Below are positions 1-64,000 of a stretch of 64,000 nucleotides of DNA, piece by piece (position 1 is the first letter of the stretch; every line of letters starts with the position of its first letter). The translations under genes were made by a program, and so were the position numbers. Origin of the DNA: Thermococcus zilligii AN1 (lineage in GTDB: Archaea; Methanobacteriota_B; Thermococci; Thermococcales; Thermococcaceae); contig NZ_AJLF01000002.1 of NCBI RefSeq assembly GCF_000258515.1, positions 124,001 through 188,000 of the forward strand, written 5' to 3'. Under the pieces are notes generated by a model. It saw nothing but the letters and a program-made list of their open reading frames with translations, searched no databases and was not told the origin of the DNA.

Positions 1-224
1 AGCTGCTGAAAGAGGTAGAGGCCTCACTGAAGGAATTCGGCTTCGCAGTTAAGCCCAGACTCCTGTTTGGAGACAAGGGCGAGGTGGTTATAAACAGGGA
101 GGATAAGTACGACCTCTTCGTCGTCTCAAGAAAATACGGTGGGGAAACGTCCAAAACCTCTCCGGTGAGTCCGCTCGTCATAAAGATAGTGCAGCACGTG
201 GAGAAGCCAATAATGGTTTACTGA
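1..224 (+). CDS. Universal stress protein (UspA family), 3' part only
   Basis: The first in-frame codon is at base 3 and the reading frame closes with TGA at 222-224, so only the last 73 codons are present. The peptide alternates beta strands and helices and ends in PLVIKIVQHVEKPIMVY, the usual last helix plus strand of a Usp fold (compare the end of the 149-residue Usp at 1530). Usp proteins are small cytosolic, often ATP-binding, stress proteins; the role here is unknown. It lies 9 bases before a permease gene, and a second Usp follows that permease, so the three probably form one transcript. Confidence 0.7.
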   Translation, partial: LLKEVEASLKEFGFAVKPRLLFGDKGEVVINREDKYDLFVVSRKYGGETSKTSPVSPLVIKIVQHVEKPIMVY

Positions 225-233
225 GGTGAGAGT

Positions 234-1520
234 ATGACAGTTAGCGGGCAGGAGCTTTTTGCACTCGTGGTCTTCATAGGGGCCTACGCGGCGATAATAT
301 CGGAAAAGATACACAGAACGGTAGCCGCCATGGTGGGGGCCTCCCTGATCCTGATCGCCAAAACGGTTCCATGGGAAAAACTTCCCGAGTACCTCGACCT
401 CGACACCATACTCCTCCTGGCGGGGATGATGGTGATCGTGAACATATCCAGGGAAAGCGGTCTCTTTGAGTATATAGCAATAAAGACGGCAAAGCTCTCA
501 AGGGGTAGCCCCATGAAAGTTCTCCTGCTTTTCGCGGTCGTTACAGCGGGTGTAAGCGCTTTTCTCGACAACGTCACCACCGTCCTCCTCCTGACTCCCA
601 TGCTTCTCTACATAGCCAGGCAGATGGAGATAAACCCGGTGCCGTTTTTATTAGCCGAGATCTTCGCATCAAACATCGGCGGAACGGCCACACTCATAGG
701 AGACCCCCCGAACATTATGATAGCCTCCGCAGCTGGACTGAGCTTCAACGACTTCCTGGTCAACATGGCCCCGATAGCTCTCCTCGACCTCTTCATCACC
801 GTGGGGATTGTCTACCTGGCCTACAGAAGTGCCATGAAAGCCCATAAGGAGCGTGAGGAGAGGATAAAACTGACCATAATGAGCCTCAACGAAGAAGAGG
901 CAGTAAGGGACAGAAGCCTGTTCAGGAAGTCCCTGACAATAATAGGGCTGGTAATCCTGGGGTTCTTTTTCCACGACAAACTTGGAGTCGAGCCGGCTGT
1001 GATAGCTCTCACAGGCGCCTCAGTACTGCTCCTCTGGAGCAGGGCATCACCCGAGGAAGCACTGGAGAAGGTCGAATGGGCAACGCTGTTCTTCTTTGGA
1101 GGGCTGTTCATCATAGTCGGCGCACTGGTGGAGACCGGGACAATAGCCCAGATGGCCAGCTGGATGATGGGACACATACACAGCGAAGGCGAAGCCATAG
1201 CCATAATAACCTGGTTCTCGGCCCTATCAAGCGCCGTTGTGGACAACATACCCCTTACCGCCACGCTAATACCGATAATAAAAGCGATGGGCGGAACTCT
1301 CAACGTCTACCCGCTCTGGTGGGCCCTCTCTCTGGGGGCTTGCCTGGGAGGAAACGGCACAGCGATAGGGGCAAGTGCCAACGTTGTCGTCATAGGAATG
1401 GCCCACAGGGAGGGAATAAGAATAACCTTCGGGGATTTCCTCAAGATCGGGATGACAATAATGACAATCACCGTCGCCGCGGGGATGGGAATAATATGGG
1501 TGAGGTACGTTGGACTGTGA
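234..1520 (+). CDS. ArsB/NhaD (SLC13-like ion transporter superfamily) permease
   Basis: A 428-residue polytopic membrane protein with about ten to twelve hydrophobic segments. The motif DNVTTVLLLTPM (about residues 107-118) and the NIGGTATLIGDPPNI stretch (about 144-158) are hallmarks of the ArsB/NhaD/CitMHS transporter superfamily, and the second half repeats them as SSAVVDNIPLTATLIP and GGNGTAIGASANVV, giving the expected inverted two-repeat design. The substrate (Na+/H+, arsenite, anion or dicarboxylate) cannot be read from sequence. The ATG follows a GAGGTGAG ribosome site. It sits between two Usp genes, which suggests its activity is tied to stress or nucleotide sensing (inference). Confidence 0.85.
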   Translation: MTVSGQELFALVVFIGAYAAIISEKIHRTVAAMVGASLILIAKTVPWEKLPEYLDLDTILLLAGMMVIVNISRESGLFEYIAIKTAKLSRGSPMKVLLLFAVVTAGVSAFLDNVTTVLLLTPMLLYIARQMEINPVPFLLAEIFASNIGGTATLIGDPPNIMIASAAGLSFNDFLVNMAPIALLDLFITVGIVYLAYRSAMKAHKEREERIKLTIMSLNEEEAVRDRSLFRKSLTIIGLVILGFFFHDKLGVEPAVIALTGASVLLLWSRASPEEALEKVEWATLFFFGGLFIIVGALVETGTIAQMASWMMGHIHSEGEAIAIITWFSALSSAVVDNIPLTATLIPIIKAMGGTLNVYPLWWALSLGACLGGNGTAIGASANVVVIGMAHREGIRITFGDFLKIGMTIMTITVAAGMGIIWVRYVGL

Positions 1521-1529
1521 GGTGGTAGC

Positions 1530-1979
1530 ATGAGAATACTGGTTCTGGTAGACGGCTCGAAGTGGAGCCAGAAAGCCGCCCTCCAGGCTTTCTCAATAGC
1601 GAAGAGGAAGAAGGCAAAGGTAATCCTCTACTCTGTCCTCGACAGAAGGGAAGCAAGAGCCATAGCGGTTCAGCTCAGCATGAGAAGGGGCAACATAGAG
1701 GAGCTTCAAAAGTTTGAGGAGACGGTGTGGGAGGAAATGAAGAAGAGCATCCACGAGATAACCACTGCATTGCTCGGCGTGGCGAGGGGAGAGGGCGTAA
1801 ACTGCTCCATAAAGGTAAGGGAAGGAAACGCAAAGGAAGAGGTACTGAGAGAGGCCAACAGTGGAGAATACACCCTAGTGGTCATGGGAGCCTTTGGAAA
1901 GAGCGGAAAGACGAGGATAGGCTCCCTGCTGGAAGAGGTCATAGGGAAGATAAATCCCCCGGTTATAGTAGTTCGTTAA
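1530..1979 (+). CDS. Universal stress protein (UspA family)
   Basis: 149 residues. The N-terminus MRILVLVDGSKWSQKA is the first strand and nucleotide loop of the Usp fold, and near the C-terminus VVMGAFGKSGKTRIGSLLEEV resembles the G-2x-G-9x-G(S/T) ATP-binding signature of ATP-binding Usp proteins, somewhat degenerate. The start is an ATG 9 bases after the permease stop with GGTGG upstream, consistent with one operon. Its TAA stop shares four bases (TTAA) with the stop of the convergent tldE-like gene. It may bind nucleotide and act with the adjacent permease; this is inferred from context only. Confidence 0.85.
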   Translation: MRILVLVDGSKWSQKAALQAFSIAKRKKAKVILYSVLDRREARAIAVQLSMRRGNIEELQKFEETVWEEMKKSIHEITTALLGVARGEGVNCSIKVREGNAKEEVLREANSGEYTLVVMGAFGKSGKTRIGSLLEEVIGKINPPVIVVR

Positions 1980-3286
1980 ACTACCTTTCCGTGGGTAACG
2001 AGACCTGGGACGTAGGCCGGGCCAATCCTCTCCCCATTTTTCCCAGCTGCTTCCGCTTTTTTCAGGATTTCAAAGACGTTCCCAACGAACATGTTGCCCT
2101 TTATGGGAATCTTTTCCTCACCTTCGACCAGGTAGCCCAGTTCAACCGTGAGTGCGAAGTCCCCACTTACGGGATTGGCGGTGTGTTCGCCGAAGACCCT
2201 CGAAATTATAACCCCCTCAAACTCCTCCTCGCTGTAGTCTCCAGGTTCGACGACCACGTTGCTGAACCCTATTTGGGGTACCGTTCTAAAGTCCCGGACA
2301 GCGTTTCCAGTGCTGGAATATCCCATGAGGGAAGCGAACGTGTGATCGAGAACGAAGCCCCTCAGGATGCCTTTCTCAACCAGGGGCGTCCTCTGGCCCG
2401 GGCTACCTTCCCCATCAAAGGAGTAACTCCCAACGCCCCCCGGAACCGTTGGGTCATCGGAAATCGAAAGGATATCCGAAGCGACTTCCTCTCCCGGTCT
2501 GGAGAACCTTGAGCGGCCGTTGTAGACGTTATCCCCCCGAAGGTTTTCAAGGAAGATGGAGAGAACCGAGAGGAAAGCACCCGGCTCTAAGAAGACCTCC
2601 CCTTCATAGGGTTTTCCCGGTTCAGCGTTGTAGTTATCTTCCGCAAGGGACAACGCCTTCTCCAGGACACTGTACCTCTCTTCCCACCCCTTCAGACTGC
2701 GATAACTCTGGCCGTAGTAGCCACTTCCGCTCTTCAACCCCTTCTTAACGACGTAGGAGGACAGGCTGAAGCCCGTGCTCTTCCCCATCAGTTCAACCCC
2801 ATTGGAGTTCAGGACACCGTAGTGAACAAAGCCCATGCTCAGGGAACCCGAAAGGGTGTAGGAACCACCAAGTTCAGCTTTTTTCTCAGCCATAATAGAA
2901 GAAAAGTGCCCGGCAAGCTCGTAGGCTTCTTCAAAGGGAATTTCCTCAATTTCGGGGTCGTAGATGTCACTAACTTTTTTAACTTTTCCCGGAGAGGGAA
3001 ATCCGCTGAAGGGGACGTTTCCAACCTCCGCAAGCTTTATGGCCCTTTTAACAAGGTCTTCAAGGGTGTCACCGGTGTGGCTAAGGCCGGACACGTATGA
3101 AAAGCCCATCTTGCCCTTCAGGCCGATCCTGAGCCCTATACCCGAGAAGAACTTTCTCTGGGCCTTCTCCAGGGTTTCACGCTCTATGCCAAACGAACCA
3201 ACCCTGCCCCCCTCCCAGTAGATCTCCCATTCAACGTCTTCCCGTTCCAGGATTCTGACCAGCTTTTCAATGTAATCGGGAATCAC
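1976..3286 (-). CDS. tldE: TldE/PmbA-family protein (partner subunit of TldD metalloprotease)
   Basis: 436 residues, matching the TldD/PmbA (TldE) family in its C-terminal half: blocks such as EPGKPYEGEVFLEPGAFLS, GSPGQRTPLVEKGILRGF and a final NPVSGDFAL element typical of PmbA/TldE. It lacks the HExxxH motif of the upstream paralogue, so it is the non-catalytic partner. The start is a GTG overlapping the tldD stop (TAGTG), which means translational coupling. In bacteria TldD/TldE form a heteromeric protease that processes modified peptides and antitoxins; the archaeal substrate is unknown. It converges on the Usp gene with a four-base overlap of stop codons. Confidence 0.9.
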   Translation of the reverse strand: MIPDYIEKLVRILEREDVEWEIYWEGGRVGSFGIERETLEKAQRKFFSGIGLRIGLKGKMGFSYVSGLSHTGDTLEDLVKRAIKLAEVGNVPFSGFPSPGKVKKVSDIYDPEIEEIPFEEAYELAGHFSSIMAEKKAELGGSYTLSGSLSMGFVHYGVLNSNGVELMGKSTGFSLSSYVVKKGLKSGSGYYGQSYRSLKGWEERYSVLEKALSLAEDNYNAEPGKPYEGEVFLEPGAFLSVLSIFLENLRGDNVYNGRSRFSRPGEEVASDILSISDDPTVPGGVGSYSFDGEGSPGQRTPLVEKGILRGFVLDHTFASLMGYSSTGNAVRDFRTVPQIGFSNVVVEPGDYSEEEFEGVIISRVFGEHTANPVSGDFALTVELGYLVEGEEKIPIKGNMFVGNVFEILKKAEAAGKNGERIGPAYVPGLVTHGKVV

Positions 3287-4650
3287 TACTTCAACCCCCC
3301 AACGGTTGCCTTCGTCAGAAGGTGAGGCCCGCCGTCATCCACCGGAACCCACTGACCCTTGCCGCAGTAACCGGGGAACTCCACCCTAACGTCGCGCCCA
3401 ACGGCCATCACATTCCTGAGAACGTCCAGGATTCCTCCGGAGAGAGAAACATCGCGGAGATGCTTCGTTATCCTTCCGTTCTCGACCAGATAGCCCTCCT
3501 TGGCGCCAAAGGTGAAGGTACCGCTGGCTATGTCCACCTCTCCTCCCTTGTCACCTATCATGTAGAGCCCGTTCCTGAGTTCTTCCACCATTTCATCAAA
3601 TGACCAGTCCCCGGGCTCAACGTAGGTGTTGCTCATCCTCACGAGGGGCTGGTGGGCGTAGCTCTGGGCCCTTCCGTGACCGTTGGGTTCGAGCCCCAAA
3701 ACAGCTGAAGTTTCCCTGTCGGTGAGGTACTCCCTGAGAACGCCGTCCTTTATGATCTCAACCCTCTTAGCTTTGACCCCCTCGTCGTCGTAGGGGTAAG
3801 AGCCGAACTTTCCGGGCAAAGTTGGGTCATCGACGACTGTTAGCCCATCAACGGCTATCTTTTCCCCAAGCTTTCCGGCCAGGATGCTCTCACCGTTTTT
3901 AACGGAATCGGCCTCTACTGCATGCCCCAGGGCCTCGTGGATGAAAACTCCCGTGAGTTCGGGATCCATGAGAACTTTAAATTCCCCCGAAGGCGGCGAA
4001 GCCGCTTTTAGAAGCTCCATCGCCTTTCCGGCAACGAAAGGTCCCCAGTGGCTTAAATCGACTTCTTCAACCATTTCAAAGCCCCCGACCCCCCCGAAGA
4101 CCTTCCAGTACTGCTGCATCTCCCCGGCCGAGTGAGCGGTTGCAGAAATTGACAGCCTCACACGGGAGACAACAGTTCGAATCTCGCTTCCAAGGGAGTT
4201 GATGAAAACCTGCTCATTAACGGAATCGTCATAGTGCACGCTCCGGTTTTTTATGCTGTCCCCCTCAAGGGAAGAACCAGCCCCCCTCACGAGGGAGAGC
4301 TTATCCTCTAAGTCAACTTCCGAAACCTTTTTCCTCCCGAGTATCTCGACGTCATCCCTTACCGGGTCGCCAAGGTATATTCTGGAGCTCCCACTCGAAA
4401 GACTGGCTATCTTTATTGCTATTTTTATAACCTCCTCAGCCCTCGAAAGGTCGTTGGCCGATGAAAAACCCCATGAAGATTTAAACGCCCTGACCCCTAT
4501 GCCCATCTCAACGTTTGATGAGAGCTCCTCAAGTCTGTCGTTCTGAAGGGATATGGAAGTTAAACCAGCGCGGCTTATTCTTATGTCGAAGTACTCAACG
4601 CGGTACCTCTCGGCCAGCCTCTCGGCTATTCTAAGGAGCCTCTCCTCCAT
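3286..4650 (-). CDS. tldD: TldD-family zinc metalloprotease
   Basis: 454 residues from the chosen ATG. The active site HEALGHAVEAD (HExxxH, about residues 239-249) and the downstream GSYPYDDEGV and GHGRAQSYAHQP elements are those of TldD. An in-frame start 7 codons upstream exists, but GGGGTGG sits just before the ATG at 4650, so the shorter form is preferred. It is co-transcribed with and overlaps the tldE-like gene. Known TldD/E complexes cleave small peptides in a barrel-shaped cavity. A TATA box lies at 4693-4702. Confidence 0.92.
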   Translation of the reverse strand: MEERLLRIAERLAERYRVEYFDIRISRAGLTSISLQNDRLEELSSNVEMGIGVRAFKSSWGFSSANDLSRAEEVIKIAIKIASLSSGSSRIYLGDPVRDDVEILGRKKVSEVDLEDKLSLVRGAGSSLEGDSIKNRSVHYDDSVNEQVFINSLGSEIRTVVSRVRLSISATAHSAGEMQQYWKVFGGVGGFEMVEEVDLSHWGPFVAGKAMELLKAASPPSGEFKVLMDPELTGVFIHEALGHAVEADSVKNGESILAGKLGEKIAVDGLTVVDDPTLPGKFGSYPYDDEGVKAKRVEIIKDGVLREYLTDRETSAVLGLEPNGHGRAQSYAHQPLVRMSNTYVEPGDWSFDEMVEELRNGLYMIGDKGGEVDIASGTFTFGAKEGYLVENGRITKHLRDVSLSGGILDVLRNVMAVGRDVRVEFPGYCGKGQWVPVDDGGPHLLTKATVGGLK

Positions 4651-4692
4651 CCAACCACCCCGAGAAACCACGATGGGGACTCAAAAGAGAAC

Positions 4693-4702
4693 CTTAATAA
4701 AC
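4693..4702 (-). promoter_or_regulatory. Promoter (TATA box) of tldD-tldE
   Basis: On the minus strand the sequence reads GTTTATTAAG. Transcription starting about 25 bases downstream would begin near 4673 and give a leader of about 23 bases that contains the GGGGTGG ribosome site of tldD. Confidence 0.5.
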
Positions 4703-4807
4703 ATTGCGTGGGTCCCCACACTGGCAATGCCGCCCATGTCACAAAGGTCACCGATCCAGAACTTATGGAAAAGGGGTTGGGGACATCGTTGAGGGGCTCG
4801 GGGACTA

Positions 4808-4817
4808 AAGTTTTTAG
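4808..4817 (+). promoter_or_regulatory. Promoter (TATA box) of the CGTase-like amylase
   Basis: AAGTTTTTAG preceded by a purine-rich BRE-like stretch. A start about 25 bases downstream falls near 4838, inside the TGM operator at 4829-4845, so bound regulator would block initiation. Confidence 0.45.
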
Positions 4818-4828
4818 GCATTCGGTTT

Positions 4829-4845
4829 TATCACTCCCGGTGATT
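4829..4845 (+). promoter_or_regulatory. Thermococcales glycolytic motif (TGM), TrmBL1/Tgr operator
   Basis: TATCAC-TCCCG-GTGATT matches the TATCAC-N5-GTGATA operator at 11 of 12 fixed positions. Tgr/TrmBL1 binding downstream of the TATA box represses sugar-uptake and glycolytic genes and is relieved by maltodextrin (known for T. kodakarensis and P. furiosus). The position between TATA box and start codon fits repression of a starch-degrading enzyme. A perfect copy precedes the 4-alpha-glucanotransferase gene at 21366. Confidence 0.8.
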
Positions 4846-4846
4846 G

Positions 4847-7174
4847 TTGTTGAGAAGGCTGTGGGTTCTACTCCTCATAGCGCTCCTGCTCCCCCAGGCG
4901 GGAGCAACGAGCTTCCACGTTCCGGAGAAGAGCGTTATTTACCAGGTTATGGTCGACAGGTTCTACGACGGGAACACGAGCAACAACGGGCCGTTTTATG
5001 ATCCAACCCGTTCCAATTACAGGATGTACTGGGGCGGTGACCTGGAAGGGCTCATCGAAAAGCTCGACTACATAAAGAGCCTCGGAATAACTGAAATATG
5101 GATATCACCAATCAACGACAACATCAACGCCCTAGCCTACGGTTCCGCCCCCTATCACGGCTACTGGCCCAGGGACTTCAAGAGAATAGAGGAGCACTTC
5201 GGAACATGGGAGACGTTCAGAAAGCTCGTTGAAGAAGCCGAAAAGAGGGGAATGTGCATAATAGTTGACTACGTCCCCAACCATTCGAACCCTACCAGTG
5301 ATGGCGAGTTTGGAAAGCTTTACGACAATGGAACTCCCATTACCAACTACCTCTACGACGCGAAGAAGGCCGTTATAAACCCCTACACGGGGAGCAGGGA
5401 GTACGTCTACCATCACAACGGGGGCATAAGCGAGTGGTACGGGTTCCAGCTCAAATACGCCAACCTCTACGACCTGGCTGATTTCAACCAGCACAACCCC
5501 TTCGTGGACGGCTACCTGAAGGAAGGGGCAGAACTCTTCCTTAAGGCGGGGGCCTGCGGCTTCAGGATTGACGCCGTGAAGCACATGGATCTGGGCTGGT
5601 TAGAAACCTTCTATCTCCACCTCTACTCCCGCTCCAGCGTCCCGCTCTTCATCTACGGGGAATACTATAACCTTGACCCAAGCAGAACCGACGACCTCTA
5701 CTTCTTCTACCAGTACTCGAACGTTACTTCACTCCTCAGCATTCCAGTAAGGGGTAAAATAGCGAACACGTTCGCCTATGGTGGAAGCTTCGAAAGCCTG
5801 GCCCGCAACCTGGAAGAATACTACTCAACCTTCGTCTATCCGAACAAGGCCGTAAACTTCCTCGACAACCACGACCTCGTCAGGTTTCTCAACATGAACC
5901 CCGACAAAAACCGCTTCCACATGGCACTCGCACTCACCATGACGCTCCCCGGGATACCCGTCATCTACTACGGTGATGAGAGCTACCTCGTCAGCAAGGA
6001 CGGCAAAGGCGACCCCTACAACAGACCCATGATGGTCTTCAACAACACAACGGAGGCGGCGAGAATAATAAGAACCCTGGCAGAGCTCAGGAAGCAGAAC
6101 GACGCCCTCGCCTACGGGGACTTCAGAACCATTCACGCGGAGTACTCCCTGTGGGTCTTCAGGAGGGACTTCGGGAACCACGGCCTCGTGGTTGTGCTCA
6201 ACAAAGGGAATGACAAAAACTTAAGCCTGGCGCTCGACTGGGGGGATGGAACCTACACGGACGTGATAAACGGGATCAACATGACCGTAAAAGATGGAAA
6301 CGCCACCCTTCACGCTCCCAAGGACAGCGTTCTCGTGTTCCACAGGGAAGGCGTTCAGAAAAAGCCGCTGATAGGCTCAATAACGCCCTACTCGGCCCAG
6401 CCCGGAAACCTGGTGGCGCTGGCCGGGGCGTCCTTTGGAGGGACGGGCAGGGTAATAGTGGGTGGAAAGGAGGCACAGATCATCAGCTGGAGCGATGACC
6501 TGATAGTCTTCAGGGTTCCCGAAGTTGAAACCGGTTCCCCCTGGGTTGACGTTTACATAAAGACCAGCTATGGGGAGAGCAACCGCGTGAAACTCCGCTA
6601 TTATAGAAGAGACGTTATACCCGTCCTGGTGGCCATAAAAGGGAGCGACCTCCAGGGATATCTCTGGATAAGGGGCAACACACCGGAGCTTGCCGAACCC
6701 AGGCCCCTGATAAAGTCCTCAACCGGCTACTACTTCACGGTTGTTCCACTACCCGAAGGTGTCCCCTTCGAGGTCGAGATCCTGGACGGCCTCCCGTGGG
6801 AAGGGCTGGTATCCACCGGAAAAGTTTACCACGGGGTGGCCAACTGGACGACCCTGCTCGAGCCAGGACCGCTTCCAAGGCCAACGACCACCACCAGATC
6901 TACCACAACGGGCAGCACAACCACGACGACAACTACCACCCACACGACCACCTCAACTTCACTCTCTTCCACTACAACGACCAGCAAAATCACCTCATTC
7001 ACCTCTTCCACAACCGCCACTACACCCACAACAACGACCACTACAACAACCACCACCAGCAAGCCCACGACTACTACGACTACCACCACGACCAGCATGG
7101 GAGGTGGCGGAATCTGCGGCCCAAGCTCGGTTCTTCTTATGGCCCTTCTGCCCCTCCTCAAGAGGAGGGGTTAG
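4847..7174 (+). CDS. Secreted GH13 amylase of cyclomaltodextrin glucanotransferase type, CGP-CTERM tail
   Basis: 775 residues. A signal peptide (RRLWVLLLIALLLPQAGA) is followed by a GH13 barrel beginning VIYQVMVDRFYDG. Likely catalytic residues are Asp in GFRIDAVKH (about 241), Glu in FIYGEYYN (about 271) and Asp in FLDNHD (about 342). After domain C come an IPT/TIG domain (from GSITPYSAQPGN) and a CBM20-like starch-binding domain (YLWIRGNTPELAE), the A-E domain order of CGTases. A Thr-rich linker (bases 6889-7095) leads to CGPSSVLLMALLPLLKRR, a CGP-CTERM surface-anchoring tail. The start is TTG at 4847; another TTG at 4844 leaves no room for the GGTGA ribosome site. It could instead be an amylase or cyclomaltodextrinase with CGTase architecture. 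A TGM operator overlaps its start. Confidence 0.88.
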   Translation: MLRRLWVLLLIALLLPQAGATSFHVPEKSVIYQVMVDRFYDGNTSNNGPFYDPTRSNYRMYWGGDLEGLIEKLDYIKSLGITEIWISPINDNINALAYGSAPYHGYWPRDFKRIEEHFGTWETFRKLVEEAEKRGMCIIVDYVPNHSNPTSDGEFGKLYDNGTPITNYLYDAKKAVINPYTGSREYVYHHNGGISEWYGFQLKYANLYDLADFNQHNPFVDGYLKEGAELFLKAGACGFRIDAVKHMDLGWLETFYLHLYSRSSVPLFIYGEYYNLDPSRTDDLYFFYQYSNVTSLLSIPVRGKIANTFAYGGSFESLARNLEEYYSTFVYPNKAVNFLDNHDLVRFLNMNPDKNRFHMALALTMTLPGIPVIYYGDESYLVSKDGKGDPYNRPMMVFNNTTEAARIIRTLAELRKQNDALAYGDFRTIHAEYSLWVFRRDFGNHGLVVVLNKGNDKNLSLALDWGDGTYTDVINGINMTVKDGNATLHAPKDSVLVFHREGVQKKPLIGSITPYSAQPGNLVALAGASFGGTGRVIVGGKEAQIISWSDDLIVFRVPEVETGSPWVDVYIKTSYGESNRVKLRYYRRDVIPVLVAIKGSDLQGYLWIRGNTPELAEPRPLIKSSTGYYFTVVPLPEGVPFEVEILDGLPWEGLVSTGKVYHGVANWTTLLEPGPLPRPTTTTRSTTTGSTTTTTTTTHTTTSTSLSSTTTTSKITSFTSSTTATTPTTTTTTTTTTSKPTTTTTTTTTSMGGGGICGPSSVLLMALLPLLKRRG

Positions 7175-7213
7175 CCTTTTAATTTCCTCTCCCCTACAAC
7201 TTTGGGTGAGAGA

Positions 7214-7849
7214 ATGCCGTACCTGATAATCGAGCATCTCGAGGAGATAAGCGAGTGGGTTCTCCTGGAGTACAGCCACGCGGCTGAGTGGTGGGGGGAC
7301 AGGCTGATATTCACCAACGTCCGCGAGGAGGAAAGGGAGAGATTGGCCAAGCTCGGGAGCGTTTTAACTGAAAGCGTAACAAGGTTCCCCTTCGACAGGT
7401 CAAAGCTCATAATCCTCGACCCTTTCGCGGAGGAGGAGCTGAAGCCGGAGGAGGTCGGGGAGGACAGCATAATCGTCGTTGGGGGAATCCTCGGCGACTT
7501 CGAGTTCACGGGGAAGACCAAGAAGTTCATAACCGAGAGGATCGAAGGCGCCAAAGCGAGACACATCGGGAGCGTGCAGTTCTCCATAGACGGCTCGGCG
7601 ATAGTGGCGAAGCTCATCGCGGAGGGGAAGAAACTGGAGGAAATCGAGTATGAACTGAACCCCACGATAAAGCTCGACGAGTTCAGCGAGATAACGCTCC
7701 ACTATGCAGTACCAAAGCTGAACGGGAAGCTTCTTCTCACGCCGGGACTGGTAGAGCTCCAGAGAAGGGAGCTGGGCTACACTGAGGGGGAGGAGATAAG
7801 CGACGAGGAACTAATCGAGTTCTTTGAGGGGAAAAGGGAGCTGGGATGA
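7214..7849 (+). CDS. SFM1/PF04252-type SPOUT methyltransferase
   Basis: 211 residues. The N-terminus YLIIEHLEEISEWVLLEYS and the glycine loop VVGGILGDFEFTGKTK correspond to yeast Sfm1, a SPOUT-fold enzyme that methylates an arginine of ribosomal protein S3; the family (PF04252) was earlier called a predicted RNA methyltransferase. The GGILGD loop is the likely trefoil-knot AdoMet site. The ATG at 7214 is chosen over an upstream in-frame TTG at 7202 because GGGTGAGA lies between them. The archaeal substrate (ribosomal protein or RNA) is unknown. The gene stands alone after the amylase. Confidence 0.8.
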   Translation: MPYLIIEHLEEISEWVLLEYSHAAEWWGDRLIFTNVREEERERLAKLGSVLTESVTRFPFDRSKLIILDPFAEEELKPEEVGEDSIIVVGGILGDFEFTGKTKKFITERIEGAKARHIGSVQFSIDGSAIVAKLIAEGKKLEEIEYELNPTIKLDEFSEITLHYAVPKLNGKLLLTPGLVELQRRELGYTEGEEISDEELIEFFEGKRELG

Positions 7850-7869
7850 GCCCGCTGGAGACTCAAGGG

Positions 7870-8196
7870 CGCCCGCGCACATCAAATAACAATCCCTCCC
7901 CCCAGCTCCTCCCTCACGGAGCCTTAGAACGTCGCTCGACCTCTCAGTGACGTCATAGTCACTGGCCCTGAGGTAGTCCCCTCTGATCCTGGAGCCGAAG
8001 AAAACTATCCTTGCCTCTGTTTTCCCTGCAAAACTCGATCACCTTTGAGGAGAGCATCTATTATCCCTTCGTCCTGGATTTCCAGCCCGTCGGCCAGTCT
8101 GAGCAGACGGGGGTTTTAGGGGAATTCCCTTTTGGCCTCAGCCGCTTTCAGGTCTTCCAGCGCCTGCTCCCACTAAAGCCTTGCCTCGTCCCGCAT
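7870..8196 (-). pseudogene. Decayed MNT/HEPN toxin-antitoxin locus
   Basis: Reading the minus strand, ATG at 8196 begins MRDEARL, then TAG, then WEQALEDLKAAEAKREFP and another stop: the start of a HEPN-domain protein with a TAG in the middle and a truncated end. Further on, at about 8020-7950, ARIVFFGSRIRGDY followed by LRASDYDV is the nucleotidyltransferase (MNT) signature GSRxRGDY...SDYDV, preceded after a frameshift by SSKVIEFCRENRG. Both parts are broken by stops and shifts, so neither protein is made. The stretch 7850-8208 holds no intact gene. Confidence 0.65.
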
Positions 8197-8208
8197 GGTC
8201 GCTGTATC

Positions 8209-8502
8209 TCATCTTTCATTCCCAAAAAGCACCTCAATTCCTTCCCGAACCCTCGCCCTGTCAGCCTTATCCACGACTAAAAATACCTCCTGAACGCTCC
8301 CGTCGCTCTTGGCGACGAGCTTTAGGCCGGTCCGGGTTTCCCTCGTCACCTTTATCTCGAAGCCCCTGGAATCGCTCGCGTATATCCTCCCCGGGATGAC
8401 CTTCTTGACCCCCGGAATCCGGGCTATCTCCTCGAGCGGCCCCTCGAGCCCCTTGAGAAAGTGGTGCTCCCTTTTGACGCCTTTGCGGAGGTGCCTGGGC
8501 AT
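8209..8502 (-). CDS. DUF2103 family protein
   Basis: 97 residues, basic, with the conserved core GVKREHHFLKGLE and VIPGRIYASDSRGFEIKV that I associate with the DUF2103 family, described as possible metal-binding proteins of archaea. The function is unknown. No ribosome site precedes the ATG, but an AT-rich CCTAAAAACC lies about 27 bases upstream (8526-8535 region), which suggests a leaderless transcript. It is just downstream of arcS on the same strand, with 31 bases between them. Confidence 0.75.
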   Translation of the reverse strand: MPRHLRKGVKREHHFLKGLEGPLEEIARIPGVKKVIPGRIYASDSRGFEIKVTRETRTGLKLVAKSDGSVQEVFLVVDKADRARVREGIEVLFGNER

Positions 8503-8533
8503 GTTAAAGGAAGGCAGAGAAGGTTTTTAGGCG

Positions 8534-10240
8534 TTACGCCCTCTTCCTGACCTTGACCGCGACGCCCTTCTTGGCCCTGACCATCTCCTCTCCGCTGAGA
8601 ACGGCCTTCCCCACACCGACAACCTTCCCGTCCCTCACAATCCCAACTATATCCTCTGGCCTTATCCTCTCATCGGCCTCGTTCACGCCAACGGCAAAAA
8701 CATCTCCACGGAGCTCGAAGTCTATCTTCACCCAGTAGGCCTTGAGCCTGTCGTAAATCCTCTGCATTCCAAAGGGCGTGACGCTTATAACTCCGTCCTC
8801 AAAGGTTCCTGTCTGCTGGTCATCAACGAAGAGGCGGAGCATCTTCGAGCCCTTGACCTGGCCGTTTTCTGGAAGAACCGCCTCCCCAGCTCCTGCGCCG
8901 AAATAAAAGTCGAAGGCCTTCCTTATGTCCTCGAAGTAGCGGTAGGCCCTGTCCTCCTTGGTTCCCTCGAGCTGGAACTCCTTCAGAGTCTCGGTTAGAG
9001 AGCCCAGGCTCTCCCCGCTCGTCGTGCCGTTCTTCACTTCCGTGAAGATTATCTCCCTCCCGGTCATCTCAGAGGCGAGCCTGGCTATCTCGACGTAGGC
9101 TTCATCGAGGTGCGCTACAATGGGAACGTCCTTCGGGTACTTTTCGAGGGTTCTCGCGAGCAGTTCGGCGGCCGGCTTTATCTCCTCCTCTCCCCAGTGG
9201 CCGGTGACGACTATGTCGTATTTAGCCAACCACTCCCACTCCCTCGGGACGACGCCGAAGGGGGAGGTTAGGATAAGCTCGTGGACTTTGCTTATTCCGG
9301 AGCCTAAAGCCTCCTTCATGGCTTTCCTGTAGAGCGTATGAGAGCGGGAGAGGGAGTAGGGCTTTTTAGCTGAACACGGGAAGAGCAGGACTAACTCGGT
9401 GTTTTTAGGCGGAACGAAGCGCTCCTTAACGCGGGAGTGCCAGCGCTTAACTTCCGGTCTCCTGATCGAGGCGTCACTTATGAAGTAGACCGTCTCCTTC
9501 TGGATTGGCGTGTACTTTTCGAGGTAGTCGGAGTGCTCTAAATCCGCTATGCGGAGTATTCCGGCGTGGTACTGGGTTGGGAAGTAGTTTTCCACCAGGT
9601 AACGGAGCTTCCCCTCTTCGAGGGCCTTTCTGACCTCAAGGATGGTCTTCTTCGCGAAGTCGAGGGAGTTTGGCCCATCGCTCCAGAGGAAGGGGCTGAA
9701 CTGGGTGAAGCCTTTGCCTTCGAAATCGTAGAGCTTCAGGGAGCGCGTATCGAAGGCGTCAACGCCGAGGTAAACGGCCAGGGGATAGAAGAAAGGCTCC
9801 AAATCGGTTATTATCATGACGTTGGGAAACCTCTCGCGGAGCTCGCGCAGGATTCTTACGAAGTAGCGGTACTCCTTGATTAGGATCTTAGAGTTGCCGA
9901 GGTAGACCGCCTCAAAGCCGTGCCTCTCTATTATCTTGAAGAACTCCCCCAGGTACTCGGTTCTCCTCAGGGCTGGCAGGTAAAAGGCGTTGAAGCCCCC
10001 GTAGTTTACGCTCCAGAGCCTTCCGATGGCTTTCTCTATAATCTCTCCGGGTGTGTAGAAGCCGAGGGGTATCGACGGGGCCAGGTTGAAGTCGTAATTC
10101 CCTGGCTCATCCGGGTGGAAGAAGGAGTTGAAGGGGGAGAGAGTGAAGTCTACCCCTGCCAGGGCAGGCGTCCTGAATGAATAATCTCCTACGCGAACTA
10201 ACCCAAGCCTTCCCGGGCCTTCGTGTTTGAGGACTTCCAT
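8534..10240 (-). CDS. arcS: Archaeosine synthase, TgtA2/ArcS type
   Basis: 568 residues. The N-terminal half is a TGT-like barrel domain; the middle carries LLFPCSAKKPYSLSRSH, the Cys-containing signature specific to ArcS (TgtA2); the last about 75 residues (from AYWVKIDFELRGDVFAVGVN) form a PUA RNA-binding domain. ArcS converts preQ0 at position 15 of tRNA towards archaeosine, in Thermococcus together with a radical-SAM partner encoded elsewhere. The start is ATG, 9 bases after the stop of the coiled-coil gene, so the two form an operon. Confidence 0.92.
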   Translation of the reverse strand: MEVLKHEGPGRLGLVRVGDYSFRTPALAGVDFTLSPFNSFFHPDEPGNYDFNLAPSIPLGFYTPGEIIEKAIGRLWSVNYGGFNAFYLPALRRTEYLGEFFKIIERHGFEAVYLGNSKILIKEYRYFVRILRELRERFPNVMIITDLEPFFYPLAVYLGVDAFDTRSLKLYDFEGKGFTQFSPFLWSDGPNSLDFAKKTILEVRKALEEGKLRYLVENYFPTQYHAGILRIADLEHSDYLEKYTPIQKETVYFISDASIRRPEVKRWHSRVKERFVPPKNTELVLLFPCSAKKPYSLSRSHTLYRKAMKEALGSGISKVHELILTSPFGVVPREWEWLAKYDIVVTGHWGEEEIKPAAELLARTLEKYPKDVPIVAHLDEAYVEIARLASEMTGREIIFTEVKNGTTSGESLGSLTETLKEFQLEGTKEDRAYRYFEDIRKAFDFYFGAGAGEAVLPENGQVKGSKMLRLFVDDQQTGTFEDGVISVTPFGMQRIYDRLKAYWVKIDFELRGDVFAVGVNEADERIRPEDIVGIVRDGKVVGVGKAVLSGEEMVRAKKGVAVKVRKRA

Positions 10241-10249
10241 AGCGAGGCC

Positions 10250-11155
10250 TCAGACGAGGTTGTACCTCTGGAGGAGCAGGAGCTCGTCGAGCGTGAGCTT
10301 CTCACCGCGCTTGAACTTCTCAAGGGCCTCGACCGCCTTGTCAAAGTTGCTGTCCTTCTTGGCCCTCATCTGGGCGACGAGCTTGTAGGCTATGAGCTCC
10401 TTGTGCTTCTCGTCGTACTCCTGTATCTTCCTCTCAATCTCCCTGAGCTGTTCCCTGATTTCGCGAACCTTCTCGCGGAGCTCGATGACCTTCTGGTGGT
10501 ACTCATCGGCCTCCTTCTTTATTTCGTCGGCCTGGTTGAATGCCCGTATCATCTGCTCGTGGAACTGCTGGCTCTGGTTTGCCAGCTTCTGTATCTCAAG
10601 GCTTATCGCCTTCCTTGCCTTCTTAAGCTGGTCCACTTTCTTCCTCGTCTCAACGAGTTTCTTGTGGAAGCGGTCAGCCTGCTGGATTATCTCAAGCTCG
10701 GTTGCGAGAATCTGTATCTGATCAACGATCTGCTTTTCCCTCTCCGGGGTGATGTTGGGGTTGGTCTGGAGCTCCCACTCAAGCTTCTCAATTTTTTCCT
10801 GTATCTTTTCCGCGGGCATCTTCAGTCTTCTGAGCTGGTTGTACTCATCCCTCTTTGTTCTGTACTCGAGTATCTCCTGGTAGAGGATGTCGAGCTGTGA
10901 GTTGATCTCCTCCCGGTTCTTCTTGAGCTGCTTTATCTGCTCGTTGATTTCATCCCTCTTGGCCTGGTATTCTCTGGCCTTCTGCCTGAGCTGTTGCACT
11001 TCCTTGTTCTTCTCGTCCCTTTTCTGAACCCAGTCCTGAAGTTCTTTTTCAAGCGCATCGAGTTTGGCCCGGATTTCATTTCTTTCCTTCTCCAGGGCCT
11101 CCAATTCTCTCTTGATGCTCTTTATCTCTTCTGGGTCTACTTTGACCGTTGGCAT
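10250..11155 (-). CDS. Coiled-coil protein, function unknown
   Basis: 301 residues, almost entirely charged heptads (ELEALEKERNEIRAKLDALE, VREIREQLREIERKIQEYD) with a short globular end KRGEKLTLDELLLLQRYNLV. I recognise the type as a conserved Thermococcales coiled-coil protein but know no function. It is transcribed first in an operon with arcS, 9 bases apart. A TATA box (AGTTTTTATTTG on the minus strand, 11225-11236) lies about 70 bases before the ATG. It might scaffold RNA or ribosome-associated proteins; that is a guess from context. Confidence 0.85.
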   Translation of the reverse strand: MPTVKVDPEEIKSIKRELEALEKERNEIRAKLDALEKELQDWVQKRDEKNKEVQQLRQKAREYQAKRDEINEQIKQLKKNREEINSQLDILYQEILEYRTKRDEYNQLRRLKMPAEKIQEKIEKLEWELQTNPNITPEREKQIVDQIQILATELEIIQQADRFHKKLVETRKKVDQLKKARKAISLEIQKLANQSQQFHEQMIRAFNQADEIKKEADEYHQKVIELREKVREIREQLREIERKIQEYDEKHKELIAYKLVAQMRAKKDSNFDKAVEALEKFKRGEKLTLDELLLLQRYNLV

Positions 11156-11224
11156 CGCTCTTACCCCTCTCCTCTTTTTAGAACAGCTCTCTCAAATCAG
11201 CTTTCTGGTGAGGGATTGAAGAAG

Positions 11225-11236
11225 CAAATAAAAACT
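11225..11236 (-). promoter_or_regulatory. Promoter (TATA box) of coiled-coil gene-arcS
   Basis: AGTTTTTATTTG on the minus strand. Expected transcription start near 11205, leader about 50 bases. Confidence 0.4.
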
Positions 11237-11264
11237 TTTTGGATTCGGGGTGGGGGTTCGATTG

Positions 11265-11274
11265 GTTTAAATAC
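11265..11274 (+). promoter_or_regulatory. Promoter (TATA box) of cupin gene
   Basis: GTTTAAATAC, about 30 bases before the GGTGAT ribosome site and 38 bases before the ATG at 11304. Confidence 0.5.
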
Positions 11275-11303
11275 ACGGAGCCCGAATACCCTGCGGTGAT
11301 ACC

Positions 11304-11657
11304 ATGTTCGTTGGCCACTATAAGGACGTTCCCGAGGAGGAGACAGGCTTTGAGGGGGTAACCATCCGGTGGCTGGTTTACCCGAAGCTGGGGGCCAGGA
11401 ACTTCGCCATGAGGTATTTTGTCATGAGGAAGGGCTCGGAGATACCGATACACCAGCACGACTGGGAGCACGAGATATTCATAGTCAGGGGAGAGGGGAT
11501 AATCACAAACGGGAAGGGGGAGCACCACGTTAAGGCCGGGGACTTCCTCTACGTCCCGCCCAGCGAGCCCCACGGTTACAAAGCCACGGGAGAAACCCTG
11601 GAATTCCTCTGCATTATCCCGGCGAAAAAAGAAGCCGTCCCGGAGAAGAAGTGGTGA
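11304..11657 (+). CDS. Cupin-domain protein
   Basis: 117 residues forming one cupin barrel. Motif 1 is IPIHQHDWEHEIFIVRGEG with the His-x-His...Glu...metal ligands, and motif 2 is GDFLYVPPSEPHGYKA. Such small cupins bind a metal and may be isomerases, dioxygenases or sensors; the reaction cannot be assigned. GGTGATACC precedes the ATG. It converges on the e-MtaB gene with 20 bases between. Confidence 0.85.
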   Translation: MFVGHYKDVPEEETGFEGVTIRWLVYPKLGARNFAMRYFVMRKGSEIPIHQHDWEHEIFIVRGEGIITNGKGEHHVKAGDFLYVPPSEPHGYKATGETLEFLCIIPAKKEAVPEKKW

Positions 11658-11677
11658 TAATTCACCCTTTCGCTCTT

Positions 11678-12952
11678 TTATTCATGTACGCCCAGGAGGT
11701 AGGTGGCGCTCGCCTTGGTGACCCTGACCTCAACCAACTCCCCCGGCTCACCGGAGTCGAGGATTATATCCTTGTAGTTGAAGGTTCTCCCCTCAACACC
11801 GCCCTTCTCCCCGGGGCCGTGGACGAGAACTTCAACTTTCTTCCCGAGGTAGGACTGGTTTATCTCGTAGGCTATCCCGAGCCTGAGCCTGTGAAGAACC
11901 CTGGAGCGCTCCTTTACCTTCCAGCCCGGCAACTGCTTCCACTTTGCCGCTATCGTTCCGGGCCTCGGTGAATAGCGGGAGACGTTTATTTTGTCCGGCT
12001 TCACACGCTTCACGAGCTCGAGGGTGTTCTCGAAGGCCTCGTCAGTCTCGCCGGGAAAGCCGACTATTATGTCCGTGTTGAGGTTCAAACCCGGAACCTT
12101 TCTCCTGAACTCCCCGACTATTTCTTCAAACTCCTCGACGGTGTAGTTCCGGCCCATTCTCCTTAAAACCCCGTTGTCGCCGCTCTGAACCGGGAGATGA
12201 AGGAACTTGTAGACCTTCCCGCTCTGGTAGGCATCGATAAGCTCGTCGAGTATCCTTATCACATGGTTCGGGTTCATCATGCCGACCCTGACGCGGAAGT
12301 CGCCCTCGATGGCCGTTATCTCTTCGAGGAGTTTGGCTAAGTTAGTGCCTATATCAAAGCCGTAGCAGCCTGTGTCCTCGCTGGAGAGCTGTATCTCCTT
12401 GTAGCCCCTGATCAGAGCCTCTTTCACCCACTTGACGATGAGTTCTGGCCTGTAGCTCTTGAGAACGCCCCTCGCAAAGTGGGTTGAGCAGTAGGTGCAG
12501 GCGTTGAGACAGCCCTCGCCTATCGGAACCACGAAAGCAACGCCGGACTTCCAGAGACGGGGAAGTTCAAGCTTATCTGAATTCCTCTCGCGCCAGCCCT
12601 CAACGCTGACGAACTTCTCCCCCCTCTCTGCTCTCTCCACGGCCTCGGCTATTCTGTCTATGCTCTTAACGCCGAGGATTCCGGAAACGCGGGGGTCTAT
12701 GGTGGAGGGATTGACGTGGGGAAGGCACCCGGTGACGATTACCCTCTTCCCGGAGTCGAGGAGCTCCTTTATGCGCTCCTTCATGTGCTTCTCGGTGGGG
12801 TCCTTCACGGCGCAGGTGTTCACCACAACGTAATCGGCATCCTCGGGAGTTTCAGCGAGTTCATAGCCTGCCCTAACGAGTATGGCCTCCATTATCTCTC
12901 CGTCCGCCCTGTTCCTGGTACAGCCGTAGGTCTCAACGTGAACCCTGACCAT
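11678..12952 (-). CDS. tRNA t6A37 methylthiotransferase, e-MtaB (CDKAL1 type)
   Basis: 424 residues in the methylthiotransferase layout: N-terminal UPF0004 domain with three cysteines for one 4Fe-4S cluster (VETYGCTRN, NTCAVKD, VTGCLPH), the radical-SAM domain with CLNACTYC (CxxxCxxC) and a C-terminal TRAM domain (ending LVEVRVTKASATYLLG). It converts N6-threonylcarbamoyladenosine at tRNA position 37 to ms2t6A. The archaeal/eukaryal subgroup is indicated by length and the EGCLNACTYC motif. A TATA box at 12972-12983 lies 25 bases before the ATG, so the mRNA is probably leaderless. Confidence 0.92.
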   Translation of the reverse strand: MVRVHVETYGCTRNRADGEIMEAILVRAGYELAETPEDADYVVVNTCAVKDPTEKHMKERIKELLDSGKRVIVTGCLPHVNPSTIDPRVSGILGVKSIDRIAEAVERAERGEKFVSVEGWRERNSDKLELPRLWKSGVAFVVPIGEGCLNACTYCSTHFARGVLKSYRPELIVKWVKEALIRGYKEIQLSSEDTGCYGFDIGTNLAKLLEEITAIEGDFRVRVGMMNPNHVIRILDELIDAYQSGKVYKFLHLPVQSGDNGVLRRMGRNYTVEEFEEIVGEFRRKVPGLNLNTDIIVGFPGETDEAFENTLELVKRVKPDKINVSRYSPRPGTIAAKWKQLPGWKVKERSRVLHRLRLGIAYEINQSYLGKKVEVLVHGPGEKGGVEGRTFNYKDIILDSGEPGELVEVRVTKASATYLLGVHE

Positions 12953-12971
12953 CGGACGGACTTGGGAAGGG

Positions 12972-12983
12972 GGTTTAAAAAGT
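12972..12983 (-). promoter_or_regulatory. Promoter of e-MtaB gene, leaderless
   Basis: ACTTTTTAAACC on the minus strand, centred 25 bases before the ATG at 12952; the predicted start of transcription coincides with the start codon. Confidence 0.5.
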
Positions 12984-12999
12984 TGAGTGGGCGAAAGTG

Positions 13000-13515
13000 T
13001 TACCAGGGGACGCTCTTCCAGCCCATCCTGTAGGCGAAGTAGTTGGCTGACCAGTGGATGAAGGGCGTGAGGATCAGGAGGGCAAGCATCTGGCCGGAAG
13101 AGATTGTCTTAACCGGATAGGCAAAGGCCAGGGCACTTATCAGGAACCCCAGCTGGTCGAGGCCAATGGCGGGATAACCCCTCGGGAGGTCCAAGCGCCG
13201 CTTTATGAAGCTCCCCACGAGGTCGCCGATGAGGGCACCAAAGGAGAGCAGAAAAGCCAGCAGGAGGGCGGTTTTAAAGGAGCCGTAAAAGCCCGGAGTT
13301 ATGAAGTACTGGATTGCACCGATGAGCGTTCCAGTTGCGACGCCGCCAAAAAAGCCCCTCCAGGTTTTTCCATCCCCGAATATCCTCCTCCCATCGCGCC
13401 AGGTCTTTCCCCCGTCCATCGGCCCTCCCCCGCCGAGCACCACGGGGGAGGCATTGGCGAAGTAAGCCGGAAGTATGTACCAGAACGCCCAGAGGAGAGA
13501 TGAAAGCCAGCCCAT
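13000..13515 (-). CDS. carS: CDP-archaeol synthase
   Basis: 171 residues with four to five membrane segments. The N-terminal PAYFANASPVVLGG, the DGGKTWRDGRRIFGDGKTWR nucleotide-binding stretch and the GDLVGSFIKRRLDLPRG motif are those of CarS, which joins CTP to digeranylgeranylglyceryl phosphate in ether-lipid synthesis at the membrane. A GTG three codons upstream overlaps the GGTGG ribosome site, so the ATG at 13515 is preferred. Promoter at 13544-13554, back to back with that of ttuA. Confidence 0.93.
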   Translation of the reverse strand: MGWLSSLLWAFWYILPAYFANASPVVLGGGGPMDGGKTWRDGRRIFGDGKTWRGFFGGVATGTLIGAIQYFITPGFYGSFKTALLLAFLLSFGALIGDLVGSFIKRRLDLPRGYPAIGLDQLGFLISALAFAYPVKTISSGQMLALLILTPFIHWSANYFAYRMGWKSVPW

Positions 13516-13543
13516 TGATTCCACCGGAGAGGGTTGGAGAGGG

Positions 13544-13578
13544 CTTTAAAAAGGCTTCCGGTAGAAGTCTTTTAAACC
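13544..13578. promoter_or_regulatory. Divergent promoters of carS and the TtuA gene
   Basis: For carS the minus strand has CCTTTTTAAAG at 13544-13554, 33 bases before its ATG. For the TtuA gene the plus strand has CTTTTAAACC at 13569-13578, 34 bases before its ATG. The two boxes are separated by 14 bases. Confidence 0.5.
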
Positions 13579-13607
13579 TGGCCGAGGACTTCAACCCGGT
13601 GGGCGAA

Positions 13608-14525
13608 ATGCCGACGAAGTGCAAGTTCTGCGACAGGCCAGCCTTCATAAAGCTTCACTACCCAAAAATGTACCTCTGCGAGGAGCATTTCAAAGAATAT
13701 TTCGAGAGAAAGGTGAAAAGGACGATAGAGCGCTATGGGATGCTCAAGCCGGACGACAAGGTTTTGGTCGTCGTCTCCGGCGGGAAAGACTCGGCAGTCA
13801 CAGCTCACGTCCTCAAGAAGTTCGGTTACAACATCGAATGCCTCCACATAAACCTTGGAATAGGCGAGTACAGCGAAACAAGTGAAATCTACGCCAAAAA
13901 GCAGTGCGAGATGATAGGTGCTCCCCTCCACATAGTCCGCGTGAGGGAGCTTTTGGGCCATGGAATCGGCGAGGTAAGAACGAGGAGGCCAACCTGCTCC
14001 TACTGTGGGCTAACCAAGCGCTACATCTTCAACAAGTTCGCCTACGACAACGGCTTTGACGTCGTTGCTACAGGTCATAACCTCGACGACGAGGCGAGCT
14101 TCATCTTCAACAACATCATGAACTGGAACACGCAGTATTTGGCGAAGCAGGGGCCGGTGGCGCCTTCGGAGTTCAACGGCAAGCTGGTGAAGAAGGTCAA
14201 GCCCCTCTACGAGGTCACCGAGAGGGAGGTCGTTGCCTACGCTTTAGCTAACGGCATAGAGTACAAGATGGAGGAGTGCCCGCACGCGGGTGGAGCAACA
14301 ACGCTCGAATGGAAGGCCATTCTAAACGAGATGGAGGAGAAGAGGCCGGGAACGAAGATAAACTTCGTCAAGGGCTACCTGAGGAAGAAGGGCCTCTTCG
14401 AGGCCGAGCTGGAGGAAGAGTTTAAGGAGTGCAAAGTCTGCGGAATGCCGTCGAGCGGCGAGGTCTGCTCCTTCTGCGGGTTCTGGGGGCTGGAAAAGCC
14501 TGTTGATTTCAGGATAAAGCCTTAG
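13608..14525 (+). CDS. TtuA/Ncs6-family tRNA 2-thiouridine synthetase, copy 1
   Basis: 305 residues. N-terminal zinc site (CKFCDRP...CEEHF), PP-loop VVVSGGKDSAVTAH, central CSYC plus the Cys of EECPHAGG that bind the 4Fe-4S cluster in TtuA, and a C-terminal zinc ribbon (CKVCGMPSSGEVCSFCGFWG). The enzyme adenylates a tRNA uridine and replaces oxygen by sulfur, a thermostabilising change in hyperthermophiles. The ATG at 13608 has GGTGGGCGAA just before it; the frame is open far upstream but that part is antisense to carS. A second paralogue lies at 49047. Confidence 0.88.
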   Translation: MPTKCKFCDRPAFIKLHYPKMYLCEEHFKEYFERKVKRTIERYGMLKPDDKVLVVVSGGKDSAVTAHVLKKFGYNIECLHINLGIGEYSETSEIYAKKQCEMIGAPLHIVRVRELLGHGIGEVRTRRPTCSYCGLTKRYIFNKFAYDNGFDVVATGHNLDDEASFIFNNIMNWNTQYLAKQGPVAPSEFNGKLVKKVKPLYEVTEREVVAYALANGIEYKMEECPHAGGATTLEWKAILNEMEEKRPGTKINFVKGYLRKKGLFEAELEEEFKECKVCGMPSSGEVCSFCGFWGLEKPVDFRIKP

Positions 14526-14581
14526 TTTTACCATCGCCCTTCTTTTTATCGAAAGGCAGGGATTTAGAACAAAGGAGGTAT

Positions 14582-14738
14582 ATGATAAACGCACCCGCGG
14601 GTGATGCGGGATGGGTCTGCGGAACTAAGTTACCTTGGAGAAGCCCTTCTTTTTGAGAGGGTGGGAGAAGGGGTATGACATTTGGCCTCTACCAGGTTCT
14701 CGACTGGGCGGGGGAGCTGTTTCGTAGACGGCAACAAA
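14582..14738 (+). mobile_element. Scar of an IS607-like element (TnpB tail plus left-end sequence)
   Basis: The 288 bases between the TtuA gene and the next gene hold no intact gene. At 14582-14656 a short frame reads MINAPAGDAGWVCGTKLP then RRSPSF-like residues and TGA, resembling the low-complexity C-terminus of archaeal TnpB proteins (tentative). At 14713-14738 there are 26 bases that match the left end of the IS607-like element at 57853 in 23 positions. Together they look like an excised or decayed insertion. Confidence 0.45.
14713..14738 (+). repeat. 26-bp copy of the IS607-like left end
   Basis: Begins GGAGCTGTTTCGTAGA and ends GGCAACAAA. It differs from bases 57853-57878 at three of 26 positions. 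There is no transposase next to it. Confidence 0.65.
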
Positions 14739-14813
14739 TAGAACATTTGGCCTTGAGGGTTGTGGTTCTCGGCGTGTGGGTTTTTAAGCCCTTGATACAC
14801 TATAGGTAAGACT

Positions 14814-15308
14814 ATGCGGATTAAAGCACGATTTCCCCGGGAGAGAAAGCGTTTCCTTCAGATGGTGCGCCTTTACATTATCTTCCTGGAGGCATCTGCC
14901 TTAGTTTCCATTCTCATAGTGGGGCTTAGAACGGCATCGGGAGATGTAACAGGTGCGCTGGCTTACCTGACTGCCTCGGCGCTGTTTTTAACCTCCGTCC
15001 TCACAACCAGGGAGTTTTACAGTTTAATCCGCCGGGCCAGATTCGCGGTTTATTGGATGCGACTTGGAACCAGCGGCACTCCCTACGGGGGCTACGTGTC
15101 CCTTTACGTAATTACATCGGTTCTCTTTTTCACGGCAGACCTCCTCAAGGGGGGTTACCTTCCCTTAGCGCTTCTCCTTCTCTTTAAGGGTTTCTTTGAG
15201 TACCTCCTCGACAGATTCCAGGCAGACACGATGGCGGCATCATTTCTGTTTTACACCCTAGAGACAGGAGACCTCGAATCGGCAGAGATCAGGGATCCGT
15301 TCAGGTGA
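14814..15308 (+). CDS. Membrane protein, function unknown
   Basis: 164 residues with about four hydrophobic segments (MVRLYIIFLEASALVSILIV, ALAYLTASALFLTSVL, SLYVITSVLFFTADLL, LPLALLLLFKGFFEYL) and a basic N-terminus. I do not recognise a family. A TTTTTAAG box near 14780 sits about 30 bases before the ATG and there is no ribosome site, so the transcript is short-leadered or leaderless. It converges on the glycosyltransferase gene with an 8-base overlap. Confidence 0.7.
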   Translation: MRIKARFPRERKRFLQMVRLYIIFLEASALVSILIVGLRTASGDVTGALAYLTASALFLTSVLTTREFYSLIRRARFAVYWMRLGTSGTPYGGYVSLYVITSVLFFTADLLKGGYLPLALLLLFKGFFEYLLDRFQADTMAASFLFYTLETGDLESAEIRDPFR

Positions 15309-16644
15309 ATCTCCTCGTTTTCTCCCAGTGGAGTCTTCCAAAAATCAGCCTGAGCAGACCACGCGTCGTGTAGACAACGCCGGCCACAACAAAAACTCCG
15401 AAATACAGAGGATACAGGAGAACGAACCACCACTGGACACCGAAGGAATGCCGCCTTCTCTCAACCCAGTTGGAGTACGCAACTGAAAACCAGAACACTA
15501 AGAAAGAGAGAACCGAAACACCAAGGAAGAGCCTCGGTCTGATCAGCGATCCGGGTGCAGTGCCAACGATAATGAGGTAGAGGTTGAGGACGACCGAGAG
15601 GAGCCAGAAAACAGGTACGAGATAGCTTATTATGTAGAAATGCTCCACAAAAGCCTCTGTAACACTTGAACAGCTCCTCAAAACCGTCCAATAATACTCG
15701 ACCATGACCTGGAGGTGCCCCTGCGCCCAGCGGGACCTCTGCTTGACGTAGTCCTTCAGGGTTTCAACGGCTTCCTCCCAGCCAATTACCCCATGGTAGT
15801 ACCAGAATCTATAACCTGCAATAAGTGCCCTCGCCCACAGGTCAGTATCTTCGGTTACCGAGTCCTCCCTGAACATTCCCAGGTGCAGGAGATGGGGGAA
15901 TCTGAGGAGGGCTACGGTGCCCCCGTACTTTCCGTTCTCGTTGAGCTTCATGTCCCCTTCGATGGCCACGTTAAAGCCAACAAGGCGTTCAAGAGTGATA
16001 AAACGCGTTATAAAGTTCCTGTTCCAGTTCCTCGGACGAACGTTTCCCTGTATACCTACAACGTAGTTAGGGGCGTTTTCGAGGATTCCAACCAGCTTTC
16101 TCAGGGAATTAGGCTCAAGAAGGTAATCAGCGTCAAGGATGAAAACGTAATCAGGGTGCCTGAAATGCTCCGCTATCAGCTCAAGGGTGTAATTTAACGC
16201 CCTTGGTTTGCTCCTTCCCCTCTCCGGGGGCACGTTTATCACAACCACCTTTCCTGGATTCTCGCCCTGGATGCGCTCCATTATCCCCAGCGTGCCGTCG
16301 GTTGAGTTGTCGTTTATCAAAAAGAGCCTGAAGTTGGAGTATCTCTGAGAGAGCACCGCTTTTGCAGTCCTGTATATCACGCTCTCCTCGTTGTGCGCTG
16401 GGATGAGGATGTAGACAAGCGGTTCAAAGACAGGATTCTCTGGGATCTCCCGCGGGGCGAAGGGATAGCTCCGTTTAAGTGCAAGGAGCAGGAGAGTGTA
16501 GAAAATGGTTCCAGAAAAAACCATAAGGAAGAGAAACAGGAGGACGGCCTCGAGGGCATAGAGGGGCGGCAGAATGAGGGCTATGCCGATTATGAGCAGA
16601 AGATAAAGATAAAGGCTCGATTGGAATTTCACTGAGACGTTCAT
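15301..16644 (-). CDS. Membrane GT2 glycosyltransferase (cellulose/poly-GlcNAc synthase-like)
   Basis: 447 residues. Two N-terminal membrane helices, then a GT-A domain starting YILIPAHNEESVI, with FILDADYLL (DxD metal site), TEDTDLW (TED acceptor motif) and QRSRWAQGHLQ (QxxRW), the D,D,D,QxxRW set of processive GT2 enzymes; three or four helices follow. It probably makes or extends a surface polysaccharide from a UDP-sugar. A start three codons earlier exists (16653), but the TATA box at 16665-16674 predicts transcription from 16644, making that ATG a leaderless start. Confidence 0.85.
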   Translation of the reverse strand: MNVSVKFQSSLYLYLLLIIGIALILPPLYALEAVLLFLFLMVFSGTIFYTLLLLALKRSYPFAPREIPENPVFEPLVYILIPAHNEESVIYRTAKAVLSQRYSNFRLFLINDNSTDGTLGIMERIQGENPGKVVVINVPPERGRSKPRALNYTLELIAEHFRHPDYVFILDADYLLEPNSLRKLVGILENAPNYVVGIQGNVRPRNWNRNFITRFITLERLVGFNVAIEGDMKLNENGKYGGTVALLRFPHLLHLGMFREDSVTEDTDLWARALIAGYRFWYYHGVIGWEEAVETLKDYVKQRSRWAQGHLQVMVEYYWTVLRSCSSVTEAFVEHFYIISYLVPVFWLLSVVLNLYLIIVGTAPGSLIRPRLFLGVSVLSFLVFWFSVAYSNWVERRRHSFGVQWWFVLLYPLYFGVFVVAGVVYTTRGLLRLIFGRLHWEKTRRFT

Positions 16645-16652
16645 GATAAACA

Positions 16653-16674
16653 TTTTTTAAGAACGATATAAATG
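16653..16674. promoter_or_regulatory. Divergent promoter between GT2 gene and 145-residue gene
   Basis: The minus-strand box CATTTATATC (16665-16674) is 25 bases from the ATG at 16644. On the plus strand TTTTTTAA at 16653-16660 would start transcription near 16682, just before the GGGGAGG ribosome site of the gene at 16689. Confidence 0.45.
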
Positions 16675-16688
16675 TCTTTGGGGGAGGC

Positions 16689-17126
16689 ATGGCGACGATA
16701 AAAATAACCGGAGTCAACCACATTCGTGCGTTTGTGAAGCGCTTCATGGCCAAAAACAGAAACGTTGAATGGGAAGGTGTGGAGCGCTACTCCGCTGACT
16801 TCACGGCCCCCGGGGGAAACGTTAGGCTCCTATGTGACTACCTGGGGAACAATGTTATACTGTGGTTTGAAGCGGGGGCGCTTAAGAGCGTACTTGGAGA
16901 GCTTCTGAGGTTAGATGAGTATCTGTCGAAGGCTTTCATCACGGGGGACATACCTGTGAACGCGGAAGTTTACAGTGAAAGCTTCCTCGAAATCCCTGGG
17001 GCACGGTTCAGGGTAGCCAAGGCGGCCCATGGCCTCTGGATTGCGAGTGATGGTAAGGGTGTGGTTTTCAGCGCCACTGTTGAAGGGTTGGCTGAACTAC
17101 TTGACTTTTTGGGTGATGGAATTTGA
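16689..17126 (+). CDS. Conserved small protein, function unknown
   Basis: 145 residues, soluble, mixed alpha/beta, no signal peptide (begins MATIKITGVNHIRAFVKRF). I do not recognise the family. The GGGGAGG ribosome site is strong. Its TGA stop overlaps the TTG start of the 752-residue membrane protein by four bases (TTGA), so the two are translationally coupled and likely act together, perhaps as a cytosolic partner of the membrane enzyme (inference). Confidence 0.75.
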   Translation: MATIKITGVNHIRAFVKRFMAKNRNVEWEGVERYSADFTAPGGNVRLLCDYLGNNVILWFEAGALKSVLGELLRLDEYLSKAFITGDIPVNAEVYSESFLEIPGARFRVAKAAHGLWIASDGKGVVFSATVEGLAELLDFLGDGI

Positions 17127-19381
17127 GGGGACGGGACATTGCCTACATCCTCCTGCTTTCTTTGATATCGGCGGCCCTTTTCATTCCATTATTTGGTTCA
17201 AGCCAGCCTCCTGCCTTGCCTGTGGATGGAAACGGGCACCTCTTCAAAATCCATAAACTCATGGAAGCTGGGTGGAAGCCCTGGATAGGGGATTGGTACG
17301 CCGGCTTTCCATTCCTGCGCTTTTATCCGCCCGCTTCGTACCTTTCAGCGGCTTTACTTGGAAAACTCCTCGGGGCGGACATCAGAGGGTACGCCGCAAC
17401 CCTAATGCTCACGTCCCTCGCCGGTGCCCTCGCACTCTGGGTTTACCTCGGAAGAACTGGCAGGGAAAGGTATGTGGCGCCCGTTCTCTTTCTGCTCTTT
17501 CCATGGCACCTTGGGGTTGCTTACTTAGAGGGCAACTTTCCGAGGGCAAACTCAATAGCTCTCTCCCCTCTGTTCCTCTTGTCCGCTTTGTGGCTCACCG
17601 ATCGTCGGAGCAGATACCTCTTCGCATCTTCACTTGGAATATCTATCGTTGCACTCACCCACCACTCGATAATACTCCCCTTAACACTAACAACACTCGT
17701 TCTCCTGTGGGAGGAGCTAAAAGAGGTTGATGCCCTATCAAACTCCCTGAAAGTCGCCGGGCTCGTTACTGCTCTCACTGCCTTCTGGTACATTCCCTTC
17801 CTCATGGAGAGAGAATGGACAAACTTCTGGGACATCTACACAAACGTATGGCTCTTTAGGGGGTACAGCGTAAGGCCGGAGTACTTCCTTCAGCCCGCGG
17901 GGATGGCATTTCTTCTCTTCCCCGGTCTCGTGATTTTGGGAGGTCTAATGCGGAAAAACATAGAGTGGAGGAAGTTCGTGCTCCTTTTAGTGTTCATTTA
18001 CCTGGCCCTCGGTGCTTACTCACCAACTCCGTGGATCCATTCCGTTCCTCCCCTGTCGATGATACCTCCGTACAGATGGATGGACATGGCAAACCTCCTC
18101 GTTCCGCTAATGGCCGCAGACCTCTTAACTGGCACGACGCTGAGGTGGAGATATGGGGCGGCTTTCCTACTTACCGCGAGCCTTGTCACTGGAATCCTGC
18201 TAACTCCAGTTGAAATTGGTAGTTACTCCCATGATCTGATTGGGGTTTCAGGCTTTCTAAAGGGGCAAGAGGGAAGCGACTGGAGATTTGTCATGTATCC
18301 TCCAACGGGAAATGCACTTTACAGCTACATGCCGGCCCTCTGCGGTAAACCCACAGTGAACGGCTGGTACCATGAGGGCAATCCCGCGGGAAAAGGAGAG
18401 TGGACGATGTGGTACCTTCTCGATGCAGGAGGCAACTCCACTCCCTACCTGAGGGCATACGCCATCCGGTTCTTCATAACGCCACTGAACCGCTCTCCAG
18501 AGGGATACACTGAGGTCGTGAGGATTGGGAGATACACTGTATACGAGTCCAACGTATCCTTCCTCCAAAGGACGAATTTCGTACTGGTAGGGAAGTTCTA
18601 TGAGATGCCCTTGGATTATGCGTACCTTGAGGACCCCTCAGGGCTCGAATTAATCCCCCCTGGCTCCGCTGGGGTCATCTACACCGGCCAGCCCTCCAGG
18701 GACGTTGAGAAAATACTGAGGGAGTTCGTTGAAAAAGGGGGGACCGTCCTCTGGATACCCGAAAAGAGTGGAGAGCTTTTCGGAATAAAGGCCCGGATGA
18801 CACCAATAGAAGGTTCCTCGCTTTCCTCAGACACCTACAACGTCTCCCGCTTCGCCCCCTTCACCTACGAGGGATGGCCCTGGTACGGCCCGGTTTTCAA
18901 TGAGGGGAGACCCCTCGTAAGGGTAGGAAACGAGACCCTGATTGGGGTAGTCCATATTGGAGAGGGAACCCTGTATCTCGTTGGGGGGAACCTGCTCTTC
19001 CACGCCCTTTACTGGAACTCGAGCTACGAGCTCGGGATTATAGCCAGCCTCGCAGGGAACGATGGGGATTTCAGATACCTCGGAGGAAACGTCTCCGACG
19101 GTTTTTATCGCGCTAAGTTTGAGGCCCGCGGGCAGGTTCTCCTCCGCATATCCGAGGCGTACTATCCCCACTGGCACGTCGAAGTCAACGGGCTGAAGGT
19201 TAAAACGTTGAGGGACGACAGAACTGGCCTCACGCTCGTTCCAGTCAACGGGAGCGGTGAGGTTGTGGGCGAGTTTAGAGATCCATTCTTGCCAATGAGA
19301 ATGTACTCTGCAATAGCCTGGATGATAATCGGCCTGTACGTTCTCTTCGAGTTCTCTCCAAAAAGAAGAGGGCTAAAATAA
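17123..19381 (+). CDS. Large membrane protein, GT-C/YfhO-like glycosyltransferase candidate
   Basis: 752 residues. The first about 400 residues hold about nine to ten membrane helices, with an early extracytoplasmic loop DGNGHLFKIHKLMEAGWKPW and WYAGFPFLRFYPPASY, a pattern of archaeal GT-C-type membrane enzymes related to the '6-pyruvoyl-tetrahydropterin synthase-related' membrane family. A large outer domain follows and ends with AYYPHWHVEVNG, similar to the C-terminal part of YfhO proteins, then a last helix. It may transfer sugars from lipid carriers. The start is TTG within the upstream stop. It converges on the glucanotransferase gene with 5 bases between. Confidence 0.7.
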   Translation: MRGRDIAYILLLSLISAALFIPLFGSSQPPALPVDGNGHLFKIHKLMEAGWKPWIGDWYAGFPFLRFYPPASYLSAALLGKLLGADIRGYAATLMLTSLAGALALWVYLGRTGRERYVAPVLFLLFPWHLGVAYLEGNFPRANSIALSPLFLLSALWLTDRRSRYLFASSLGISIVALTHHSIILPLTLTTLVLLWEELKEVDALSNSLKVAGLVTALTAFWYIPFLMEREWTNFWDIYTNVWLFRGYSVRPEYFLQPAGMAFLLFPGLVILGGLMRKNIEWRKFVLLLVFIYLALGAYSPTPWIHSVPPLSMIPPYRWMDMANLLVPLMAADLLTGTTLRWRYGAAFLLTASLVTGILLTPVEIGSYSHDLIGVSGFLKGQEGSDWRFVMYPPTGNALYSYMPALCGKPTVNGWYHEGNPAGKGEWTMWYLLDAGGNSTPYLRAYAIRFFITPLNRSPEGYTEVVRIGRYTVYESNVSFLQRTNFVLVGKFYEMPLDYAYLEDPSGLELIPPGSAGVIYTGQPSRDVEKILREFVEKGGTVLWIPEKSGELFGIKARMTPIEGSSLSSDTYNVSRFAPFTYEGWPWYGPVFNEGRPLVRVGNETLIGVVHIGEGTLYLVGGNLLFHALYWNSSYELGIIASLAGNDGDFRYLGGNVSDGFYRAKFEARGQVLLRISEAYYPHWHVEVNGLKVKTLRDDRTGLTLVPVNGSGEVVGEFRDPFLPMRMYSAIAWMIIGLYVLFEFSPKRRGLK

Positions 19382-19386
19382 AACGA

Positions 19387-21345
19387 TCAAAGCTCCCTGA
19401 ACCTCAGCCTGAAGCGGAGCTCCCCTTCCACGGGGAAGAGAAGCGTGTAGCTGACGCCCTGCTGGATGAAGTCCCAGCCGCTCTCGCTCTGGCTGAGGGT
19501 CTTTATCGGATACTTCCAGACCCTCGCCTTCCTGTCGAGCTCTATTCTAACCCTCCCGATGCCGTAGGGGTCGTTGACCTCAAAGCTCTCCGCCTCGAAT
19601 TCAGCCGGCTCTTCCATGACGCTGTGAACTGCCAGGTTTAGCTCGACGCCGAAGAGGGCCCTCGCATCGCTTCTCACTGTATAATCAACTACGAAGCCAT
19701 CTTCCGTGACGTGGAAGGTCTTCTCAACTTTAGCAGGCTTTCCTGAGACCGTTCCGTCCCTCTCCAGGGTCAGCCCGTTCCCGAAGAGGCTGAAGTCGTA
19801 GGCCCCGGTGAGGAAGTCGCCAAGCTCCACGTAGCGGTTCAGCCTGTACCCATCGAGGGTCGTCTCCGGCCCTATGAAGTGGTCCTGGAGGATGGCCCTG
19901 AGGTGGCTATCATAGGCCAGTTCGCGCCTTATCCTGTCGGGGATCTGCTTTCCAAGCTCGTGTATGCTGGCAACGCCATCGCCGCTTCCCTCTTCCGGAG
20001 TAGCCGCCTCGGGAACCTCGTGGTAGTGCTCCCACCTTCTGGCTATAACGTCGTTGTAGTTGACGGCCTTTCTCTTTGAGCTGAACTCAAAGAGCGCTCC
20101 ACCGTAGGCAGGCTTGAAGACGGCGTAGAAGTTTCTGTTCTCCAGGAAGACCTCGTCCCTGCCGTCGAAGTCTATGTCCCTTATGAAGCTTCCCGTGGAC
20201 ACGAAGCTGTTGGCCTTTATGATGTTCTCCCAGACGGCCCTCCTCAGGTGCGGGAGGTAAACGCCACCGAAGACGCCGTGCCAGTAGGCGTCGTTGCACT
20301 GGGCCTTGAGGAGGAACTTCCTCGCCTCCGGGTTGTCCCCAACGGCTTTGCTCACCATAAGCATTCTCTTGTGCATGTAGTTGCTCTCAGGGTACTTGAA
20401 GAAGAAGTTCTTCCAGATTCCCCCCCTCACGAAAACGCGGTACTTTTCGAACCTGTTCTCCTTCTTGAGCTCCTCAACGAACTCGACGAAAAGCTTTGCC
20501 TGCTTTGCCGGCAGAGACCACTCGCTCATCTCGAAGTAAGATGCGATTGGCAGGTAGACGAGGCCCCTCGGCTTGAACTTTGAAAGGTACTCGGAGTAAA
20601 GCATCAGGTTTATCCTCTCGTCGCTTGAAACCTTCTCAAAGAACTCCCTGAGCCAGCCCTTCCCGTAGACCCAATCGTAGGTTCCCGGCCAGACGCCGAA
20701 CTTCTCGCCGTCGTCGTGGAATACGGCCACCTTGCTCTCGTCCCCGTCGTCAAGGCTGTGGAGGTACTCCAGCGTCTTATCAACCGGGCGGAAGGGGATG
20801 AGATAGCGGAGCTTCTCGTCTATCGGGAAGACCGTTATGACCTCTCCGCCGTCCTCGGTGTAGTAGGGCCAGAAGAGTTCTTCCTTAGCTAAACCAGCGC
20901 TCATGAAGTGGTAGTCGTCAACTATGACGTACTCTATGCCAGCCGCGCGGAGGCTCTTTACCAGCTCTGGCTGCCATACCCTCTCCGTCAGCCAGACGCC
21001 CTTAGCCTCGTAGCCGAGCCTCTTCGCGAAGTCCTTCAGCATGTTTATCTGCTCTATCCTGTCCTCTTTGGGAATTGAAGCTAAGACCGGCTCGTAGAAA
21101 CCTGCCACGACTATTTCCAGCTGGCCCTTCTTCACCAGCGAGCGGAGAAGGTCGAGGTGCTCTGGCCTGTTCTCTGCTATCCACTCAAGGAGCGGGCCCG
21201 AGTAGTGAACGGCAACCTTCATGTTGGGGTAGTTCTCCAGCGTCTCCATGAAGGGCCTGTATGATCTATCGTAAGCGCTCTCCATAACCCACCCGAAGTT
21301 CCCCAGCGGCTGATGGTTGTGTATCCCGAATATGAAGTTCACCAT
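19387..21345 (-). CDS. 4-alpha-glucanotransferase, GH57
   Basis: 652 residues, no signal peptide. It begins VNFIFGIHNHQPLGNFGWV, GH57 region 1. The nucleophile Glu is in GVWLTERVWQPEL (corresponding to Glu123 of the T. litoralis enzyme) and the acid/base Asp in VFHDDGEKFGVWPGTY (Asp214). It disproportionates maltodextrins inside the cell, feeding glycogen and starch metabolism. An upstream GTG at 21354 is in frame, but GGGTGG precedes the ATG at 21345 and the family starts at this Met. A perfect TGM operator lies directly upstream. Confidence 0.95.
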   Translation of the reverse strand: MVNFIFGIHNHQPLGNFGWVMESAYDRSYRPFMETLENYPNMKVAVHYSGPLLEWIAENRPEHLDLLRSLVKKGQLEIVVAGFYEPVLASIPKEDRIEQINMLKDFAKRLGYEAKGVWLTERVWQPELVKSLRAAGIEYVIVDDYHFMSAGLAKEELFWPYYTEDGGEVITVFPIDEKLRYLIPFRPVDKTLEYLHSLDDGDESKVAVFHDDGEKFGVWPGTYDWVYGKGWLREFFEKVSSDERINLMLYSEYLSKFKPRGLVYLPIASYFEMSEWSLPAKQAKLFVEFVEELKKENRFEKYRVFVRGGIWKNFFFKYPESNYMHKRMLMVSKAVGDNPEARKFLLKAQCNDAYWHGVFGGVYLPHLRRAVWENIIKANSFVSTGSFIRDIDFDGRDEVFLENRNFYAVFKPAYGGALFEFSSKRKAVNYNDVIARRWEHYHEVPEAATPEEGSGDGVASIHELGKQIPDRIRRELAYDSHLRAILQDHFIGPETTLDGYRLNRYVELGDFLTGAYDFSLFGNGLTLERDGTVSGKPAKVEKTFHVTEDGFVVDYTVRSDARALFGVELNLAVHSVMEEPAEFEAESFEVNDPYGIGRVRIELDRKARVWKYPIKTLSQSESGWDFIQQGVSYTLLFPVEGELRFRLRFREL

Positions 21346-21365
21346 TACGACCACCCATCAAATGT

Positions 21366-21382
21366 TATCACTGAAGGTGATA
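21366..21382 (-). promoter_or_regulatory. Thermococcales glycolytic motif (TGM), perfect match
   Basis: TATCAC-TGAAG-GTGATA, all 12 fixed positions match. It covers the expected transcription start (near 21374), downstream of the TATA box, the position at which Tgr/TrmBL1 represses in the absence of maltodextrins. Confidence 0.88.
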
Positions 21383-21393
21383 CTGAAGTTTCT

Positions 21394-21405
21394 GGTATAA
21401 ATACC
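21394..21405 (-). promoter_or_regulatory. Promoter (TATA box) of 4-alpha-glucanotransferase
   Basis: The minus strand reads GGTATTTATACC, itself an inverted repeat, after a CAAAAGG BRE-like stretch. Centre about 25 bases before the TGM middle. Confidence 0.6.
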
Positions 21406-21427
21406 TTTTGCCCGTGCAGAGCACGTA

Positions 21428-22054
21428 TCAGAGGAGGGTGAGAAGGTAGAGAACCACCGCAATCGCCAGCTGGTTTGAGAAGTTGTCGTCGGGGGGAAGC
21501 TCATAGAACTCGGCTATTGTACCTGCCAGAGAGCCTATCAACGCCACTGTTAATCCCATTAGTGGGGCTATTACAGTTACTCCGGAGAGAAAATAAGCCA
21601 GACTTCCCTCAAGGCTCTTTCCGTTGGAGAAGCGGTGTTTTCCAAAGCTTTTCCCTATTACAGCCGCCAGGGCGTCACCTATCGTTGCAACGGTTATTGA
21701 GGCTATGGCTATCTCCTCGGAAAAGAAGTACACTATAACGAGGGAGGCCACTGAAAAGTATATATGAGCCCCTATGCCGTTCCTCTCGTGCGACCGCTCG
21801 ATATCCTTAATGTGTTTCTCAATGACCTCCACGCCGCTGACCATTTCCGGACTTATTATCTTGAGCCTAACCTTTATCCTCTCACTCAGCCCCTCAATGA
21901 TTCTGAAGGGCTCAAGAACCACAAACAGGACAAAGGCAAGGGCCACGAAGGTGAGGGTCAGCTCCCTACCGAAGAGCACGTAAAAAGCGGGAACGGTGAG
22001 TCCCGTCAGATGAAGGGCCTTTCTCTTGACCTCAGTTTTTATTCCATCCGGCAT
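21428..22054 (-). CDS. SEC59/DGK1-like CTP-dependent polyprenol (dolichol) kinase candidate
   Basis: 208 residues with about six membrane helices. It starts VKRKALHLTGLTVPAFYVL and carries ATIGDALAAVIGKSFGKHRF followed by NGKSLEGSLAYF, the CTP-binding motif shared by dolichol kinase, Dgk1 and Vte5. It probably phosphorylates a polyprenol or other lipid alcohol with CTP, relevant to sugar-carrier recycling. The ATG has a strong GAGGTGATAAGGA site and lies 23 bases inside the upstream HAD gene, indicating coupling. Confidence 0.78.
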   Translation of the reverse strand: MPDGIKTEVKRKALHLTGLTVPAFYVLFGRELTLTFVALAFVLFVVLEPFRIIEGLSERIKVRLKIISPEMVSGVEVIEKHIKDIERSHERNGIGAHIYFSVASLVIVYFFSEEIAIASITVATIGDALAAVIGKSFGKHRFSNGKSLEGSLAYFLSGVTVIAPLMGLTVALIGSLAGTIAEFYELPPDDNFSNQLAIAVVLYLLTLL

Positions 22055-22721
22055 TCCTTATCACCTCGAGGGCCTCGAAAAGGTCATGGACAGCGTAGTC
22101 GGCGTTTTTGGATGGCCTGCCTTTGAAGTAGCCCCTCCTAACGAGTATGCCAACGGCGCCTATGGCCTTTGCGCCCGCCATGTCCGTTTCGTCTCTATCG
22201 CCCACGACGTACACCTCATCGTCCCCGAACTTAGAGACGGCCAGCTTAAAGTTGTGGGGGGTTAGCTTTGAGTAGCCCGTCTCCCCGCTGATTATAACGT
22301 CGTCAAAGAAGCCTTCAATGCCCAGCATCTTGAGCTTCTTCCTCTGCCACTCCGAGGAGGAGTCTGTTATCAGAACCACTCTGGCGCCCATCTTTCGAAG
22401 ACCCTCCAGGAAGGGGAGGGCGTCTGGATAGAGCCTCAGCCTGGAGAAGAACTCCTTCTCAACCAGGGACGTTATTTCCTCAACCTCTTTGCTCCGGATA
22501 TCGGGGTAAATCCGCGTAAGGACCTCTCGGATGACATCGCTCATGTTCATTTTATGGTAGCGATCGAAGCTCTCCAGCTTTCTGTACTCCCTGAGAAGGA
22601 AGTACCTGATAAGCCTGAACTTCCGCCGCCTTAGAGCGTACATAATAACCCTGAGGAGGGTTTTCCTGCCAGCCTCCCAGGTGTTGCAGAGTGTATCGTC
22701 GAGGTCAACTAAGACAAGCAA
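22032..22721 (-). CDS. HAD-superfamily hydrolase (phosphatase)
   Basis: 229 residues. Motif I is VLVDLDDTLCNTW (nucleophile Asp plus DxD), motif II VVLITDSSSEWQ, motif III Lys in SKLTPHNF, motif IV VVGDRDETDMAGA. A C1-type helical cap sits between motifs I and II. The substrate is unknown; the overlap with the lipid-kinase-like gene hints at a polyprenyl phosphate or sugar phosphate. The start is TTG at 22721 after GGTGATAGC. Confidence 0.85.
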   Translation of the reverse strand: MLVLVDLDDTLCNTWEAGRKTLLRVIMYALRRRKFRLIRYFLLREYRKLESFDRYHKMNMSDVIREVLTRIYPDIRSKEVEEITSLVEKEFFSRLRLYPDALPFLEGLRKMGARVVLITDSSSEWQRKKLKMLGIEGFFDDVIISGETGYSKLTPHNFKLAVSKFGDDEVYVVGDRDETDMAGAKAIGAVGILVRRGYFKGRPSKNADYAVHDLFEALEVIRNAGWNKN

Positions 22722-22789
22722 GCTATCACCGCTGAGTGTTGGGCAGGGCTCTTAAAAAGTTTAAAAAGGAGTCCCCCAAATGGGGAACG

Positions 22790-23035
22790 ATGAAGGGGGA
22801 AATAATCATAATGGCCGGGATAGCACTCATCTTCATGGGCTTTCTCCTGGTGTTCATAGGAACGCTTGTGTCGTCCTTGGGCGGAGAAACGGAAGTCGAG
22901 GGCGGGGGAGTGATAATGATAGGCCCCGTGCCGATAGTCTTCGGCACCGGAAGGGGAGCAACAATAGCCACGATCCTGGCGGCCGTTCTCATGGTTCTGT
23001 GGATCGTCGGAGCCCTCATAGCCAGGAGGGGATGA
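22790..23035 (+). CDS. DUF131/TIGR00304 family small membrane protein
   Basis: 81 residues with two helices (IIIMAGIALIFMGFLLVFIG and TIATILAAVLMVLWIVGALI) around a glycine-rich loop GGGVIMIGPVPIVFGTGRG, typical of the TIGR00304 archaeal family. Function unknown. The frame is open from 22736, but the TTTAAAAAG box near 22755-22766 makes the ATG at 22790 the probable start. The antiporter gene follows one base after its stop. Confidence 0.8.
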   Translation: MKGEIIIMAGIALIFMGFLLVFIGTLVSSLGGETEVEGGGVIMIGPVPIVFGTGRGATIATILAAVLMVLWIVGALIARRG

Positions 23036-23036
23036 C

Positions 23037-24224
23037 GTGGACTTCCTGATGGCGCTGGCCATTCTTCTCGTCGTTGCAAAAAGCTTGGAGTGGGGCTTCG
23101 AGAAATTCGACGTTCACCCCATAATACCCCATGTCCTCACCGGGATAGCCCTCGGTCCTTTCCTTTTTGGCATCATAGAGCCGAGTGGGGAACTCAATGT
23201 TCTCGCCGAGTTCGGGCTGATAATGATGATGCTCTACACGGGACTGACCAGCACCTTCTCGGCCATAGCCCAGAACACGAAAAAGGCCACGACAGTTGCC
23301 GCGCTTGGAGTCCTGGCATCGTTCCTCCTGGGCTTTCTCACGGTCAAAATGTTCGGAAAGCCGCTCTCAGCGGCCATATTCGTCGGGGTGGCCCTCGGGA
23401 ACACCGCCATAGAGGTCACGAGCGGGGTAATCGTCAGGGAAAGGGTCAAACGTGAGGTCTCTTCGATACTCATGGGGGCCGCCTTCGCCGACGACATAAT
23501 TGCCGTCTACCTAATAGGAATAATCACCGCGATAGCCAGGGGAAGCCTTGACGCCGCTTTCTTCGGGATACTCACCGTTAAGATCTTCGCCTTCATAGGT
23601 TTAACCCTCCTGATATCGGAACGCATCTTCAAAAAGGCCGAATGGTTTGGGGTCGTGGTCAGGAATCTGGATGTCTTCTTCACCTTTGCCCTCATACTCA
23701 CCTTCCTCCTGGCGATAATAGCGGAGAAGGCTGGCCTAAACCAGATAATAGGGGCCTACCTTGCGGGCCTGACGATAAGCAGGCTCCGCGAGAGGAAGGA
23801 TCCAACGGTAGTGACCAGGATAAAGCTCAACGAACTCATAGAAGACCTGGAAGTCGTCCTCACGGAGTTCTTCATGCCCCTGTTCTTCATCTACGTAGGG
23901 CTCATGTTCAACCCCCCGCTCGAGGAGGTTAGCCTGGCCCTGATAGCGGCCCTCTACCTTGCCGCAGTCCTCGGAAAGTTCCTTGGTTGCGGCCTCGGGG
24001 CGAGGGTCTCCGGCCTCGGCTGGGAAGACTCAGCCCTGATAGGCATAGGAATGGGCGGCAGGGGGAGCCTCGAGCTTGCGATACTAACCTTTGGCCTCCG
24101 CACGGGCATAATCGACCAGGGGCTCTTCGCCAGCGTCATAATCGTCTCAATGCTGACGGCCCTCACAGCGCCAGCGTTCTTCAAAACTTACCTTGAAAGG
24201 CTGGAAATCAGGGCAAAAGCTTAA
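23037..24224 (+). CDS. Cation:proton antiporter, CPA2/NapA family
   Basis: 395 residues, about 12-13 membrane segments. The motif GAAFADDIIAVYL contains the paired Asp residues of electrogenic Na+/H+ antiporters, and GNTAIEVTSGVI and GMGGRGSLELAIL are typical of the KefB/NapA group. There is no C-terminal TrkA-N domain. It exports Na+ or K+ for H+ across the cytoplasmic membrane. The start is GTG with GGAGGGG five bases before it, directly after the TIGR00304 gene, so the two are one operon. Confidence 0.9.
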   Translation: MDFLMALAILLVVAKSLEWGFEKFDVHPIIPHVLTGIALGPFLFGIIEPSGELNVLAEFGLIMMMLYTGLTSTFSAIAQNTKKATTVAALGVLASFLLGFLTVKMFGKPLSAAIFVGVALGNTAIEVTSGVIVRERVKREVSSILMGAAFADDIIAVYLIGIITAIARGSLDAAFFGILTVKIFAFIGLTLLISERIFKKAEWFGVVVRNLDVFFTFALILTFLLAIIAEKAGLNQIIGAYLAGLTISRLRERKDPTVVTRIKLNELIEDLEVVLTEFFMPLFFIYVGLMFNPPLEEVSLALIAALYLAAVLGKFLGCGLGARVSGLGWEDSALIGIGMGGRGSLELAILTFGLRTGIIDQGLFASVIIVSMLTALTAPAFFKTYLERLEIRAKA

Positions 24225-24257
24225 ATCCCCAGACCAAAATTAGACGCCGGTGGGAGA

Positions 24258-25418
24258 ATGAGGTTTCCGAAGGAAGGGGCGAGCGAGGAAGAAGTCCTCA
24301 GGGAGCTGGAGAGGAAAACATCGGAAGACCTGACTTTTGATTCCGGCAGGATTTTAGGTTCCATGTGCACCTATCCTCACCCGTTGGCCGTTAAAGTTGT
24401 CCAGCGCTACATAGACAGAAACCTGGGCGACCCGGGGCTTCATGTGGGGAGCCAGAAAATAGAAAAAGAAACTGTTGAAATGCTGGCAAGCCTCCTCGGG
24501 CTTGAAGGGGGTTATGGGCATATAGTTTCCGGCGGAACCGAGGCGAACATTTTAGCCGTAAGGGCCTTCAGGAATCTGGCCAGCGTTGAGAAGCCGGAGC
24601 TCATTCTCCCGGAGAGCGCGCACTTCTCCTTTATCAAAGCAGGAGAGATGCTCGGGGTAAAGCTCGTCTGGGCAAAGCTAAGGGAGGACTACTCCGTTGA
24701 TGTTAAGGATGTTGAGAGCAAAATCACGGACAACACGATAGGGATCGTCGGAATAGCCGGAACCACAGGTCTGGGCGTCGTCGATGATATTCCGGCCTTA
24801 AGCGACCTGGCTTTGGACTACGGCCTTCCCCTGCACGTGGATGCAGCCTTCGGAGGCTTCGTGATACCTTTCGCAAAAGCCATTGGCTACGATATCCCCG
24901 ACTTCGACTTCAGGCTCAAGGGGGTAAAGAGCATAACGATAGACCCCCACAAGATGGGGATGGTTCCAATCCCGGCCGGGGGGATAATCTTCCGCGAAAA
25001 GAAGTACATTGACGCCATAAGTGTCCTGGCCCCTTACTTAGCAGGCGGGAGGATATGGCAGGCGACCATAACCGGAACAAGGCCCGGAGCCAGCGCTTTG
25101 GCAGTCTGGGCAATGATAAAGCACCTCGGCTTTGAGGGGTACAAGGAAGTCGTTAAGCGAGCAATGGAGCTGAGCAGGTGGTTCGCGGCCGAGCTGAAGA
25201 AAATCCCGGGAGTTTACCTCATCCGCGAGCCAGTGCTCAACATAGTCTCCTTTGGGGCCGATAAACTGGAAAAAGTCGAGGAGGAGCTGAAGAGGCGGAA
25301 GTGGGGCATAAGCGCCCACAGGGGCTACATCAGGGTCGTTATGATGCCCCACGTGAGGAGGGAGCACCTGGAGGAGTTTTTGAGGGATCTGAGGGAGATT
25401 GTCTCCCTTATGCTCTGA
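24258..25418 (+). CDS. mfnA: PLP-dependent L-aspartate/L-tyrosine decarboxylase MfnA
   Basis: 386 residues of the group II decarboxylase fold. The PLP lysine is in SITIDPHKMGMVP, the cofactor Asp in LHVDAAFGGFV, and GGTEANILAVRAF is the phosphate-binding region. The T. kodakarensis orthologue (TK1814, recalled) acts as an aspartate 1-decarboxylase giving beta-alanine for coenzyme A, since Thermococcales lack methanofuran. GGTGGGAG precedes the ATG. It probably has that role here. Confidence 0.9.
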   Translation: MRFPKEGASEEEVLRELERKTSEDLTFDSGRILGSMCTYPHPLAVKVVQRYIDRNLGDPGLHVGSQKIEKETVEMLASLLGLEGGYGHIVSGGTEANILAVRAFRNLASVEKPELILPESAHFSFIKAGEMLGVKLVWAKLREDYSVDVKDVESKITDNTIGIVGIAGTTGLGVVDDIPALSDLALDYGLPLHVDAAFGGFVIPFAKAIGYDIPDFDFRLKGVKSITIDPHKMGMVPIPAGGIIFREKKYIDAISVLAPYLAGGRIWQATITGTRPGASALAVWAMIKHLGFEGYKEVVKRAMELSRWFAAELKKIPGVYLIREPVLNIVSFGADKLEKVEEELKRRKWGISAHRGYIRVVMMPHVRREHLEEFLRDLREIVSLML

Positions 25419-25478
25419 AAATTTCGTTCCTCACCATTATCTTTCCAGTTCCGGCCTTTCCCCTTGCGTGCACAAATG

Positions 25479-26339
25479 TCATTCAGTGACACCCACTATG
25501 TCCACGTGGACGAAGACCCTGTCGACCTCAGGGAGCTCCTCTACCAGCTTCTTAACCTCTTCGCTGACATCGTGGGCCTCCTTCAGCGTCAGCTCCGGCG
25601 GCACCTCGATGTGGAGCTCCACGTGGAGCCTGTTCCCGACGTAGTGGGCCCGTAAATCGTGGACACCGAGGACGTTTGGGACGCTGAGGGCGCGCTTCTT
25701 TATCTCCTCGCAGACCTCAAAGGAGGGGGCCTGACCTGTTAAGTAACCGATGTTCTGGAGGAGTATATCCAATGAAACCTTCAGGAGGAAGACCGCCACC
25801 ACGAGCCCCGCCAGCGCGTCGCCGTATCTGAATCCGAACTTCTGTGCAGTCAACCCAACCAGAACCGCCAGGCTGCTCAGGGAGTCGCTCCTGTGGTGGT
25901 AGGCGTCCGCTATTAGAATCTGGCTGTTAAGTTTTCTGCCGACGTAAACGGAGTAGCGGAACATGGCCTCCTTGGTGAGGATAGAGAGGAGGGTAACTCC
26001 GAGCATGAGGGAGTTAACCTCTACCACCTCTCCCCTCAGGAGCCTATAGACGGAGTCGCGCCCTATCTCGTAGGCGACAAGGAGGAGCGCCTCCCCTATA
26101 AGGAAAGCAGCCAGCGGCTCGAAGCGGGAGTGACCGAAGGGATGGCTCCGGTCAGGGGGCTTGGAGGATATCCTTATTCCCGCGTAGCCGATGACGCTCG
26201 TTATCACGTCGCTCAGGGAATGGATGCCGTCGGAAATGATGGCAATGCTGGAATAAACGAACCCGATGGCCAGTTTGGTGAGGGAGAGGAGGACGTTTCC
26301 CACTATAGAAAGCCAGATGGGTTTGTAAACCTCTTCCAA
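25479..26339 (-). CDS. Cation diffusion facilitator (CDF) metal exporter
   Basis: 286 residues. Six helices; the metal-site motifs are AIISDGIHSLSD (helix II, DxxxD) and ADAYHHRSDSLSS (helix V, HxxxD), followed by a cytosolic ferredoxin-like domain ending VDRVFVHVDIVGVTE. It exports Zn2+, Fe2+, Mn2+ or similar in exchange for H+. The best start is TTG at 26339 with GGAGGTGG four bases upstream; an ATG 19 codons earlier would add a tail that is not conserved-looking. It converges on mfnA with 60 bases between. Confidence 0.9.
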   Translation of the reverse strand: MEEVYKPIWLSIVGNVLLSLTKLAIGFVYSSIAIISDGIHSLSDVITSVIGYAGIRISSKPPDRSHPFGHSRFEPLAAFLIGEALLLVAYEIGRDSVYRLLRGEVVEVNSLMLGVTLLSILTKEAMFRYSVYVGRKLNSQILIADAYHHRSDSLSSLAVLVGLTAQKFGFRYGDALAGLVVAVFLLKVSLDILLQNIGYLTGQAPSFEVCEEIKKRALSVPNVLGVHDLRAHYVGNRLHVELHIEVPPELTLKEAHDVSEEVKKLVEELPEVDRVFVHVDIVGVTE

Positions 26340-26616
26340 ATTACCACCTCCACGCCTCGGCGTTATGATGGCGCCCAACCTTATTAGGTTTTCCAATTTT
26401 GTTAGAGTGCCCTAATTGAGATAAAAATAAGGGCGCGGTCAGTCCGTCACTCCCTCATCACGCCTCAGGCAAGGCTGAAGTCATCATCCCGAAGGGACTC
26501 AAAAAAGAGGGTTAAAAAGGTATGCTCAGCGATCACCTTTCCATCCTCACCAATCGGTTCGCCCATCACTCATCATCGCGTTAACCGCTTCCCTTAGGGG
26601 TTTAATAGGCTTCTCC

Positions 26617-27213
26617 TCACTGCCTCGCGGTGATCATAATGTTAATCTTTGATGTGTCGGTGAGGCAGTCGTTGCCAGCCGAGGGAGAAAGTTGAACTGT
26701 TAAGGTTACCTTCAGGACACCGTTTTTCGGAAGTGAGCCCGAGAAGATCTGGAGTTCGCTCATATTGAGCTCTCTCAGGCTCTTTCCGATGTAGTCGCTG
26801 AGGACTTTCTCATCGCCACCCTGTGAGACGCGGAAGTCCGTGATAATCAAGTATTTGCTGAGCTCGCCGGTATCAGGGGTTTTATCGACCAGGGCCTCAG
26901 CCTTGCTGAGGGCACCGTTCTCGATATCGGTGATGTTGAAGACCATGACCACGGAGGAGACCGGGTAGTCCCCACGGTTTTTGATGTAGAATTCGGCAGT
27001 CCTCCCTTCCCCGGGTCGGAGGTTGTCAAAGGAGAAGAGCTTGTAGTCATCGTAGAACCTTTCCCCGTCCCTGCTTATGCCGATGTCGAAGTCTCCGGTG
27101 GAGAGCTGGTTTCCCTCGGACCTGGCCACGTCGCTGAAGTACGAAACCCCGAACTTGACGCCGGCCAGGAACATTAAGAGGCCGAGCACCCCAACAACTA
27201 TAGCCCGTTTCAT
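26617..27213 (-). CDS. Secreted TasA/camelysin-like protein
   Basis: 198 residues. A signal-type helix (VGVLGLLMFLAGVKFGVSYF) is followed by SDVARSEGNQLSTGDFDIGI, the pattern of the TasA/CalY family (aromatic-S/T-D...GN-x-hydrophobic-x-TG-x-hydrophobic-D), then a beta-sandwich ending PSAGNDCLTDTSKINIMITA. TasA proteins form secreted fibres in Bacillus, and archaeal bundling pili belong to the same fold. No dedicated signal peptidase gene is adjacent. The ATG has a perfect GGAGGTGA site and a TATA box at 27257-27267. Confidence 0.65.
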   Translation of the reverse strand: MKRAIVVGVLGLLMFLAGVKFGVSYFSDVARSEGNQLSTGDFDIGISRDGERFYDDYKLFSFDNLRPGEGRTAEFYIKNRGDYPVSSVVMVFNITDIENGALSKAEALVDKTPDTGELSKYLIITDFRVSQGGDEKVLSDYIGKSLRELNMSELQIFSGSLPKNGVLKVTLTVQLSPSAGNDCLTDTSKINIMITARQ

Positions 27214-27256
27214 TTTAATCACCTCCGATAGTTATCGACTGAAATTTAAGACGGAA

Positions 27257-27267
27257 GCTTATAAAGT
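27257..27267 (-). promoter_or_regulatory. Promoter (TATA box) of TasA-like gene
   Basis: ACTTTATAAGC on the minus strand, expected start near 27237, short leader carrying the GGAGGTGA site (27219-27226). The rest of 27214-27516 shows no gene: AT-rich DNA and a TAAGTTTTTAATTCC box near 27482 that serves the flippase gene. Confidence 0.6.
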
Positions 27268-27516
27268 TTTCTATCAAAAATAGTTATTGACAAACTTAGA
27301 GGGAGTTACAAAATCAGATAAAACAACCTGAAAAGAGGGCTAAACCGTCACAGGGAGCACAGAGTGGCTCTCTAACACTGGAATCGAGGGTATGGAGCTT
27401 TATCATGGACGAGAGGTGTGGGACAAAGAACCCCGAGCTTAGGAAAAGCCCCGTCGGTGGGCATGCCAAGATACGGAGGATTAAGTTTTTAATTCCCCTG
27501 TTTTACCAAGAAGCTG

Positions 27517-28752
27517 ATGACCGAGAGTTTAAAGTTAAAGCTGATGAAAAACGCAGGCTGGCTTTTCGGTGCGGAAATAATTTCAAAACTTCTCTCTTAC
27601 GGAGTAATTTTCATTCTCAGCAGAAGCCTCGGGCCGGAGGGGGTTGGGCAGTATTCTTTCATCTTCTACTACGTGGGCCTTCTTGGAGTATTCTCCGACC
27701 TTGGTGTCGGTTACTATTTTATGCGCGAAGTCGCGAAGGACAGGAGTAAGGCGGAAGAACTTTTGCCTGACGTTTTGGGGTTTAAGATAGTTCTGGCCAT
27801 ATTCAACTTCCTTATAATCGTTGCATTGACGATGCCCCTCCCAAGGCCAGGTTGGATGAAGGCTCTGGTAATATTAGCCGCAGCCGAGGCAATGCTTACC
27901 TGGATCTCCTACGTGTTTGTGAATACCATGTACGCCCACGAAGTGACAAAGTACGAGGCACTGGCCAGGACAATTGAGAGAACCTGGGCGTTCTCCGTTG
28001 GTGGCGCAGTTCTTTACACCTATCGTTCCCTCCCGCCATTCATCGTTGCTATCCTCGCTGGATACGTCATAAGGGAAGCCCTGAGGGTACACTGGGGTTC
28101 CAGGTTTGTTAAGGCCATCAAAATCCGTTTTAAGCCCGAAGTCTGGGCGTCCCTCCTTAAGAAGTCATACCCCTTCTGGCTGATCGGGTTGTTTACCCTT
28201 GTCTATTACAACACGGACATGGTGATGTTGAGCTTAATGAAGGGGGACTACGAGACGGGGATTTACAGGGCGGCGCATACTCTGGTGGATGTTTCACTCC
28301 TAGTTCCGGGCATAGTCATCTCAACGACGATGCCGTCCATGGCGAGGCTGTGGGTGGAGGACAGAAAGACTCTCAACGTTCTCTTTAGAAAGAGTTTTCA
28401 ACTTCTATTAGGAATTGGTATCCTCGGGACTGCTGGCTATTACATCTTCGCTCGCCTTGGGATAATCATTGCCTTTGGGGAAGATTTTCTCCCGGGTGTT
28501 CCTGTTCTGAGGGTTCTCGCCTTTGCCATACCCTTTATGTTCCTGAACTCCCTCTTCGGTAGCTTCATGAACGCGACCGGGAGGGAGCTCACCTTCACGA
28601 AGATAACTGGGTTTACTGCCTTGCTCAATGTGGTACTAAACTACATCCTCATACTTCACCACGGGGCTACTGGGGCAGCGGCGGCGACTGTGGTGAGCCA
28701 GTTGTTCGTTACCCTTGGGAGCTATGTTTATATCACCAGCGGGAGCAGATAG
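27517..28752 (+). CDS. Oligosaccharide flippase (MATE/PST family, Wzx-like)
   Basis: 411 residues, about 12 helices. It starts KNAGWLFGAEIISKLLSYG, and LSRSLGPEGVGQYSF is the usual Wzx-type loop; NTDMVMLSLMKGDYETGIY is the conserved helix VII region. It would move lipid-linked oligosaccharides to the outer face of the membrane for surface glycan or N-glycan assembly. No ribosome site is visible; a TTTTTAATTCC box about 30 bases upstream suggests a near-leaderless mRNA. It opens the surface-glycan block. Confidence 0.85.
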   Translation: MTESLKLKLMKNAGWLFGAEIISKLLSYGVIFILSRSLGPEGVGQYSFIFYYVGLLGVFSDLGVGYYFMREVAKDRSKAEELLPDVLGFKIVLAIFNFLIIVALTMPLPRPGWMKALVILAAAEAMLTWISYVFVNTMYAHEVTKYEALARTIERTWAFSVGGAVLYTYRSLPPFIVAILAGYVIREALRVHWGSRFVKAIKIRFKPEVWASLLKKSYPFWLIGLFTLVYYNTDMVMLSLMKGDYETGIYRAAHTLVDVSLLVPGIVISTTMPSMARLWVEDRKTLNVLFRKSFQLLLGIGILGTAGYYIFARLGIIIAFGEDFLPGVPVLRVLAFAIPFMFLNSLFGSFMNATGRELTFTKITGFTALLNVVLNYILILHHGATGAAAATVVSQLFVTLGSYVYITSGSR

Positions 28753-28904
28753 AATAAGATTTTAGGGAGCCTTAATATAACAACTACCATCGGTGATAAT
28801 ACCAACGACCTAAGAGAAAGCCCGCCTCGTGCTCCCTGGAGGATCTAAAATCCCAACAACCCCCTCATTCGGATCCATGTACCCCCGAATTATTTGGGGG
28901 CTCC

Positions 28905-29118
28905 TCCCCGTGGAATGATCGTCCCCGGCCTTCCCGGCAGGAAAACGGGCCACGAACACTCCCTCGGAATAAAAGACCTCTACCTCTACATGGACCGCTG
29001 GACAATTGATTTTGCAACAACTTCTGAACTGGTTGTTGGGGCCTTTGTGAGGCCGCGATTACGACTCTGAATGATATGGGCCTCATAGCGATAGGCGAGC
29101 CGCCGCGTGCCAATGAGT
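28905..29118 (+). pseudogene. Unidentified decayed coding sequence
   Basis: The 435 bases between flippase and glycosyltransferase hold no intact gene. From about 28905 one frame reads MIVPGLPGRKTGHEHSLG, then KDLYLYMDRWTIDFATTSEL, then shifts frame to AITTLNDMGLIAIGEPP and ends with TAG near 29118. The residue composition is that of a real protein and not of random DNA, but I cannot name the family. Confidence 0.4.
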
Positions 29119-29187
29119 AGGAACGTATTCGAGGCAACTGCAAACATTAATTTTTTAACTCATTTTAAGGCTCTAATTTTGAGGGCA

Positions 29188-30198
29188 ATGTCTATGTCCG
29201 TGTCAGTGGTCATATCAACACTGTACAAACGTCCTCGAGAATTCAAAGAATGCATTGAGTCAATAATCAGACAGACGGTTCGTCCTACTGAGGTCATAGT
29301 TGTTAACGGTAGCTCTGATGGTTCGTGGGAGAAAGTGAGAGAGGAGTTCAATAACATCCTCAAGAAAATGCGAGACGCCGGAATTGCCGTGAAGCATGTT
29401 ACTCTCCCCGGCGCCAGTCTGCCCCATGCTAGGAACGTTGGGGTAAAGATGGCTAGGGGTGATGTAATCCTCTTCTTAGATGACGATGTCATCCTCGAGA
29501 GGGACTACATAGAGAACCTCACCAAAGTATATGTGGAGTACCCAAACGCCATGGGTGTTCAAGGCTTCGTAACTAACGAAATAAATCCAAATAACCCCCT
29601 CATCAGGTTCGGCCTTCTGAAGTTTATTTGGTGGCTATTCCAACGTGGCTATTATGATGTTGATGTCAACAAACAGCTTCCATCCCTTTTTGAGGTTATT
29701 CCTTACCGTATTACTCGGGTGATAAAGCGAGAAAACTTCAGAGGAGCCAACATGTCATACAGGAGAAAAGTATTTACCAGTCTCGAATTCGACGAACGCC
29801 TCAAAAGGTACGCAATAGGAGAGGACAAAGACTTCTCTTACAGGGTTTATAAGCTCTTTCCAGGCTCGTTATATCAGACCCCTCACGCAAGGTTGATCCA
29901 TAAAGAAGCTCCTGAAGGTAGACTTCCCTCAAAACAGCTCGAAACTATGAGACAAATCTATCACCTTTACCTTTTCTACAAGCTCTTTGAACAGAACACC
30001 CGGAACAAGATAAGCTACATTCTTGGAAGGATAGGAGACCTTCTGCTTCACTCCATACTTTTTATGACATCCGGTTTTAAGAAGGAGAAAGCTCTCAAGG
30101 TTCGTTATATGATTGAAGCCATGTGGCTTGCCCTCTCAAACCGAAATAGGATTAAAAAGGGAGATATAAATTTCTGGTGGGAGGGGCGAGTTAAATAA
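29188..30198 (+). CDS. GT2 glycosyltransferase
   Basis: 336 residues. It starts VSVVISTLYKRPREFKECIE with a GT-A nucleotide-sugar domain; ARNVGVKMARGDVILFLDDD carries the metal-binding DDD, and YAIGEDKDFSYRVYK is the ED catalytic-base region. No membrane anchor. The sugar is unknown. The frame is open upstream of 29188, but TATA-like TTTTTTAACT near 29150 and GAGGG before the ATG favour 29188 (or 29194). Confidence 0.85.
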   Translation: MSMSVSVVISTLYKRPREFKECIESIIRQTVRPTEVIVVNGSSDGSWEKVREEFNNILKKMRDAGIAVKHVTLPGASLPHARNVGVKMARGDVILFLDDDVILERDYIENLTKVYVEYPNAMGVQGFVTNEINPNNPLIRFGLLKFIWWLFQRGYYDVDVNKQLPSLFEVIPYRITRVIKRENFRGANMSYRRKVFTSLEFDERLKRYAIGEDKDFSYRVYKLFPGSLYQTPHARLIHKEAPEGRLPSKQLETMRQIYHLYLFYKLFEQNTRNKISYILGRIGDLLLHSILFMTSGFKKEKALKVRYMIEAMWLALSNRNRIKKGDINFWWEGRVK

Positions 30199-30357
30199 GA
30201 AAGATCATCTTGGAATAGATGGATCTGACCTTCACCCCAGTCCTGAAAGCGAATCCTTTGGAAGAAACAAGTAATATCGGAGAGGCCAGAACGCCGTAGG
30301 AGCTTTTTTGAAATTGTGTTGTTCAAAAATCTGGACGTTTAGTGAGATAACAACGAA

Positions 30358-31401
30358 TTATCCCCTCTCCAGAACCTCTTTGTAAGCTCTGAGGGTTTCC
30401 CTAGCTATATTATCCCAGCTAAACCTGTCCAATGGGGCCCTAGCACGTCTCTTCGTTGAAATGGCCCAATCAAGGGCATCGTTTAAGGTATCGCCTCTCA
30501 ACTCACCCGTATACAACATGACCCAATCCTTCCCCACGGAGTCTCTTAATTCAATTATACTTCCCTTAGCGGGAGCAAGAACAGGACGGTCAAAAGAAAG
30601 TGCCAGCAGAGCTGAACCAGAATTTAGGATTTCAGAGTAGGGCAGTACTACAAGATCAGCAGAGTTAAGGTATACTTGGATCCCCTCCGGAGGTATGAAC
30701 TTCGGATGAAACATTATCCTGCTATCACTCTTCACTAGTTTGAACAACCGATTAGTAAGTTCCCCGTCAACGGGCTTCCCAGCGATAACAAGTCTAACAT
30801 CTTTTTCAGGAAGTGAATTAAACGCCCTGATTAGCGAGGGCAGATTTTTGTACCTCCTAATCTGCCCAATAAAGAGGATAACCCTAGAGTCCATCGGAAG
30901 TCCAAGGAGCGCCCTTGCTTGTTTACGGGAGATATTATTGGGATACACATCTCGATAGTGGCCGTGTGGGATTACAAAGCCGGGGACACGTCTCAGCTGT
31001 GGGTACGTCCTAAAAAGCTCTTCTTGACCTATGAAAGTTAAACTTATGTGGCCATCCACCATGCTCAAGAAGCGTTCCCAAAATCTTTCCTCAAGCTTCG
31101 GGTGAAAGCCCTCGTGCGATCTAAGGTTATGTACTGTCCAGACTATTTTAATACCTCGCTTTCGTGCAATTTCCATAAGGGAAAGAAAGGCTCTGACTCT
31201 AAGAGTTGCCATTAAATAAGAGGGAGTATTGAGTATTAGTTCCGGCCAATGAATGTGCCATATATCGTATCCACCCCGGACAAGCTTCCAGACAGAAAAC
31301 TCCTCAACTCTAACCCCAAGCGCTGTTAGATTTTCATATAACAACGAATTATAGGGGTTTATTTCCCTATTTCGAAAGGCAGGGAGAGCTATGATTTTCA
31401 T
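30358..31401 (-). CDS. GT4-type glycosyltransferase
   Basis: 347 residues, GT-B fold. DIWHIHWPE and WTVHNLRSHEG in the acceptor half; VILFIGQIRRYKNLPSLIRA and VLPYSEILNSGSALLALSFD (the ExxxxxG donor-binding region) in the donor half are typical of GT4. It adds a sugar from a nucleotide donor to a lipid-linked glycan. It is on the opposite strand from its neighbours; its promoter (AAGTTTATATTGG, minus strand, 31437-31449) is back to back with that of the UDP-glucose dehydrogenase gene. Confidence 0.85.
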   Translation of the reverse strand: MKIIALPAFRNREINPYNSLLYENLTALGVRVEEFSVWKLVRGGYDIWHIHWPELILNTPSYLMATLRVRAFLSLMEIARKRGIKIVWTVHNLRSHEGFHPKLEERFWERFLSMVDGHISLTFIGQEELFRTYPQLRRVPGFVIPHGHYRDVYPNNISRKQARALLGLPMDSRVILFIGQIRRYKNLPSLIRAFNSLPEKDVRLVIAGKPVDGELTNRLFKLVKSDSRIMFHPKFIPPEGIQVYLNSADLVVLPYSEILNSGSALLALSFDRPVLAPAKGSIIELRDSVGKDWVMLYTGELRGDTLNDALDWAISTKRRARAPLDRFSWDNIARETLRAYKEVLERG

Positions 31402-31436
31402 GGATATACCTCATCACTGTCTAACAAGGCAACCCC

Positions 31437-31454
31437 AATATAAACTTTAATAAG
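31437..31454. promoter_or_regulatory. Divergent promoter of GT4 gene and UDP-glucose dehydrogenase gene
   Basis: AATATAAACTTTAATAAG serves both ways: AAGTTTATATT on the minus strand for the GT4 gene (ATG at 31401) and ACTTTAATAAG on the plus strand for the gene at 31486, whose leader has GGGGGAG. Confidence 0.45.
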
Positions 31455-31485
31455 CAGCTAAACTAGAGAGCTTGGGGGAGTATCT

Positions 31486-32769
31486 ATGCGCATCTCAGTT
31501 GTTGGCTCTGGTTATGTGGGCCTCGTCACGGGAATGGGCTTTGTTAAACTTGGCAATGAAGTCATCTTCGTCGATGTAGACGAGAATAAAATCCAAATGA
31601 TAAACAACGCCCAACCTCCAATCTACGAAGAAGGCCTCGAAGAACTCATGAGAGAATTCAAGGGCAAGTATCACGCCACCAAAGACTATAAGGAAGCAAT
31701 CATGAACTCGGACGTTACATTCATAGCCGTTGGAACACCATCGAGAGAAGACGGCTCAATCGACCTAAAATACGTTAAAGCCGCGAGCAAGTCAATTGGC
31801 GAAGCCTTGAAAGAAAAGAAGGATTATCACGCTGTCGTAGTTAAGAGTACAGTCCTTCCAGGCACCACGGAAGAAGTCGTAAAACCTATCCTCGAAGAAA
31901 CCTCCGGTAAAAAGGCCTTCAAGGACTTCGGCCTCGCAATGAACCCTGAATTCCTCCGCGAAGGAGTGGCTTTGAGTGACTTCCTCAACCCGGACAGGAT
32001 TGTGATTGGAGTCCAAGATGAGAGAACAAAGAAAGTTTTAGAAGAGCTTTACACCCCAATCAACGCTCCAAAGCTCTTCACAGACATTAAAACTGCTGAA
32101 ATGATAAAGTACGCGTCAAACGCTTTTCTCGCGACAAAGATAAGCTTCGCCAACGAGATTGGGAACATTTGCAAAAAGCTTGGCATAGACTCGTGGAAGG
32201 TTTTCGAGGGCGTTGGCCTCGACCACAGGATCAGTCCGCACTTCTTCAGGACTGGAATCGGCTGGGGGGGCTCCTGCTTCCCGAAGGACATGAGGGCGTT
32301 AATTAGGAAAGCCGAAGAGCTCGGGGAAGACCCGATAATCCTCAAGGCTGTCGTTGAGGTTAACGAGAGGCAGCCGCTGAAGTTGATTGAACTCCTCAAG
32401 AAGCATGTGCCGGACTTGAAGGGTAAGAAAATTGGCGTTCTTGGGCTGACGTTTAAGCCGAACACTGATGATGTCCGCGAGACGAGGGCTTACGTTGTCG
32501 TCAAAAAACTCCTCGAGGAGGGTGCCAGTGTTATCGCTTACGACCCTCAGGGCATGGAGAACTTCAAGCGCTCTTACCCTGACGTTGGGGGGAGGATAGA
32601 GTACGCTTCCACCCCGGAGGAAGTTTTGAAGTCGAGTGATATCGTTTTGATCGTCACTGAGTGGCCTGAGTTTGAGGGGTTGGATTATTCTGGTAAAATT
32701 GTGGTTGATGGGAGGCGTGTGAGGGCTGCTGAGGGGACTGCTGGGATTTACGAGGGGGTGTGCTGGTGA
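31486..32769 (+). CDS. ugd: UDP-glucose 6-dehydrogenase (or UDP-sugar dehydrogenase of that family)
   Basis: 427 residues. N-terminal Rossmann motif VVGSGYVGLVTGMGF, the catalytic Cys in GWGGSCFPKDMRAL, and C-terminal GLTFKPNTDDVRETRA. It oxidises UDP-glucose to UDP-glucuronate with NAD+ for surface polysaccharide; a ManNAc or GlcNAc substrate cannot be excluded. GGGGGAG precedes the ATG. The last third changes to T/G-ending codons unlike the first two thirds (see findings). Overlaps galU by four bases. Confidence 0.92.
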   Translation: MRISVVGSGYVGLVTGMGFVKLGNEVIFVDVDENKIQMINNAQPPIYEEGLEELMREFKGKYHATKDYKEAIMNSDVTFIAVGTPSREDGSIDLKYVKAASKSIGEALKEKKDYHAVVVKSTVLPGTTEEVVKPILEETSGKKAFKDFGLAMNPEFLREGVALSDFLNPDRIVIGVQDERTKKVLEELYTPINAPKLFTDIKTAEMIKYASNAFLATKISFANEIGNICKKLGIDSWKVFEGVGLDHRISPHFFRTGIGWGGSCFPKDMRALIRKAEELGEDPIILKAVVEVNERQPLKLIELLKKHVPDLKGKKIGVLGLTFKPNTDDVRETRAYVVVKKLLEEGASVIAYDPQGMENFKRSYPDVGGRIEYASTPEEVLKSSDIVLIVTEWPEFEGLDYSGKIVVDGRRVRAAEGTAGIYEGVCW

Positions 32770-33641
32770 TTAGGAAGGCGGTTATTCCGGCGGCTGGCCT
32801 CGGCACGAGGATGCTTCCGATAACAAAGTCAATGCCCAAGGAGATGCTCCCTGTTCTCAACAAGCCGGTGATTCATTACGTTGTGGAGGAGGCGATAAAG
32901 GCTGGGATAGATGATGTTCTTATAATTACTGGGAAGGGGAAGCGTGCTATTGAGGATTATTTTGATAGGAGTTTTGAGCTGGAGTATTATTTGAAGGAGA
33001 GGGGGAAGCTTGAGGAGTTAAAGGAGGTGGAGGAAATTGGGGAGATGGTGGATATTTATTACGTGCGGCAGAAGAAGCCTCTTGGTCTGGGTGATGCGAT
33101 TCTTCACGCGGAGAAACACGTGAACGGGGAACCCTTCGCAGTCCTTTTAGGAGACGACATCATAATAAGCCAGAGACCAGCTATTAAGCAGCTAATTGAC
33201 GTTGCAGAGAAAAAAGGATCTCCCATCATCGGCGTGGAGAATGTCCCAAGGGAGATGGTAAGCAGGTACGGGATTATAAATGGGGATCCAATTGAAGACG
33301 GATTATTTAAGGTAACACAACTCATAGAAAAGCCTTCCCCCCAGGAAGCACCAAGCAACATGGCAATAGTTGGAAGATACGTCTTAATTCCCGAAATATT
33401 TGATGTCCTGCGGGAGACTCCTCCTGGGAGAGGTGGGGAAGTACAGCTTACGGATGCCCTTCAGATACTCCTGCAGGATCATGAAATCTTCGCAAAACAA
33501 ATAGAGGGAGAAAGGTACGACATCGGGAGCAAGCTGGGCTTCATAATTGCGAACCTTAAACTGGCCCTCATGAGAGAAGAACTTAAAACCGAGATAAGGG
33601 ATTACATCAAAAGAACCCTCGAGGAGGTCTTAAATGAGTAG
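32766..33641 (+). CDS. galU: UTP-glucose-1-phosphate uridylyltransferase
   Basis: 291 residues. Nucleotidyltransferase signature KAVIPAAGLGTRMLPITKSM, substrate loop KEMLPVLNKPVIHYVVEEA, and VLLGDDIIIS with the metal Asp. It makes UDP-glucose, the substrate of the preceding dehydrogenase. The GTG at 32766 overlaps the ugd stop (GTGA) and has GGGGGTG five bases before it; a GTG at 32760 is less likely. Codon use switches sharply near 33100. Confidence 0.92.
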   Translation: MIRKAVIPAAGLGTRMLPITKSMPKEMLPVLNKPVIHYVVEEAIKAGIDDVLIITGKGKRAIEDYFDRSFELEYYLKERGKLEELKEVEEIGEMVDIYYVRQKKPLGLGDAILHAEKHVNGEPFAVLLGDDIIISQRPAIKQLIDVAEKKGSPIIGVENVPREMVSRYGIINGDPIEDGLFKVTQLIEKPSPQEAPSNMAIVGRYVLIPEIFDVLRETPPGRGGEVQLTDALQILLQDHEIFAKQIEGERYDIGSKLGFIIANLKLALMREELKTEIRDYIKRTLEEVLNE

Positions 33642-34560
33642 GCCAACGGTCTCAGTGATCATACCCACCTACAACAGAGCAAAACTGCTAAAACGCGCTA
33701 TAAACAGTGTTCTGAACCAGCGATTTGGAGACTTTGAACTGATAGTGGTCGATGACGCGTCCCCAGACAACACGCCCGAAGTGGTTGAGAGCATCGACGA
33801 TGGTAGGATCAGGTATATACGCCTCAAAAAGAACTCGGGTGGGCCAGTTGCACGGAATACCGGCATAAAAAAAGCCAGAGGAAAATTCATAGCCCTGCTC
33901 GATGACGATGATGAGTGGCTTCCAAACAGGCTGGAGCTTCAAGTCAAAAAGTTTGAAGACTTAGAAAAGGGATTTGGAGTTGTTTATGGTGGATTTTACT
34001 ACGTCGCCCAGCAGGACGGAAGGATTCTGGGAAGGAGACTACCCAAGTACAAAGGGGACGTGTACGGCTACCTTTTAAAGGAGAACTTCATTGGAAGTCC
34101 AACCCTTCTCATAAGGCGGGAATGTTTTAAGAAAGCCGGCCTCTTTGACCCCGCTCTCACCAGCTCTCAGGACTGGGATATGTGGCTCAGGATAGCGAGA
34201 TACTACAAATTCGACTATGTGGATGAGATAATCGCAAAGTACTATGTCCACGGGAGGCAGATCTCCTTCAATATGGGGAAGTACATTCCCGGAAGGGAGC
34301 GATTCATCCGTAAACATCTGGACATCTGGAAGGATCCAAGAATCCTGAGCATCCATCTAAGCCAGATGGGGTTGCTTCTCCTCTTAGGTGGAAACCCCGA
34401 AAAGGGAATAACATACCTCATCCATTCTATAGCGATCTCTCCGTTTAATCTAGAGAACTATGGAAAACTCGCGGAACTTGCTCTTGATTCTCGTTCCATG
34501 GAATACATCAAGAAGATACTCCATTTTCGTCAGATTCCCCAGCCAGCATCTAACCGCTGA
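33634..34560 (+). CDS. GT2 glycosyltransferase
   Basis: 308 residues. Classic GT2 start VSVIIPTYNRAKLLKRAINS, with VVDDASPDN, ARNTGIKKARGKFIALLDDDDEW (metal site DDDD) and SSQDWDMWLRIARYYK (catalytic region). Cytosolic. The ATG is inside the galU end (8-base overlap) after GAGGAGGT, so ugd, galU and this gene are one operon that makes and uses UDP-sugars. Its 3' end overlaps the convergent 80-residue gene by 11 bases. Confidence 0.88.
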   Translation: MSRPTVSVIIPTYNRAKLLKRAINSVLNQRFGDFELIVVDDASPDNTPEVVESIDDGRIRYIRLKKNSGGPVARNTGIKKARGKFIALLDDDDEWLPNRLELQVKKFEDLEKGFGVVYGGFYYVAQQDGRILGRRLPKYKGDVYGYLLKENFIGSPTLLIRRECFKKAGLFDPALTSSQDWDMWLRIARYYKFDYVDEIIAKYYVHGRQISFNMGKYIPGRERFIRKHLDIWKDPRILSIHLSQMGLLLLLGGNPEKGITYLIHSIAISPFNLENYGKLAELALDSRSMEYIKKILHFRQIPQPASNR

Positions 34561-34792
34561 GGATCTCGTAGACCTTCATAGCAACAATCGCCAGAAAAAC
34601 AAGCAGAAGAAAATAGGCAGAGTACTTGAGGCCTTCTTTCGTCTCCTCCGGGAGATAGAACTCACCAACTTCCAGGGTTATCAGGATGCCAATGAGGGTC
34701 ACCGTGAGGAAAACCTCCGTGGAAGGGGAGAGAACAGCCGAAATAACGATCCAGACGCTGAGAAAAATCATAAGATACTCCCTTACAGCCAT
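34550..34792 (-). CDS. Small membrane protein, function unknown
   Basis: 80 residues with three hydrophobic segments (YLMIFLSVWIVISAVL, VFLTVTLIGILITLEV, YSAYFLLLVFLAIVAMKVY). No family recognised. The ATG overlaps the end of the 231-residue gene by 10 bases, so the two are co-translated. Confidence 0.65.
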   Translation of the reverse strand: MAVREYLMIFLSVWIVISAVLSPSTEVFLTVTLIGILITLEVGEFYLPEETKEGLKYSAYFLLLVFLAIVAMKVYEILSG

Positions 34793-35478
34793 TTCTCAAC
34801 ACCGCCGGCCCTTTTAAGGAGGAGCCTGAGATACCCTTTAACTTCACCAATCTCCTCAACGGTGAGAACTTCGCCGGCACCGGCCGCCAGGGCAACTAAA
34901 ACGGCCGAAAGCACAGCATCAGCATGAGGGAACTCCCTGCATGGGCTTTTGACATAAACCTCTACATTCTCGCCTTCCTCAAAGACTTTGGGACCCGGAA
35001 GGCCGAATCTGTCCAGAACGCCCGAAACGGCCGAAGAAGCATAGCCTACCCCGGATCCAAGGATGTCCAGACCCTCAATAAGCCTCCACCCTGGAACGGG
35101 AGACAAGAGCAAGCCCGGTTCGGGCTCGGAATAAAGAACCCTTCCCTCAAAGAGCCTGCCGAGGTTGGGCTTCCCTCTGGGAGAAACGGGGATGAAAATC
35201 CCACCGTGGGGGAGGTTCTCATAGGGAGGGATCACGAAAACCTTTCCCTTGAGTCCAACGTCAGAGGCAAGGTTTGAAAAGAAAGCGCAGGAAGAAGAGC
35301 TCAAAACGTCCCCGGTCTCAAGGGGGTGACACTTCCATCCGGGGAGGGAAAAGGCAACTATGCCGATGATTAGGGAACCTATCCCGAGGTTCACCATGGC
35401 CTGGTTGCTCAAAGAGCCCCCCAGGTACCAGAGGACTGTCCCCAGTGCCGTCAGGATTCCACCCGATAAGCGCCCCAT
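34783..35478 (-). CDS. Membrane-anchored protein, function unknown
   Basis: 231 residues. Two N-terminal helices (ILTALGTVLWYLGGSLS, LGIGSLIIGIVAFSL) and a cytosolic domain with FVIPPYENLPHGGIFIPVSP and LDILGSGVGYASSAV. I do not recognise a family. It is divergent from the MoxR/archaeosortase operon and shares its TATA region (35505-35514), so it may be expressed with it. Confidence 0.65.
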   Translation of the reverse strand: MGRLSGGILTALGTVLWYLGGSLSNQAMVNLGIGSLIIGIVAFSLPGWKCHPLETGDVLSSSSCAFFSNLASDVGLKGKVFVIPPYENLPHGGIFIPVSPRGKPNLGRLFEGRVLYSEPEPGLLLSPVPGWRLIEGLDILGSGVGYASSAVSGVLDRFGLPGPKVFEEGENVEVYVKSPCREFPHADAVLSAVLVALAAGAGEVLTVEEIGEVKGYLRLLLKRAGGVEKWL

Positions 35479-35504
35479 TTTAACCGAACCTCAATTTGGG
35501 GAAA

Positions 35505-35514
35505 GCTTAAAAAG
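35505..35514. promoter_or_regulatory. Bidirectional TATA box between the 231-residue gene and the archaeosortase operon
   Basis: GCTTAAAAAG on the plus strand, CTTTTTAAGC on the minus strand. The plus start (35544) is about 34 bases away with GCGGGAG between; the minus start (35478) is about 31 bases away with no ribosome site. Confidence 0.5.
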
Positions 35515-35543
35515 ATTTTCGTGCCTAAGCGAGCGGGAGTAAA

Positions 35544-37322
35544 ATGAGGCCACGGGACGTTACAAAATTTCTGGCGGTTGCCATTATCGTTCTGCTAATC
35601 CTCCCTCCCGCGGGAGCCAGGGGAGTTGAGAAGCCGGTTCTCCATGATGAGTTTCTCTATCAGTATTTCTCCCAAACCCTCAAGAAGTTTGCGTACTCCC
35701 TGAGATACACTTACTACGAGGGAAACGACTACGGCCTGACCCTGGCAGAGAACACAAGGAGCGAACTCCTCCAGATAATGATGGAAGGCAAGATTTATCA
35801 GGAGAAGGGGGTAAAGGCGAAAGTCTTCGAGGTTCTGCCCCCGTTTTACAAATTCTCCGTTGAGCTCGTGACCCTGGACAAGCTTTTGCTCAGCTTCCAG
35901 GAGAACAATCAAAGTCCCGCCCTTGCGATGGGTGTTATAGACACAATCACGAGGATGGAAGTGTACCTCGGGGAGATAAAGTCGATAGAGCTCTACAATG
36001 AGACAGAGATACTGAGGTTTGACACAAGAGAAATCGAGAAATACCTGAACGAGATCAGAACTGCCGCCGAAAAAACCCTAAACCAGACCCAAAACCTGAG
36101 CGAAATCCCCAATCTGACACTCTACGTCACCAATAAGAACCCGATAGTGAACCAGAGTGTGACCTTCTTCGGTACGGCCCCTTTAAACGAGAGCGTTGCG
36201 ATAATAATAAGGGACAAGAACGGTCTCGAAAGGGGAATTGTAGTCCCCGTGTCGCGGCACTTCTTCGCCCTTTCCTACCGCTTCACGAACCCCGGCAAAT
36301 ACTTCGTGAAGGCCGTCCAGGGGAACCTGAGCACGGAGTGGCTGGAAATCGATGTAAGAAAAATACCGACGTACTTCCTGATCACCTCCCCGACCTCGGC
36401 AATAATTAACACGGCCCTCACCCTCAAAGCCGTCCTCGTGGATTACTACTCAAATCCCCTCCCTGAAAGGGAAATAACGGTCAATGGAACGTCCTTCATA
36501 ACGGATTCAAACGGAGCCGTGGCCCTTGAGCTGAAAAGTTCAAGGGAGGCCAGCTTTCGTATCACTCTGGAGTTCCAGGGAGACGAGTTCCACGAGGGCA
36601 CGAGCAAGGTGGTGACAGTGGAGTTCACGAGAATACCAACGACCATAACGATAACCGGTCCTGGCACCGTCGAAGCCGGCAAGACCTTTGAAATCAGGGG
36701 CTCGATCAGTCCAGCGATAAACTCGACCGTTGAAATCTACGTCAATGATCGGCCCTACGCGATAGTTAACTCCACCAACGGCCTCTTTTCCCTAAGTATG
36801 GCACACGAAACCGTTGAAACCCTGAAGATATACGCAGTCTTCAACGGCACCGAGCTCTATCTTCCATCCAAATCGAACGTCCTCCTCGTGTCTGTGGTAC
36901 CTCCGGAGGACAACCTTCTAAGATACCTAGCAGTCATCCTAATAGTTGCTAGCATTGTTACCTACTCCCAAAAGGACAGGCTCTTCAGGGGAAGGACCCG
37001 CCAGGGAGAACCCGAAGGAACCGAGGCCCTCTCCGGAATATCCCCTGAAACTCCCGCCAAGCTGGAAATCCCCGAAGACGTCGGCAAGGCATATTCTCTC
37101 GTAAGGGATCTCCTGCTCAGAAGGAGAGGAATACCCAAGAACCTGACACCCAGGGAAGCCCTGGAAAAGCTGAAGGGATGGGAAGGATACGAAAGCCTGA
37201 AAACTCTGACTTCAATACACGAAAAAGCCGTCTACAAAAAAGAAAACCTCACCGAGGCCGAGCTTCAGGCCTTTAAGAAGGCCGCCGAGGCCGTGATAAC
37301 TGCCCTGGGTGGGACGGGATGA
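35544..37322 (+). CDS. Secreted/membrane Ig-like protein with cytosolic C-terminal domain (MoxR operon)
   Basis: 592 residues. Signal peptide (FLAVAIIVLLILPPAGA), a helical outer domain, two to three Ig-like beta domains (LTLYVTNKNPIVNQSVTFFG; TYFLITSPTSAIINTALTL; TTITITGPGTVEAGKTFEI), a membrane helix (YLAVILIVASIVTYS) and a cytosolic tail of about 120 residues like the DUF4129 domain (LLLRRRGIPKNLTPREALE). DUF4129 proteins are standard members of MoxR/DUF58 operons. The Ig domains resemble bacterial adhesion and polysaccharide-sensing modules. First gene of a six-gene operon; its end overlaps the next start (ATGA). Confidence 0.72.
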   Translation: MRPRDVTKFLAVAIIVLLILPPAGARGVEKPVLHDEFLYQYFSQTLKKFAYSLRYTYYEGNDYGLTLAENTRSELLQIMMEGKIYQEKGVKAKVFEVLPPFYKFSVELVTLDKLLLSFQENNQSPALAMGVIDTITRMEVYLGEIKSIELYNETEILRFDTREIEKYLNEIRTAAEKTLNQTQNLSEIPNLTLYVTNKNPIVNQSVTFFGTAPLNESVAIIIRDKNGLERGIVVPVSRHFFALSYRFTNPGKYFVKAVQGNLSTEWLEIDVRKIPTYFLITSPTSAIINTALTLKAVLVDYYSNPLPEREITVNGTSFITDSNGAVALELKSSREASFRITLEFQGDEFHEGTSKVVTVEFTRIPTTITITGPGTVEAGKTFEIRGSISPAINSTVEIYVNDRPYAIVNSTNGLFSLSMAHETVETLKIYAVFNGTELYLPSKSNVLLVSVVPPEDNLLRYLAVILIVASIVTYSQKDRLFRGRTRQGEPEGTEALSGISPETPAKLEIPEDVGKAYSLVRDLLLRRRGIPKNLTPREALEKLKGWEGYESLKTLTSIHEKAVYKKENLTEAELQAFKKAAEAVITALGGTG

Positions 37323-38308
37323 GGAAGACAGTAAAGTACGCCCTGCTTGTGACGGGAGTTTTCATCCTCTTCACCATGCCGCTGACGGTCCCCTACTTCA
37401 AGAGCTCCGCCCAGTACAGCATGTTCAACCCGAACTGGAACGGGATATCAAAGTTTGCGGAGCTCCTCTACAGGGAAGGAAAGGAGCCAGTGCCCCTGTT
37501 AGGCCCCCTGGACTCCTACGAGCTCTCCGGAGGAACACTCATGATAGTCGGGCCCGACTTAGACTACACCGCCGGGGAGATAGAGGCAATAAAGAGGTTC
37601 GTAGAGGACGGAAACACGCTCTTCATCGCGGACGACTTTGGGACGGCCAATGAAGTACTCAGGGGCCTCAACGTGCCAATGGGCATCTCCGAGTACCCCC
37701 TGAGGGACTTTTTCTACGAGATAGACGACCGCTTTCTGATAACGGTAAAGATAACCGATCCGGTGCTCGGTCGGGATGTCGACAAGGTTATAACCAACGA
37801 CCCCTCCGCGATAATAGTAACCAGAGAGGGCAAAGTCTACACGAGCGGAACGGCGATGATAAACTTCCATAAGAGGGCTTATCCGATTCTGGCCCTGATG
37901 CGTTACGGAAAGGGCAGGATAATAGTCTTAGCGGACCCGGATATACTGAGCAACAACCTCTTCGACCAGAATTACCCCTTCCTGAGAAACCTGGTGGACT
38001 ACATCCCTGGCCCGGTTTACATAGACGAGGGCCACCACAGTGACTTCAACCTCTACACCCAGGGGACGATAACGATACAGAGGGTTCTGCCAAAGGAGGG
38101 CGCCCAGAAAATCCTTTTCCTGCTGGGGTCGCTGGTTGTAATCTATGAATTCGGGGTGCTCAGGCATTTAAGGAAACCCCTCGGAGTCATAGTTAAAAAG
38201 ATAATCGGGGGAGAAAACTCCCTGGAGGAAATCGCGCTCAAACTTGCGGAGGAAAATGGGTGGGATAAAAAAGAAGTGCTCGAAATGCTGAGGAGCCTGG
38301 GTGATTGA
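37319..38308 (+). CDS. DUF4350 domain membrane protein
   Basis: 329 residues. N-terminal helix (YALLVTGVFILFTMPLTV), an outer alpha/beta domain resembling the glutamine-amidotransferase-like DUF4350 fold (TLMIVGPDLDYTAGEIEAIK; GKGRIIVLADPDILSNN), a second helix (KILFLLGSLVVIYEFGVL) and a short cytosolic helix-turn-helix-like end. DUF4350 is a usual partner of MoxR and DUF58. Start and stop overlap both neighbours by a few bases. Confidence 0.8.
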   Translation: MRKTVKYALLVTGVFILFTMPLTVPYFKSSAQYSMFNPNWNGISKFAELLYREGKEPVPLLGPLDSYELSGGTLMIVGPDLDYTAGEIEAIKRFVEDGNTLFIADDFGTANEVLRGLNVPMGISEYPLRDFFYEIDDRFLITVKITDPVLGRDVDKVITNDPSAIIVTREGKVYTSGTAMINFHKRAYPILALMRYGKGRIIVLADPDILSNNLFDQNYPFLRNLVDYIPGPVYIDEGHHSDFNLYTQGTITIQRVLPKEGAQKILFLLGSLVVIYEFGVLRHLRKPLGVIVKKIIGGENSLEEIALKLAEENGWDKKEVLEMLRSLGD

Positions 38309-38310
38309 AA

Positions 38311-39231
38311 ATGATAATCGAAAAGATAAAGGCGGAAGTAAAAAAGGCCGTAGTTGGAATGGACGACGTTGTCGAGCTCATGACCATAGCACTGCTATCA
38401 AACGGGCACGTTCTCCTCGAAGGCGTCCCGGGACTGGCAAAGACAACGCTGAGCAAAAACTTCGCAAGGAGTTTGAATTTGAGCTTTACCAGGATACAGA
38501 TGACGCCAGACCTCCTTCCGGCTGACATAATAGGGCACAGCTTCTACGACATGAGAACAGGGGAGTTCAGGATAAGGAAAGGGCCAATATTCACGAACAT
38601 CCTCCTTGTGGACGAGATAAACAGGGCATCGCCGAAGACCCAGAGTGCCCTGCTCGAGGCCATGGAGGAGAGGCAGGTAACCATAGAGGGCCAGACCTTC
38701 AAGCTTCCCGATCCCTTCCTGGTAATAGCCACCAGAAACCCGGTTGAGGTTGAGGGCGTCTACGAGATACCAACGGCCCAGGTGGACAGGTTTATGATGG
38801 GGATAAAGGTCTCGTACCTCAGCGAAAACCATGAAAAGGAAATGCTGAGGAGGAAAACCCTCGGCCTCTTCGACGAGGCAAAGCCCCTCATCGCCAAGGA
38901 AGAGCTCGAAAAAGCGGCAAAGGAAGTCAGGAAGGTAAAGGTCAGCGAGCCGGTGATAGATTACATCTACTCAATCCTGAAGGAAACCAGAGAAGACGAG
39001 AGGGCCCTTCTCGGAGCCTCACCGAGGGCCGGGGAACACCTTCTCCTGGCGGCCAAGGCAAAGGCCTACCTGGAAAACAGGGACTACGTCATTCCGGACG
39101 ACGTTAAAAGTTTAGCTGTTCCAGTTTTATCCCACAGAATCCTGATAAAACCCGAATACGAGATGGAAGGTCTAAAGGGGGAGGAAATTGTTAGAGAAGC
39201 CCTCAACAGGGTAGAGGTGCCGACTGGATGA
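38311..39231 (+). CDS. MoxR-family AAA+ ATPase
   Basis: 306 residues. Walker A HVLLEGVPGLAKTTLSKNFA, Walker B LLVDEINRASPKTQSALLEA, sensor 1 VIATRNPVEVEGVYEIP, sensor 2 GASPRAGEHLLLAAKA. MoxR ATPases act as chaperones or remodelers for partner proteins, usually with a DUF58/VWA protein. The ATG at 38311 lies 6 bases after GGGTGAT. It overlaps the DUF58 gene by four bases. Confidence 0.94.
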   Translation: MIIEKIKAEVKKAVVGMDDVVELMTIALLSNGHVLLEGVPGLAKTTLSKNFARSLNLSFTRIQMTPDLLPADIIGHSFYDMRTGEFRIRKGPIFTNILLVDEINRASPKTQSALLEAMEERQVTIEGQTFKLPDPFLVIATRNPVEVEGVYEIPTAQVDRFMMGIKVSYLSENHEKEMLRRKTLGLFDEAKPLIAKEELEKAAKEVRKVKVSEPVIDYIYSILKETREDERALLGASPRAGEHLLLAAKAKAYLENRDYVIPDDVKSLAVPVLSHRILIKPEYEMEGLKGEEIVREALNRVEVPTG

Positions 39232-40508
39232 AAACCGCCGACTTCCTGCTCGGTCTCTCAGGGGTACTCCTTGCCGGAGCAATATTCCTCCAGAGCCCAG
39301 CACTGGCCGGGATCTCCTCAATGGTGATGGCCTACTACTCGGCGGTCAGGCTGGCCTTCAGGGGGGAGGGAAAGGTAGTGCTTAAGCCCCCCGAGATGAC
39401 CACCGAACTGGAATGGGCAGAGATCCCGGTGGAGGTTGAGTCGAAATTCAGCGTTCCTGGAAAGGCCATCGTCAGGATTAGAAATCCCGATCTGGAAGCT
39501 GAAAACGTCTCGATAGACCTGGGGCCAGAGGAAAGGGCAAAAACCCATCTCAGGGTAAAGCCCTTGAAGAAGGGAACGCTTGATCCAGGCGTGGAGGCGT
39601 TCTTCACCGATAAATCCGGCCTTTTCATGAAGGAACTCAAGGTCGAGGGGGTTAAACCGCTGACCGTTCTCCCCTCGCCGAAAAAGGTTGCCGAAGCGAG
39701 GAGGCTCAGAAAAGAACCAAACGCCTTCGCAGAGCTCCTCCATGCCCTTGGAATAGGCAGTGAAAGCATAGACTTCGAGGAGCTGAGGGAGTTCATGCCA
39801 GGGGATGACATCAAAAAGATAGACTGGAAGGCGACTTCAAGGATCCTGAAGCCGGTAGTGAAGGTCTTCAGAAGGGAAACGCTGGCGGATGTTTACGTCC
39901 TCGTTAACGTGGACGAGTCCTTCAGGAGGGAGATAAGGAACGTGAAGACAGACTACTTAGCCCTCATTCTGGCCCAGCTAATAGCCTACTTTGCCCGCCA
40001 CGGCCACAGGGTTGGAATAGTTGCCTACAACGATAGCGGGGTTTACAGGGTAATGAGGAACGTCTACGAGCCGAGGAGAGCCCTCTCGGAGCTTAAGCTT
40101 GAGCCCAAACCCGGAAGGCCCCAGCTAAGACCCTCCTCCCCGAGGGGGGACACTCTCATCAGGAGAATCCTGCGCATAAAGGCGAGAACTCCGCTCTCGG
40201 GCATCGAAAAGGCTGTAAGCATCGTTCCAGAAAGCTCGTACGTTGTTATCCTCGACGACATCGGCCTCCACCCGTGGGCCATACTCAGCGCTGCCAGCAT
40301 GCTCGAGGAGAAAGGCTCCAAGATAGCCATCCTGTATCCCAACCCAATAAGGTTTATCCCGCGGGAAAGCGTCAGGCCAGAAAACCTCGAATCCCTTTAT
40401 CTGGCATACAGGGAGAGAAAAGAGCTGCTGAGGAAGATCAGGAGCAGAATAACGGTTGTTGAGCTATCGCCGAAGGATCTTCTGCCCGGGGTGGTGAATG
40501 CCCTATGA
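39228..40508 (+). CDS. DUF58 protein (MoxR partner)
   Basis: 426 residues. Two N-terminal helices, a beta domain and the DUF58 signature FEELREFMPGDDIKKIDWKA followed by a VWA-like domain (DVYVLVNVDESFRREI lacks a complete MIDAS DxSxS). DUF58 proteins work with MoxR in assembling or activating surface and envelope proteins. Overlaps moxR and the following gene by ATGA. Confidence 0.92.
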   Translation: MKTADFLLGLSGVLLAGAIFLQSPALAGISSMVMAYYSAVRLAFRGEGKVVLKPPEMTTELEWAEIPVEVESKFSVPGKAIVRIRNPDLEAENVSIDLGPEERAKTHLRVKPLKKGTLDPGVEAFFTDKSGLFMKELKVEGVKPLTVLPSPKKVAEARRLRKEPNAFAELLHALGIGSESIDFEELREFMPGDDIKKIDWKATSRILKPVVKVFRRETLADVYVLVNVDESFRREIRNVKTDYLALILAQLIAYFARHGHRVGIVAYNDSGVYRVMRNVYEPRRALSELKLEPKPGRPQLRPSSPRGDTLIRRILRIKARTPLSGIEKAVSIVPESSYVVILDDIGLHPWAILSAASMLEEKGSKIAILYPNPIRFIPRESVRPENLESLYLAYRERKELLRKIRSRITVVELSPKDLLPGVVNAL

Positions 40509-41047
40509 TAGGCCTCGTTGCTTCAATCGTGAGTTCGGCAGTGCTGAAATCCTGGATTCCCCTGGTGGCGGCCATAGCTTACGTCCTTGCCCCAAGGGGG
40601 AGAAAAGCCACCCTCTTTGGAGTTTCCCTCTACCTCCTGGCCGTTATATACAGTCCAGGCTTCGATTCGGTTTACACAGCTAAGGGCCTGAGGGAGCTCG
40701 TAGTCCTGGGAATGACGACGGTTTTAATCCTCAACGACGTCCTCCAGGGGAAGATAAAGGTGAGGGATAAAAGAGAGCTCGCCCTTATGGGCGTTCTGGC
40801 AGTCTCCGCGGTAAACGACTACACCCTTTTCGCGGCACTAATAGCTGTAACTGCCTACGAGCTCCGCGAAAGCTTCGGAAAAGCCGCCCTTTACTTCCTC
40901 TCCTGGCTGGCCGTTACGGGGGCGATCCTGATCATCCTGAGAGGAAAGCTCCCGGGGACCGCCGCTGAGGCCTTCGTGATAAGCGCCTCAGGACTTGCGG
41001 CGGTCGCAGCAGGAATGATCAGGGACACGGATCACGCAGAGGTGTAA
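40505..41047 (+). CDS. Membrane protein of the MoxR/archaeosortase operon
   Basis: 180 residues with about six hydrophobic segments (SWIPLVAAIAYVLAP, SLYLLAVIYSPGF, LVVLGMTTVLILNDVL, DYTLFAALIAVTAYEL, YFLSWLAVTGAILIIL, LAAVAAGMI). I recognise no family. It is locked between DUF58 (4-base overlap) and the archaeosortase (4 bases apart), so a role in the same machine is likely. Confidence 0.75.
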   Translation: MIGLVASIVSSAVLKSWIPLVAAIAYVLAPRGRKATLFGVSLYLLAVIYSPGFDSVYTAKGLRELVVLGMTTVLILNDVLQGKIKVRDKRELALMGVLAVSAVNDYTLFAALIAVTAYELRESFGKAALYFLSWLAVTGAILIILRGKLPGTAAEAFVISASGLAAVAAGMIRDTDHAEV

Positions 41048-41051
41048 AGTT

Positions 41052-41873
41052 ATGGCGGTGAAAATCAGAACGTTCGAAGTGCTTGTTGTTCTCCTAACAA
41101 CGGCTGTTTTTCTTGTTTACAGGACTCCCTTCACGCTTTACGCTGGCCTGATTTACGCCCTAGCACTCCACATCTCGGAAAAGAGGGCCCTCCCGAAGAG
41201 GCCCGGATTAGATCTCCAGGCGATCATCGGGGCCTGTCTCATCCTGATCTCACCGGCCTTTCTTGTGGTCAGGCTGGGAGAATACACGAGCCCCTCGGCC
41301 TTTCTCACCTTCCTCCTTCTCGGCCTCCAGCTCATACTCTACGAATTACGGGGCCTTGAGGTGCCCCTAACAGCCGTAACCGGGGGAGCGACGATAGCCC
41401 TGCTGGCCAAAACCGATCTGATCAGCGAGGCGATAGATGCGACAAGTGCCCTCTTTGTGGACGTCACCTCAATACTTGTCAAAGGGCTGGTGACCCTCTC
41501 GGGAGTCCCCATAAAGATCAACGGAAACGTGGCGGTGGTAAGGAAAAGTATGGTGATAATCGGCTCCGGCTGTTCTGGCTTTGACGCCTTCGTTGTTTAC
41601 ATCCTCGCGACCCTGTTGCTAATCTACCTGAGGAAATCCAGCAGAAGGGAGGCCGCCCTGTTGCTCCTCGGCGCCATCGGGATAATCCCCATCAACGCTG
41701 TGAGAATATTCACCCTTCTGGTCATTGGCTACTACAGTGGCATGTCCTTCCTGGAGCTGTTCCACTCCCACCTTGGGGACCTGGTGTTCGTTGCCTATGT
41801 CTTCATCTACTGGTGGGCCGTGCTCAGGTGGAAGAAACGGGTAAAAGGGGAAGAAAAGCTCACCGCCTCCTGA
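41052..41873 (+). CDS. Archaeosortase/exosortase-family transpeptidase
   Basis: 273 residues, about eight helices. The three catalytic elements of the exosortase/archaeosortase family are present: Cys in VIIGSGCSGFDAFVVYILA (about residue 175), Arg in PINAVRIFTLLVIGYYSG, His in LFHSHLGDLVFVAYVFIYW. Such enzymes cut C-terminal tripartite tails and attach the protein to lipid. GAGGTG precedes the ATG. It ends 14 bases inside the convergent amylopullulanase gene, which encodes a candidate substrate. The subgroup cannot be assigned from memory. Confidence 0.88.
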   Translation: MAVKIRTFEVLVVLLTTAVFLVYRTPFTLYAGLIYALALHISEKRALPKRPGLDLQAIIGACLILISPAFLVVRLGEYTSPSAFLTFLLLGLQLILYELRGLEVPLTAVTGGATIALLAKTDLISEAIDATSALFVDVTSILVKGLVTLSGVPIKINGNVAVVRKSMVIIGSGCSGFDAFVVYILATLLLIYLRKSSRREAALLLLGAIGIIPINAVRIFTLLVIGYYSGMSFLELFHSHLGDLVFVAYVFIYWWAVLRWKKRVKGEEKLTAS

Positions 41874-44800
41874 AGAGCAGGAGGGCACCGATTAAGACTG
41901 CAATACCCACGGCGAGGCTGCTGAAAAATGGAACATTTGAGAGGTCAACCATCTGGGCTGTATCTATTGAACCGTCGCCCAGCTCATCGTCCGTGTTCAG
42001 GGCGCTCATAAGCTCAACCACCCCGGGCGAACCGGGATTTACCGTGCCGCCCCGGCCGTCCCCTATGAAGACAAGGACGTTAAAGCCTATCGAAGAGGGG
42101 TTTCCGAGGAGAGACCTCGGGATTGCCACCTGAACAACGCCACCGGCCTCTGATGCCATAGCATAGTAGCCCCCGGTGAGCCCGTTAAAGCTTGAATCAT
42201 AGATCTTAACTCCAGGCCCAGTGAATAACACCGAGTCTTGCACTCCCGCCTTTGAGAGGTCGACGGTTACCCAGTAGTCCCAGCCGGGGGAGTACCTGAG
42301 CGAGCCGTCATAGGGGACTGCATGGTTAGCCCCTGAGCCCGTGTTTATCGGGATGGCTATGATCGGTGCCCCGAAGCTTCCCAGAGAGGACAGGTTCCCC
42401 AGCTTTATCGAGAAGTATATGTAATCGCCGTCCGCCCTTAGGCGAACGCTCAGGAGGTCGTAGTTCTCAGGGTTCCACGGGTAGTTCTTTGTTGAATGCT
42501 CGTCTCCAGAGGCGTCGTTCCAGACGTATTCGCCGTCGTGTATCTCCCCCGTGTTTGGGGCGGGCAAATAGCTCCCCCATGAGCTTTCGTCACCGGTTAG
42601 ATGGCTGTAAACGCTTTCCGGGACGTTTGAAGGTGCCAAATAGAGGTGGTAGTCCCTCCAGCCGTTGTTGTCCCACTCACTTCCGTTCGTGAAGACGAAG
42701 TCCACGGAACCCCAGCTGGCGGAGGTTTTGATGGTAACCTTCCAGAGGCCGTTCTCATGGGTCATCGGCGTGTCCGTCACATCTTTCCAGCCGTCGTGTC
42801 CCCAGTGGAGCGTTAATGAAGCGGAGCCTTCCAGGGGGCCACCGCTCGCGTTGTAGTATATTGTAACCGATTCACCTGCTCGTGGATTTGACGGAGAAGC
42901 CAGCACGGTTCCCCTTATCGGCTCGCTGAGGAGCTTTCCAAAGATTGAGGCGTTCCACGGCCCGGCATACAGGTAAAAGGTGGCATCGCCGCTGAACTTT
43001 ATCTCATCGACTATGGTAAGGGTTCTCCAGTCCTCTCCCCTGTTGAAGGAAGCCGGGCCCGGAATTACGTAGGCCCCGAGCGTGTCCGTTTCAGTGTTGT
43101 AGTAGCCCGCAACTTTGCCGTCGTAGAGCCAGACCCTGCTTAGATGGGCCTTCCCGTTGTGGAGCATGTCGCCTAACCCCGGCGAGAAGCCCGTCTTAAT
43201 GTAAATCGTCTCGGCCACGTTCCGGTAGGTTACCTTGAGATAGGGCCATCCCCTGCGGAGCTCTATGTATTTGGTGAAGCCTCCAGGGCTTTTTGCGGCT
43301 ATGAGAACCTTTCCACCGGTTCCATTGTCGAGGATGGAGAGCTGGTAGTAGTCGTTCTCATAGGTTCCGCCATTGTAGGCATCGCTCAGGCCCCAGACGT
43401 GGTTGCCGTCGTTGTAGTCACCTTCAGTCCCGCTCCAGAGGGCCATAGAGTTCCCAATGACTACCTGCCCGTTGGAGTCGAAGAGCCAGCCAATCCTTCC
43501 GCCTATCGGGTCTATCACAGCGTAGAGCCTGTCGTTTTGGATTACGATCTCGTTGTCGTTATCGCCGTCAACGTTCTTCCAGTAGGCCAAGAGCGGTTTG
43601 TCGTTATCGCTGAGCCACCACGCGGCGTAGGCGTAGGCCAGCGAGTGCCTCAGGTGGGAGGTTATTTCCTTTTCCCAGCCACTTATCGGCCCCGTGAGGC
43701 CGTCGTGCCAGCCGGTCTCGTAAAGGTTTGCTATGAGGGTTATCCAGGCCATCTCCACGAGGTTGTTGTTTATTCCTTTGTTCTCCAGGGCCTTAAGCTC
43801 CTGGTAGGCGTCCCACCAGAGCGCACCGGCGCTCTTGGGGCAGTTGTAGGGGTAGTAGTTTATGGCCCAGTCCTTGTACCAGGCGTTTCTCTCAGCTCTC
43901 CCGTCACCGTTTACGTCCCCAGTGCCCCCGTAGCCGCTCGTCCCGCCTATTTCGGAGTAAGTGCCCGGAACCGGCCAGTAGTCGCCCCCATCACCCCAGA
44001 AGCGGCCGCCCTGCCACGAGCTCCATGAGAGAACGTCGTCGAGTTTAACCGCCTGGATCCACGGGTGGGAGGCGACGTACCTCACCGCGTAGAGGTAATC
44101 CTGGGGATCCGTCGGCCAGTTCGCCACGCCAGCGGCCTTCTCCCAGTCGTCAGCGTAAACGTCTATCTGCTCCTGGTCACTGCTCAAGGCGAGGTCGAGC
44201 CAGTGGGCCTTTACGCTCGTCCAGATATCTGAGTCCCAGTCACTTGAGCTGTAGATTACGTCCTTCAGCCAGTCGTCGATGAAGAAAATCCTGAGCTTTC
44301 CGTTGGGGAGCCTGTAGACCTTGCGCGGGTTTATTGGATTTCCGTTAGTGTCCTTACCGCTCCCGTGGGTGTTCTCGTCGAGGATGACTGCCTCAGCGTA
44401 GGGCTGGCCGTCCGCCGGGTCTATTGCCGCAAAGTACTCCCACGGGTCGCTCTTTACCCCGTTGATAGGATCGCCGTCGCTGAGCCCGGTCTCCCACACC
44501 CTCTCGGGGACCCAGGCGACCTTTGGGTTGTAGCGGAAAAGCTCCCAGATGAGGGTATTTTCAAGGGCGATGCTCTTCACGTTCAGATCCTGGGGGAAGA
44601 AGGGCATTATGTGCTGACCGTAGGAGGAGGTGAGTACGCTTATCCACCCCTCCGAGATGCCCTTGTTTATCTCGTCCCTGAAGCTGAAGTCGCCGCAGTG
44701 GGGGTCGTTCCACAGCATCGACTCGAGGAGGACACCGCTCATGTGGAGGTTCGCCGGGACCTTGTACCGGTCGTGAACGCGGAGTATCTCGTCGAAGCCA

Positions 44801-45525
44801 GTCCCTATGCCCCCGCAGAAGACGTCCGTGTAGCCTATGTGCTGGTTGCCGTGGTGGACGAAGGCGACCTTGGCGGTGCCAGCGTGAGCATTGCTTGAAA
44901 CGGAGTAGTGGAGGTCGTCTGGGAGAGAGTCAGTTATGACAGGGTTAAAGTCCTTGGAGGACAGAACCTGGAAGTTAACGGTGCTGGTGTAGGAATAACC
45001 CGGGAGCCTGCCCGCGTTGAGCTGAACCACTATGAAGTCGTACTCAGCGTTGAAGGTAACCCCAAGTACGGCCCCGTCCAGCGTGGAGCCGTCGGGCAGG
45101 TAAACCCTGTAATTACCCGGCGAGTAGATGGCGACCGCAGCGTCCCACTCCATCGAAGTGCTCCCCCGCAGGCCATCGGGAAGCCACGTTGCGCCGCCGC
45201 TCCTGTAGTCCATCAGGACGTACCAGTTGACGTTGTTCTCGTCGTTAATTTTTAGGTTCATGAGGTCTATCCTCATGGACACTACCGAGGGGTAGGCCGC
45301 GTAGTAGAACGCTATAATGTCCCTCGCCCCGTCGCTGCCGTCTCTGTAGAGATAGATATCTCCATGGCCATCGAGGGCCTTCACATTATCGTAGTTCCAC
45401 GAGAAGGGGTCTCCGCCCGCCATCTGGCCAGAGTCAGCTGAAATAAGGTTATTGTTGCTGCCGAAGCCCGCGAAGAGGCTTCCCAGCAGTGTGAGGATCA
45501 GAAAAAGGGCAGGTTTCTTCGGCAT
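41860..45525 (-). CDS. Secreted amylopullulanase, GH57, with starch-binding domain and sorting tail
   Basis: 1221 residues. Signal peptide (PALFLILTLLGSLFAGFGS); GH57 catalytic part with KVAWVPERVWETG (nucleophile Glu region) and LRIFFIDDWLKDVIYSS; a long beta region; a CBM25-like domain (LHWGHDGWKDVTDTPM, VDFVFTNGSEWDNNGWRDY); a DOMON-like domain (GEYVWNDASGDEHST to IPRSLLGNPSSIGFNVLVF); and the tail NVPFFSSLAVGIAVLIGALL then FRRR. It hydrolyses alpha-1,4 and alpha-1,6 links of starch or pullulan outside the cell. The ATG at 45525 is chosen because GGTGGTG lies before it and the signal peptide begins there. No TGM operator was found upstream. Confidence 0.92.
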   Translation of the reverse strand: MPKKPALFLILTLLGSLFAGFGSNNNLISADSGQMAGGDPFSWNYDNVKALDGHGDIYLYRDGSDGARDIIAFYYAAYPSVVSMRIDLMNLKINDENNVNWYVLMDYRSGGATWLPDGLRGSTSMEWDAAVAIYSPGNYRVYLPDGSTLDGAVLGVTFNAEYDFIVVQLNAGRLPGYSYTSTVNFQVLSSKDFNPVITDSLPDDLHYSVSSNAHAGTAKVAFVHHGNQHIGYTDVFCGGIGTGFDEILRVHDRYKVPANLHMSGVLLESMLWNDPHCGDFSFRDEINKGISEGWISVLTSSYGQHIMPFFPQDLNVKSIALENTLIWELFRYNPKVAWVPERVWETGLSDGDPINGVKSDPWEYFAAIDPADGQPYAEAVILDENTHGSGKDTNGNPINPRKVYRLPNGKLRIFFIDDWLKDVIYSSSDWDSDIWTSVKAHWLDLALSSDQEQIDVYADDWEKAAGVANWPTDPQDYLYAVRYVASHPWIQAVKLDDVLSWSSWQGGRFWGDGGDYWPVPGTYSEIGGTSGYGGTGDVNGDGRAERNAWYKDWAINYYPYNCPKSAGALWWDAYQELKALENKGINNNLVEMAWITLIANLYETGWHDGLTGPISGWEKEITSHLRHSLAYAYAAWWLSDNDKPLLAYWKNVDGDNDNEIVIQNDRLYAVIDPIGGRIGWLFDSNGQVVIGNSMALWSGTEGDYNDGNHVWGLSDAYNGGTYENDYYQLSILDNGTGGKVLIAAKSPGGFTKYIELRRGWPYLKVTYRNVAETIYIKTGFSPGLGDMLHNGKAHLSRVWLYDGKVAGYYNTETDTLGAYVIPGPASFNRGEDWRTLTIVDEIKFSGDATFYLYAGPWNASIFGKLLSEPIRGTVLASPSNPRAGESVTIYYNASGGPLEGSASLTLHWGHDGWKDVTDTPMTHENGLWKVTIKTSASWGSVDFVFTNGSEWDNNGWRDYHLYLAPSNVPESVYSHLTGDESSWGSYLPAPNTGEIHDGEYVWNDASGDEHSTKNYPWNPENYDLLSVRLRADGDYIYFSIKLGNLSSLGSFGAPIIAIPINTGSGANHAVPYDGSLRYSPGWDYWVTVDLSKAGVQDSVLFTGPGVKIYDSSFNGLTGGYYAMASEAGGVVQVAIPRSLLGNPSSIGFNVLVFIGDGRGGTVNPGSPGVVELMSALNTDDELGDGSIDTAQMVDLSNVPFFSSLAVGIAVLIGALLLFRRR

Positions 45526-45570
45526 CTTCAACACCACCGGTGGTACATCCATTGGAAATGAAAAAGACGT

Positions 45571-45580
45571 CCTAAAAAGC
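45571..45580 (-). promoter_or_regulatory. Promoter (TATA box) of amylopullulanase
   Basis: GCTTTTTAGG on the minus strand, about 50 bases before the ATG; so the gene has its own promoter downstream of the 295-residue gene. Confidence 0.45.
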
Positions 45581-45608
45581 ATTACGTCCGCAAAAATGGG
45601 AAAGGGGC

Positions 45609-46496
45609 TCAGAGGCGCCTGAAGACCAGCAGGGCCCCCAGGGCAACGGCCAGGCCAACGGCGAGGCTGCTGAAGAAGGGCACCTGGGAGATGTCAATAT
45701 CCGCGTAGTAGTCAATGTGACCGTCCTGAACTTCGTTCCAGGTGTTTGGCCCGGTGGTAGTCATCGCATCGAGAACGTCCGAAGCACCGTTTATATCCCA
45801 AGCATTACCCGAGGGGTCCACCCTAACCACTGCGAGCTCAACCCTTATCGTGCTCGGGTTTCCGAGCTCCGACTTTTTAATCCTGACCTCAACGGCGTCG
45901 TTGGCCGTTGAAGCAACGAACATGTCGTCCGGTGAGGATACATCATTCCAGTTAGTGTCCACCAGATCCAGCGGGGAACCACCTCTCCAGACTGCCTTTC
46001 CGTCTCCATAAACTGGGCTCCCATCCTTCACTGTATCGTTTGCCAGGTTGATGAGGAGCTGGTACTCCCAGTTGGCCTTTCCGCCCTGTGCTACCTGGGT
46101 GTCAGAGTTGAAACCAAACCATGTTTGCCCTGAACCCTGCACCTGGTCAGTGTCTATGGTTATCATTATGCCCGGCGCCCCGTTATCGCCAACGACGTCG
46201 AGGTCTTTGAACTTTATCAGGAAGTAAATGTACGTATCGTCGGCGGTAATGCGAAACTCGGTTATGTCGACTCTGGGGTCTGGGTTGCTAAAATCCGTCC
46301 TCTCGTCCCCCGTTGCATCCTTCCAGATCCACTCCCCATTGCTTATGGTATAGCTGTTGTCTGAGAGAAGGCTTGAGTCCCCAGTCCAGTCGCTTGGGTC
46401 TCCATCCACTGTTATTTTGTAGTTGCTGGCATTAACAAAGCCAGCAAGGGCCATAAAAACCACCAACACGGCCACCAGGGCACCAAACTTTCTCAT
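45609..46496 (-). CDS. Secreted DOMON-like (glucodextranase C-like) protein with the same sorting tail
   Basis: 295 residues. Signal peptide (LVAVLVVFMALAGFVNA), then one beta-sandwich from YKITVDGDPSDWTGDSSLLS through GEWIWKDATGDERTDFSNPD, TYIYFLIKFKDLDVVGDNGA and VRIKKSELGNPSTIRVELAV. The same blocks occur near the C-terminus of the amylopullulanase. The tail QVPFFSSLAVGLAVALGALL then VFRRL is nearly identical to that enzyme's. There is no catalytic domain, so it may be a carbohydrate-binding or scaffold protein on the cell surface. GGGAGGTG precedes the ATG. Confidence 0.82.
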   Translation of the reverse strand: MRKFGALVAVLVVFMALAGFVNASNYKITVDGDPSDWTGDSSLLSDNSYTISNGEWIWKDATGDERTDFSNPDPRVDITEFRITADDTYIYFLIKFKDLDVVGDNGAPGIMITIDTDQVQGSGQTWFGFNSDTQVAQGGKANWEYQLLINLANDTVKDGSPVYGDGKAVWRGGSPLDLVDTNWNDVSSPDDMFVASTANDAVEVRIKKSELGNPSTIRVELAVVRVDPSGNAWDINGASDVLDAMTTTGPNTWNEVQDGHIDYYADIDISQVPFFSSLAVGLAVALGALLVFRRL

Positions 46497-46624
46497 GGTT
46501 CAACACCTCCCAGTAGTTGCACTGGCCCAACTTGTCCAACATCCCCCGGGAGGGCATACCCCTCCAGGCGATACTACATTCTTTTCGCGCCCGGAGGTTA
46601 AATGGGTTTCGTCCCCATGCAAAA

Positions 46625-46634
46625 ACATTTTAAG
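46625..46634 (+). promoter_or_regulatory. Promoter (TATA box) of DUF1616 gene
   Basis: ACATTTTAAG; expected start near 46655, giving a very short leader that ends in GGTGGTCGA before the ATG at 46663. Confidence 0.45.
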
Positions 46635-46662
46635 AGCCAGGGATACTCCCACCGGTGGTCGA

Positions 46663-47664
46663 ATGGAGGAGCTCACCGGCGTCAGGAAGCACTGGGATTT
46701 AGTAACCGTGGTAATGCTTTCACTTCTCCTCGACTTCCTCATAGCCTACGCTCCGGAGAGCATTCTGAGAAAAGCCCTCGGCCTGGCCTTCGTCCTCTTC
46801 TTCCCGGGCTACGTCTTCATAACGGCCCTCTTCCCGGAGAAAAGGGAGCTGGACAACCTTGAGAGGCTTGCCCTGAGCTTCGGGCTGAGCATAGCGATAG
46901 TTCCCCTGATAGGCCTCGGCCTCAACTTCACCCCCTGGGGAATAAGGCTGACACCAATCCTCGTCAGCCTGACCCTCTTCAACGTTGCATTTGCCGCTAT
47001 AGCCATCTACAGGAGAGGGAAAGCGGTAGAGCCCTGGGTGCCCTGGATAACCATTGAGAGGATAAAGAAAGAGCTCGAGTGGGAGGAATCGAGCAGGCTC
47101 GACAGGGCCCTCACCGTTATCCTGATAGTCTCGATAATAGCCTCCATCGGGGCCCTCGCGTACGTGATAAGCCACCCGAGGCAGGGGGAGGAGTTCACGG
47201 AGTTCTACATCCTCGGGCCGGAAGGGAAGGCGGCCGATTACCCAACAAAATTGAGGGCCGGTCAGGAGGGCAGGGTCATAATCGGGATAGTCAACCACGA
47301 GGGCAGGAACGTCACTTACTACGTCCAGATCTGGCTGGTTAACCTGACATGGGACAACAGCACGAACACCACAATGGTGTATGAAATGTACCCGATGCCC
47401 GGCTGGTTCAACGTGACACTGCCCCACGTTCCAGTGAACATAGAGGGCAACTGGACGCCGCAGTTCGAAACGAACTACACCTTCAGGATAGACAGGCCGG
47501 GGAAGTGGCAGGTCTGGTTCCTCCTCTTCAAGGACGAACAGCCAGAGCTTCCTGCCGCTCCCCCGGACGGGAACTACGCCGAAACAGAGGCGAAAAACCT
47601 GATACTCGGGGCGATAGACGGGACGATACAGAGCCTCAAGCTGAACGTCGAGGTCGCGGGGTGA
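46663..47664 (+). CDS. DUF1616 membrane protein
   Basis: 333 residues. Four N-terminal helices (including FVLFFPGYVFITALFPEKRE, the DUF1616 signature with LDNLERLALSFGLSIAIVPL), a fifth helix (ALTVILIVSIIASIGALAYV) and an outer beta domain with ILGPEGKAADYPTKLRAGQE and several NxT/S sites. DUF1616 proteins are often found near archaeosortases and surface-glycan genes in archaea (recalled), which fits this neighbourhood. The frame is open further upstream but the ribosome site GGTGG fixes the ATG at 46663. Confidence 0.85.
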   Translation: MEELTGVRKHWDLVTVVMLSLLLDFLIAYAPESILRKALGLAFVLFFPGYVFITALFPEKRELDNLERLALSFGLSIAIVPLIGLGLNFTPWGIRLTPILVSLTLFNVAFAAIAIYRRGKAVEPWVPWITIERIKKELEWEESSRLDRALTVILIVSIIASIGALAYVISHPRQGEEFTEFYILGPEGKAADYPTKLRAGQEGRVIIGIVNHEGRNVTYYVQIWLVNLTWDNSTNTTMVYEMYPMPGWFNVTLPHVPVNIEGNWTPQFETNYTFRIDRPGKWQVWFLLFKDEQPELPAAPPDGNYAETEAKNLILGAIDGTIQSLKLNVEVAG

Positions 47665-47678
47665 TTGGGAAGTCGGCA

Positions 47679-47688
47679 GGTTTATAAG
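47679..47688 (+). promoter_or_regulatory. Promoter (TATA box) of site-2 protease
   Basis: GGTTTATAAG, right after the DUF1616 stop; expected start near 47709 and ATG at 47737. Confidence 0.5.
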
Positions 47689-47736
47689 TCGGGATGGCCC
47701 ACAAAAAGGAGGGACAAAGGGAACGGGGAGATGCTC

Positions 47737-48900
47737 ATGGTTTCATCGGGCCTCATAATAGGAGCAGGGGCCGTCTTGGCACTCTGGGCGGTTCTCTACG
47801 GGCTCTCCGGAAGGAGAGAAGTCGACCCCCTAACGGGAGAGCCGATCCAAAAGGAGGAAGGGTTAGAGGTGGATCTCTTCGTCGCCATGTGGCGCACCAA
47901 GCGGTTGCTGGGGTTCATAGATAGAACCTCGTCGCGGGCAAGGAAGTTCTGGAGGGTCTACGGGGACGTTGGTATAGTGGTGGGTTTCATGGGGATGGCC
48001 TATGTCTTCTACGCCCTCCTTAAAACGGCCATGGCCACGCTCCAGACCCGGGGGGAGCAGGCGGGAGTTCAGCTCGTTATCCCCAGGCTCACAATACCGC
48101 TATGGTATGGCCTCATAGGTCTGGCCGTCGTTATGGTGGTTCACGAGTTGAGCCACGGTGTGGTTGCCCGGGCCGATAAGCTTCCCCTAAAGTCCGTTGG
48201 ACTGGTGCTATTCTTGGTCATTCCTGGCGCCTTTGTTGAACCTGACGAGGAGGAACTAAAGAGGGCACCCCTCAGGACGAGGCTCAGAGTCTATGGAGCA
48301 GGCTCACTCGCCAACATAGTGACCGCGTTGATAGCGGTCATGGTGATAAACTTTGCCCTAACGCCCCTCTTTCAGCCGGCCGGGATAGAGGTCGCGGGCG
48401 TCATAGAGAACTCCCCCGCCTTCGGGGTTCTGGAGGAGGGGGACGTCATAACCGGGATAAACGGGGAAACCATAAGGACGCTCGAAGACTTCGAAAGGGT
48501 CATAAACGGCACGAGGCCTGGAGAAGTGATAGCCCTGACCATCCTGAGGAACGGGGAAGAAAAGAGCCTGAGCCTGAAGCTTGGCGCAAGGGAAAACGAC
48601 CCCGAAAAACCTTACATTGGCATATACCTCGGCCAGCACTACACCTCAAAGGTCGGCCACGAGGGTCTCGTATTCCCGCTCTTCTTCGCCTTCTACTGGA
48701 TTTACATCCTAAACCTCGGCATAGGGCTGATGAACCTCTTCCCACTCGTCCCCCTGGACGGCGGCAGGATGCTCGATGACGTGCTGAAGGAATACCTCCC
48801 CGAGAAGCTGGTGAGGCCGGTGCGGTACGCGACGATGGGAGTGGGGCTCCTCCTGCTGGCCCTCAACGTCTGGCCGGCCCTCCTGAACCTTGCGAGGTGA
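47737..48900 (+). CDS. Site-2 intramembrane zinc protease with PDZ domain (M50)
   Basis: 387 residues. Metal motif VVHELSHGVVARA (HExxH) in one helix and LFPLVPLDGGRMLDD (the xDG ligand motif) in a later helix; between them a PDZ domain (GVIENSPAFGVLEEGDVITG). S2P enzymes cut membrane-bound regulators or signal-peptide remnants inside the bilayer. GGGGAG lies six bases before the ATG at 47737; an ATG at 47731 is too close to it. Near an archaeosortase it could clear cleaved tails, but that is speculative. Confidence 0.9.
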   Translation: MVSSGLIIGAGAVLALWAVLYGLSGRREVDPLTGEPIQKEEGLEVDLFVAMWRTKRLLGFIDRTSSRARKFWRVYGDVGIVVGFMGMAYVFYALLKTAMATLQTRGEQAGVQLVIPRLTIPLWYGLIGLAVVMVVHELSHGVVARADKLPLKSVGLVLFLVIPGAFVEPDEEELKRAPLRTRLRVYGAGSLANIVTALIAVMVINFALTPLFQPAGIEVAGVIENSPAFGVLEEGDVITGINGETIRTLEDFERVINGTRPGEVIALTILRNGEEKSLSLKLGARENDPEKPYIGIYLGQHYTSKVGHEGLVFPLFFAFYWIYILNLGIGLMNLFPLVPLDGGRMLDDVLKEYLPEKLVRPVRYATMGVGLLLLALNVWPALLNLAR

Positions 48901-49008
48901 TCCCTGTTCTTCCCTTTTTTAACTGAAGTCCGCAGTGGAGGGAACTCTCTGCACCAAAGCTTTCGGTGAAGACCAACCCATCATGACATCCCCCAAGGGG
49001 AGCCCAAC

Positions 49009-49018
49009 CCTTTTTAAA
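49009..49018 (+). promoter_or_regulatory. Promoter (TATA box) of second TtuA-family gene
   Basis: CCTTTTTAAA, 28 bases before the GGGGGAGCC ribosome site and ATG at 49047. Confidence 0.45.
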
Positions 49019-49046
49019 CTCACCCCCAACCTCATCCGGGGGAGCC

Positions 49047-50021
49047 ATGGTACATAAGTGCTCAAAGTGCGGAAGACAAGCCGTTTACCACGCGCGCTAC
49101 ACGGGCAGGTACTACTGCCACAGGCACTTCAACGAGATGGTTGAGAAGAAGTTCAAGGAGACGGTTAAAAAGTACCGCCTCATAGAGAAGGGCGAGAGGG
49201 TAGCCGTCGGCGTTTCTGGCGGAAAGGACAGCGTTGTCCTCATGCACCTCCTGGCCAAGCTCCGCGAGAAGTTCCCCTTCGAGCTGGTGGCGATAACCAT
49301 CGACGAGGGCATAGCCGGCTACAGGCCGGCGAGCGTTGAAGTTGCAAGGAGAAACGCAAAAAAACTCGGGATAGAGCACAGGGTCTATTCCTTCAAGGAA
49401 TACATTGGCTTTACCCTTGACGAAACTGTCGAGGTAATGGGGAGCTTCGAGATGGGTGAGCGTGTTGGGGCGTGCTCCTACTGCGGCGTCTGGAGGCGCT
49501 GGCTGCTCAATTATGCCGCCAAAGACGTTGGAGCCGACAAGCTGGCGCTCGGCCACAACCTCGACGATGAAGTCCAGATGGTCCTCATGAACATTCTCCG
49601 CGGGGACATAGCGAGACTCGGGAGGACTGGCCCTTACTATGAGGAAATCCACCCAGAGCTGGTTCCGAGGATAAAGCCCCTCCGCGAGATTCCCGAGAAG
49701 GAGACCCTCCTGTACGCTGTCCTGAACAGCATTGAAGTCGATTTAAGCGAGTGCCCCTACGCTGTTGAGGCATTCCGCGCCGAAATCCGCGACTGGCTCA
49801 ACGAGATGGAGGAGAAACACCCCGGAACGAAGTACCAGATCCTGAGGAGCTACGACAGGCTGTTCCCGCTGATAGCAAAGACCTACACCAAGAAAACGAG
49901 CGAGCTCAACCGCTGTAAAATATGCGGCCAGCCCACGACTGGAGAGATATGCAAGGCCTGCGAGTTCCGCCTCCAGGTGGAGAGGAAGGCGAAGGAGGCG
50001 GGGCCGTTCAGAATTGAGTGA
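49047..50021 (+). CDS. TtuA/Ncs6-family tRNA 2-thiouridine synthetase, copy 2
   Basis: 324 residues with N-terminal zinc site (CSKCGRQ...CHRHF), PP-loop VGVSGGKDSVVLMHLL, CSYC plus Cys of SECPYAVEAF for the Fe-S cluster, the GHNLDDEVQMVLMNILRGD block, and a C-terminal zinc ribbon (CKICGQPTTGEICKACEF). All thiolation residues are kept, as in the paralogue at 13608. Pyrococcus also has two such proteins (PH0300 and PH1680, recalled); one probably thiolates U54 and the other U34, but I cannot say which is which. Confidence 0.88.
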   Translation: MVHKCSKCGRQAVYHARYTGRYYCHRHFNEMVEKKFKETVKKYRLIEKGERVAVGVSGGKDSVVLMHLLAKLREKFPFELVAITIDEGIAGYRPASVEVARRNAKKLGIEHRVYSFKEYIGFTLDETVEVMGSFEMGERVGACSYCGVWRRWLLNYAAKDVGADKLALGHNLDDEVQMVLMNILRGDIARLGRTGPYYEEIHPELVPRIKPLREIPEKETLLYAVLNSIEVDLSECPYAVEAFRAEIRDWLNEMEEKHPGTKYQILRSYDRLFPLIAKTYTKKTSELNRCKICGQPTTGEICKACEFRLQVERKAKEAGPFRIE

Positions 50022-50036
50022 AGAAGGTGTGCTCCG

Positions 50037-50234
50037 TTGAGAATCATCGAAACTCCAGTTCCGCTAAAAGAACTCGACGAAATCCGCGAGAAGAGCGGGG
50101 CAAAGGTTAGCCTGACGCTCCTGGGAAGAACCTGGAGGAACGGCATTCCCCTCAACAGGGTTCTGATACAGGGAAATCAAGGGGAGATAGAGCGCTTCAT
50201 GGAGTTCCTCATGCGCTCAAGGGCGGGGGGATAG
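50037..50234 (+). CDS. Small basic protein, function unknown
   Basis: 65 residues (starts RIIETPVPLKELDEIREKSG). It starts with TTG after AAGGTG, 15 bases after the TtuA stop, and ends one base before the convergent KaiC-like gene. It is short, with predicted strand-helix-strand content, and has no recognised family; the tight operon position supports that it is real and perhaps works with the thiolase. Confidence 0.6.
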   Translation: MRIIETPVPLKELDEIREKSGAKVSLTLLGRTWRNGIPLNRVLIQGNQGEIERFMEFLMRSRAGG

Positions 50235-50978
50235 CTATTCTATGATGACCCGCCCGCGCTCTATCCAAAAGCGGTAGCCACCTTCCCTGGGTTTGAAGTC
50301 CGGGAGAGGGGATTTCCTTATGACCATCTTCTCTTTCATTGAATCCGCGGAGGAGCAGAACTCGATGACGTACTGGCTGTAGAGAGCTATCCACGATACC
50401 AGCCTATCGGATGCCCTGCCCCTATTAAGCAGAAAGATGTTGACCGGCCGCTTCCTCTTCTCCTCCATTCTTGCCCTTTCTTTCAGCGCCATCAGGCTCT
50501 GGAAAAGCTTGATAGTGCTCTCCTCTCCAAGAAGGAAAGCGAGGCCATCCACTGTTGCGCTTATCCCTATGGGCCTCCTCTCCTGGATTCTTTCCTTCAG
50601 GATCCTGCGGTAGAGGTGGAGGTACTTGGGGAGAAAAGTCGCGGAATCCAGTGTGGAGTCAGTATAAACGTAATCCTCACCATAATCCACCTTGTGGAAG
50701 GAGGAGAAGACATCCACTATCGCCAGGTTCCCGGCTCTTCCCTCCTTTTCAACGTCGAAGTTCAGCATTCCGAGCTTCATCTTCAAAGGCGTGAGGGGGA
50801 GGACATGGTCCAAGATGACCCCAAAGTCTCCCTCCCCGATCCTGTTTCTCAGGATTTCAAAGGCAAGCGCCCAGCCGTTGGAGTAGGTGTTGTAGGTTAT
50901 GAGCAGGTTACTGTCTTCGAGTAAGCCCCCGCCGAGGGCCTCATCGAGAACGGGGATGCCCGTACTGAGGACCTCCAC
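50235..50978 (-). CDS. KaiC/RecA-like protein with degenerate Walker A
   Basis: 247 residues. It begins like a KaiC domain, STGIPVLDEALGGGLLEDSN, but where GxxGxGK(S/T) should be it has NTYSNGW, so ATP binding by the usual loop is lost. NLAIVDVFSSFHK resembles a strand near Walker B. It may be a regulatory or structural relative of archaeal KaiC-like proteins. GTG start after GGTGGTGTAAG; GTTAAATACTC near 51015-51025 (minus strand) is the likely TATA box. Confidence 0.65.
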   Translation of the reverse strand: MEVLSTGIPVLDEALGGGLLEDSNLLITYNTYSNGWALAFEILRNRIGEGDFGVILDHVLPLTPLKMKLGMLNFDVEKEGRAGNLAIVDVFSSFHKVDYGEDYVYTDSTLDSATFLPKYLHLYRRILKERIQERRPIGISATVDGLAFLLGEESTIKLFQSLMALKERARMEEKRKRPVNIFLLNRGRASDRLVSWIALYSQYVIEFCSSADSMKEKMVIRKSPLPDFKPREGGYRFWIERGRVIIE

Positions 50979-51053
50979 CTTACACCACCTTAGGGGATAT
51001 AAGCGTCAAGAGTATTTAACCCTAACTCTACAAAGTCATTCCGGAGGAAGTCC

Positions 51054-51600
51054 ATGCCCGCCTTTGTAGGGCCCTCTGCACCCCGCTTCTCCGGGCGTTC
51101 CCGGTATCCTCGGCGAACCCCTCATGGCCCCCACTTCGACGTCGTGCCCGTTAATCCCGCTGCCGTTCAAGCTCACGGTAAGGGAACCGCGCCTACGGGG
51201 GGTAGCGCAGACGATAAAGGAAACGTCGCTTCCCTAATGCTCGCCCTTAGAGACCTCTCGATGGAGAGACTGAACGGAAAGATAATCTTCGCCTTCACCG
51301 GAGACGGGGAAACAGGCGGAGGAATGGCCATGTACATAGCTGAAAGACTAAGCGAGGAAAGTAAGCTCCCGGAGTACATGATAAACGCAGACGGCATAGG
51401 CCAGTAGTCGAGACGAGACACGCCGCCTATTTCCTGCCCGGAGTCGATGCACGCCCCATGATAGAGGCGTCCCACTTTCTGAGGAGCAGACACACTCTTG
51501 CTATCTCCCGGGGGGAGCTTCCTCAAGGAGAACATCGTGCCAGGTGAAGTGAGGCTCAAATACATTGAACCGGGGGAGAGAATAGTGAGAACGATGCTAA
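51054..51600 (+). pseudogene. Relic of an M20 peptidase (ArgE/DapE family)
   Basis: Fragments in order but broken by deletions, stops and frameshifts: HFDVVPVN (metal His/Asp), GSADDKGNVASLMLALRDLS (metal Asp), NGKIIFAFTGDGETGG, then after a TAG RHAAYFLPGVDARPMIEASH and finally SFLKENIVPGEVRLKYIEPG. An M20 enzyme would have GDEExGG where this has GDGETGG, so a catalytic Glu is also changed. Not functional. Confidence 0.8.
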
Positions 51601-51699
51601 GAGGGCCGAGCCCGCCGAAGGGCCCGGGACGGCGGTTTCATTCTTTCGCTTCGCATGCCGTTTTCCATTTAGAAGATCGAATCACATTCCGTGAACGAG

Positions 51700-51918
51700 G
51701 ACGACCATGCCAAAGGCCTTGGACGGGAATAGGGCTTCTTTGTCTCGGGCTTTATGGGGTTGCCCTTTGTGAGATTATTTCCTCGAAGAGGTGCCAGCAT
51801 GAAAACACCGAAAATGCTGGAGGGTTTTTTCTTGGCTTTCCCCGCTGATTGCATGGTCATGCAACTTCTTTACTCCGCCTTCATTTCTCTCAAAAAGCCC
51901 GAGGCGAAGTGGTGTTAA
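51700..51918 (+). pseudogene. Unidentified membrane-protein relic
   Basis: After a TAG at 51725-51727, an open frame reads GFFVSGFMGLPFVRLFP and MKTPKMLEGFFLAFPAD and ends in FISLKKPEAKWC plus TAA near 51918. It has no start signal and looks like the hydrophobic C-terminal part of a lost gene; family unknown. Confidence 0.3.
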
Positions 51919-51964
51919 TGGAATTACTTCGGCGGTATCACGGAGCACTAAGTCAAATAGTAAA

Positions 51965-51974
51965 ACTTATAAAG
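51965..51974 (+). promoter_or_regulatory. Promoter (TATA box) of orphan secreted protein gene
   Basis: ACTTATAAAG, expected start near 51995, before the GGTGAATCCC ribosome site and ATG at 52020. Confidence 0.5.
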
Positions 51975-52019
51975 GGGCTTGATCTAAAATTGAGCGCAAA
52001 ACTGCTGAAGGTGAATCCC

Positions 52020-52997
52020 ATGAAGTGGAAGCCAGTGTTCGCAGTCCTGATAGGACTGCTGATGGTTGAAGTGACTGCCGGAAGCGCTAGTGCCGGGATG
52101 TTTCAGGGTCCCACTCAAGCAAGAAAATGCAACATTGTAAACTTGGGAATGCCAACTATGACAACACTCCATACCTTCTCCCAGCCTGTGGGATCTGTTC
52201 AAAAAGATACATCAATAACTCCGAAGCCGCAGGTATTTTTGGATGAAGATCAAGTCCACATATACTTTAGTAAATGGGACTCTTACAAGTACCGAGGAAC
52301 CATTTACCTAGCCTTTCCATGGAGGATTGATGTCAGTTATGTTCCCAATGCAGGAAGTCCAGATAGGGTTGTGATATTGATTCCCTGGGAAGTAAAGACG
52401 GCTTCTGGATGGGTCCAGATGTTCCAAGATGATAACCCCACAGTTTACGTGGATGTTAATCCAGAGAAGCAGGATAAGGTGCGAGTAATCCAGGATGGAG
52501 AAGGATTTCCTATTATCGAAAAGACCATTGGTGGGATTAAGTACAGGATGAAGAGGGTTGTTGTTTCTATACCCGAAAACAGTATTTTTGCAGGTACGAT
52601 ATACTTGGAAGTACGCCCCAAGGCTGAATTCGACGGTGTAACGTTTCCAGTTGTCGTGAGCTATGTGCACACATGGAGCTGGGCAGCATTTGCTTCAGTG
52701 GTTGTTGGCACTGCAGTATCAGGGATGGCACGTATATTCTTTCCAGAGCTCTCACCACTTGGTGCTATTGCATTAGACGTATTCACCTCGTTTTTATCAT
52801 ATGAGGTTGCGGGACTTCTACCGACTGACAATTACTGGCTTTCCAGTAGAATGTTTAATATCGAAGTGTCCTACAGTGCATATCCTGAGAAACAGTACCC
52901 CCCATCATCTCCCCCATGTGTTCGCGGCATATGCCCAACTAACATCATCTCGGGGCAGTTAATAACCAGTAACAACCCTTTAATTTTTAACCATTGA
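52020..52997 (+). CDS. Secreted protein, function unknown
   Basis: 325 residues. Signal peptide (KPVFAVLIGLLMVEVTAGSA, cut near SASA), then a beta-rich domain (QVFLDEDQVHIYFSKWDSYK, YLAFPWRIDVSYVPNAG) and one late hydrophobic stretch (AFASVVVGTAVSGMARIFF). The tail has CVRGIC, possibly a disulfide. The base composition is more AT-rich than the neighbourhood, suggesting transfer. I do not recognise the family. The frame is open from 51849 but TATA box, ribosome site and signal peptide fix the ATG at 52020. The membrane gene 27 bases later is probably co-transcribed. Confidence 0.75.
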   Translation: MKWKPVFAVLIGLLMVEVTAGSASAGMFQGPTQARKCNIVNLGMPTMTTLHTFSQPVGSVQKDTSITPKPQVFLDEDQVHIYFSKWDSYKYRGTIYLAFPWRIDVSYVPNAGSPDRVVILIPWEVKTASGWVQMFQDDNPTVYVDVNPEKQDKVRVIQDGEGFPIIEKTIGGIKYRMKRVVVSIPENSIFAGTIYLEVRPKAEFDGVTFPVVVSYVHTWSWAAFASVVVGTAVSGMARIFFPELSPLGAIALDVFTSFLSYEVAGLLPTDNYWLSSRMFNIEVSYSAYPEKQYPPSSPPCVRGICPTNIISGQLITSNNPLIFNH

Positions 52998-53024
52998 ACA
53001 TAAGAGTATCGTGGGGGGATTCAA

Positions 53025-53534
53025 ATGAAAGTGAATAATCCAAACTACAGAAAAACCCTACTCGTGGACAACTGGATCAGAGGCTTCGTGGGATATACTG
53101 GCCTTGGCTTTCTATTTGGTGCGTTTGCAGTCATGGACTCCTTCTCCTTCTGGAGAATAGTTAAATTTACTCTGGTACTCTTTCCACCTCTTTCAGTACT
53201 TAATTATTTTGTACTTTACCATTCGGTGATTAACAAAAAGCTCCGTGAAGAGGGCAAAAATATCGAGGTTGCGATTAAGGAGACCGAAACTTACGCCGTC
53301 AGGGCGGCTGTTGTGGTGCTCTTCCTGTTCCCCACGGCTTCTCTCCTTGGGGCGTGGTTCTTTTCCGAATTCAGCACATCAACTGCAGTGCTTTCAGTTC
53401 TTCTGAGCGCGGCGATCTTGGCTTGCATTCACTCAAAGTTCATAACACCCGTCGACGTTCCAAGAGAACCGTGGAGAATCTCAAAACGCATTTCCCGATA
53501 CGTCCCTGATTTAAAGGGTGAAACGCCCAGGTAA
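53025..53534 (+). CDS. Membrane protein, function unknown
   Basis: 169 residues with four helices (GYTGLGFLFGAFAVM, IVKFTLVLFPPLSVLNYF, AAVVVLFLFPTASLLGAWFF, AVLSVLLSAAILACI) and a charged cytosolic loop after the second. GGGGGGATTCAA precedes the ATG. No known family. It shares low G+C with the upstream secreted gene and may be its membrane partner. Confidence 0.7.
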   Translation: MKVNNPNYRKTLLVDNWIRGFVGYTGLGFLFGAFAVMDSFSFWRIVKFTLVLFPPLSVLNYFVLYHSVINKKLREEGKNIEVAIKETETYAVRAAVVVLFLFPTASLLGAWFFSEFSTSTAVLSVLLSAAILACIHSKFITPVDVPREPWRISKRISRYVPDLKGETPR

Positions 53535-53848
53535 CCCATGGTCCGGAGTATCTTTTAAATATATTTCCCACCAAATCCCCTGCGCTTCAAGAACATATGC
53601 CAGCGCCATAGCCATCAATTGTGAGGTGAGATGAATATCCCCTGCTATTCAATTTTTCGATATAACCTTCTCAAGGGATAATCGGTGGAAACGTTCTTAT
53701 TATAGTCTGAACCGTTAATCCTCAGTTCGGGTTTAGGTTCGCCCTTTTATACTGGCTTTTTATGAGTTTCCTACATTCTGTATCTCTATGGGAAGGAAAA
53801 AGATGACCTTACACGGAAACACGGGCTAAAGGGAGAGGTGAGAGAATA
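53535..53848. other. AT-rich intergenic region
   Basis: No gene of support. It contains a CTTTTAAATATATTT box near 53553 and a 16-codon frame (ATG at about 53631, after GAGGTGAG) that is too short to call. Likely promoter remnants and decayed sequence. Confidence 0.4.
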
Positions 53849-54042
53849 GTGATAAGGTTGTTCTTCATTCGGTACTTCATTGGTCTCCTCGCCCTACTCG
53901 GGGCTATGATTGAGACTTATCTCGGTGAGAACTTTTTGCTCCTCGTAGTAGCCGGCACGCTGTGGGCGGTCGTTTATTCAAAGCTTCAAGCCGACGTGGT
54001 GTGCCTGAAAAAGTCCGGGGCAATAAAAAGAAAGGAGGTTCC
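53849..54042 (+). pseudogene. Truncated small membrane protein
   Basis: A GTG start after GAGAGGTGAGAGAATA opens a frame with two helices (FFIRYFIGLLALLGAMIETY and FLLLVVAGTLWAVVYSKL) and a basic end GAIKRKE. Past 54042 the frame continues only as antisense of the leucyl-tRNA synthetase relic, so the gene was probably cut off by a rearrangement. It could still be expressed as a fused peptide. Confidence 0.4.
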
Positions 54043-54531
54043 TCACTCTACAAACACCGCAGGCTTCAGCGGCATGGCCTGCTTCTTCTTTCCACCCTTG
54101 TCTTCTTCCGCGTTGATGATTATCTCCAGGCCAAGCTCCTTCTCCATGAAGTCCTTCGCCTCTCTCAGCGCTTTCTCCTCATCGATGCGCTTCACTTCAT
54201 AGGCCATGTATATGGTTGAGTCGCTCAGGCTCTCGATTATCCAGTCGGGATCCCACGGAAGCGGCGTTCCAAGGCCAACCTTCCTCGCGCAGGCCTTTTC
54301 GTCGAGCCAGTCTATTATGCTCTCGAACTGGGCCCTCCTGCTCTCCGGGTAAATCTTCATGTCGGCCAGAGCTTCCCTCGCCTTCTCCTTCCACTCCGGA
54401 TTTCCGTAGTCTATGAACCACTGGTCGTGGATTATCTTGATTACCGCCCTGTTCCCAAAGCGGCTTATGACCGGCTTATCCGCGAACTCATGCATTAACT
54501 CGGCAATACCCCTCTCCTGGTGGACTTTCGC
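54043..54531 (-). pseudogene. leuS: Internally deleted relic of leucyl-tRNA synthetase
   Basis: The frame reads EFADKPVISRFGNRAVIKII then DQWFIDYGNPEWKEKAREAL, KACARKVGLGTPLPWDPDWI and SLSDSTIYMAY, which are central LeuRS sequences (about 100 residues), and then jumps directly to KEREL/ KDFMEKELGLEIIINAEEDK and KKKQAMPLKPAVFVE, the extreme C-terminus. The archaeal enzyme is over 900 residues, so most of it is missing. Homology continues a little before the ATG at 54495 (RGIAELMHEF). It cannot be an active synthetase; a complete copy should exist elsewhere. Confidence 0.82.
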
Positions 54532-54552
54532 TGAAATTCAGACAAACTCCAC

Positions 54553-54562
54553 GCTATAAATA
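54553..54562. promoter_or_regulatory. Bidirectional TATA box
   Basis: GCTATAAATA on the plus strand (drives the membrane gene at 54588-54594, nearly leaderless) and TATTTATAGC on the minus strand (pointing at the leuS relic). Confidence 0.5.
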
Positions 54563-54587
54563 GGGGAACCCCAAATCCCAATCGGTA

Positions 54588-55175
54588 GTGGGAATGGTGG
54601 AGGTGAAGGAATTCAAGGAAGTGCTTGAGAGGATTGAAGGAAAACTGATAACGGCCGGGAAGATTTACGGGGCTATGAACTACGCGGTCTGGCTCGCAGT
54701 GATGGTTGGCTACTACGTCCTCGTGGAGGCCGTAGGGTATGAACCTGTGAAGTCGGTGCTCTACTGGGCGCTTGGAGCGGAGACTGGGGCATACTTAACG
54801 ATAAAAAATGGAGAAAATACCACCTCACTCAGCAGGGACTTTGGCTCGGAGATAAAGGCGAGCAGAACTGTCAGTCTGGCGTTACTAACTGTCTGGGTTA
54901 TAGGAATCGTCATCGGACTCGTCCTAATACCCTCAAACTCGGCTGGAACAAACGCAGACACGAGGTTCGCGGTGGGCCTGCTTGCCTTCATCGCTTTCTC
55001 TCTGCTTGGCCAGTGGCTGGTGATAACAGGCGGAAATGGAGAGTTCGAGATGGTTCTCGCCGGATTGTTCTCCGTGCTCGGGGCACCCATAGCCTGGAGC
55101 CTCCGGGAAGGCACAGCCGTTTGGGCCGGTTTGCAATGGAGATCAAAGACCTTCACGAGAGAAGTGATGCCATAA
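54588..55175 (+). CDS. Membrane protein, function unknown
   Basis: 195 residues from the GTG (193 from the ATG at 54594). Four to five helices (YAVWLAVMVGYYVLVEAV, VSLALLTVWVIGIVIGLVLI, FAVGLLAFIAFSLLGQWLVI, MVLAGLFSVLGAPIAW). The end RSKTFTREVMP looks unlike a membrane-protein end and lies next to a dipeptidase relic, so the 3' part may have been replaced. No family recognised. TATA box 54553-54562 suggests a leaderless start. Confidence 0.6.
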   Translation: MGMVEVKEFKEVLERIEGKLITAGKIYGAMNYAVWLAVMVGYYVLVEAVGYEPVKSVLYWALGAETGAYLTIKNGENTTSLSRDFGSEIKASRTVSLALLTVWVIGIVIGLVLIPSNSAGTNADTRFAVGLLAFIAFSLLGQWLVITGGNGEFEMVLAGLFSVLGAPIAWSLREGTAVWAGLQWRSKTFTREVMP

Positions 55176-55184
55176 AGAAAGCGG

Positions 55185-55743
55185 GTGATCTTTGACGCAT
55201 ATTCCGGCCCTCCCACCATGGTCTATGGCGAGAGGCTGAGGGATGAGAGGGCTTTTGAGAGGATCAACGGGGGCTGACCAACTTCGGTATCGAGGTCGCT
55301 GGAAAGGAAGAAGACCTGGATACTTATCGACCTCAGCCACACAAACGAGACAGGCCTCTGGGATGTCATTGACGTCACCCCGCTCCCGGTTCTAACCCTC
55401 CAACTGTAAACGGCGGGGCTTTCAAAAAAGTAACCTTTCATCAACGCGAAAAAGCTCTGCGACACCCCTCGCAACGAACGGGGTGAGGCCGCCCCTTGGC
55501 AGGCACGTTGGTCATGGTCACATTGAGTATCTGGTTGACCTGGCGGGCTACAAGCACCCCAGCCCGGGTTTTGACTTCGTCTACCACCTTCTCAAATGGA
55601 GCGACAGAAGCATGGGGAGCTTCGAGAACGAATCGAAAATAGCCGCTCTAATCGAGAGGCCACGAGAGAACCCTGGCCACAAAGAGGCGGACGCCCTAAC
55701 CTTCGAAAACTTCAGAGGATTTTCGGAGGGGTTTGCGGGATGA
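55185..55743 (+). pseudogene. Relic of an M19 membrane dipeptidase (renal dipeptidase family)
   Basis: GTG at 55185 begins VIFDAYSGPPTMVYGERLRD (functional enzymes have the metal pair HxD near this point), then LTNFGIEVAGKEEDL, LIDLSHTNETGLWDVID (metal region), HIEYLVDLAGYKHPSPGFDF and FENESKIAALIERPRE, spread over different frames with stops and deletions. Not functional. The stretch 55176-55767 holds nothing else. Confidence 0.78.
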
Positions 55744-55767
55744 GGGCTGAAAAAGCAGTGGGGAAGT

Positions 55768-56214
55768 TTAGCCTCTCCTCAGGAATCTGGGCATCAGAAG
55801 GAGTCTCCTCTTCCTGATAGCACCGGTAGGTCTGAGCATCTGGACCTTCTCTATGCTGCGGATCATCCTTCCAGGGCGCGACGCGGGCTCTGGAAAACCT
55901 ACTGCAAGCGCTTTTTTGCTGTGGCGCACTGTATCGGAGGTTTCCTCGGATGAAAGTTTTGAGGATATCCTCTCCAGTATCTCCCTCTCCCGGGTTCTTA
56001 GTCCGTGTAATTTCCCCTCTCGGTATGCCTTAAGCGCCTCCCTGAGGAGACCCGCTTCCTCTGCTGCCTTGAGTACCCCCCTCTTAAGTCTGTTGCCGGC
56101 CCCTATCCACTCAAAGTTCCCGGTGTAGCCCACCCAGTAGCCAGCCAGGTACGCTCTTTTAACGATGTCCTGCTCTTCTTCCACTTTCCTGGGGGTTAAA
56201 CTATCTCTCCTCAC
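55768..56214 (-). CDS. Protein of unknown function in KaiC operon
   Basis: 148 residues, basic, mostly helical (RAYLAGYWVGYTGNFEWIGA, LKAAEEAGLLREALKAYREG), no membrane segment. No family recognised. Its GTG start lies 14 bases inside the KaiC-like gene, so the two are translationally coupled; it may be the effector or partner of that ATPase. The C-terminal RRLLLMPRFLRRG is unusually basic. Confidence 0.65.
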   Translation of the reverse strand: MRRDSLTPRKVEEEQDIVKRAYLAGYWVGYTGNFEWIGAGNRLKRGVLKAAEEAGLLREALKAYREGKLHGLRTREREILERISSKLSSEETSDTVRHSKKALAVGFPEPASRPGRMIRSIEKVQMLRPTGAIRKRRLLLMPRFLRRG

Positions 56215-56920
56215 TTAGATCCCCCTTCTGTTGAGTCACGACCAGGCCCCTGTCCGTGAACTTCAGGGGGAATATGCGCGTTTCATGCCTCGTCCTGCGC
56301 ATCTTCAGAACCTGCACCCCGCGCACCATGTCCCCCACAGCGTCGTCCATGAAGTAGTGCAGCATTATCACCCCGTCGGCCAGGTAGTACTCCTCGGTGT
56401 ATTTATCCAGATCCGTCAGCTCCGCCACGAGGATAGCTGTTACCCCCATCTCCTCGATCGTCCTTATGAAGTTGGCCAGCTGCGCCCTCTTCTCGGCGGG
56501 ATTAGTGTTGCTGAACTCTATCGCAGTAATGGGGTCTACTACGAGCCTGGATACCCTCTGGGATGCGGCTATCTCCTTGATGCTCATCAGAACGCTCCCC
56601 CATGTCGGGGGTTTGCCGACTCCCTTCCAGAGGGTCTTACCGTAGTCCTGGAGGAATATCTTGCCCGACTTCACATAGCTCCACACGGCGGGATCGAAGC
56701 GGGCCATGTCCTTAACTGCCTCGATTGGATCGTGGATGAGGGAGACGTAAGCAGTGTTCTCGCCTTTTCTGGCCCCCTCAAGAAGGAAGTGCATCGAAAA
56801 AGTCGTTTTGCCGCTCCCGGGAGGGCCAGTGAGGAGATAAGTTTTACCAGGTAAAAGACCACCCTCTATGATCTGGTCAAACCCTTTAATCCCCGTGGGG
56901 ATCCTGGCCGGTACGTCCAT
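56201..56920 (-). CDS. KaiC-domain RecA-superfamily ATPase
   Basis: 239 residues, one KaiC domain. TGIKGFDQIIEGGLLPGKTY precedes an intact Walker A TGPPGSGKTTFSMHF; Walker B is RLVVDPITAIEF, with the two Glu-like region replaced by VSLIHDPIEAV after strand 2. Archaeal single-domain KaiC proteins act as ATP-dependent regulators, for example of motility or stress. GGAGGGAGGGTG precedes the ATG. Confidence 0.9.
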   Translation of the reverse strand: MDVPARIPTGIKGFDQIIEGGLLPGKTYLLTGPPGSGKTTFSMHFLLEGARKGENTAYVSLIHDPIEAVKDMARFDPAVWSYVKSGKIFLQDYGKTLWKGVGKPPTWGSVLMSIKEIAASQRVSRLVVDPITAIEFSNTNPAEKRAQLANFIRTIEEMGVTAILVAELTDLDKYTEEYYLADGVIMLHYFMDDAVGDMVRGVQVLKMRRTRHETRIFPLKFTDRGLVVTQQKGDLSEER

Positions 56921-56963
56921 TTAGCACCCTCCCTCCACCATCTCGGGGAATAATTTGGCCATC

Positions 56964-56974
56964 ATATATAAAAG
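56964..56974. promoter_or_regulatory. Bidirectional TATA box of KaiC operon and methyltransferase gene
   Basis: ATATATAAAAG on the plus strand, CTTTTATATAT on the minus. Starts about 25 bases to either side fall near 56995 (methyltransferase, GTG at 57007) and 56943 (KaiC, ATG at 56920). Confidence 0.55.
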
Positions 56975-57006
56975 GTTTTCCGGAGTGTATTACGCAGGTG
57001 AGAACG

Positions 57007-57867
57007 GTGGACGAAGTGTACTTTCTCACACACCGGGAAGCCACGAGGCTACTCCTCTCAGGCGGTAAGGTAAGGGTGAACCTTGACCTCCGAAAGACGA
57101 ACAAGACGTTCGAGATCACTCGCGAAGGCGAGGAGTTTATATTCCCCGACGGAACGAAGGTTGAAAAAAGTGTTATCGAGAGAATAGCCAAGGACGACTC
57201 CTCGGTCTACTTCGTCAAAAGCGGCGGCGTCTACAAGGCCGCCATAGCAGGGGAAGGTTACTACAAGCTCGTCCCGACGATTCCGCCCACGATAGAGATA
57301 AACGGAATTAGAATGCACCGCACGAAGGAGGTAAACCCCCTCCAGGACACGAGGAACAAGGTGAACGCGGTAAACCCTGGGGAGGGGGAGACTGTCTTTG
57401 ATACCTGCATGGGGCTCGGTTACACCGCCATCGAGGCCTCAAAGAGGGGGGCCTACGTGATAACCGTTGAGAAGGACCCGAACGTCCTTGAGCTTGCTAA
57501 GATAAACCCCTGGAGCAGGGAGCTTTTCACCGGAGGGAAGGTTCAGGTCATCCAGGGGGATGCCTTTGAGGTCGTTAAGAGGTTCAAAGACGGAAGCTTT
57601 GATGTGGTAATCCACGACCCGCCGCGCTTTTCCCTGGCCGGGGAGCTCTATTCAGAGGAGTTCTACCGCGAGCTTTTCAGGGTTTTAAAGCCCGGGGGAA
57701 GGCTCTTCCACTACGTCGGCAACCCTGGAAAGAAGTACAGGGGGAAAGACCTCCAGAAAGGTGTCATGGAGCGCCTGAGAAAGGCTGGCTTCGTTGGTGT
57801 TAAGCGCGTCGAGGAAGCGCTCGGCGTTGTTGCGAGAAAACCGGAAAGGGATGGGGCTGTTTCATAG
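57007..57867 (+). CDS. Archaeal class I SAM-dependent methyltransferase; C-terminus reads into insertion element
   Basis: 286 residues. An N-terminal domain (LTHREATRLLLSGGKVRVNL) precedes a Rossmann methyltransferase with motif I ETVFDTCMGLGYTAIEASKR, acidic loop VITVEKDPNVL and motif IV DVVIHDPPRFSL (DPP). It belongs to the COG2521-type predicted archaeal methyltransferases, substrate unknown. The GTG at 57007 has GGTGA five bases before it (an in-frame GTG is at 56998). The last codons and the TAG stop lie within the left end of the IS607-like element (from 57853), so the native C-terminus was probably replaced. Confidence 0.82.
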   Translation: MDEVYFLTHREATRLLLSGGKVRVNLDLRKTNKTFEITREGEEFIFPDGTKVEKSVIERIAKDDSSVYFVKSGGVYKAAIAGEGYYKLVPTIPPTIEINGIRMHRTKEVNPLQDTRNKVNAVNPGEGETVFDTCMGLGYTAIEASKRGAYVITVEKDPNVLELAKINPWSRELFTGGKVQVIQGDAFEVVKRFKDGSFDVVIHDPPRFSLAGELYSEEFYRELFRVLKPGGRLFHYVGNPGKKYRGKDLQKGVMERLRKAGFVGVKRVEEALGVVARKPERDGAVS

Positions 57868-57878
57868 ATGGCAACAAA
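57853..57878 (+). repeat. Left-end sequence of IS607-like element
   Basis: Begins GGGGCTGTTTCATAGATGG. 23 of 26 bases match 14713-14738. It supplies the stop codon of the upstream methyltransferase. Confidence 0.65.
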
Positions 57879-57924
57879 CGAAACTTTTAAATACTTTCCA
57901 CATATAATCGTAATTAGGAAAGTG

Positions 57925-58065
57925 ATGATGAGGTTTTATAGGACTGGTGAAGTTGCGAAGAGGCCTGGAGTTTCAAGAATGATACTGCGGCGTTGGATTA
58001 AAGCGGGAAAAATAAAGGCACACCGACTTGGGAAAGAGTTTAGAAACGCCTCGTCGAGGCGGTAA
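57925..58065 (+). pseudogene. tnpA: Truncated TnpA (DNA-binding part of IS607 serine recombinase)
   Basis: 46 codons: FYRTGEVAKRPGVSRMILRR followed by WIKAGKIKAHRLGKEFRNAS, the MerR-like helix-turn-helix of IS607 TnpA. The usual enzyme has about 200 residues with a catalytic serine-recombinase domain, which is entirely missing; the TnpB start follows three bases after the stop. Internal deletion. Confidence 0.8.
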
Positions 58066-58068
58066 GGA

Positions 58069-59244
58069 ATGCCCTCGGAGACGGTTAAGCTCACCTCAAA
58101 ATTCAAGCTGAAGGAAACGCCTGAGGAGTTAGATACCCTCTTCTCCACCTATCGTGAAATCGTGAACTTTCTAATCACCCACGCTTTCGAGAACAACGTT
58201 ACGAGTTTTTACCGACTTAAAAAAGAGACTTACAAGGGCTTGCGCAAGAAATACTCGAAGCTGCCGAGCCATTACCTTTACACGGCCTGTCAAATGGCGA
58301 CTGCAATATTCAAGAGTTACAGAAAGAGGAAAAAGAAGGGGAAGGCTAAGGGAAGGCCTGTCTTCAAGAAAGAGGTTGTTATGCTCGATGACCACCTCTT
58401 CAAACTCGACCTTGAAGCTGGAGTGGTGAAACTCTCCGCCCCAAGCGGGAGGGTTCAACTGGAGTTTTATTCCGCAAAATACCACGAGCGGTTCAAGGAC
58501 TGGAGGATTGGACAGGCCTGGCTTGTTAGAAGTAAAAAGGGCGTTTTCCTGAACGTGGTATTTTCTAAAGACGTTGAAATCAGAGAGCCTGAAGCCTTTG
58601 TTGGCGTGGATTTAAATGAGAATAACGTTACGCTCAGCCTTCCAGATTGGGAGTTCGTGCAAATCATCACTCATGAGCGAGAAATCAGGACTGGTTACTT
58701 TGTAAAGCGGAGGAGGATTCAGAAGAAGCTGAGGGCGGGGAGGAAGAGGAGGGAACTTCTGGAAAAGTATGGTGAGAGGGAGAGGAACAGGCTGAACGAT
58801 TTGTATCACAAGCTTGCTAATAAAATCGTCGAGCTGGCTGGGAAATATGGTGGGATTGCCCTTGAAGACCTCGCGGAGATCAGGGGCTCAATAAGGTATT
58901 CGGCTGAATTGAACGGTCGTCTTCACCGGTGGAGTTTTAGGAAACTCCAGTAAATTATCGAGTATAAGGCGAAGTTGAAGGGCCTTAGGGTTGTTTTCGT
59001 GGATCCCACTTTCACTTCTTCCCTGTGCCCGGTGTGTGGGGGAAAACTAAGCCCGAATGGGGACAGGGTTTTGAGGTGTGCGTGTGGTTTTGAGGGAGAT
59101 AGGGATGTTGTTGGGAGCTGGAATATTCGTTTGAGGGGCCTGAAGATGTGGGGTGTAACCGTTCCCCCCGAAAGCCAGCCGATGAGTCGAGGCTGGAAGG
59201 TTGTCCGCTACGATTATTTCAAAAATCAAAAATTCCAAAAGTAG
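58069..59244 (+). pseudogene. tnpB: TnpB RNA-guided nuclease interrupted by one in-frame stop
   Basis: The same frame runs from ATG 58069 to TAA 59242-59244 except for TAA at 58951-58953 (after FRKLQ, where related proteins have a sense codon before IIEYKAKLKG). RuvC residues are present on both sides: Asp in FVGVDLNENNVT, Glu in IALEDLAEIRG, Asp in GDRDVVGSWNIR, with a zinc ribbon CPVCGGK...LRCACG. The full length would be 391 residues, close to normal. GGTAAGGA precedes the ATG. The 294-residue product lacks the third Asp and the zinc site. Confidence 0.88.
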
Positions 59245-59260
59245 CAGACAACCAGAACGG

Positions 59261-60661
59261 TTAAATCCCCCCGACTTCCTCCAGCTCTTCGAAAGCATCC
59301 AGATTCGTGTAGTAGTCCATGAGCCGGGCTATCTCTCTTCTGAGCTTGAAGCTCCTGGCTATCGCTATTCCAAAGCCTATTATCGACGGCCATATCAGGT
59401 AGAGGAGCAGCTTCGCGTCGCTGATCGGAATCGGCCTCGGGTCTGTGAAGCGGTTGAAGTTCCAGATCATGAAAGCTATCATCAGCCAGGCCGTGGAGAA
59501 GTTGGTCAATCCACTGCCGCTCTCGCCGAGCTTGAAGCCCGGAACCACGTCCTTTGTAATCGGCGGAAGCAGGTTGCTCCCCATGAAGCCCAGCTGGTCT
59601 TCAAAGACGTGGAGCCACTGGCCGAGCATCGAGGCCAAGGCGAGCTCGGTTGCGTGGCTGTACCCTATCAGCTTGAAGAGGGCGAAGACGATGAGGCCTA
59701 TTATGACGCCCATCGTGAGGGAGTGGCTGAAGCCGTGGTGCCAGGGCAGGAAGCGGTCCTTAACTACAGTCTTCCCGTTGAACTCGGTCTTCCTGAAAGC
59801 TATCTCCGGCCCCGAGAAGGAGTCAACGCTGGTAGGCTTGGGATATGTCTTGATGAAGGGAACGTCCACCTTCGCTATACCGTACTTCCTGTACTCCGGG
59901 ACTTCGCCGCCTATGGAAACGCCGCCCGGAGTCACTATCGGCCCCATCTCCACCCTTACTTCTCTCTTCGGCGGGTCGAGGTAAATCCAGAAGCGCCTGT
60001 AGACGTCTCCCGGGAGGCGGATGTTGTGGATTTTGACTATCCTTTCTCCTTCGCGATAAGCTTCCTCTATGGCCTTCGCTATCGTCTCCGCTATTCCCTG
60101 CGGGTGAGGGGCGTCGCTGATGATGAGCCTGAGCGAACCGTTTTCCCCAACGTCAACGTAGCCAAAGACCAGCATTTCCTTCCCTTCCTTGATTTCACCG
60201 AACTCGTCCTCAAAGAACCTGTAGTCGTCCCCAAAGGCCTCGACCGTTATTTTCCCGGTTCCATCGGTTAGGGTGAAGACTATGCTGTTGTACTCTTCGC
60301 TGACCGTCTTCACGGTTCCATCTTTGTCAACGATCTCGTAGGATATCGTTCCCGAACCTCTGGCCAGTATCTCCTCCACCCTTCCCCTGACGGCAAAAAA
60401 CTGGTAGCGGTTTTTCTCGCTCAGCTCGCTGATTTTGACGAGCTTTGGAGCGTAGTGTTTTTTCTCATCCCAGGGCGCTGGGTCTATCTCGTAGTCCCTC
60501 CTCGCAAAGAACTTTCCGAACTTGAAGTCAACGAAGTCCGGGAAGTAGGCCGCGGCAGCGGCTATTACCGGGATCAGGATGCCCATCCTGAGGTCACTAA
60601 CCAGCGCGGGGAAGAAGGTAACCGCGGCAAGGCCCGATATGTAATGGGTAAACCCCCTCAT
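59261..60661 (-). CDS. Membrane metal-dependent hydrolase (DUF457/YdjM-like) with OB-like domain
   Basis: 466 residues. The N-terminus MRGFTHYISGLAAVTFFPAL with AYFPDFVDFKFGKFFAR, and later PWHHGFSHSLTMGVIIGLIV and GQWLHVFEDQLGF, give the His/Asp metal motifs of the YdjM/DUF457 family. An inserted cytosolic or outer domain of about 150 residues (YQFFAVRGRVEEILARGSGT; FTLTDGTGKITVEAFGDDYR; EMLVFGYVDVGENGSLRLII) looks like an OB fold similar to those of the surface protein upstream in the operon. GGGGTGATGTGA precedes the ATG. The substrate is unknown. Confidence 0.82.
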   Translation of the reverse strand: MRGFTHYISGLAAVTFFPALVSDLRMGILIPVIAAAAAYFPDFVDFKFGKFFARRDYEIDPAPWDEKKHYAPKLVKISELSEKNRYQFFAVRGRVEEILARGSGTISYEIVDKDGTVKTVSEEYNSIVFTLTDGTGKITVEAFGDDYRFFEDEFGEIKEGKEMLVFGYVDVGENGSLRLIISDAPHPQGIAETIAKAIEEAYREGERIVKIHNIRLPGDVYRRFWIYLDPPKREVRVEMGPIVTPGGVSIGGEVPEYRKYGIAKVDVPFIKTYPKPTSVDSFSGPEIAFRKTEFNGKTVVKDRFLPWHHGFSHSLTMGVIIGLIVFALFKLIGYSHATELALASMLGQWLHVFEDQLGFMGSNLLPPITKDVVPGFKLGESGSGLTNFSTAWLMIAFMIWNFNRFTDPRPIPISDAKLLLYLIWPSIIGFGIAIARSFKLRREIARLMDYYTNLDAFEELEEVGGI

Positions 60662-60666
60662 TCACA

Positions 60667-61989
60667 TCACCCCAGTCCGAGCAGGTGCATAAAGGCTCCA
60701 GTGTTCCCGGTCATGCTGATAAGAACCGGCAGGATCAACCCACCGAGGCAGTAGCTTCTTCTCGTGTTAAAGGCCGCCGCCATCATGCCTATGGCCGTTG
60801 AGATGAAGAGCACCACTACTCCCATCCAGCCTGTCAGGAGGTAGGAGATGACCACCAGCGTCACTGCAACAACGTAGGAGAGCTTCCTTATGTGGGCCAC
60901 TTTGAAACTTCTGGCTATCACCTTGGAGAGATAGTAGGTGAAGAGAAAGCTTATGCCGGCACTGAGAAGGATTACGCCCACCGCGGCCAGGTACTCAGCG
61001 TAGCTCTTGGGGGTGTAGACAGAGCTGACGAGCCACGCAGCGGCGCCCCTCGTGAGTCTTAGGTTTGGCAGGAAAAGCAGCGTGAAGGCTCCGACGTAGT
61101 AGATGACCCTGTTGACACCCTGGCTTATGATGAAGGCGTCGTCGCCGCGCTGGCTCGTCATATGGCCGGCAACGAGGGCACCCATTCCTCCGGTGATTAT
61201 CGGGTAAACTGCCGCTATCGTTCCTCCGAGCGCTCCACCGAAGCTGGCCTTGAGCATGTTGTAGACACTGCTCTCAACGTTATCTTCAGTTTTCTGGTCG
61301 AGCATCGGCGGATTTGAAAGGATGTTCAGCAAAACCCAGGACATTCCAAAGAAGCCTATGAACATCGGTGTTAGCCTTGTGTAGGCACTTGTCACTGGCA
61401 AAAGGTTTGTGTTCATAACCACGAAGCCCAGGAGACCGGAAAGGAAGAACACAGCTATTCCCCCGAGGATCTGTCTCCATGCAAGCCAGAGCCTTTCTCC
61501 AGGTGTCTTGCCCCTATCGCCCTCCTTGGGCCACTCGCTCATGAACATGAAGACAACTATCGCCACCAGGAAGTAGGTGATGTAGGGACTCGTTGCCTGG
61601 TAGATCGGGGGAAGAACCCGGGGAAAGATGAAGAGCGCGCTCAGCACAAGTATCAACGTTCCTGCAACGGCTCCGATGAGGTAGAGCAGCACGGCTTCAT
61701 GCCCCCTCCCAAGGAGCAGATAGCGCTGTGTCGGGAAGAGAAGGAAGACCGCACTCTCGTCGGCAACGCTGAAGTAGACGCTGGATATAGCGCTGACGTA
61801 GGCGTAGGCCACAATGGCCCCCACTGTGAAGAAGGGAAACGCTTCAACTGGCATGAACTCACCAACGCCGAAGACTGCAACCAGAAGTGCCATTATGTTG
61901 AATATGTGGAAACCCGGGATCCAGGATATCAGCGAACCGAATAGCACTCCTGCGAGCGACCAGGGCAAAATTGTGGAAAGGGAGAGCAT
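60667..61989 (-). CDS. TctA-like permease (archaeal COG1784/DUF112-type)
   Basis: 440 residues, about 12 helices. SLISWIPGFHIFNIMALLVA and GGALGGTIAAVYPIITGGMG resemble the two glycine-rich repeats of the tripartite tricarboxylate transporter TctA. No TctB or TctC gene is adjacent. ATG at 61989 is preferred because AGGTGATGG precedes it; ATG at 61995 is possible and overlaps the OB-protein stop. Second gene of the operon; substrate unknown. Confidence 0.78.
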   Translation of the reverse strand: MLSLSTILPWSLAGVLFGSLISWIPGFHIFNIMALLVAVFGVGEFMPVEAFPFFTVGAIVAYAYVSAISSVYFSVADESAVFLLFPTQRYLLLGRGHEAVLLYLIGAVAGTLILVLSALFIFPRVLPPIYQATSPYITYFLVAIVVFMFMSEWPKEGDRGKTPGERLWLAWRQILGGIAVFFLSGLLGFVVMNTNLLPVTSAYTRLTPMFIGFFGMSWVLLNILSNPPMLDQKTEDNVESSVYNMLKASFGGALGGTIAAVYPIITGGMGALVAGHMTSQRGDDAFIISQGVNRVIYYVGAFTLLFLPNLRLTRGAAAWLVSSVYTPKSYAEYLAAVGVILLSAGISFLFTYYLSKVIARSFKVAHIRKLSYVVAVTLVVISYLLTGWMGVVVLFISTAIGMMAAAFNTRRSYCLGGLILPVLISMTGNTGAFMHLLGLG

Positions 61990-61994
61990 GGCCA

Positions 61995-64000
61995 TCACCT
62001 CACCTCAATGGCGTTCCGCGTGTATGGAATGACCTCAATGGTTCCCTTGTATTCATCCACGTACCCGCCAACCCTTACCGTCTGACCCTTCTGGAACGTC
62101 ATGTCGCCAGCGACGCTCTTAGGTATGAAGACAACGAGTTTGCCGCTTCCGTCGTCTACAGTCAGCTTTACATACGTTGATCCGGTGTATACATCCACTA
62201 CAGTGCCCTCAACTATCACGGTTACCCCCTTCATATCCAGGGTAACGCCTCCGGTACTGACTTTCCTGGCCGGGACTGGATTCACCACGGATATTGAAAC
62301 AATCCTCTTGCTGGTAGCGTCGTAAGTTATGCGCAGCAAGCTACCCGTCCCTGCTTCAAAGGGGTTTGGTATTATTTTGTTGGAAACGGTCAGGTTGGCC
62401 TCCCCGCTGGAATCCTTTACGAGCATCACATAGGTATAGTTGACGTAGTAGAGCTTGACCCAGGTGACCTCGAGCATAACGTTTCCGCTGGCGGAAGCAA
62501 GGTCAGCAAGGGTTACCCGTCTAACCGTTGTTGTGGTGGTTGTAGTGGTGGTCGTGGTGGTCATTGTTGTCGTGGTTTTAGACGATGGAGTGGATGTTGT
62601 CGTGGTAGCCGTTGTGGTCTGGATAGGAAGCGGCTCCCCGTAGGCAAGGATGGCCTTTCCAGTGTAGGGAACGACCTCAAGCGTCCCCTGGTACTCCTCC
62701 ACGTAACCGCCTATCCTGACTCCGAGGCCTTTCTTCAGGCTGTCCCTTGTAGTATTGTCGAGCTCTAAGACAGCGGATGAAGGTATGAACACCACTATCC
62801 TACCAGTCCCGTCATCGACAGTAAGCTTGAGATTGGATCCTACCTGAGCAACGTCAACTATGTTGCCCTCGATGACAACTATTCTGCCAACATCCGCCTT
62901 TCCTATTGAGGAGATCTTCCTTACCCCGGGTGTATTTGCTCTAACTACCTCAAACTTGGAGACCTTGAGGGTGCCGTCGGCCGTCACCATACCGAGGGCA
63001 CGAACCGTTGAACCGCTTCCAACGCTGAGCGGGTCTATGGTGTAGAGAACTCCGCGCGAGGAGATGGCCGTGAGGGTTGTTCCATCACCGGAAAGCGTGA
63101 CTAAATACTCCCTGCTGGCTGAGTTGTAAGCTATGGTTTCAAGTGTTCCCTCCACGAGTACCATTTCACCAACGTGCCCGGAAACCTCATTCAGCGGTAT
63201 TGGGCCCAGCTGTTCTGGACTTGACACTTCGAGATCGGAAAGATCCCTGACCACTATCTCCGGAGAGTCACCCCTGTAGAGGTAGACGATCCCCGAGACA
63301 GTGACCCTATCACCGACTGCTACATTCGGAGCGCTCCAGAGAGCGTAGAGGACTTTGGGGATTAGTACAGTTATTTTTCCTCCCCCAGTATCAAGGTCAA
63401 ACAGAACACCGCTGCTGACCTCTCTGGAAGATGTGACTACTCCGGAGACCCGAACATATTTGTAGGCCATGTCGGGACTCAAAGCGGTAACGGGAGTAGG
63501 ATTGCTCGAGTAAAGCTTCGAGACGAACTTCAGGCCGTCCAGGTACTGGAGTATGCCGTAGGTGTAAGTTTCCCTTACCCTCAGCTGGACCTCGACCTCA
63601 ACCCTGTCGCCTGGCATGGGGATCCTGCCGCCCTTAACCATGTCCTCCGCCTGGGGAGAGTAAACCCTCACATCGATGGCCCCGCTTCCATCATCGACAG
63701 TAAAGGTTATCGAAAGCTTCCCACCGCTGTCGAAGACGTATGGAACACCGGTAACATTGCCCTCGACCCTGACGACGGCGTAGTTCATCATGTAGTTTCC
63801 GTAAACGTCGCCGATCTTTGCCAGCGGTGCCTGGGCGCCTTGGGCAGCTATCAGCATCAGGGCAACTCCCAGGACAGAGATCACAACGGAGAGCAGCTTA
63901 AGTTTTGAAACGTTTAGCTTCTTCTGTTCGACTAACCCGTGGTAATAGAGCTTCTTTTCAGACTTTTGATCCCCGACATTTCGATTCTGACCACCTTGAG
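61995..64000 (-). CDS. Multi-OB-fold surface protein, 5' end beyond the window
   Basis: At least 667 residues; the frame stays open to the window edge, so the start lies outside (a GTG at 63884 is possible but falls inside the membrane helix). A cytosolic segment (KKLYYHGLVEQKKLNVSKLK) and a signal-anchor helix (LLSVVISVLGVALMLIAAQG) are followed by about five or six OB-like domains (ITFTVDDGSGAIDVRVYSP; LKLTVDDGTGRIVVFIPSS; VKLTVDDGSGKLVVFIPKS) and a Thr-rich linker (bases 62520-62625). Two domains end in the same block, GGYVEEYQGTLEVVPYT and GGYVDEYKGTIEVIPYT. Function unknown; OB folds here may bind nucleic acid or sugar outside the cell. Confidence 0.82.
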   Translation of the reverse strand, partial: QGGQNRNVGDQKSEKKLYYHGLVEQKKLNVSKLKLLSVVISVLGVALMLIAAQGAQAPLAKIGDVYGNYMMNYAVVRVEGNVTGVPYVFDSGGKLSITFTVDDGSGAIDVRVYSPQAEDMVKGGRIPMPGDRVEVEVQLRVRETYTYGILQYLDGLKFVSKLYSSNPTPVTALSPDMAYKYVRVSGVVTSSREVSSGVLFDLDTGGGKITVLIPKVLYALWSAPNVAVGDRVTVSGIVYLYRGDSPEIVVRDLSDLEVSSPEQLGPIPLNEVSGHVGEMVLVEGTLETIAYNSASREYLVTLSGDGTTLTAISSRGVLYTIDPLSVGSGSTVRALGMVTADGTLKVSKFEVVRANTPGVRKISSIGKADVGRIVVIEGNIVDVAQVGSNLKLTVDDGTGRIVVFIPSSAVLELDNTTRDSLKKGLGVRIGGYVEEYQGTLEVVPYTGKAILAYGEPLPIQTTTATTTTSTPSSKTTTTMTTTTTTTTTTTTVRRVTLADLASASGNVMLEVTWVKLYYVNYTYVMLVKDSSGEANLTVSNKIIPNPFEAGTGSLLRITYDATSKRIVSISVVNPVPARKVSTGGVTLDMKGVTVIVEGTVVDVYTGSTYVKLTVDDGSGKLVVFIPKSVAGDMTFQKGQTVRVGGYVDEYKGTIEVIPYTRNAIEVR

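Follow-up and report, generated by a model that had tools for sequence, protein, structure and literature searches.

An archaeosortase-family protein of Thermococcus zilligii and a VPxF[S/G] C-terminal tail as its very likely sorting signal

How extracellular hydrolases are retained on the cell is poorly known in the hyperthermophilic Thermococcales, and for CGP-CTERM, the best known tail of this group, we know of no identified enzyme. The best studied archaeal example of a tail and its enzyme is the ArtA/PGF-CTERM pair of Haloferax volcanii, in which the enzyme is a polytopic membrane protein and for which C-terminal cleavage and lipid attachment have been reported (PMC7157517, PMC4343526). 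In addition, the C-terminal motif DNNxxxGG, called VARTIG, has been proposed as an undescribed sorting signal of the Thermococcales (PMC8416519).

We analyzed a stretch of 64,000 nucleotides from Thermococcus zilligii AN1 (the window, to which all plain coordinates below refer) together with 94 Thermococcaceae genomes. It is very likely, in our view, that a tail consisting of VP[FLMVT]F[SG], a helix and RR is a sorting signal, and that it is read by the archaeosortase-family protein encoded at 41052-41873. What supports this pairing is the adjacency of the two, their correlated gain and loss, and the existence of substrates that are unlinked to the enzyme gene.

The tail is found at the end of two window proteins, both encoded on the minus strand. 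One is a GH57 amylopullulanase-like protein (41860..45582) with CBM53 and Glucodextran_C domains and a signal-peptide-like start, MPKKPALFLILTLLGSLFAGFGS, whose translation ends with DLSNVPFFSSLAVGIAVLIGALLLFRRR before the stop codon. The other is a putatively exported protein of 295 aa (45609..46496), ending with DISQVPFFSSLAVGLAVALGALLVFRRL before its stop codon and carrying a Glucodextran_C-like domain by a weak Pfam match just below the cut-off. The tails themselves, NVPFFSSLAVGIAVLIGALLLFRRR at 41863..41937 and QVPFFSSLAVGLAVALGALLVFRRL at 45612..45686 (both on the minus strand), each match the tail profile described below with E 1.3e-14. As the original prediction had noticed, the ten residues VPFFSSLAVG are identical in the two proteins and lead into a short hydrophobic segment with a basic end. 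However, the window pair alone would be weak evidence for a sorting signal, because the C-terminal domains of the two proteins are homologous over about 245 residues, with 37% identity over 267 aligned positions (E 1e-34).

A tail profile made from the tails adjoining the enzyme gene was searched against the 94 Thermococcaceae genomes, and a new version of it was then built with 32 tails. The final profile gives 41 matches at E<=1e-4 in 17 of the 94 genomes, and the best match in the remaining 77 genomes has E 0.0065. The matches that are readable end 0-1 residues before the stop codon (at most nine for weak, partial ones), and their consensus is VP[FLMVT]F[SG], a short hydrophobic helix and RR. 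At least six groups of carriers bear it, with no likeness among them outside the tail or a shared terminal domain: GH57 amylopullulanase, glucodextran-C domain proteins, beta-propeller-like proteins (so named from their repeats, with no Pfam match), C1 peptidases and a subtilase, Spherulin4, and GH18/lamin-tail proteins. A signal-peptide-like N-terminus was found in all 32 carriers tested, by a lenient test, since 21 of 42 other window ORFs, mostly membrane proteins, pass it as well. The expectation that such a profile would find extreme C-termini of signal-peptide-like proteins from several unrelated families was thus borne out, while the strict ten-residue VPFFSSLAVG holds for the window pair and the signal conserved across species is VP[FLMVT]F[SG] instead. 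What is expected of a CTERM signal is found here: mutually unrelated, signal-peptide-like proteins whose very last residues form a motif, a hydrophobic helix and a basic cluster.

Among the archaeal CTERM models run on the tail of the window amylopullulanase, PEF reaches 13.0 against a cut-off of 23, PGF 10.5 against 24.5, and CGP gives no match; the general LPXTG anchor model barely reaches its cut-off on this first tail, by virtue of the helix and basic end. A full-text literature search did not find VPFFS together with Thermococcus. Judged from the sequences, the shared tail is a real C-terminal sorting signal that has no curated model. It occurs in step with an archaeosortase-family gene, belongs to no curated CTERM family, and in these respects upholds the suggestion of a new signal class separate from CGP-CTERM. 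A third VPFFS carrier of the T. zilligii genome, a propeller-like protein at L058 1904-3188 (G000:C2:471903-473187), is split by a frameshift into frames of 318 and 113 aa while its orthologues are single ORFs; the frameshift may be an error or mark a pseudogene.

The gene at 41052..41873 on the plus strand converges on the amylopullulanase gene, and by the ORF coordinates their 3' ends overlap by 14 bp. It encodes a predicted membrane protein of 273 aa, of an unnamed archaeosortase-family type, with 55.6 bits to TIGR04178 (cut-off 23) and 65.0 bits to PF09721 (cut-off 25.7). It lies within the window and was overlooked in the original prediction. TIGR04178 is matched by all 13 intact orthologues, in the alignment of which GCSG (Cys174), NA(V/L)R (Arg218) and FHSH(L/I)GD (His238/His240) are invariant; their Cys, Arg and His are the candidate catalytic residues, as in the active site proposed for the superfamily. 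The window protein is rich in hydrophobic residues, AVILMFWG making up about 60% of it, and its AlphaFold model consists mostly of long helices at a moderate pLDDT of 75; no solved structural relative was found by sequence or fold. The named archaeosortases A, B, D, E, F and H of NCBIfam give no match to the window enzyme at E<=0.1, and ArtF is only weakly matched by two orthologues, whose best E is 1.6e-4 where true ArtF gives 1e-57. By its sequence, then, the product is a member of the exosortase/archaeosortase superfamily that falls below the cut-off of every named type, with ArtC the nearest. A profile search of genome contigs with the enzyme alignment recovered only three Thermococcus MAGs and one distant cyanobacterial match.

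The archaeosortase gene is the last of a run of plus-strand genes whose coordinates touch or overlap. The operon begins with a DUF4129-like membrane protein (35544..37322; weak Ig-like and DUF4129 matches below cut-off), and continues with a DUF4350 protein (37319..38308; PF14258, 81 bits), a MoxR-type AAA ATPase (38305..39231; PF07726, 209 bits), a DUF58 protein (39228..40508; PF01882, 49.6 bits) and, directly upstream of the archaeosortase, a membrane protein of 180 aa without an informative Pfam match (40505..41047). The order is conserved for the first gene and the DUF58 gene, as is the position of the 180-aa gene. Beyond the tail genes, a DUF1616 protein (46423..47664, plus strand; PF07760, 297 bits) forms the right edge of the cassette of archaeosortase and tails. 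A convergent tail gene stands beside the enzyme in 11 of the 13 enzyme-intact genomes; in one of these 11, G043, the protein that bears the tail there is an unrelated one, and in G059 and G049, where the enzyme was found without an adjoining tail gene, tail proteins lie elsewhere in the genome. The reverse is seen in G015 (L087 8474-9307), where a single deletion took the last helix of the archaeosortase together with that of the convergent tail protein, and no other tail is left in that genome. Each of these two truncated genes now reads into the antisense of the other.

Across the 94 Thermococcaceae genomes, the intact enzyme is present in 13, all of the genus Thermococcus, and extending the search to 115 genomes of the phylum gave no further intact enzyme. 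Tails occur in 13/13 enzyme-intact genomes versus 4/81 others, and among genomes at least 95% complete in 11/11 with the enzyme versus 0/59 without it (p 5e-13). Seven enzyme-positive genomes, and none of the 81 others, have the beta-propeller-like carrier family, which shows no linkage to the enzyme gene. On an rpoB tree, enzyme and tails show about 8 parsimony changes of state, close relatives differ in both (for example G068/G042, G019/G033 and G043/G031), and the dependent model of Pagel is preferred (LR 41.8, p 2e-8); shared ancestry therefore does not explain the pairing. The phylogenetic co-occurrence with a cognate enzyme that a CTERM signal should display is seen in these counts and in the Pagel comparison. 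Two carrier families give little contrast within themselves: C1 peptidase relatives without the tail occur in the enzyme-negative G026, yet also in the enzyme-positive G032, and are not decisive, and amylopullulanase orthologues of the window type occur only in enzyme-positive genomes, hence offer no tail-swap contrast.

Tails without a detectable enzyme come from four incomplete metagenome assemblies, namely G051 (86% complete), G056 (94%), G062 (73%) and G064 (85%). G062 lies inside an enzyme-positive clade, and may lack the enzyme gene simply through a gap in its assembly. In one of the sister MAGs G051 and G056 the GH18 motif reads VPFFRS. G064 (L149 2756-4400) has the operon, but there DUF1616 directly adjoins the 180-aa membrane gene, with no enzyme or tail genes between them, an apparent empty site, and a tail is kept on a C1 peptidase despite the missing enzyme gene. 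Missing sequence or recent loss is the best account of these four genomes, but they are the main evidence against a strict dependence of tail on enzyme.

Other tails exist in the same genomes. The window amylase at 4844-7174 ends with GGGGICGPSSVLLMALLPLLKRRG before its stop codon, a CGP tail unlike the VPFFSSLAVG one, as had been stated before. CGP-CTERM exceeds its cut-off in 94/94 Thermococcaceae genomes, with 2-26 matches each, and therefore cannot depend on the 41052-41873 enzyme; the guess that two systems coexist in this genome is confirmed in that CGP-CTERM is present irrespective of the enzyme. The second archaeosortase-family gene of the T. zilligii genome is ArtF (194.7 bits, cut-off 150). 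ArtF loci were noted at G000:C1:28801-29052 (L025) and in L007, L008, L009, L017, L022, L024 and L026; of these, L025 and L017 were scanned, and both exceed the TIGR04293 cut-off. Immediately downstream of ArtF in most loci is a gene of about 250-270 aa whose product ends in VPEFPFL[EK] and a helix, without a basic end, and this ending is a candidate partner motif of ArtF. Besides these, unclassified archaeosortase-like proteins in L019 (G087) and L021 (G090) stand beside proteins ending in SAPIP[VL]PVYL, a helix and a basic end, possibly a third and separate tail in another genus.

Several simpler explanations have to be weighed against the pairing. The tail might be an ordinary uncleaved C-terminal membrane anchor, the carriers and the archaeosortase travelling together solely by way of one genomic island; many carriers do adjoin the archaeosortase gene, the tail helix is short and generic, and tails persist in G051, G056 and G064, where no enzyme was detected. 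However, 17 of the 41 strong tails, in 8 enzyme-positive genomes, are separated from the enzyme gene by 36-638 kb or sit on other contigs, and when unlinked tails alone are counted the association stays (8/13 with the enzyme versus 4/81 without, p 5e-6), so linkage does not explain the pairing. Furthermore, a plain anchor would not need VPxF[S/G] to be kept across unrelated proteins, and we regard this explanation as unlikely.

It could also be said that the two window tails are alike merely because a homologous C-terminal domain was duplicated, for which the 37% identity speaks, and the original prediction had named a duplication limited to these two genes as grounds for abandoning the signal. 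Such a limit does not exist: C1 peptidases, a subtilase, GH18, Spherulin4, lamin-tail and propeller-like proteins have only the tail in common, and the duplication-only reading, which we consider practically negligible, was rejected since unrelated proteins bear the same tail. As for the enzyme, ArtF is present in T. zilligii and a few other genomes and might read the tail itself, or else the CGP-CTERM machinery might do so. But the distribution of ArtF-type genes does not match that of the tail: G033, G080 and G081 have short ArtF-like genes but no tails, and no ArtF-like gene was found in many tailed genomes (e.g. G014, G017, G034, G045), while the occurrence of CGP-CTERM in every genome speaks against its machinery. 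Both are very improbable readers of the tail compared with the protein at 41052-41873.

For a tail read by this archaeosortase, a course of events can be proposed. The carrier would be exported by its N-terminal signal peptide, and the C-terminal helix and basic end would then hold it in the membrane with VPFF[S/G] at the outer face, as the layout suggests. The archaeosortase Cys, together with Arg and His, would cut at or near the motif, and the new C-terminus would be transferred to an acceptor that is probably a membrane lipid, by which a starch-, protein- or chitin-degrading enzyme would be tethered to the cell surface; cleavage near the motif and transfer to lipid are proposed by analogy with Haloferax ArtA. 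Taken as a whole, it seems likely, though with less assurance than for the pairing itself, that an archaeosortase type restricted to Thermococcus and unlike the curated types A-F and H uses the VPxF[S/G] signal to tether such enzymes to the surface, that it comes and goes together with its substrates as a cassette, and that CGP-CTERM and, in some species, ArtF run in parallel. A previously unassigned archaeosortase-type enzyme would thereby gain a predicted set of cell-surface substrates. With enzyme and tail assignable to each other in a genus that has genetically tractable species, archaeosortase chemistry becomes testable in a hyperthermophile; the tail might serve as a surface-display tag for heat-stable enzymes, and a CTERM model and an archaeosortase subtype, both new, become available to annotators.

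In comparison with known systems, with the archaeosortase types taken largely from their NCBIfam models, VARTIG is likewise a proposed sorting signal of the Thermococcales, but its DNNxxxGG is a different motif, placed after the helix, with no enzyme identified (PMC8416519). CGP-CTERM (TIGR04288) is also a C-terminal helix tail on Thermococcales proteins, including those of T. zilligii, whereas it is present with or without the enzyme and has the Cys-Gly-Pro motif that the window tail lacks. Archaeosortase F (TIGR04293) is another archaeosortase-family protein of the same genome, but it has about 170-190 aa, passes the ArtF cut-off, and differs in genomic context and distribution. Archaeosortase A with PGF-CTERM of Haloferax volcanii shares the three-part tail and an enzyme with Cys, Arg and His that in T. 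zilligii is predicted to lie in the membrane; however, the window enzyme has no ArtA match at E<=0.1 and its tail stays at 10.5 bits where 24.5 are needed. Archaeosortase C with PEF-CTERM (TIGR03762 / TIGR03024) comes closest: ArtC is the nearest named model, at 49.8 bits over about 204 aligned residues and below its cut-off of 100, and PEF-CTERM has the same layout of motif, helix and basic end, although the window tail scores 13 bits against 23 and its motif is VPxF[SG], not PEF.
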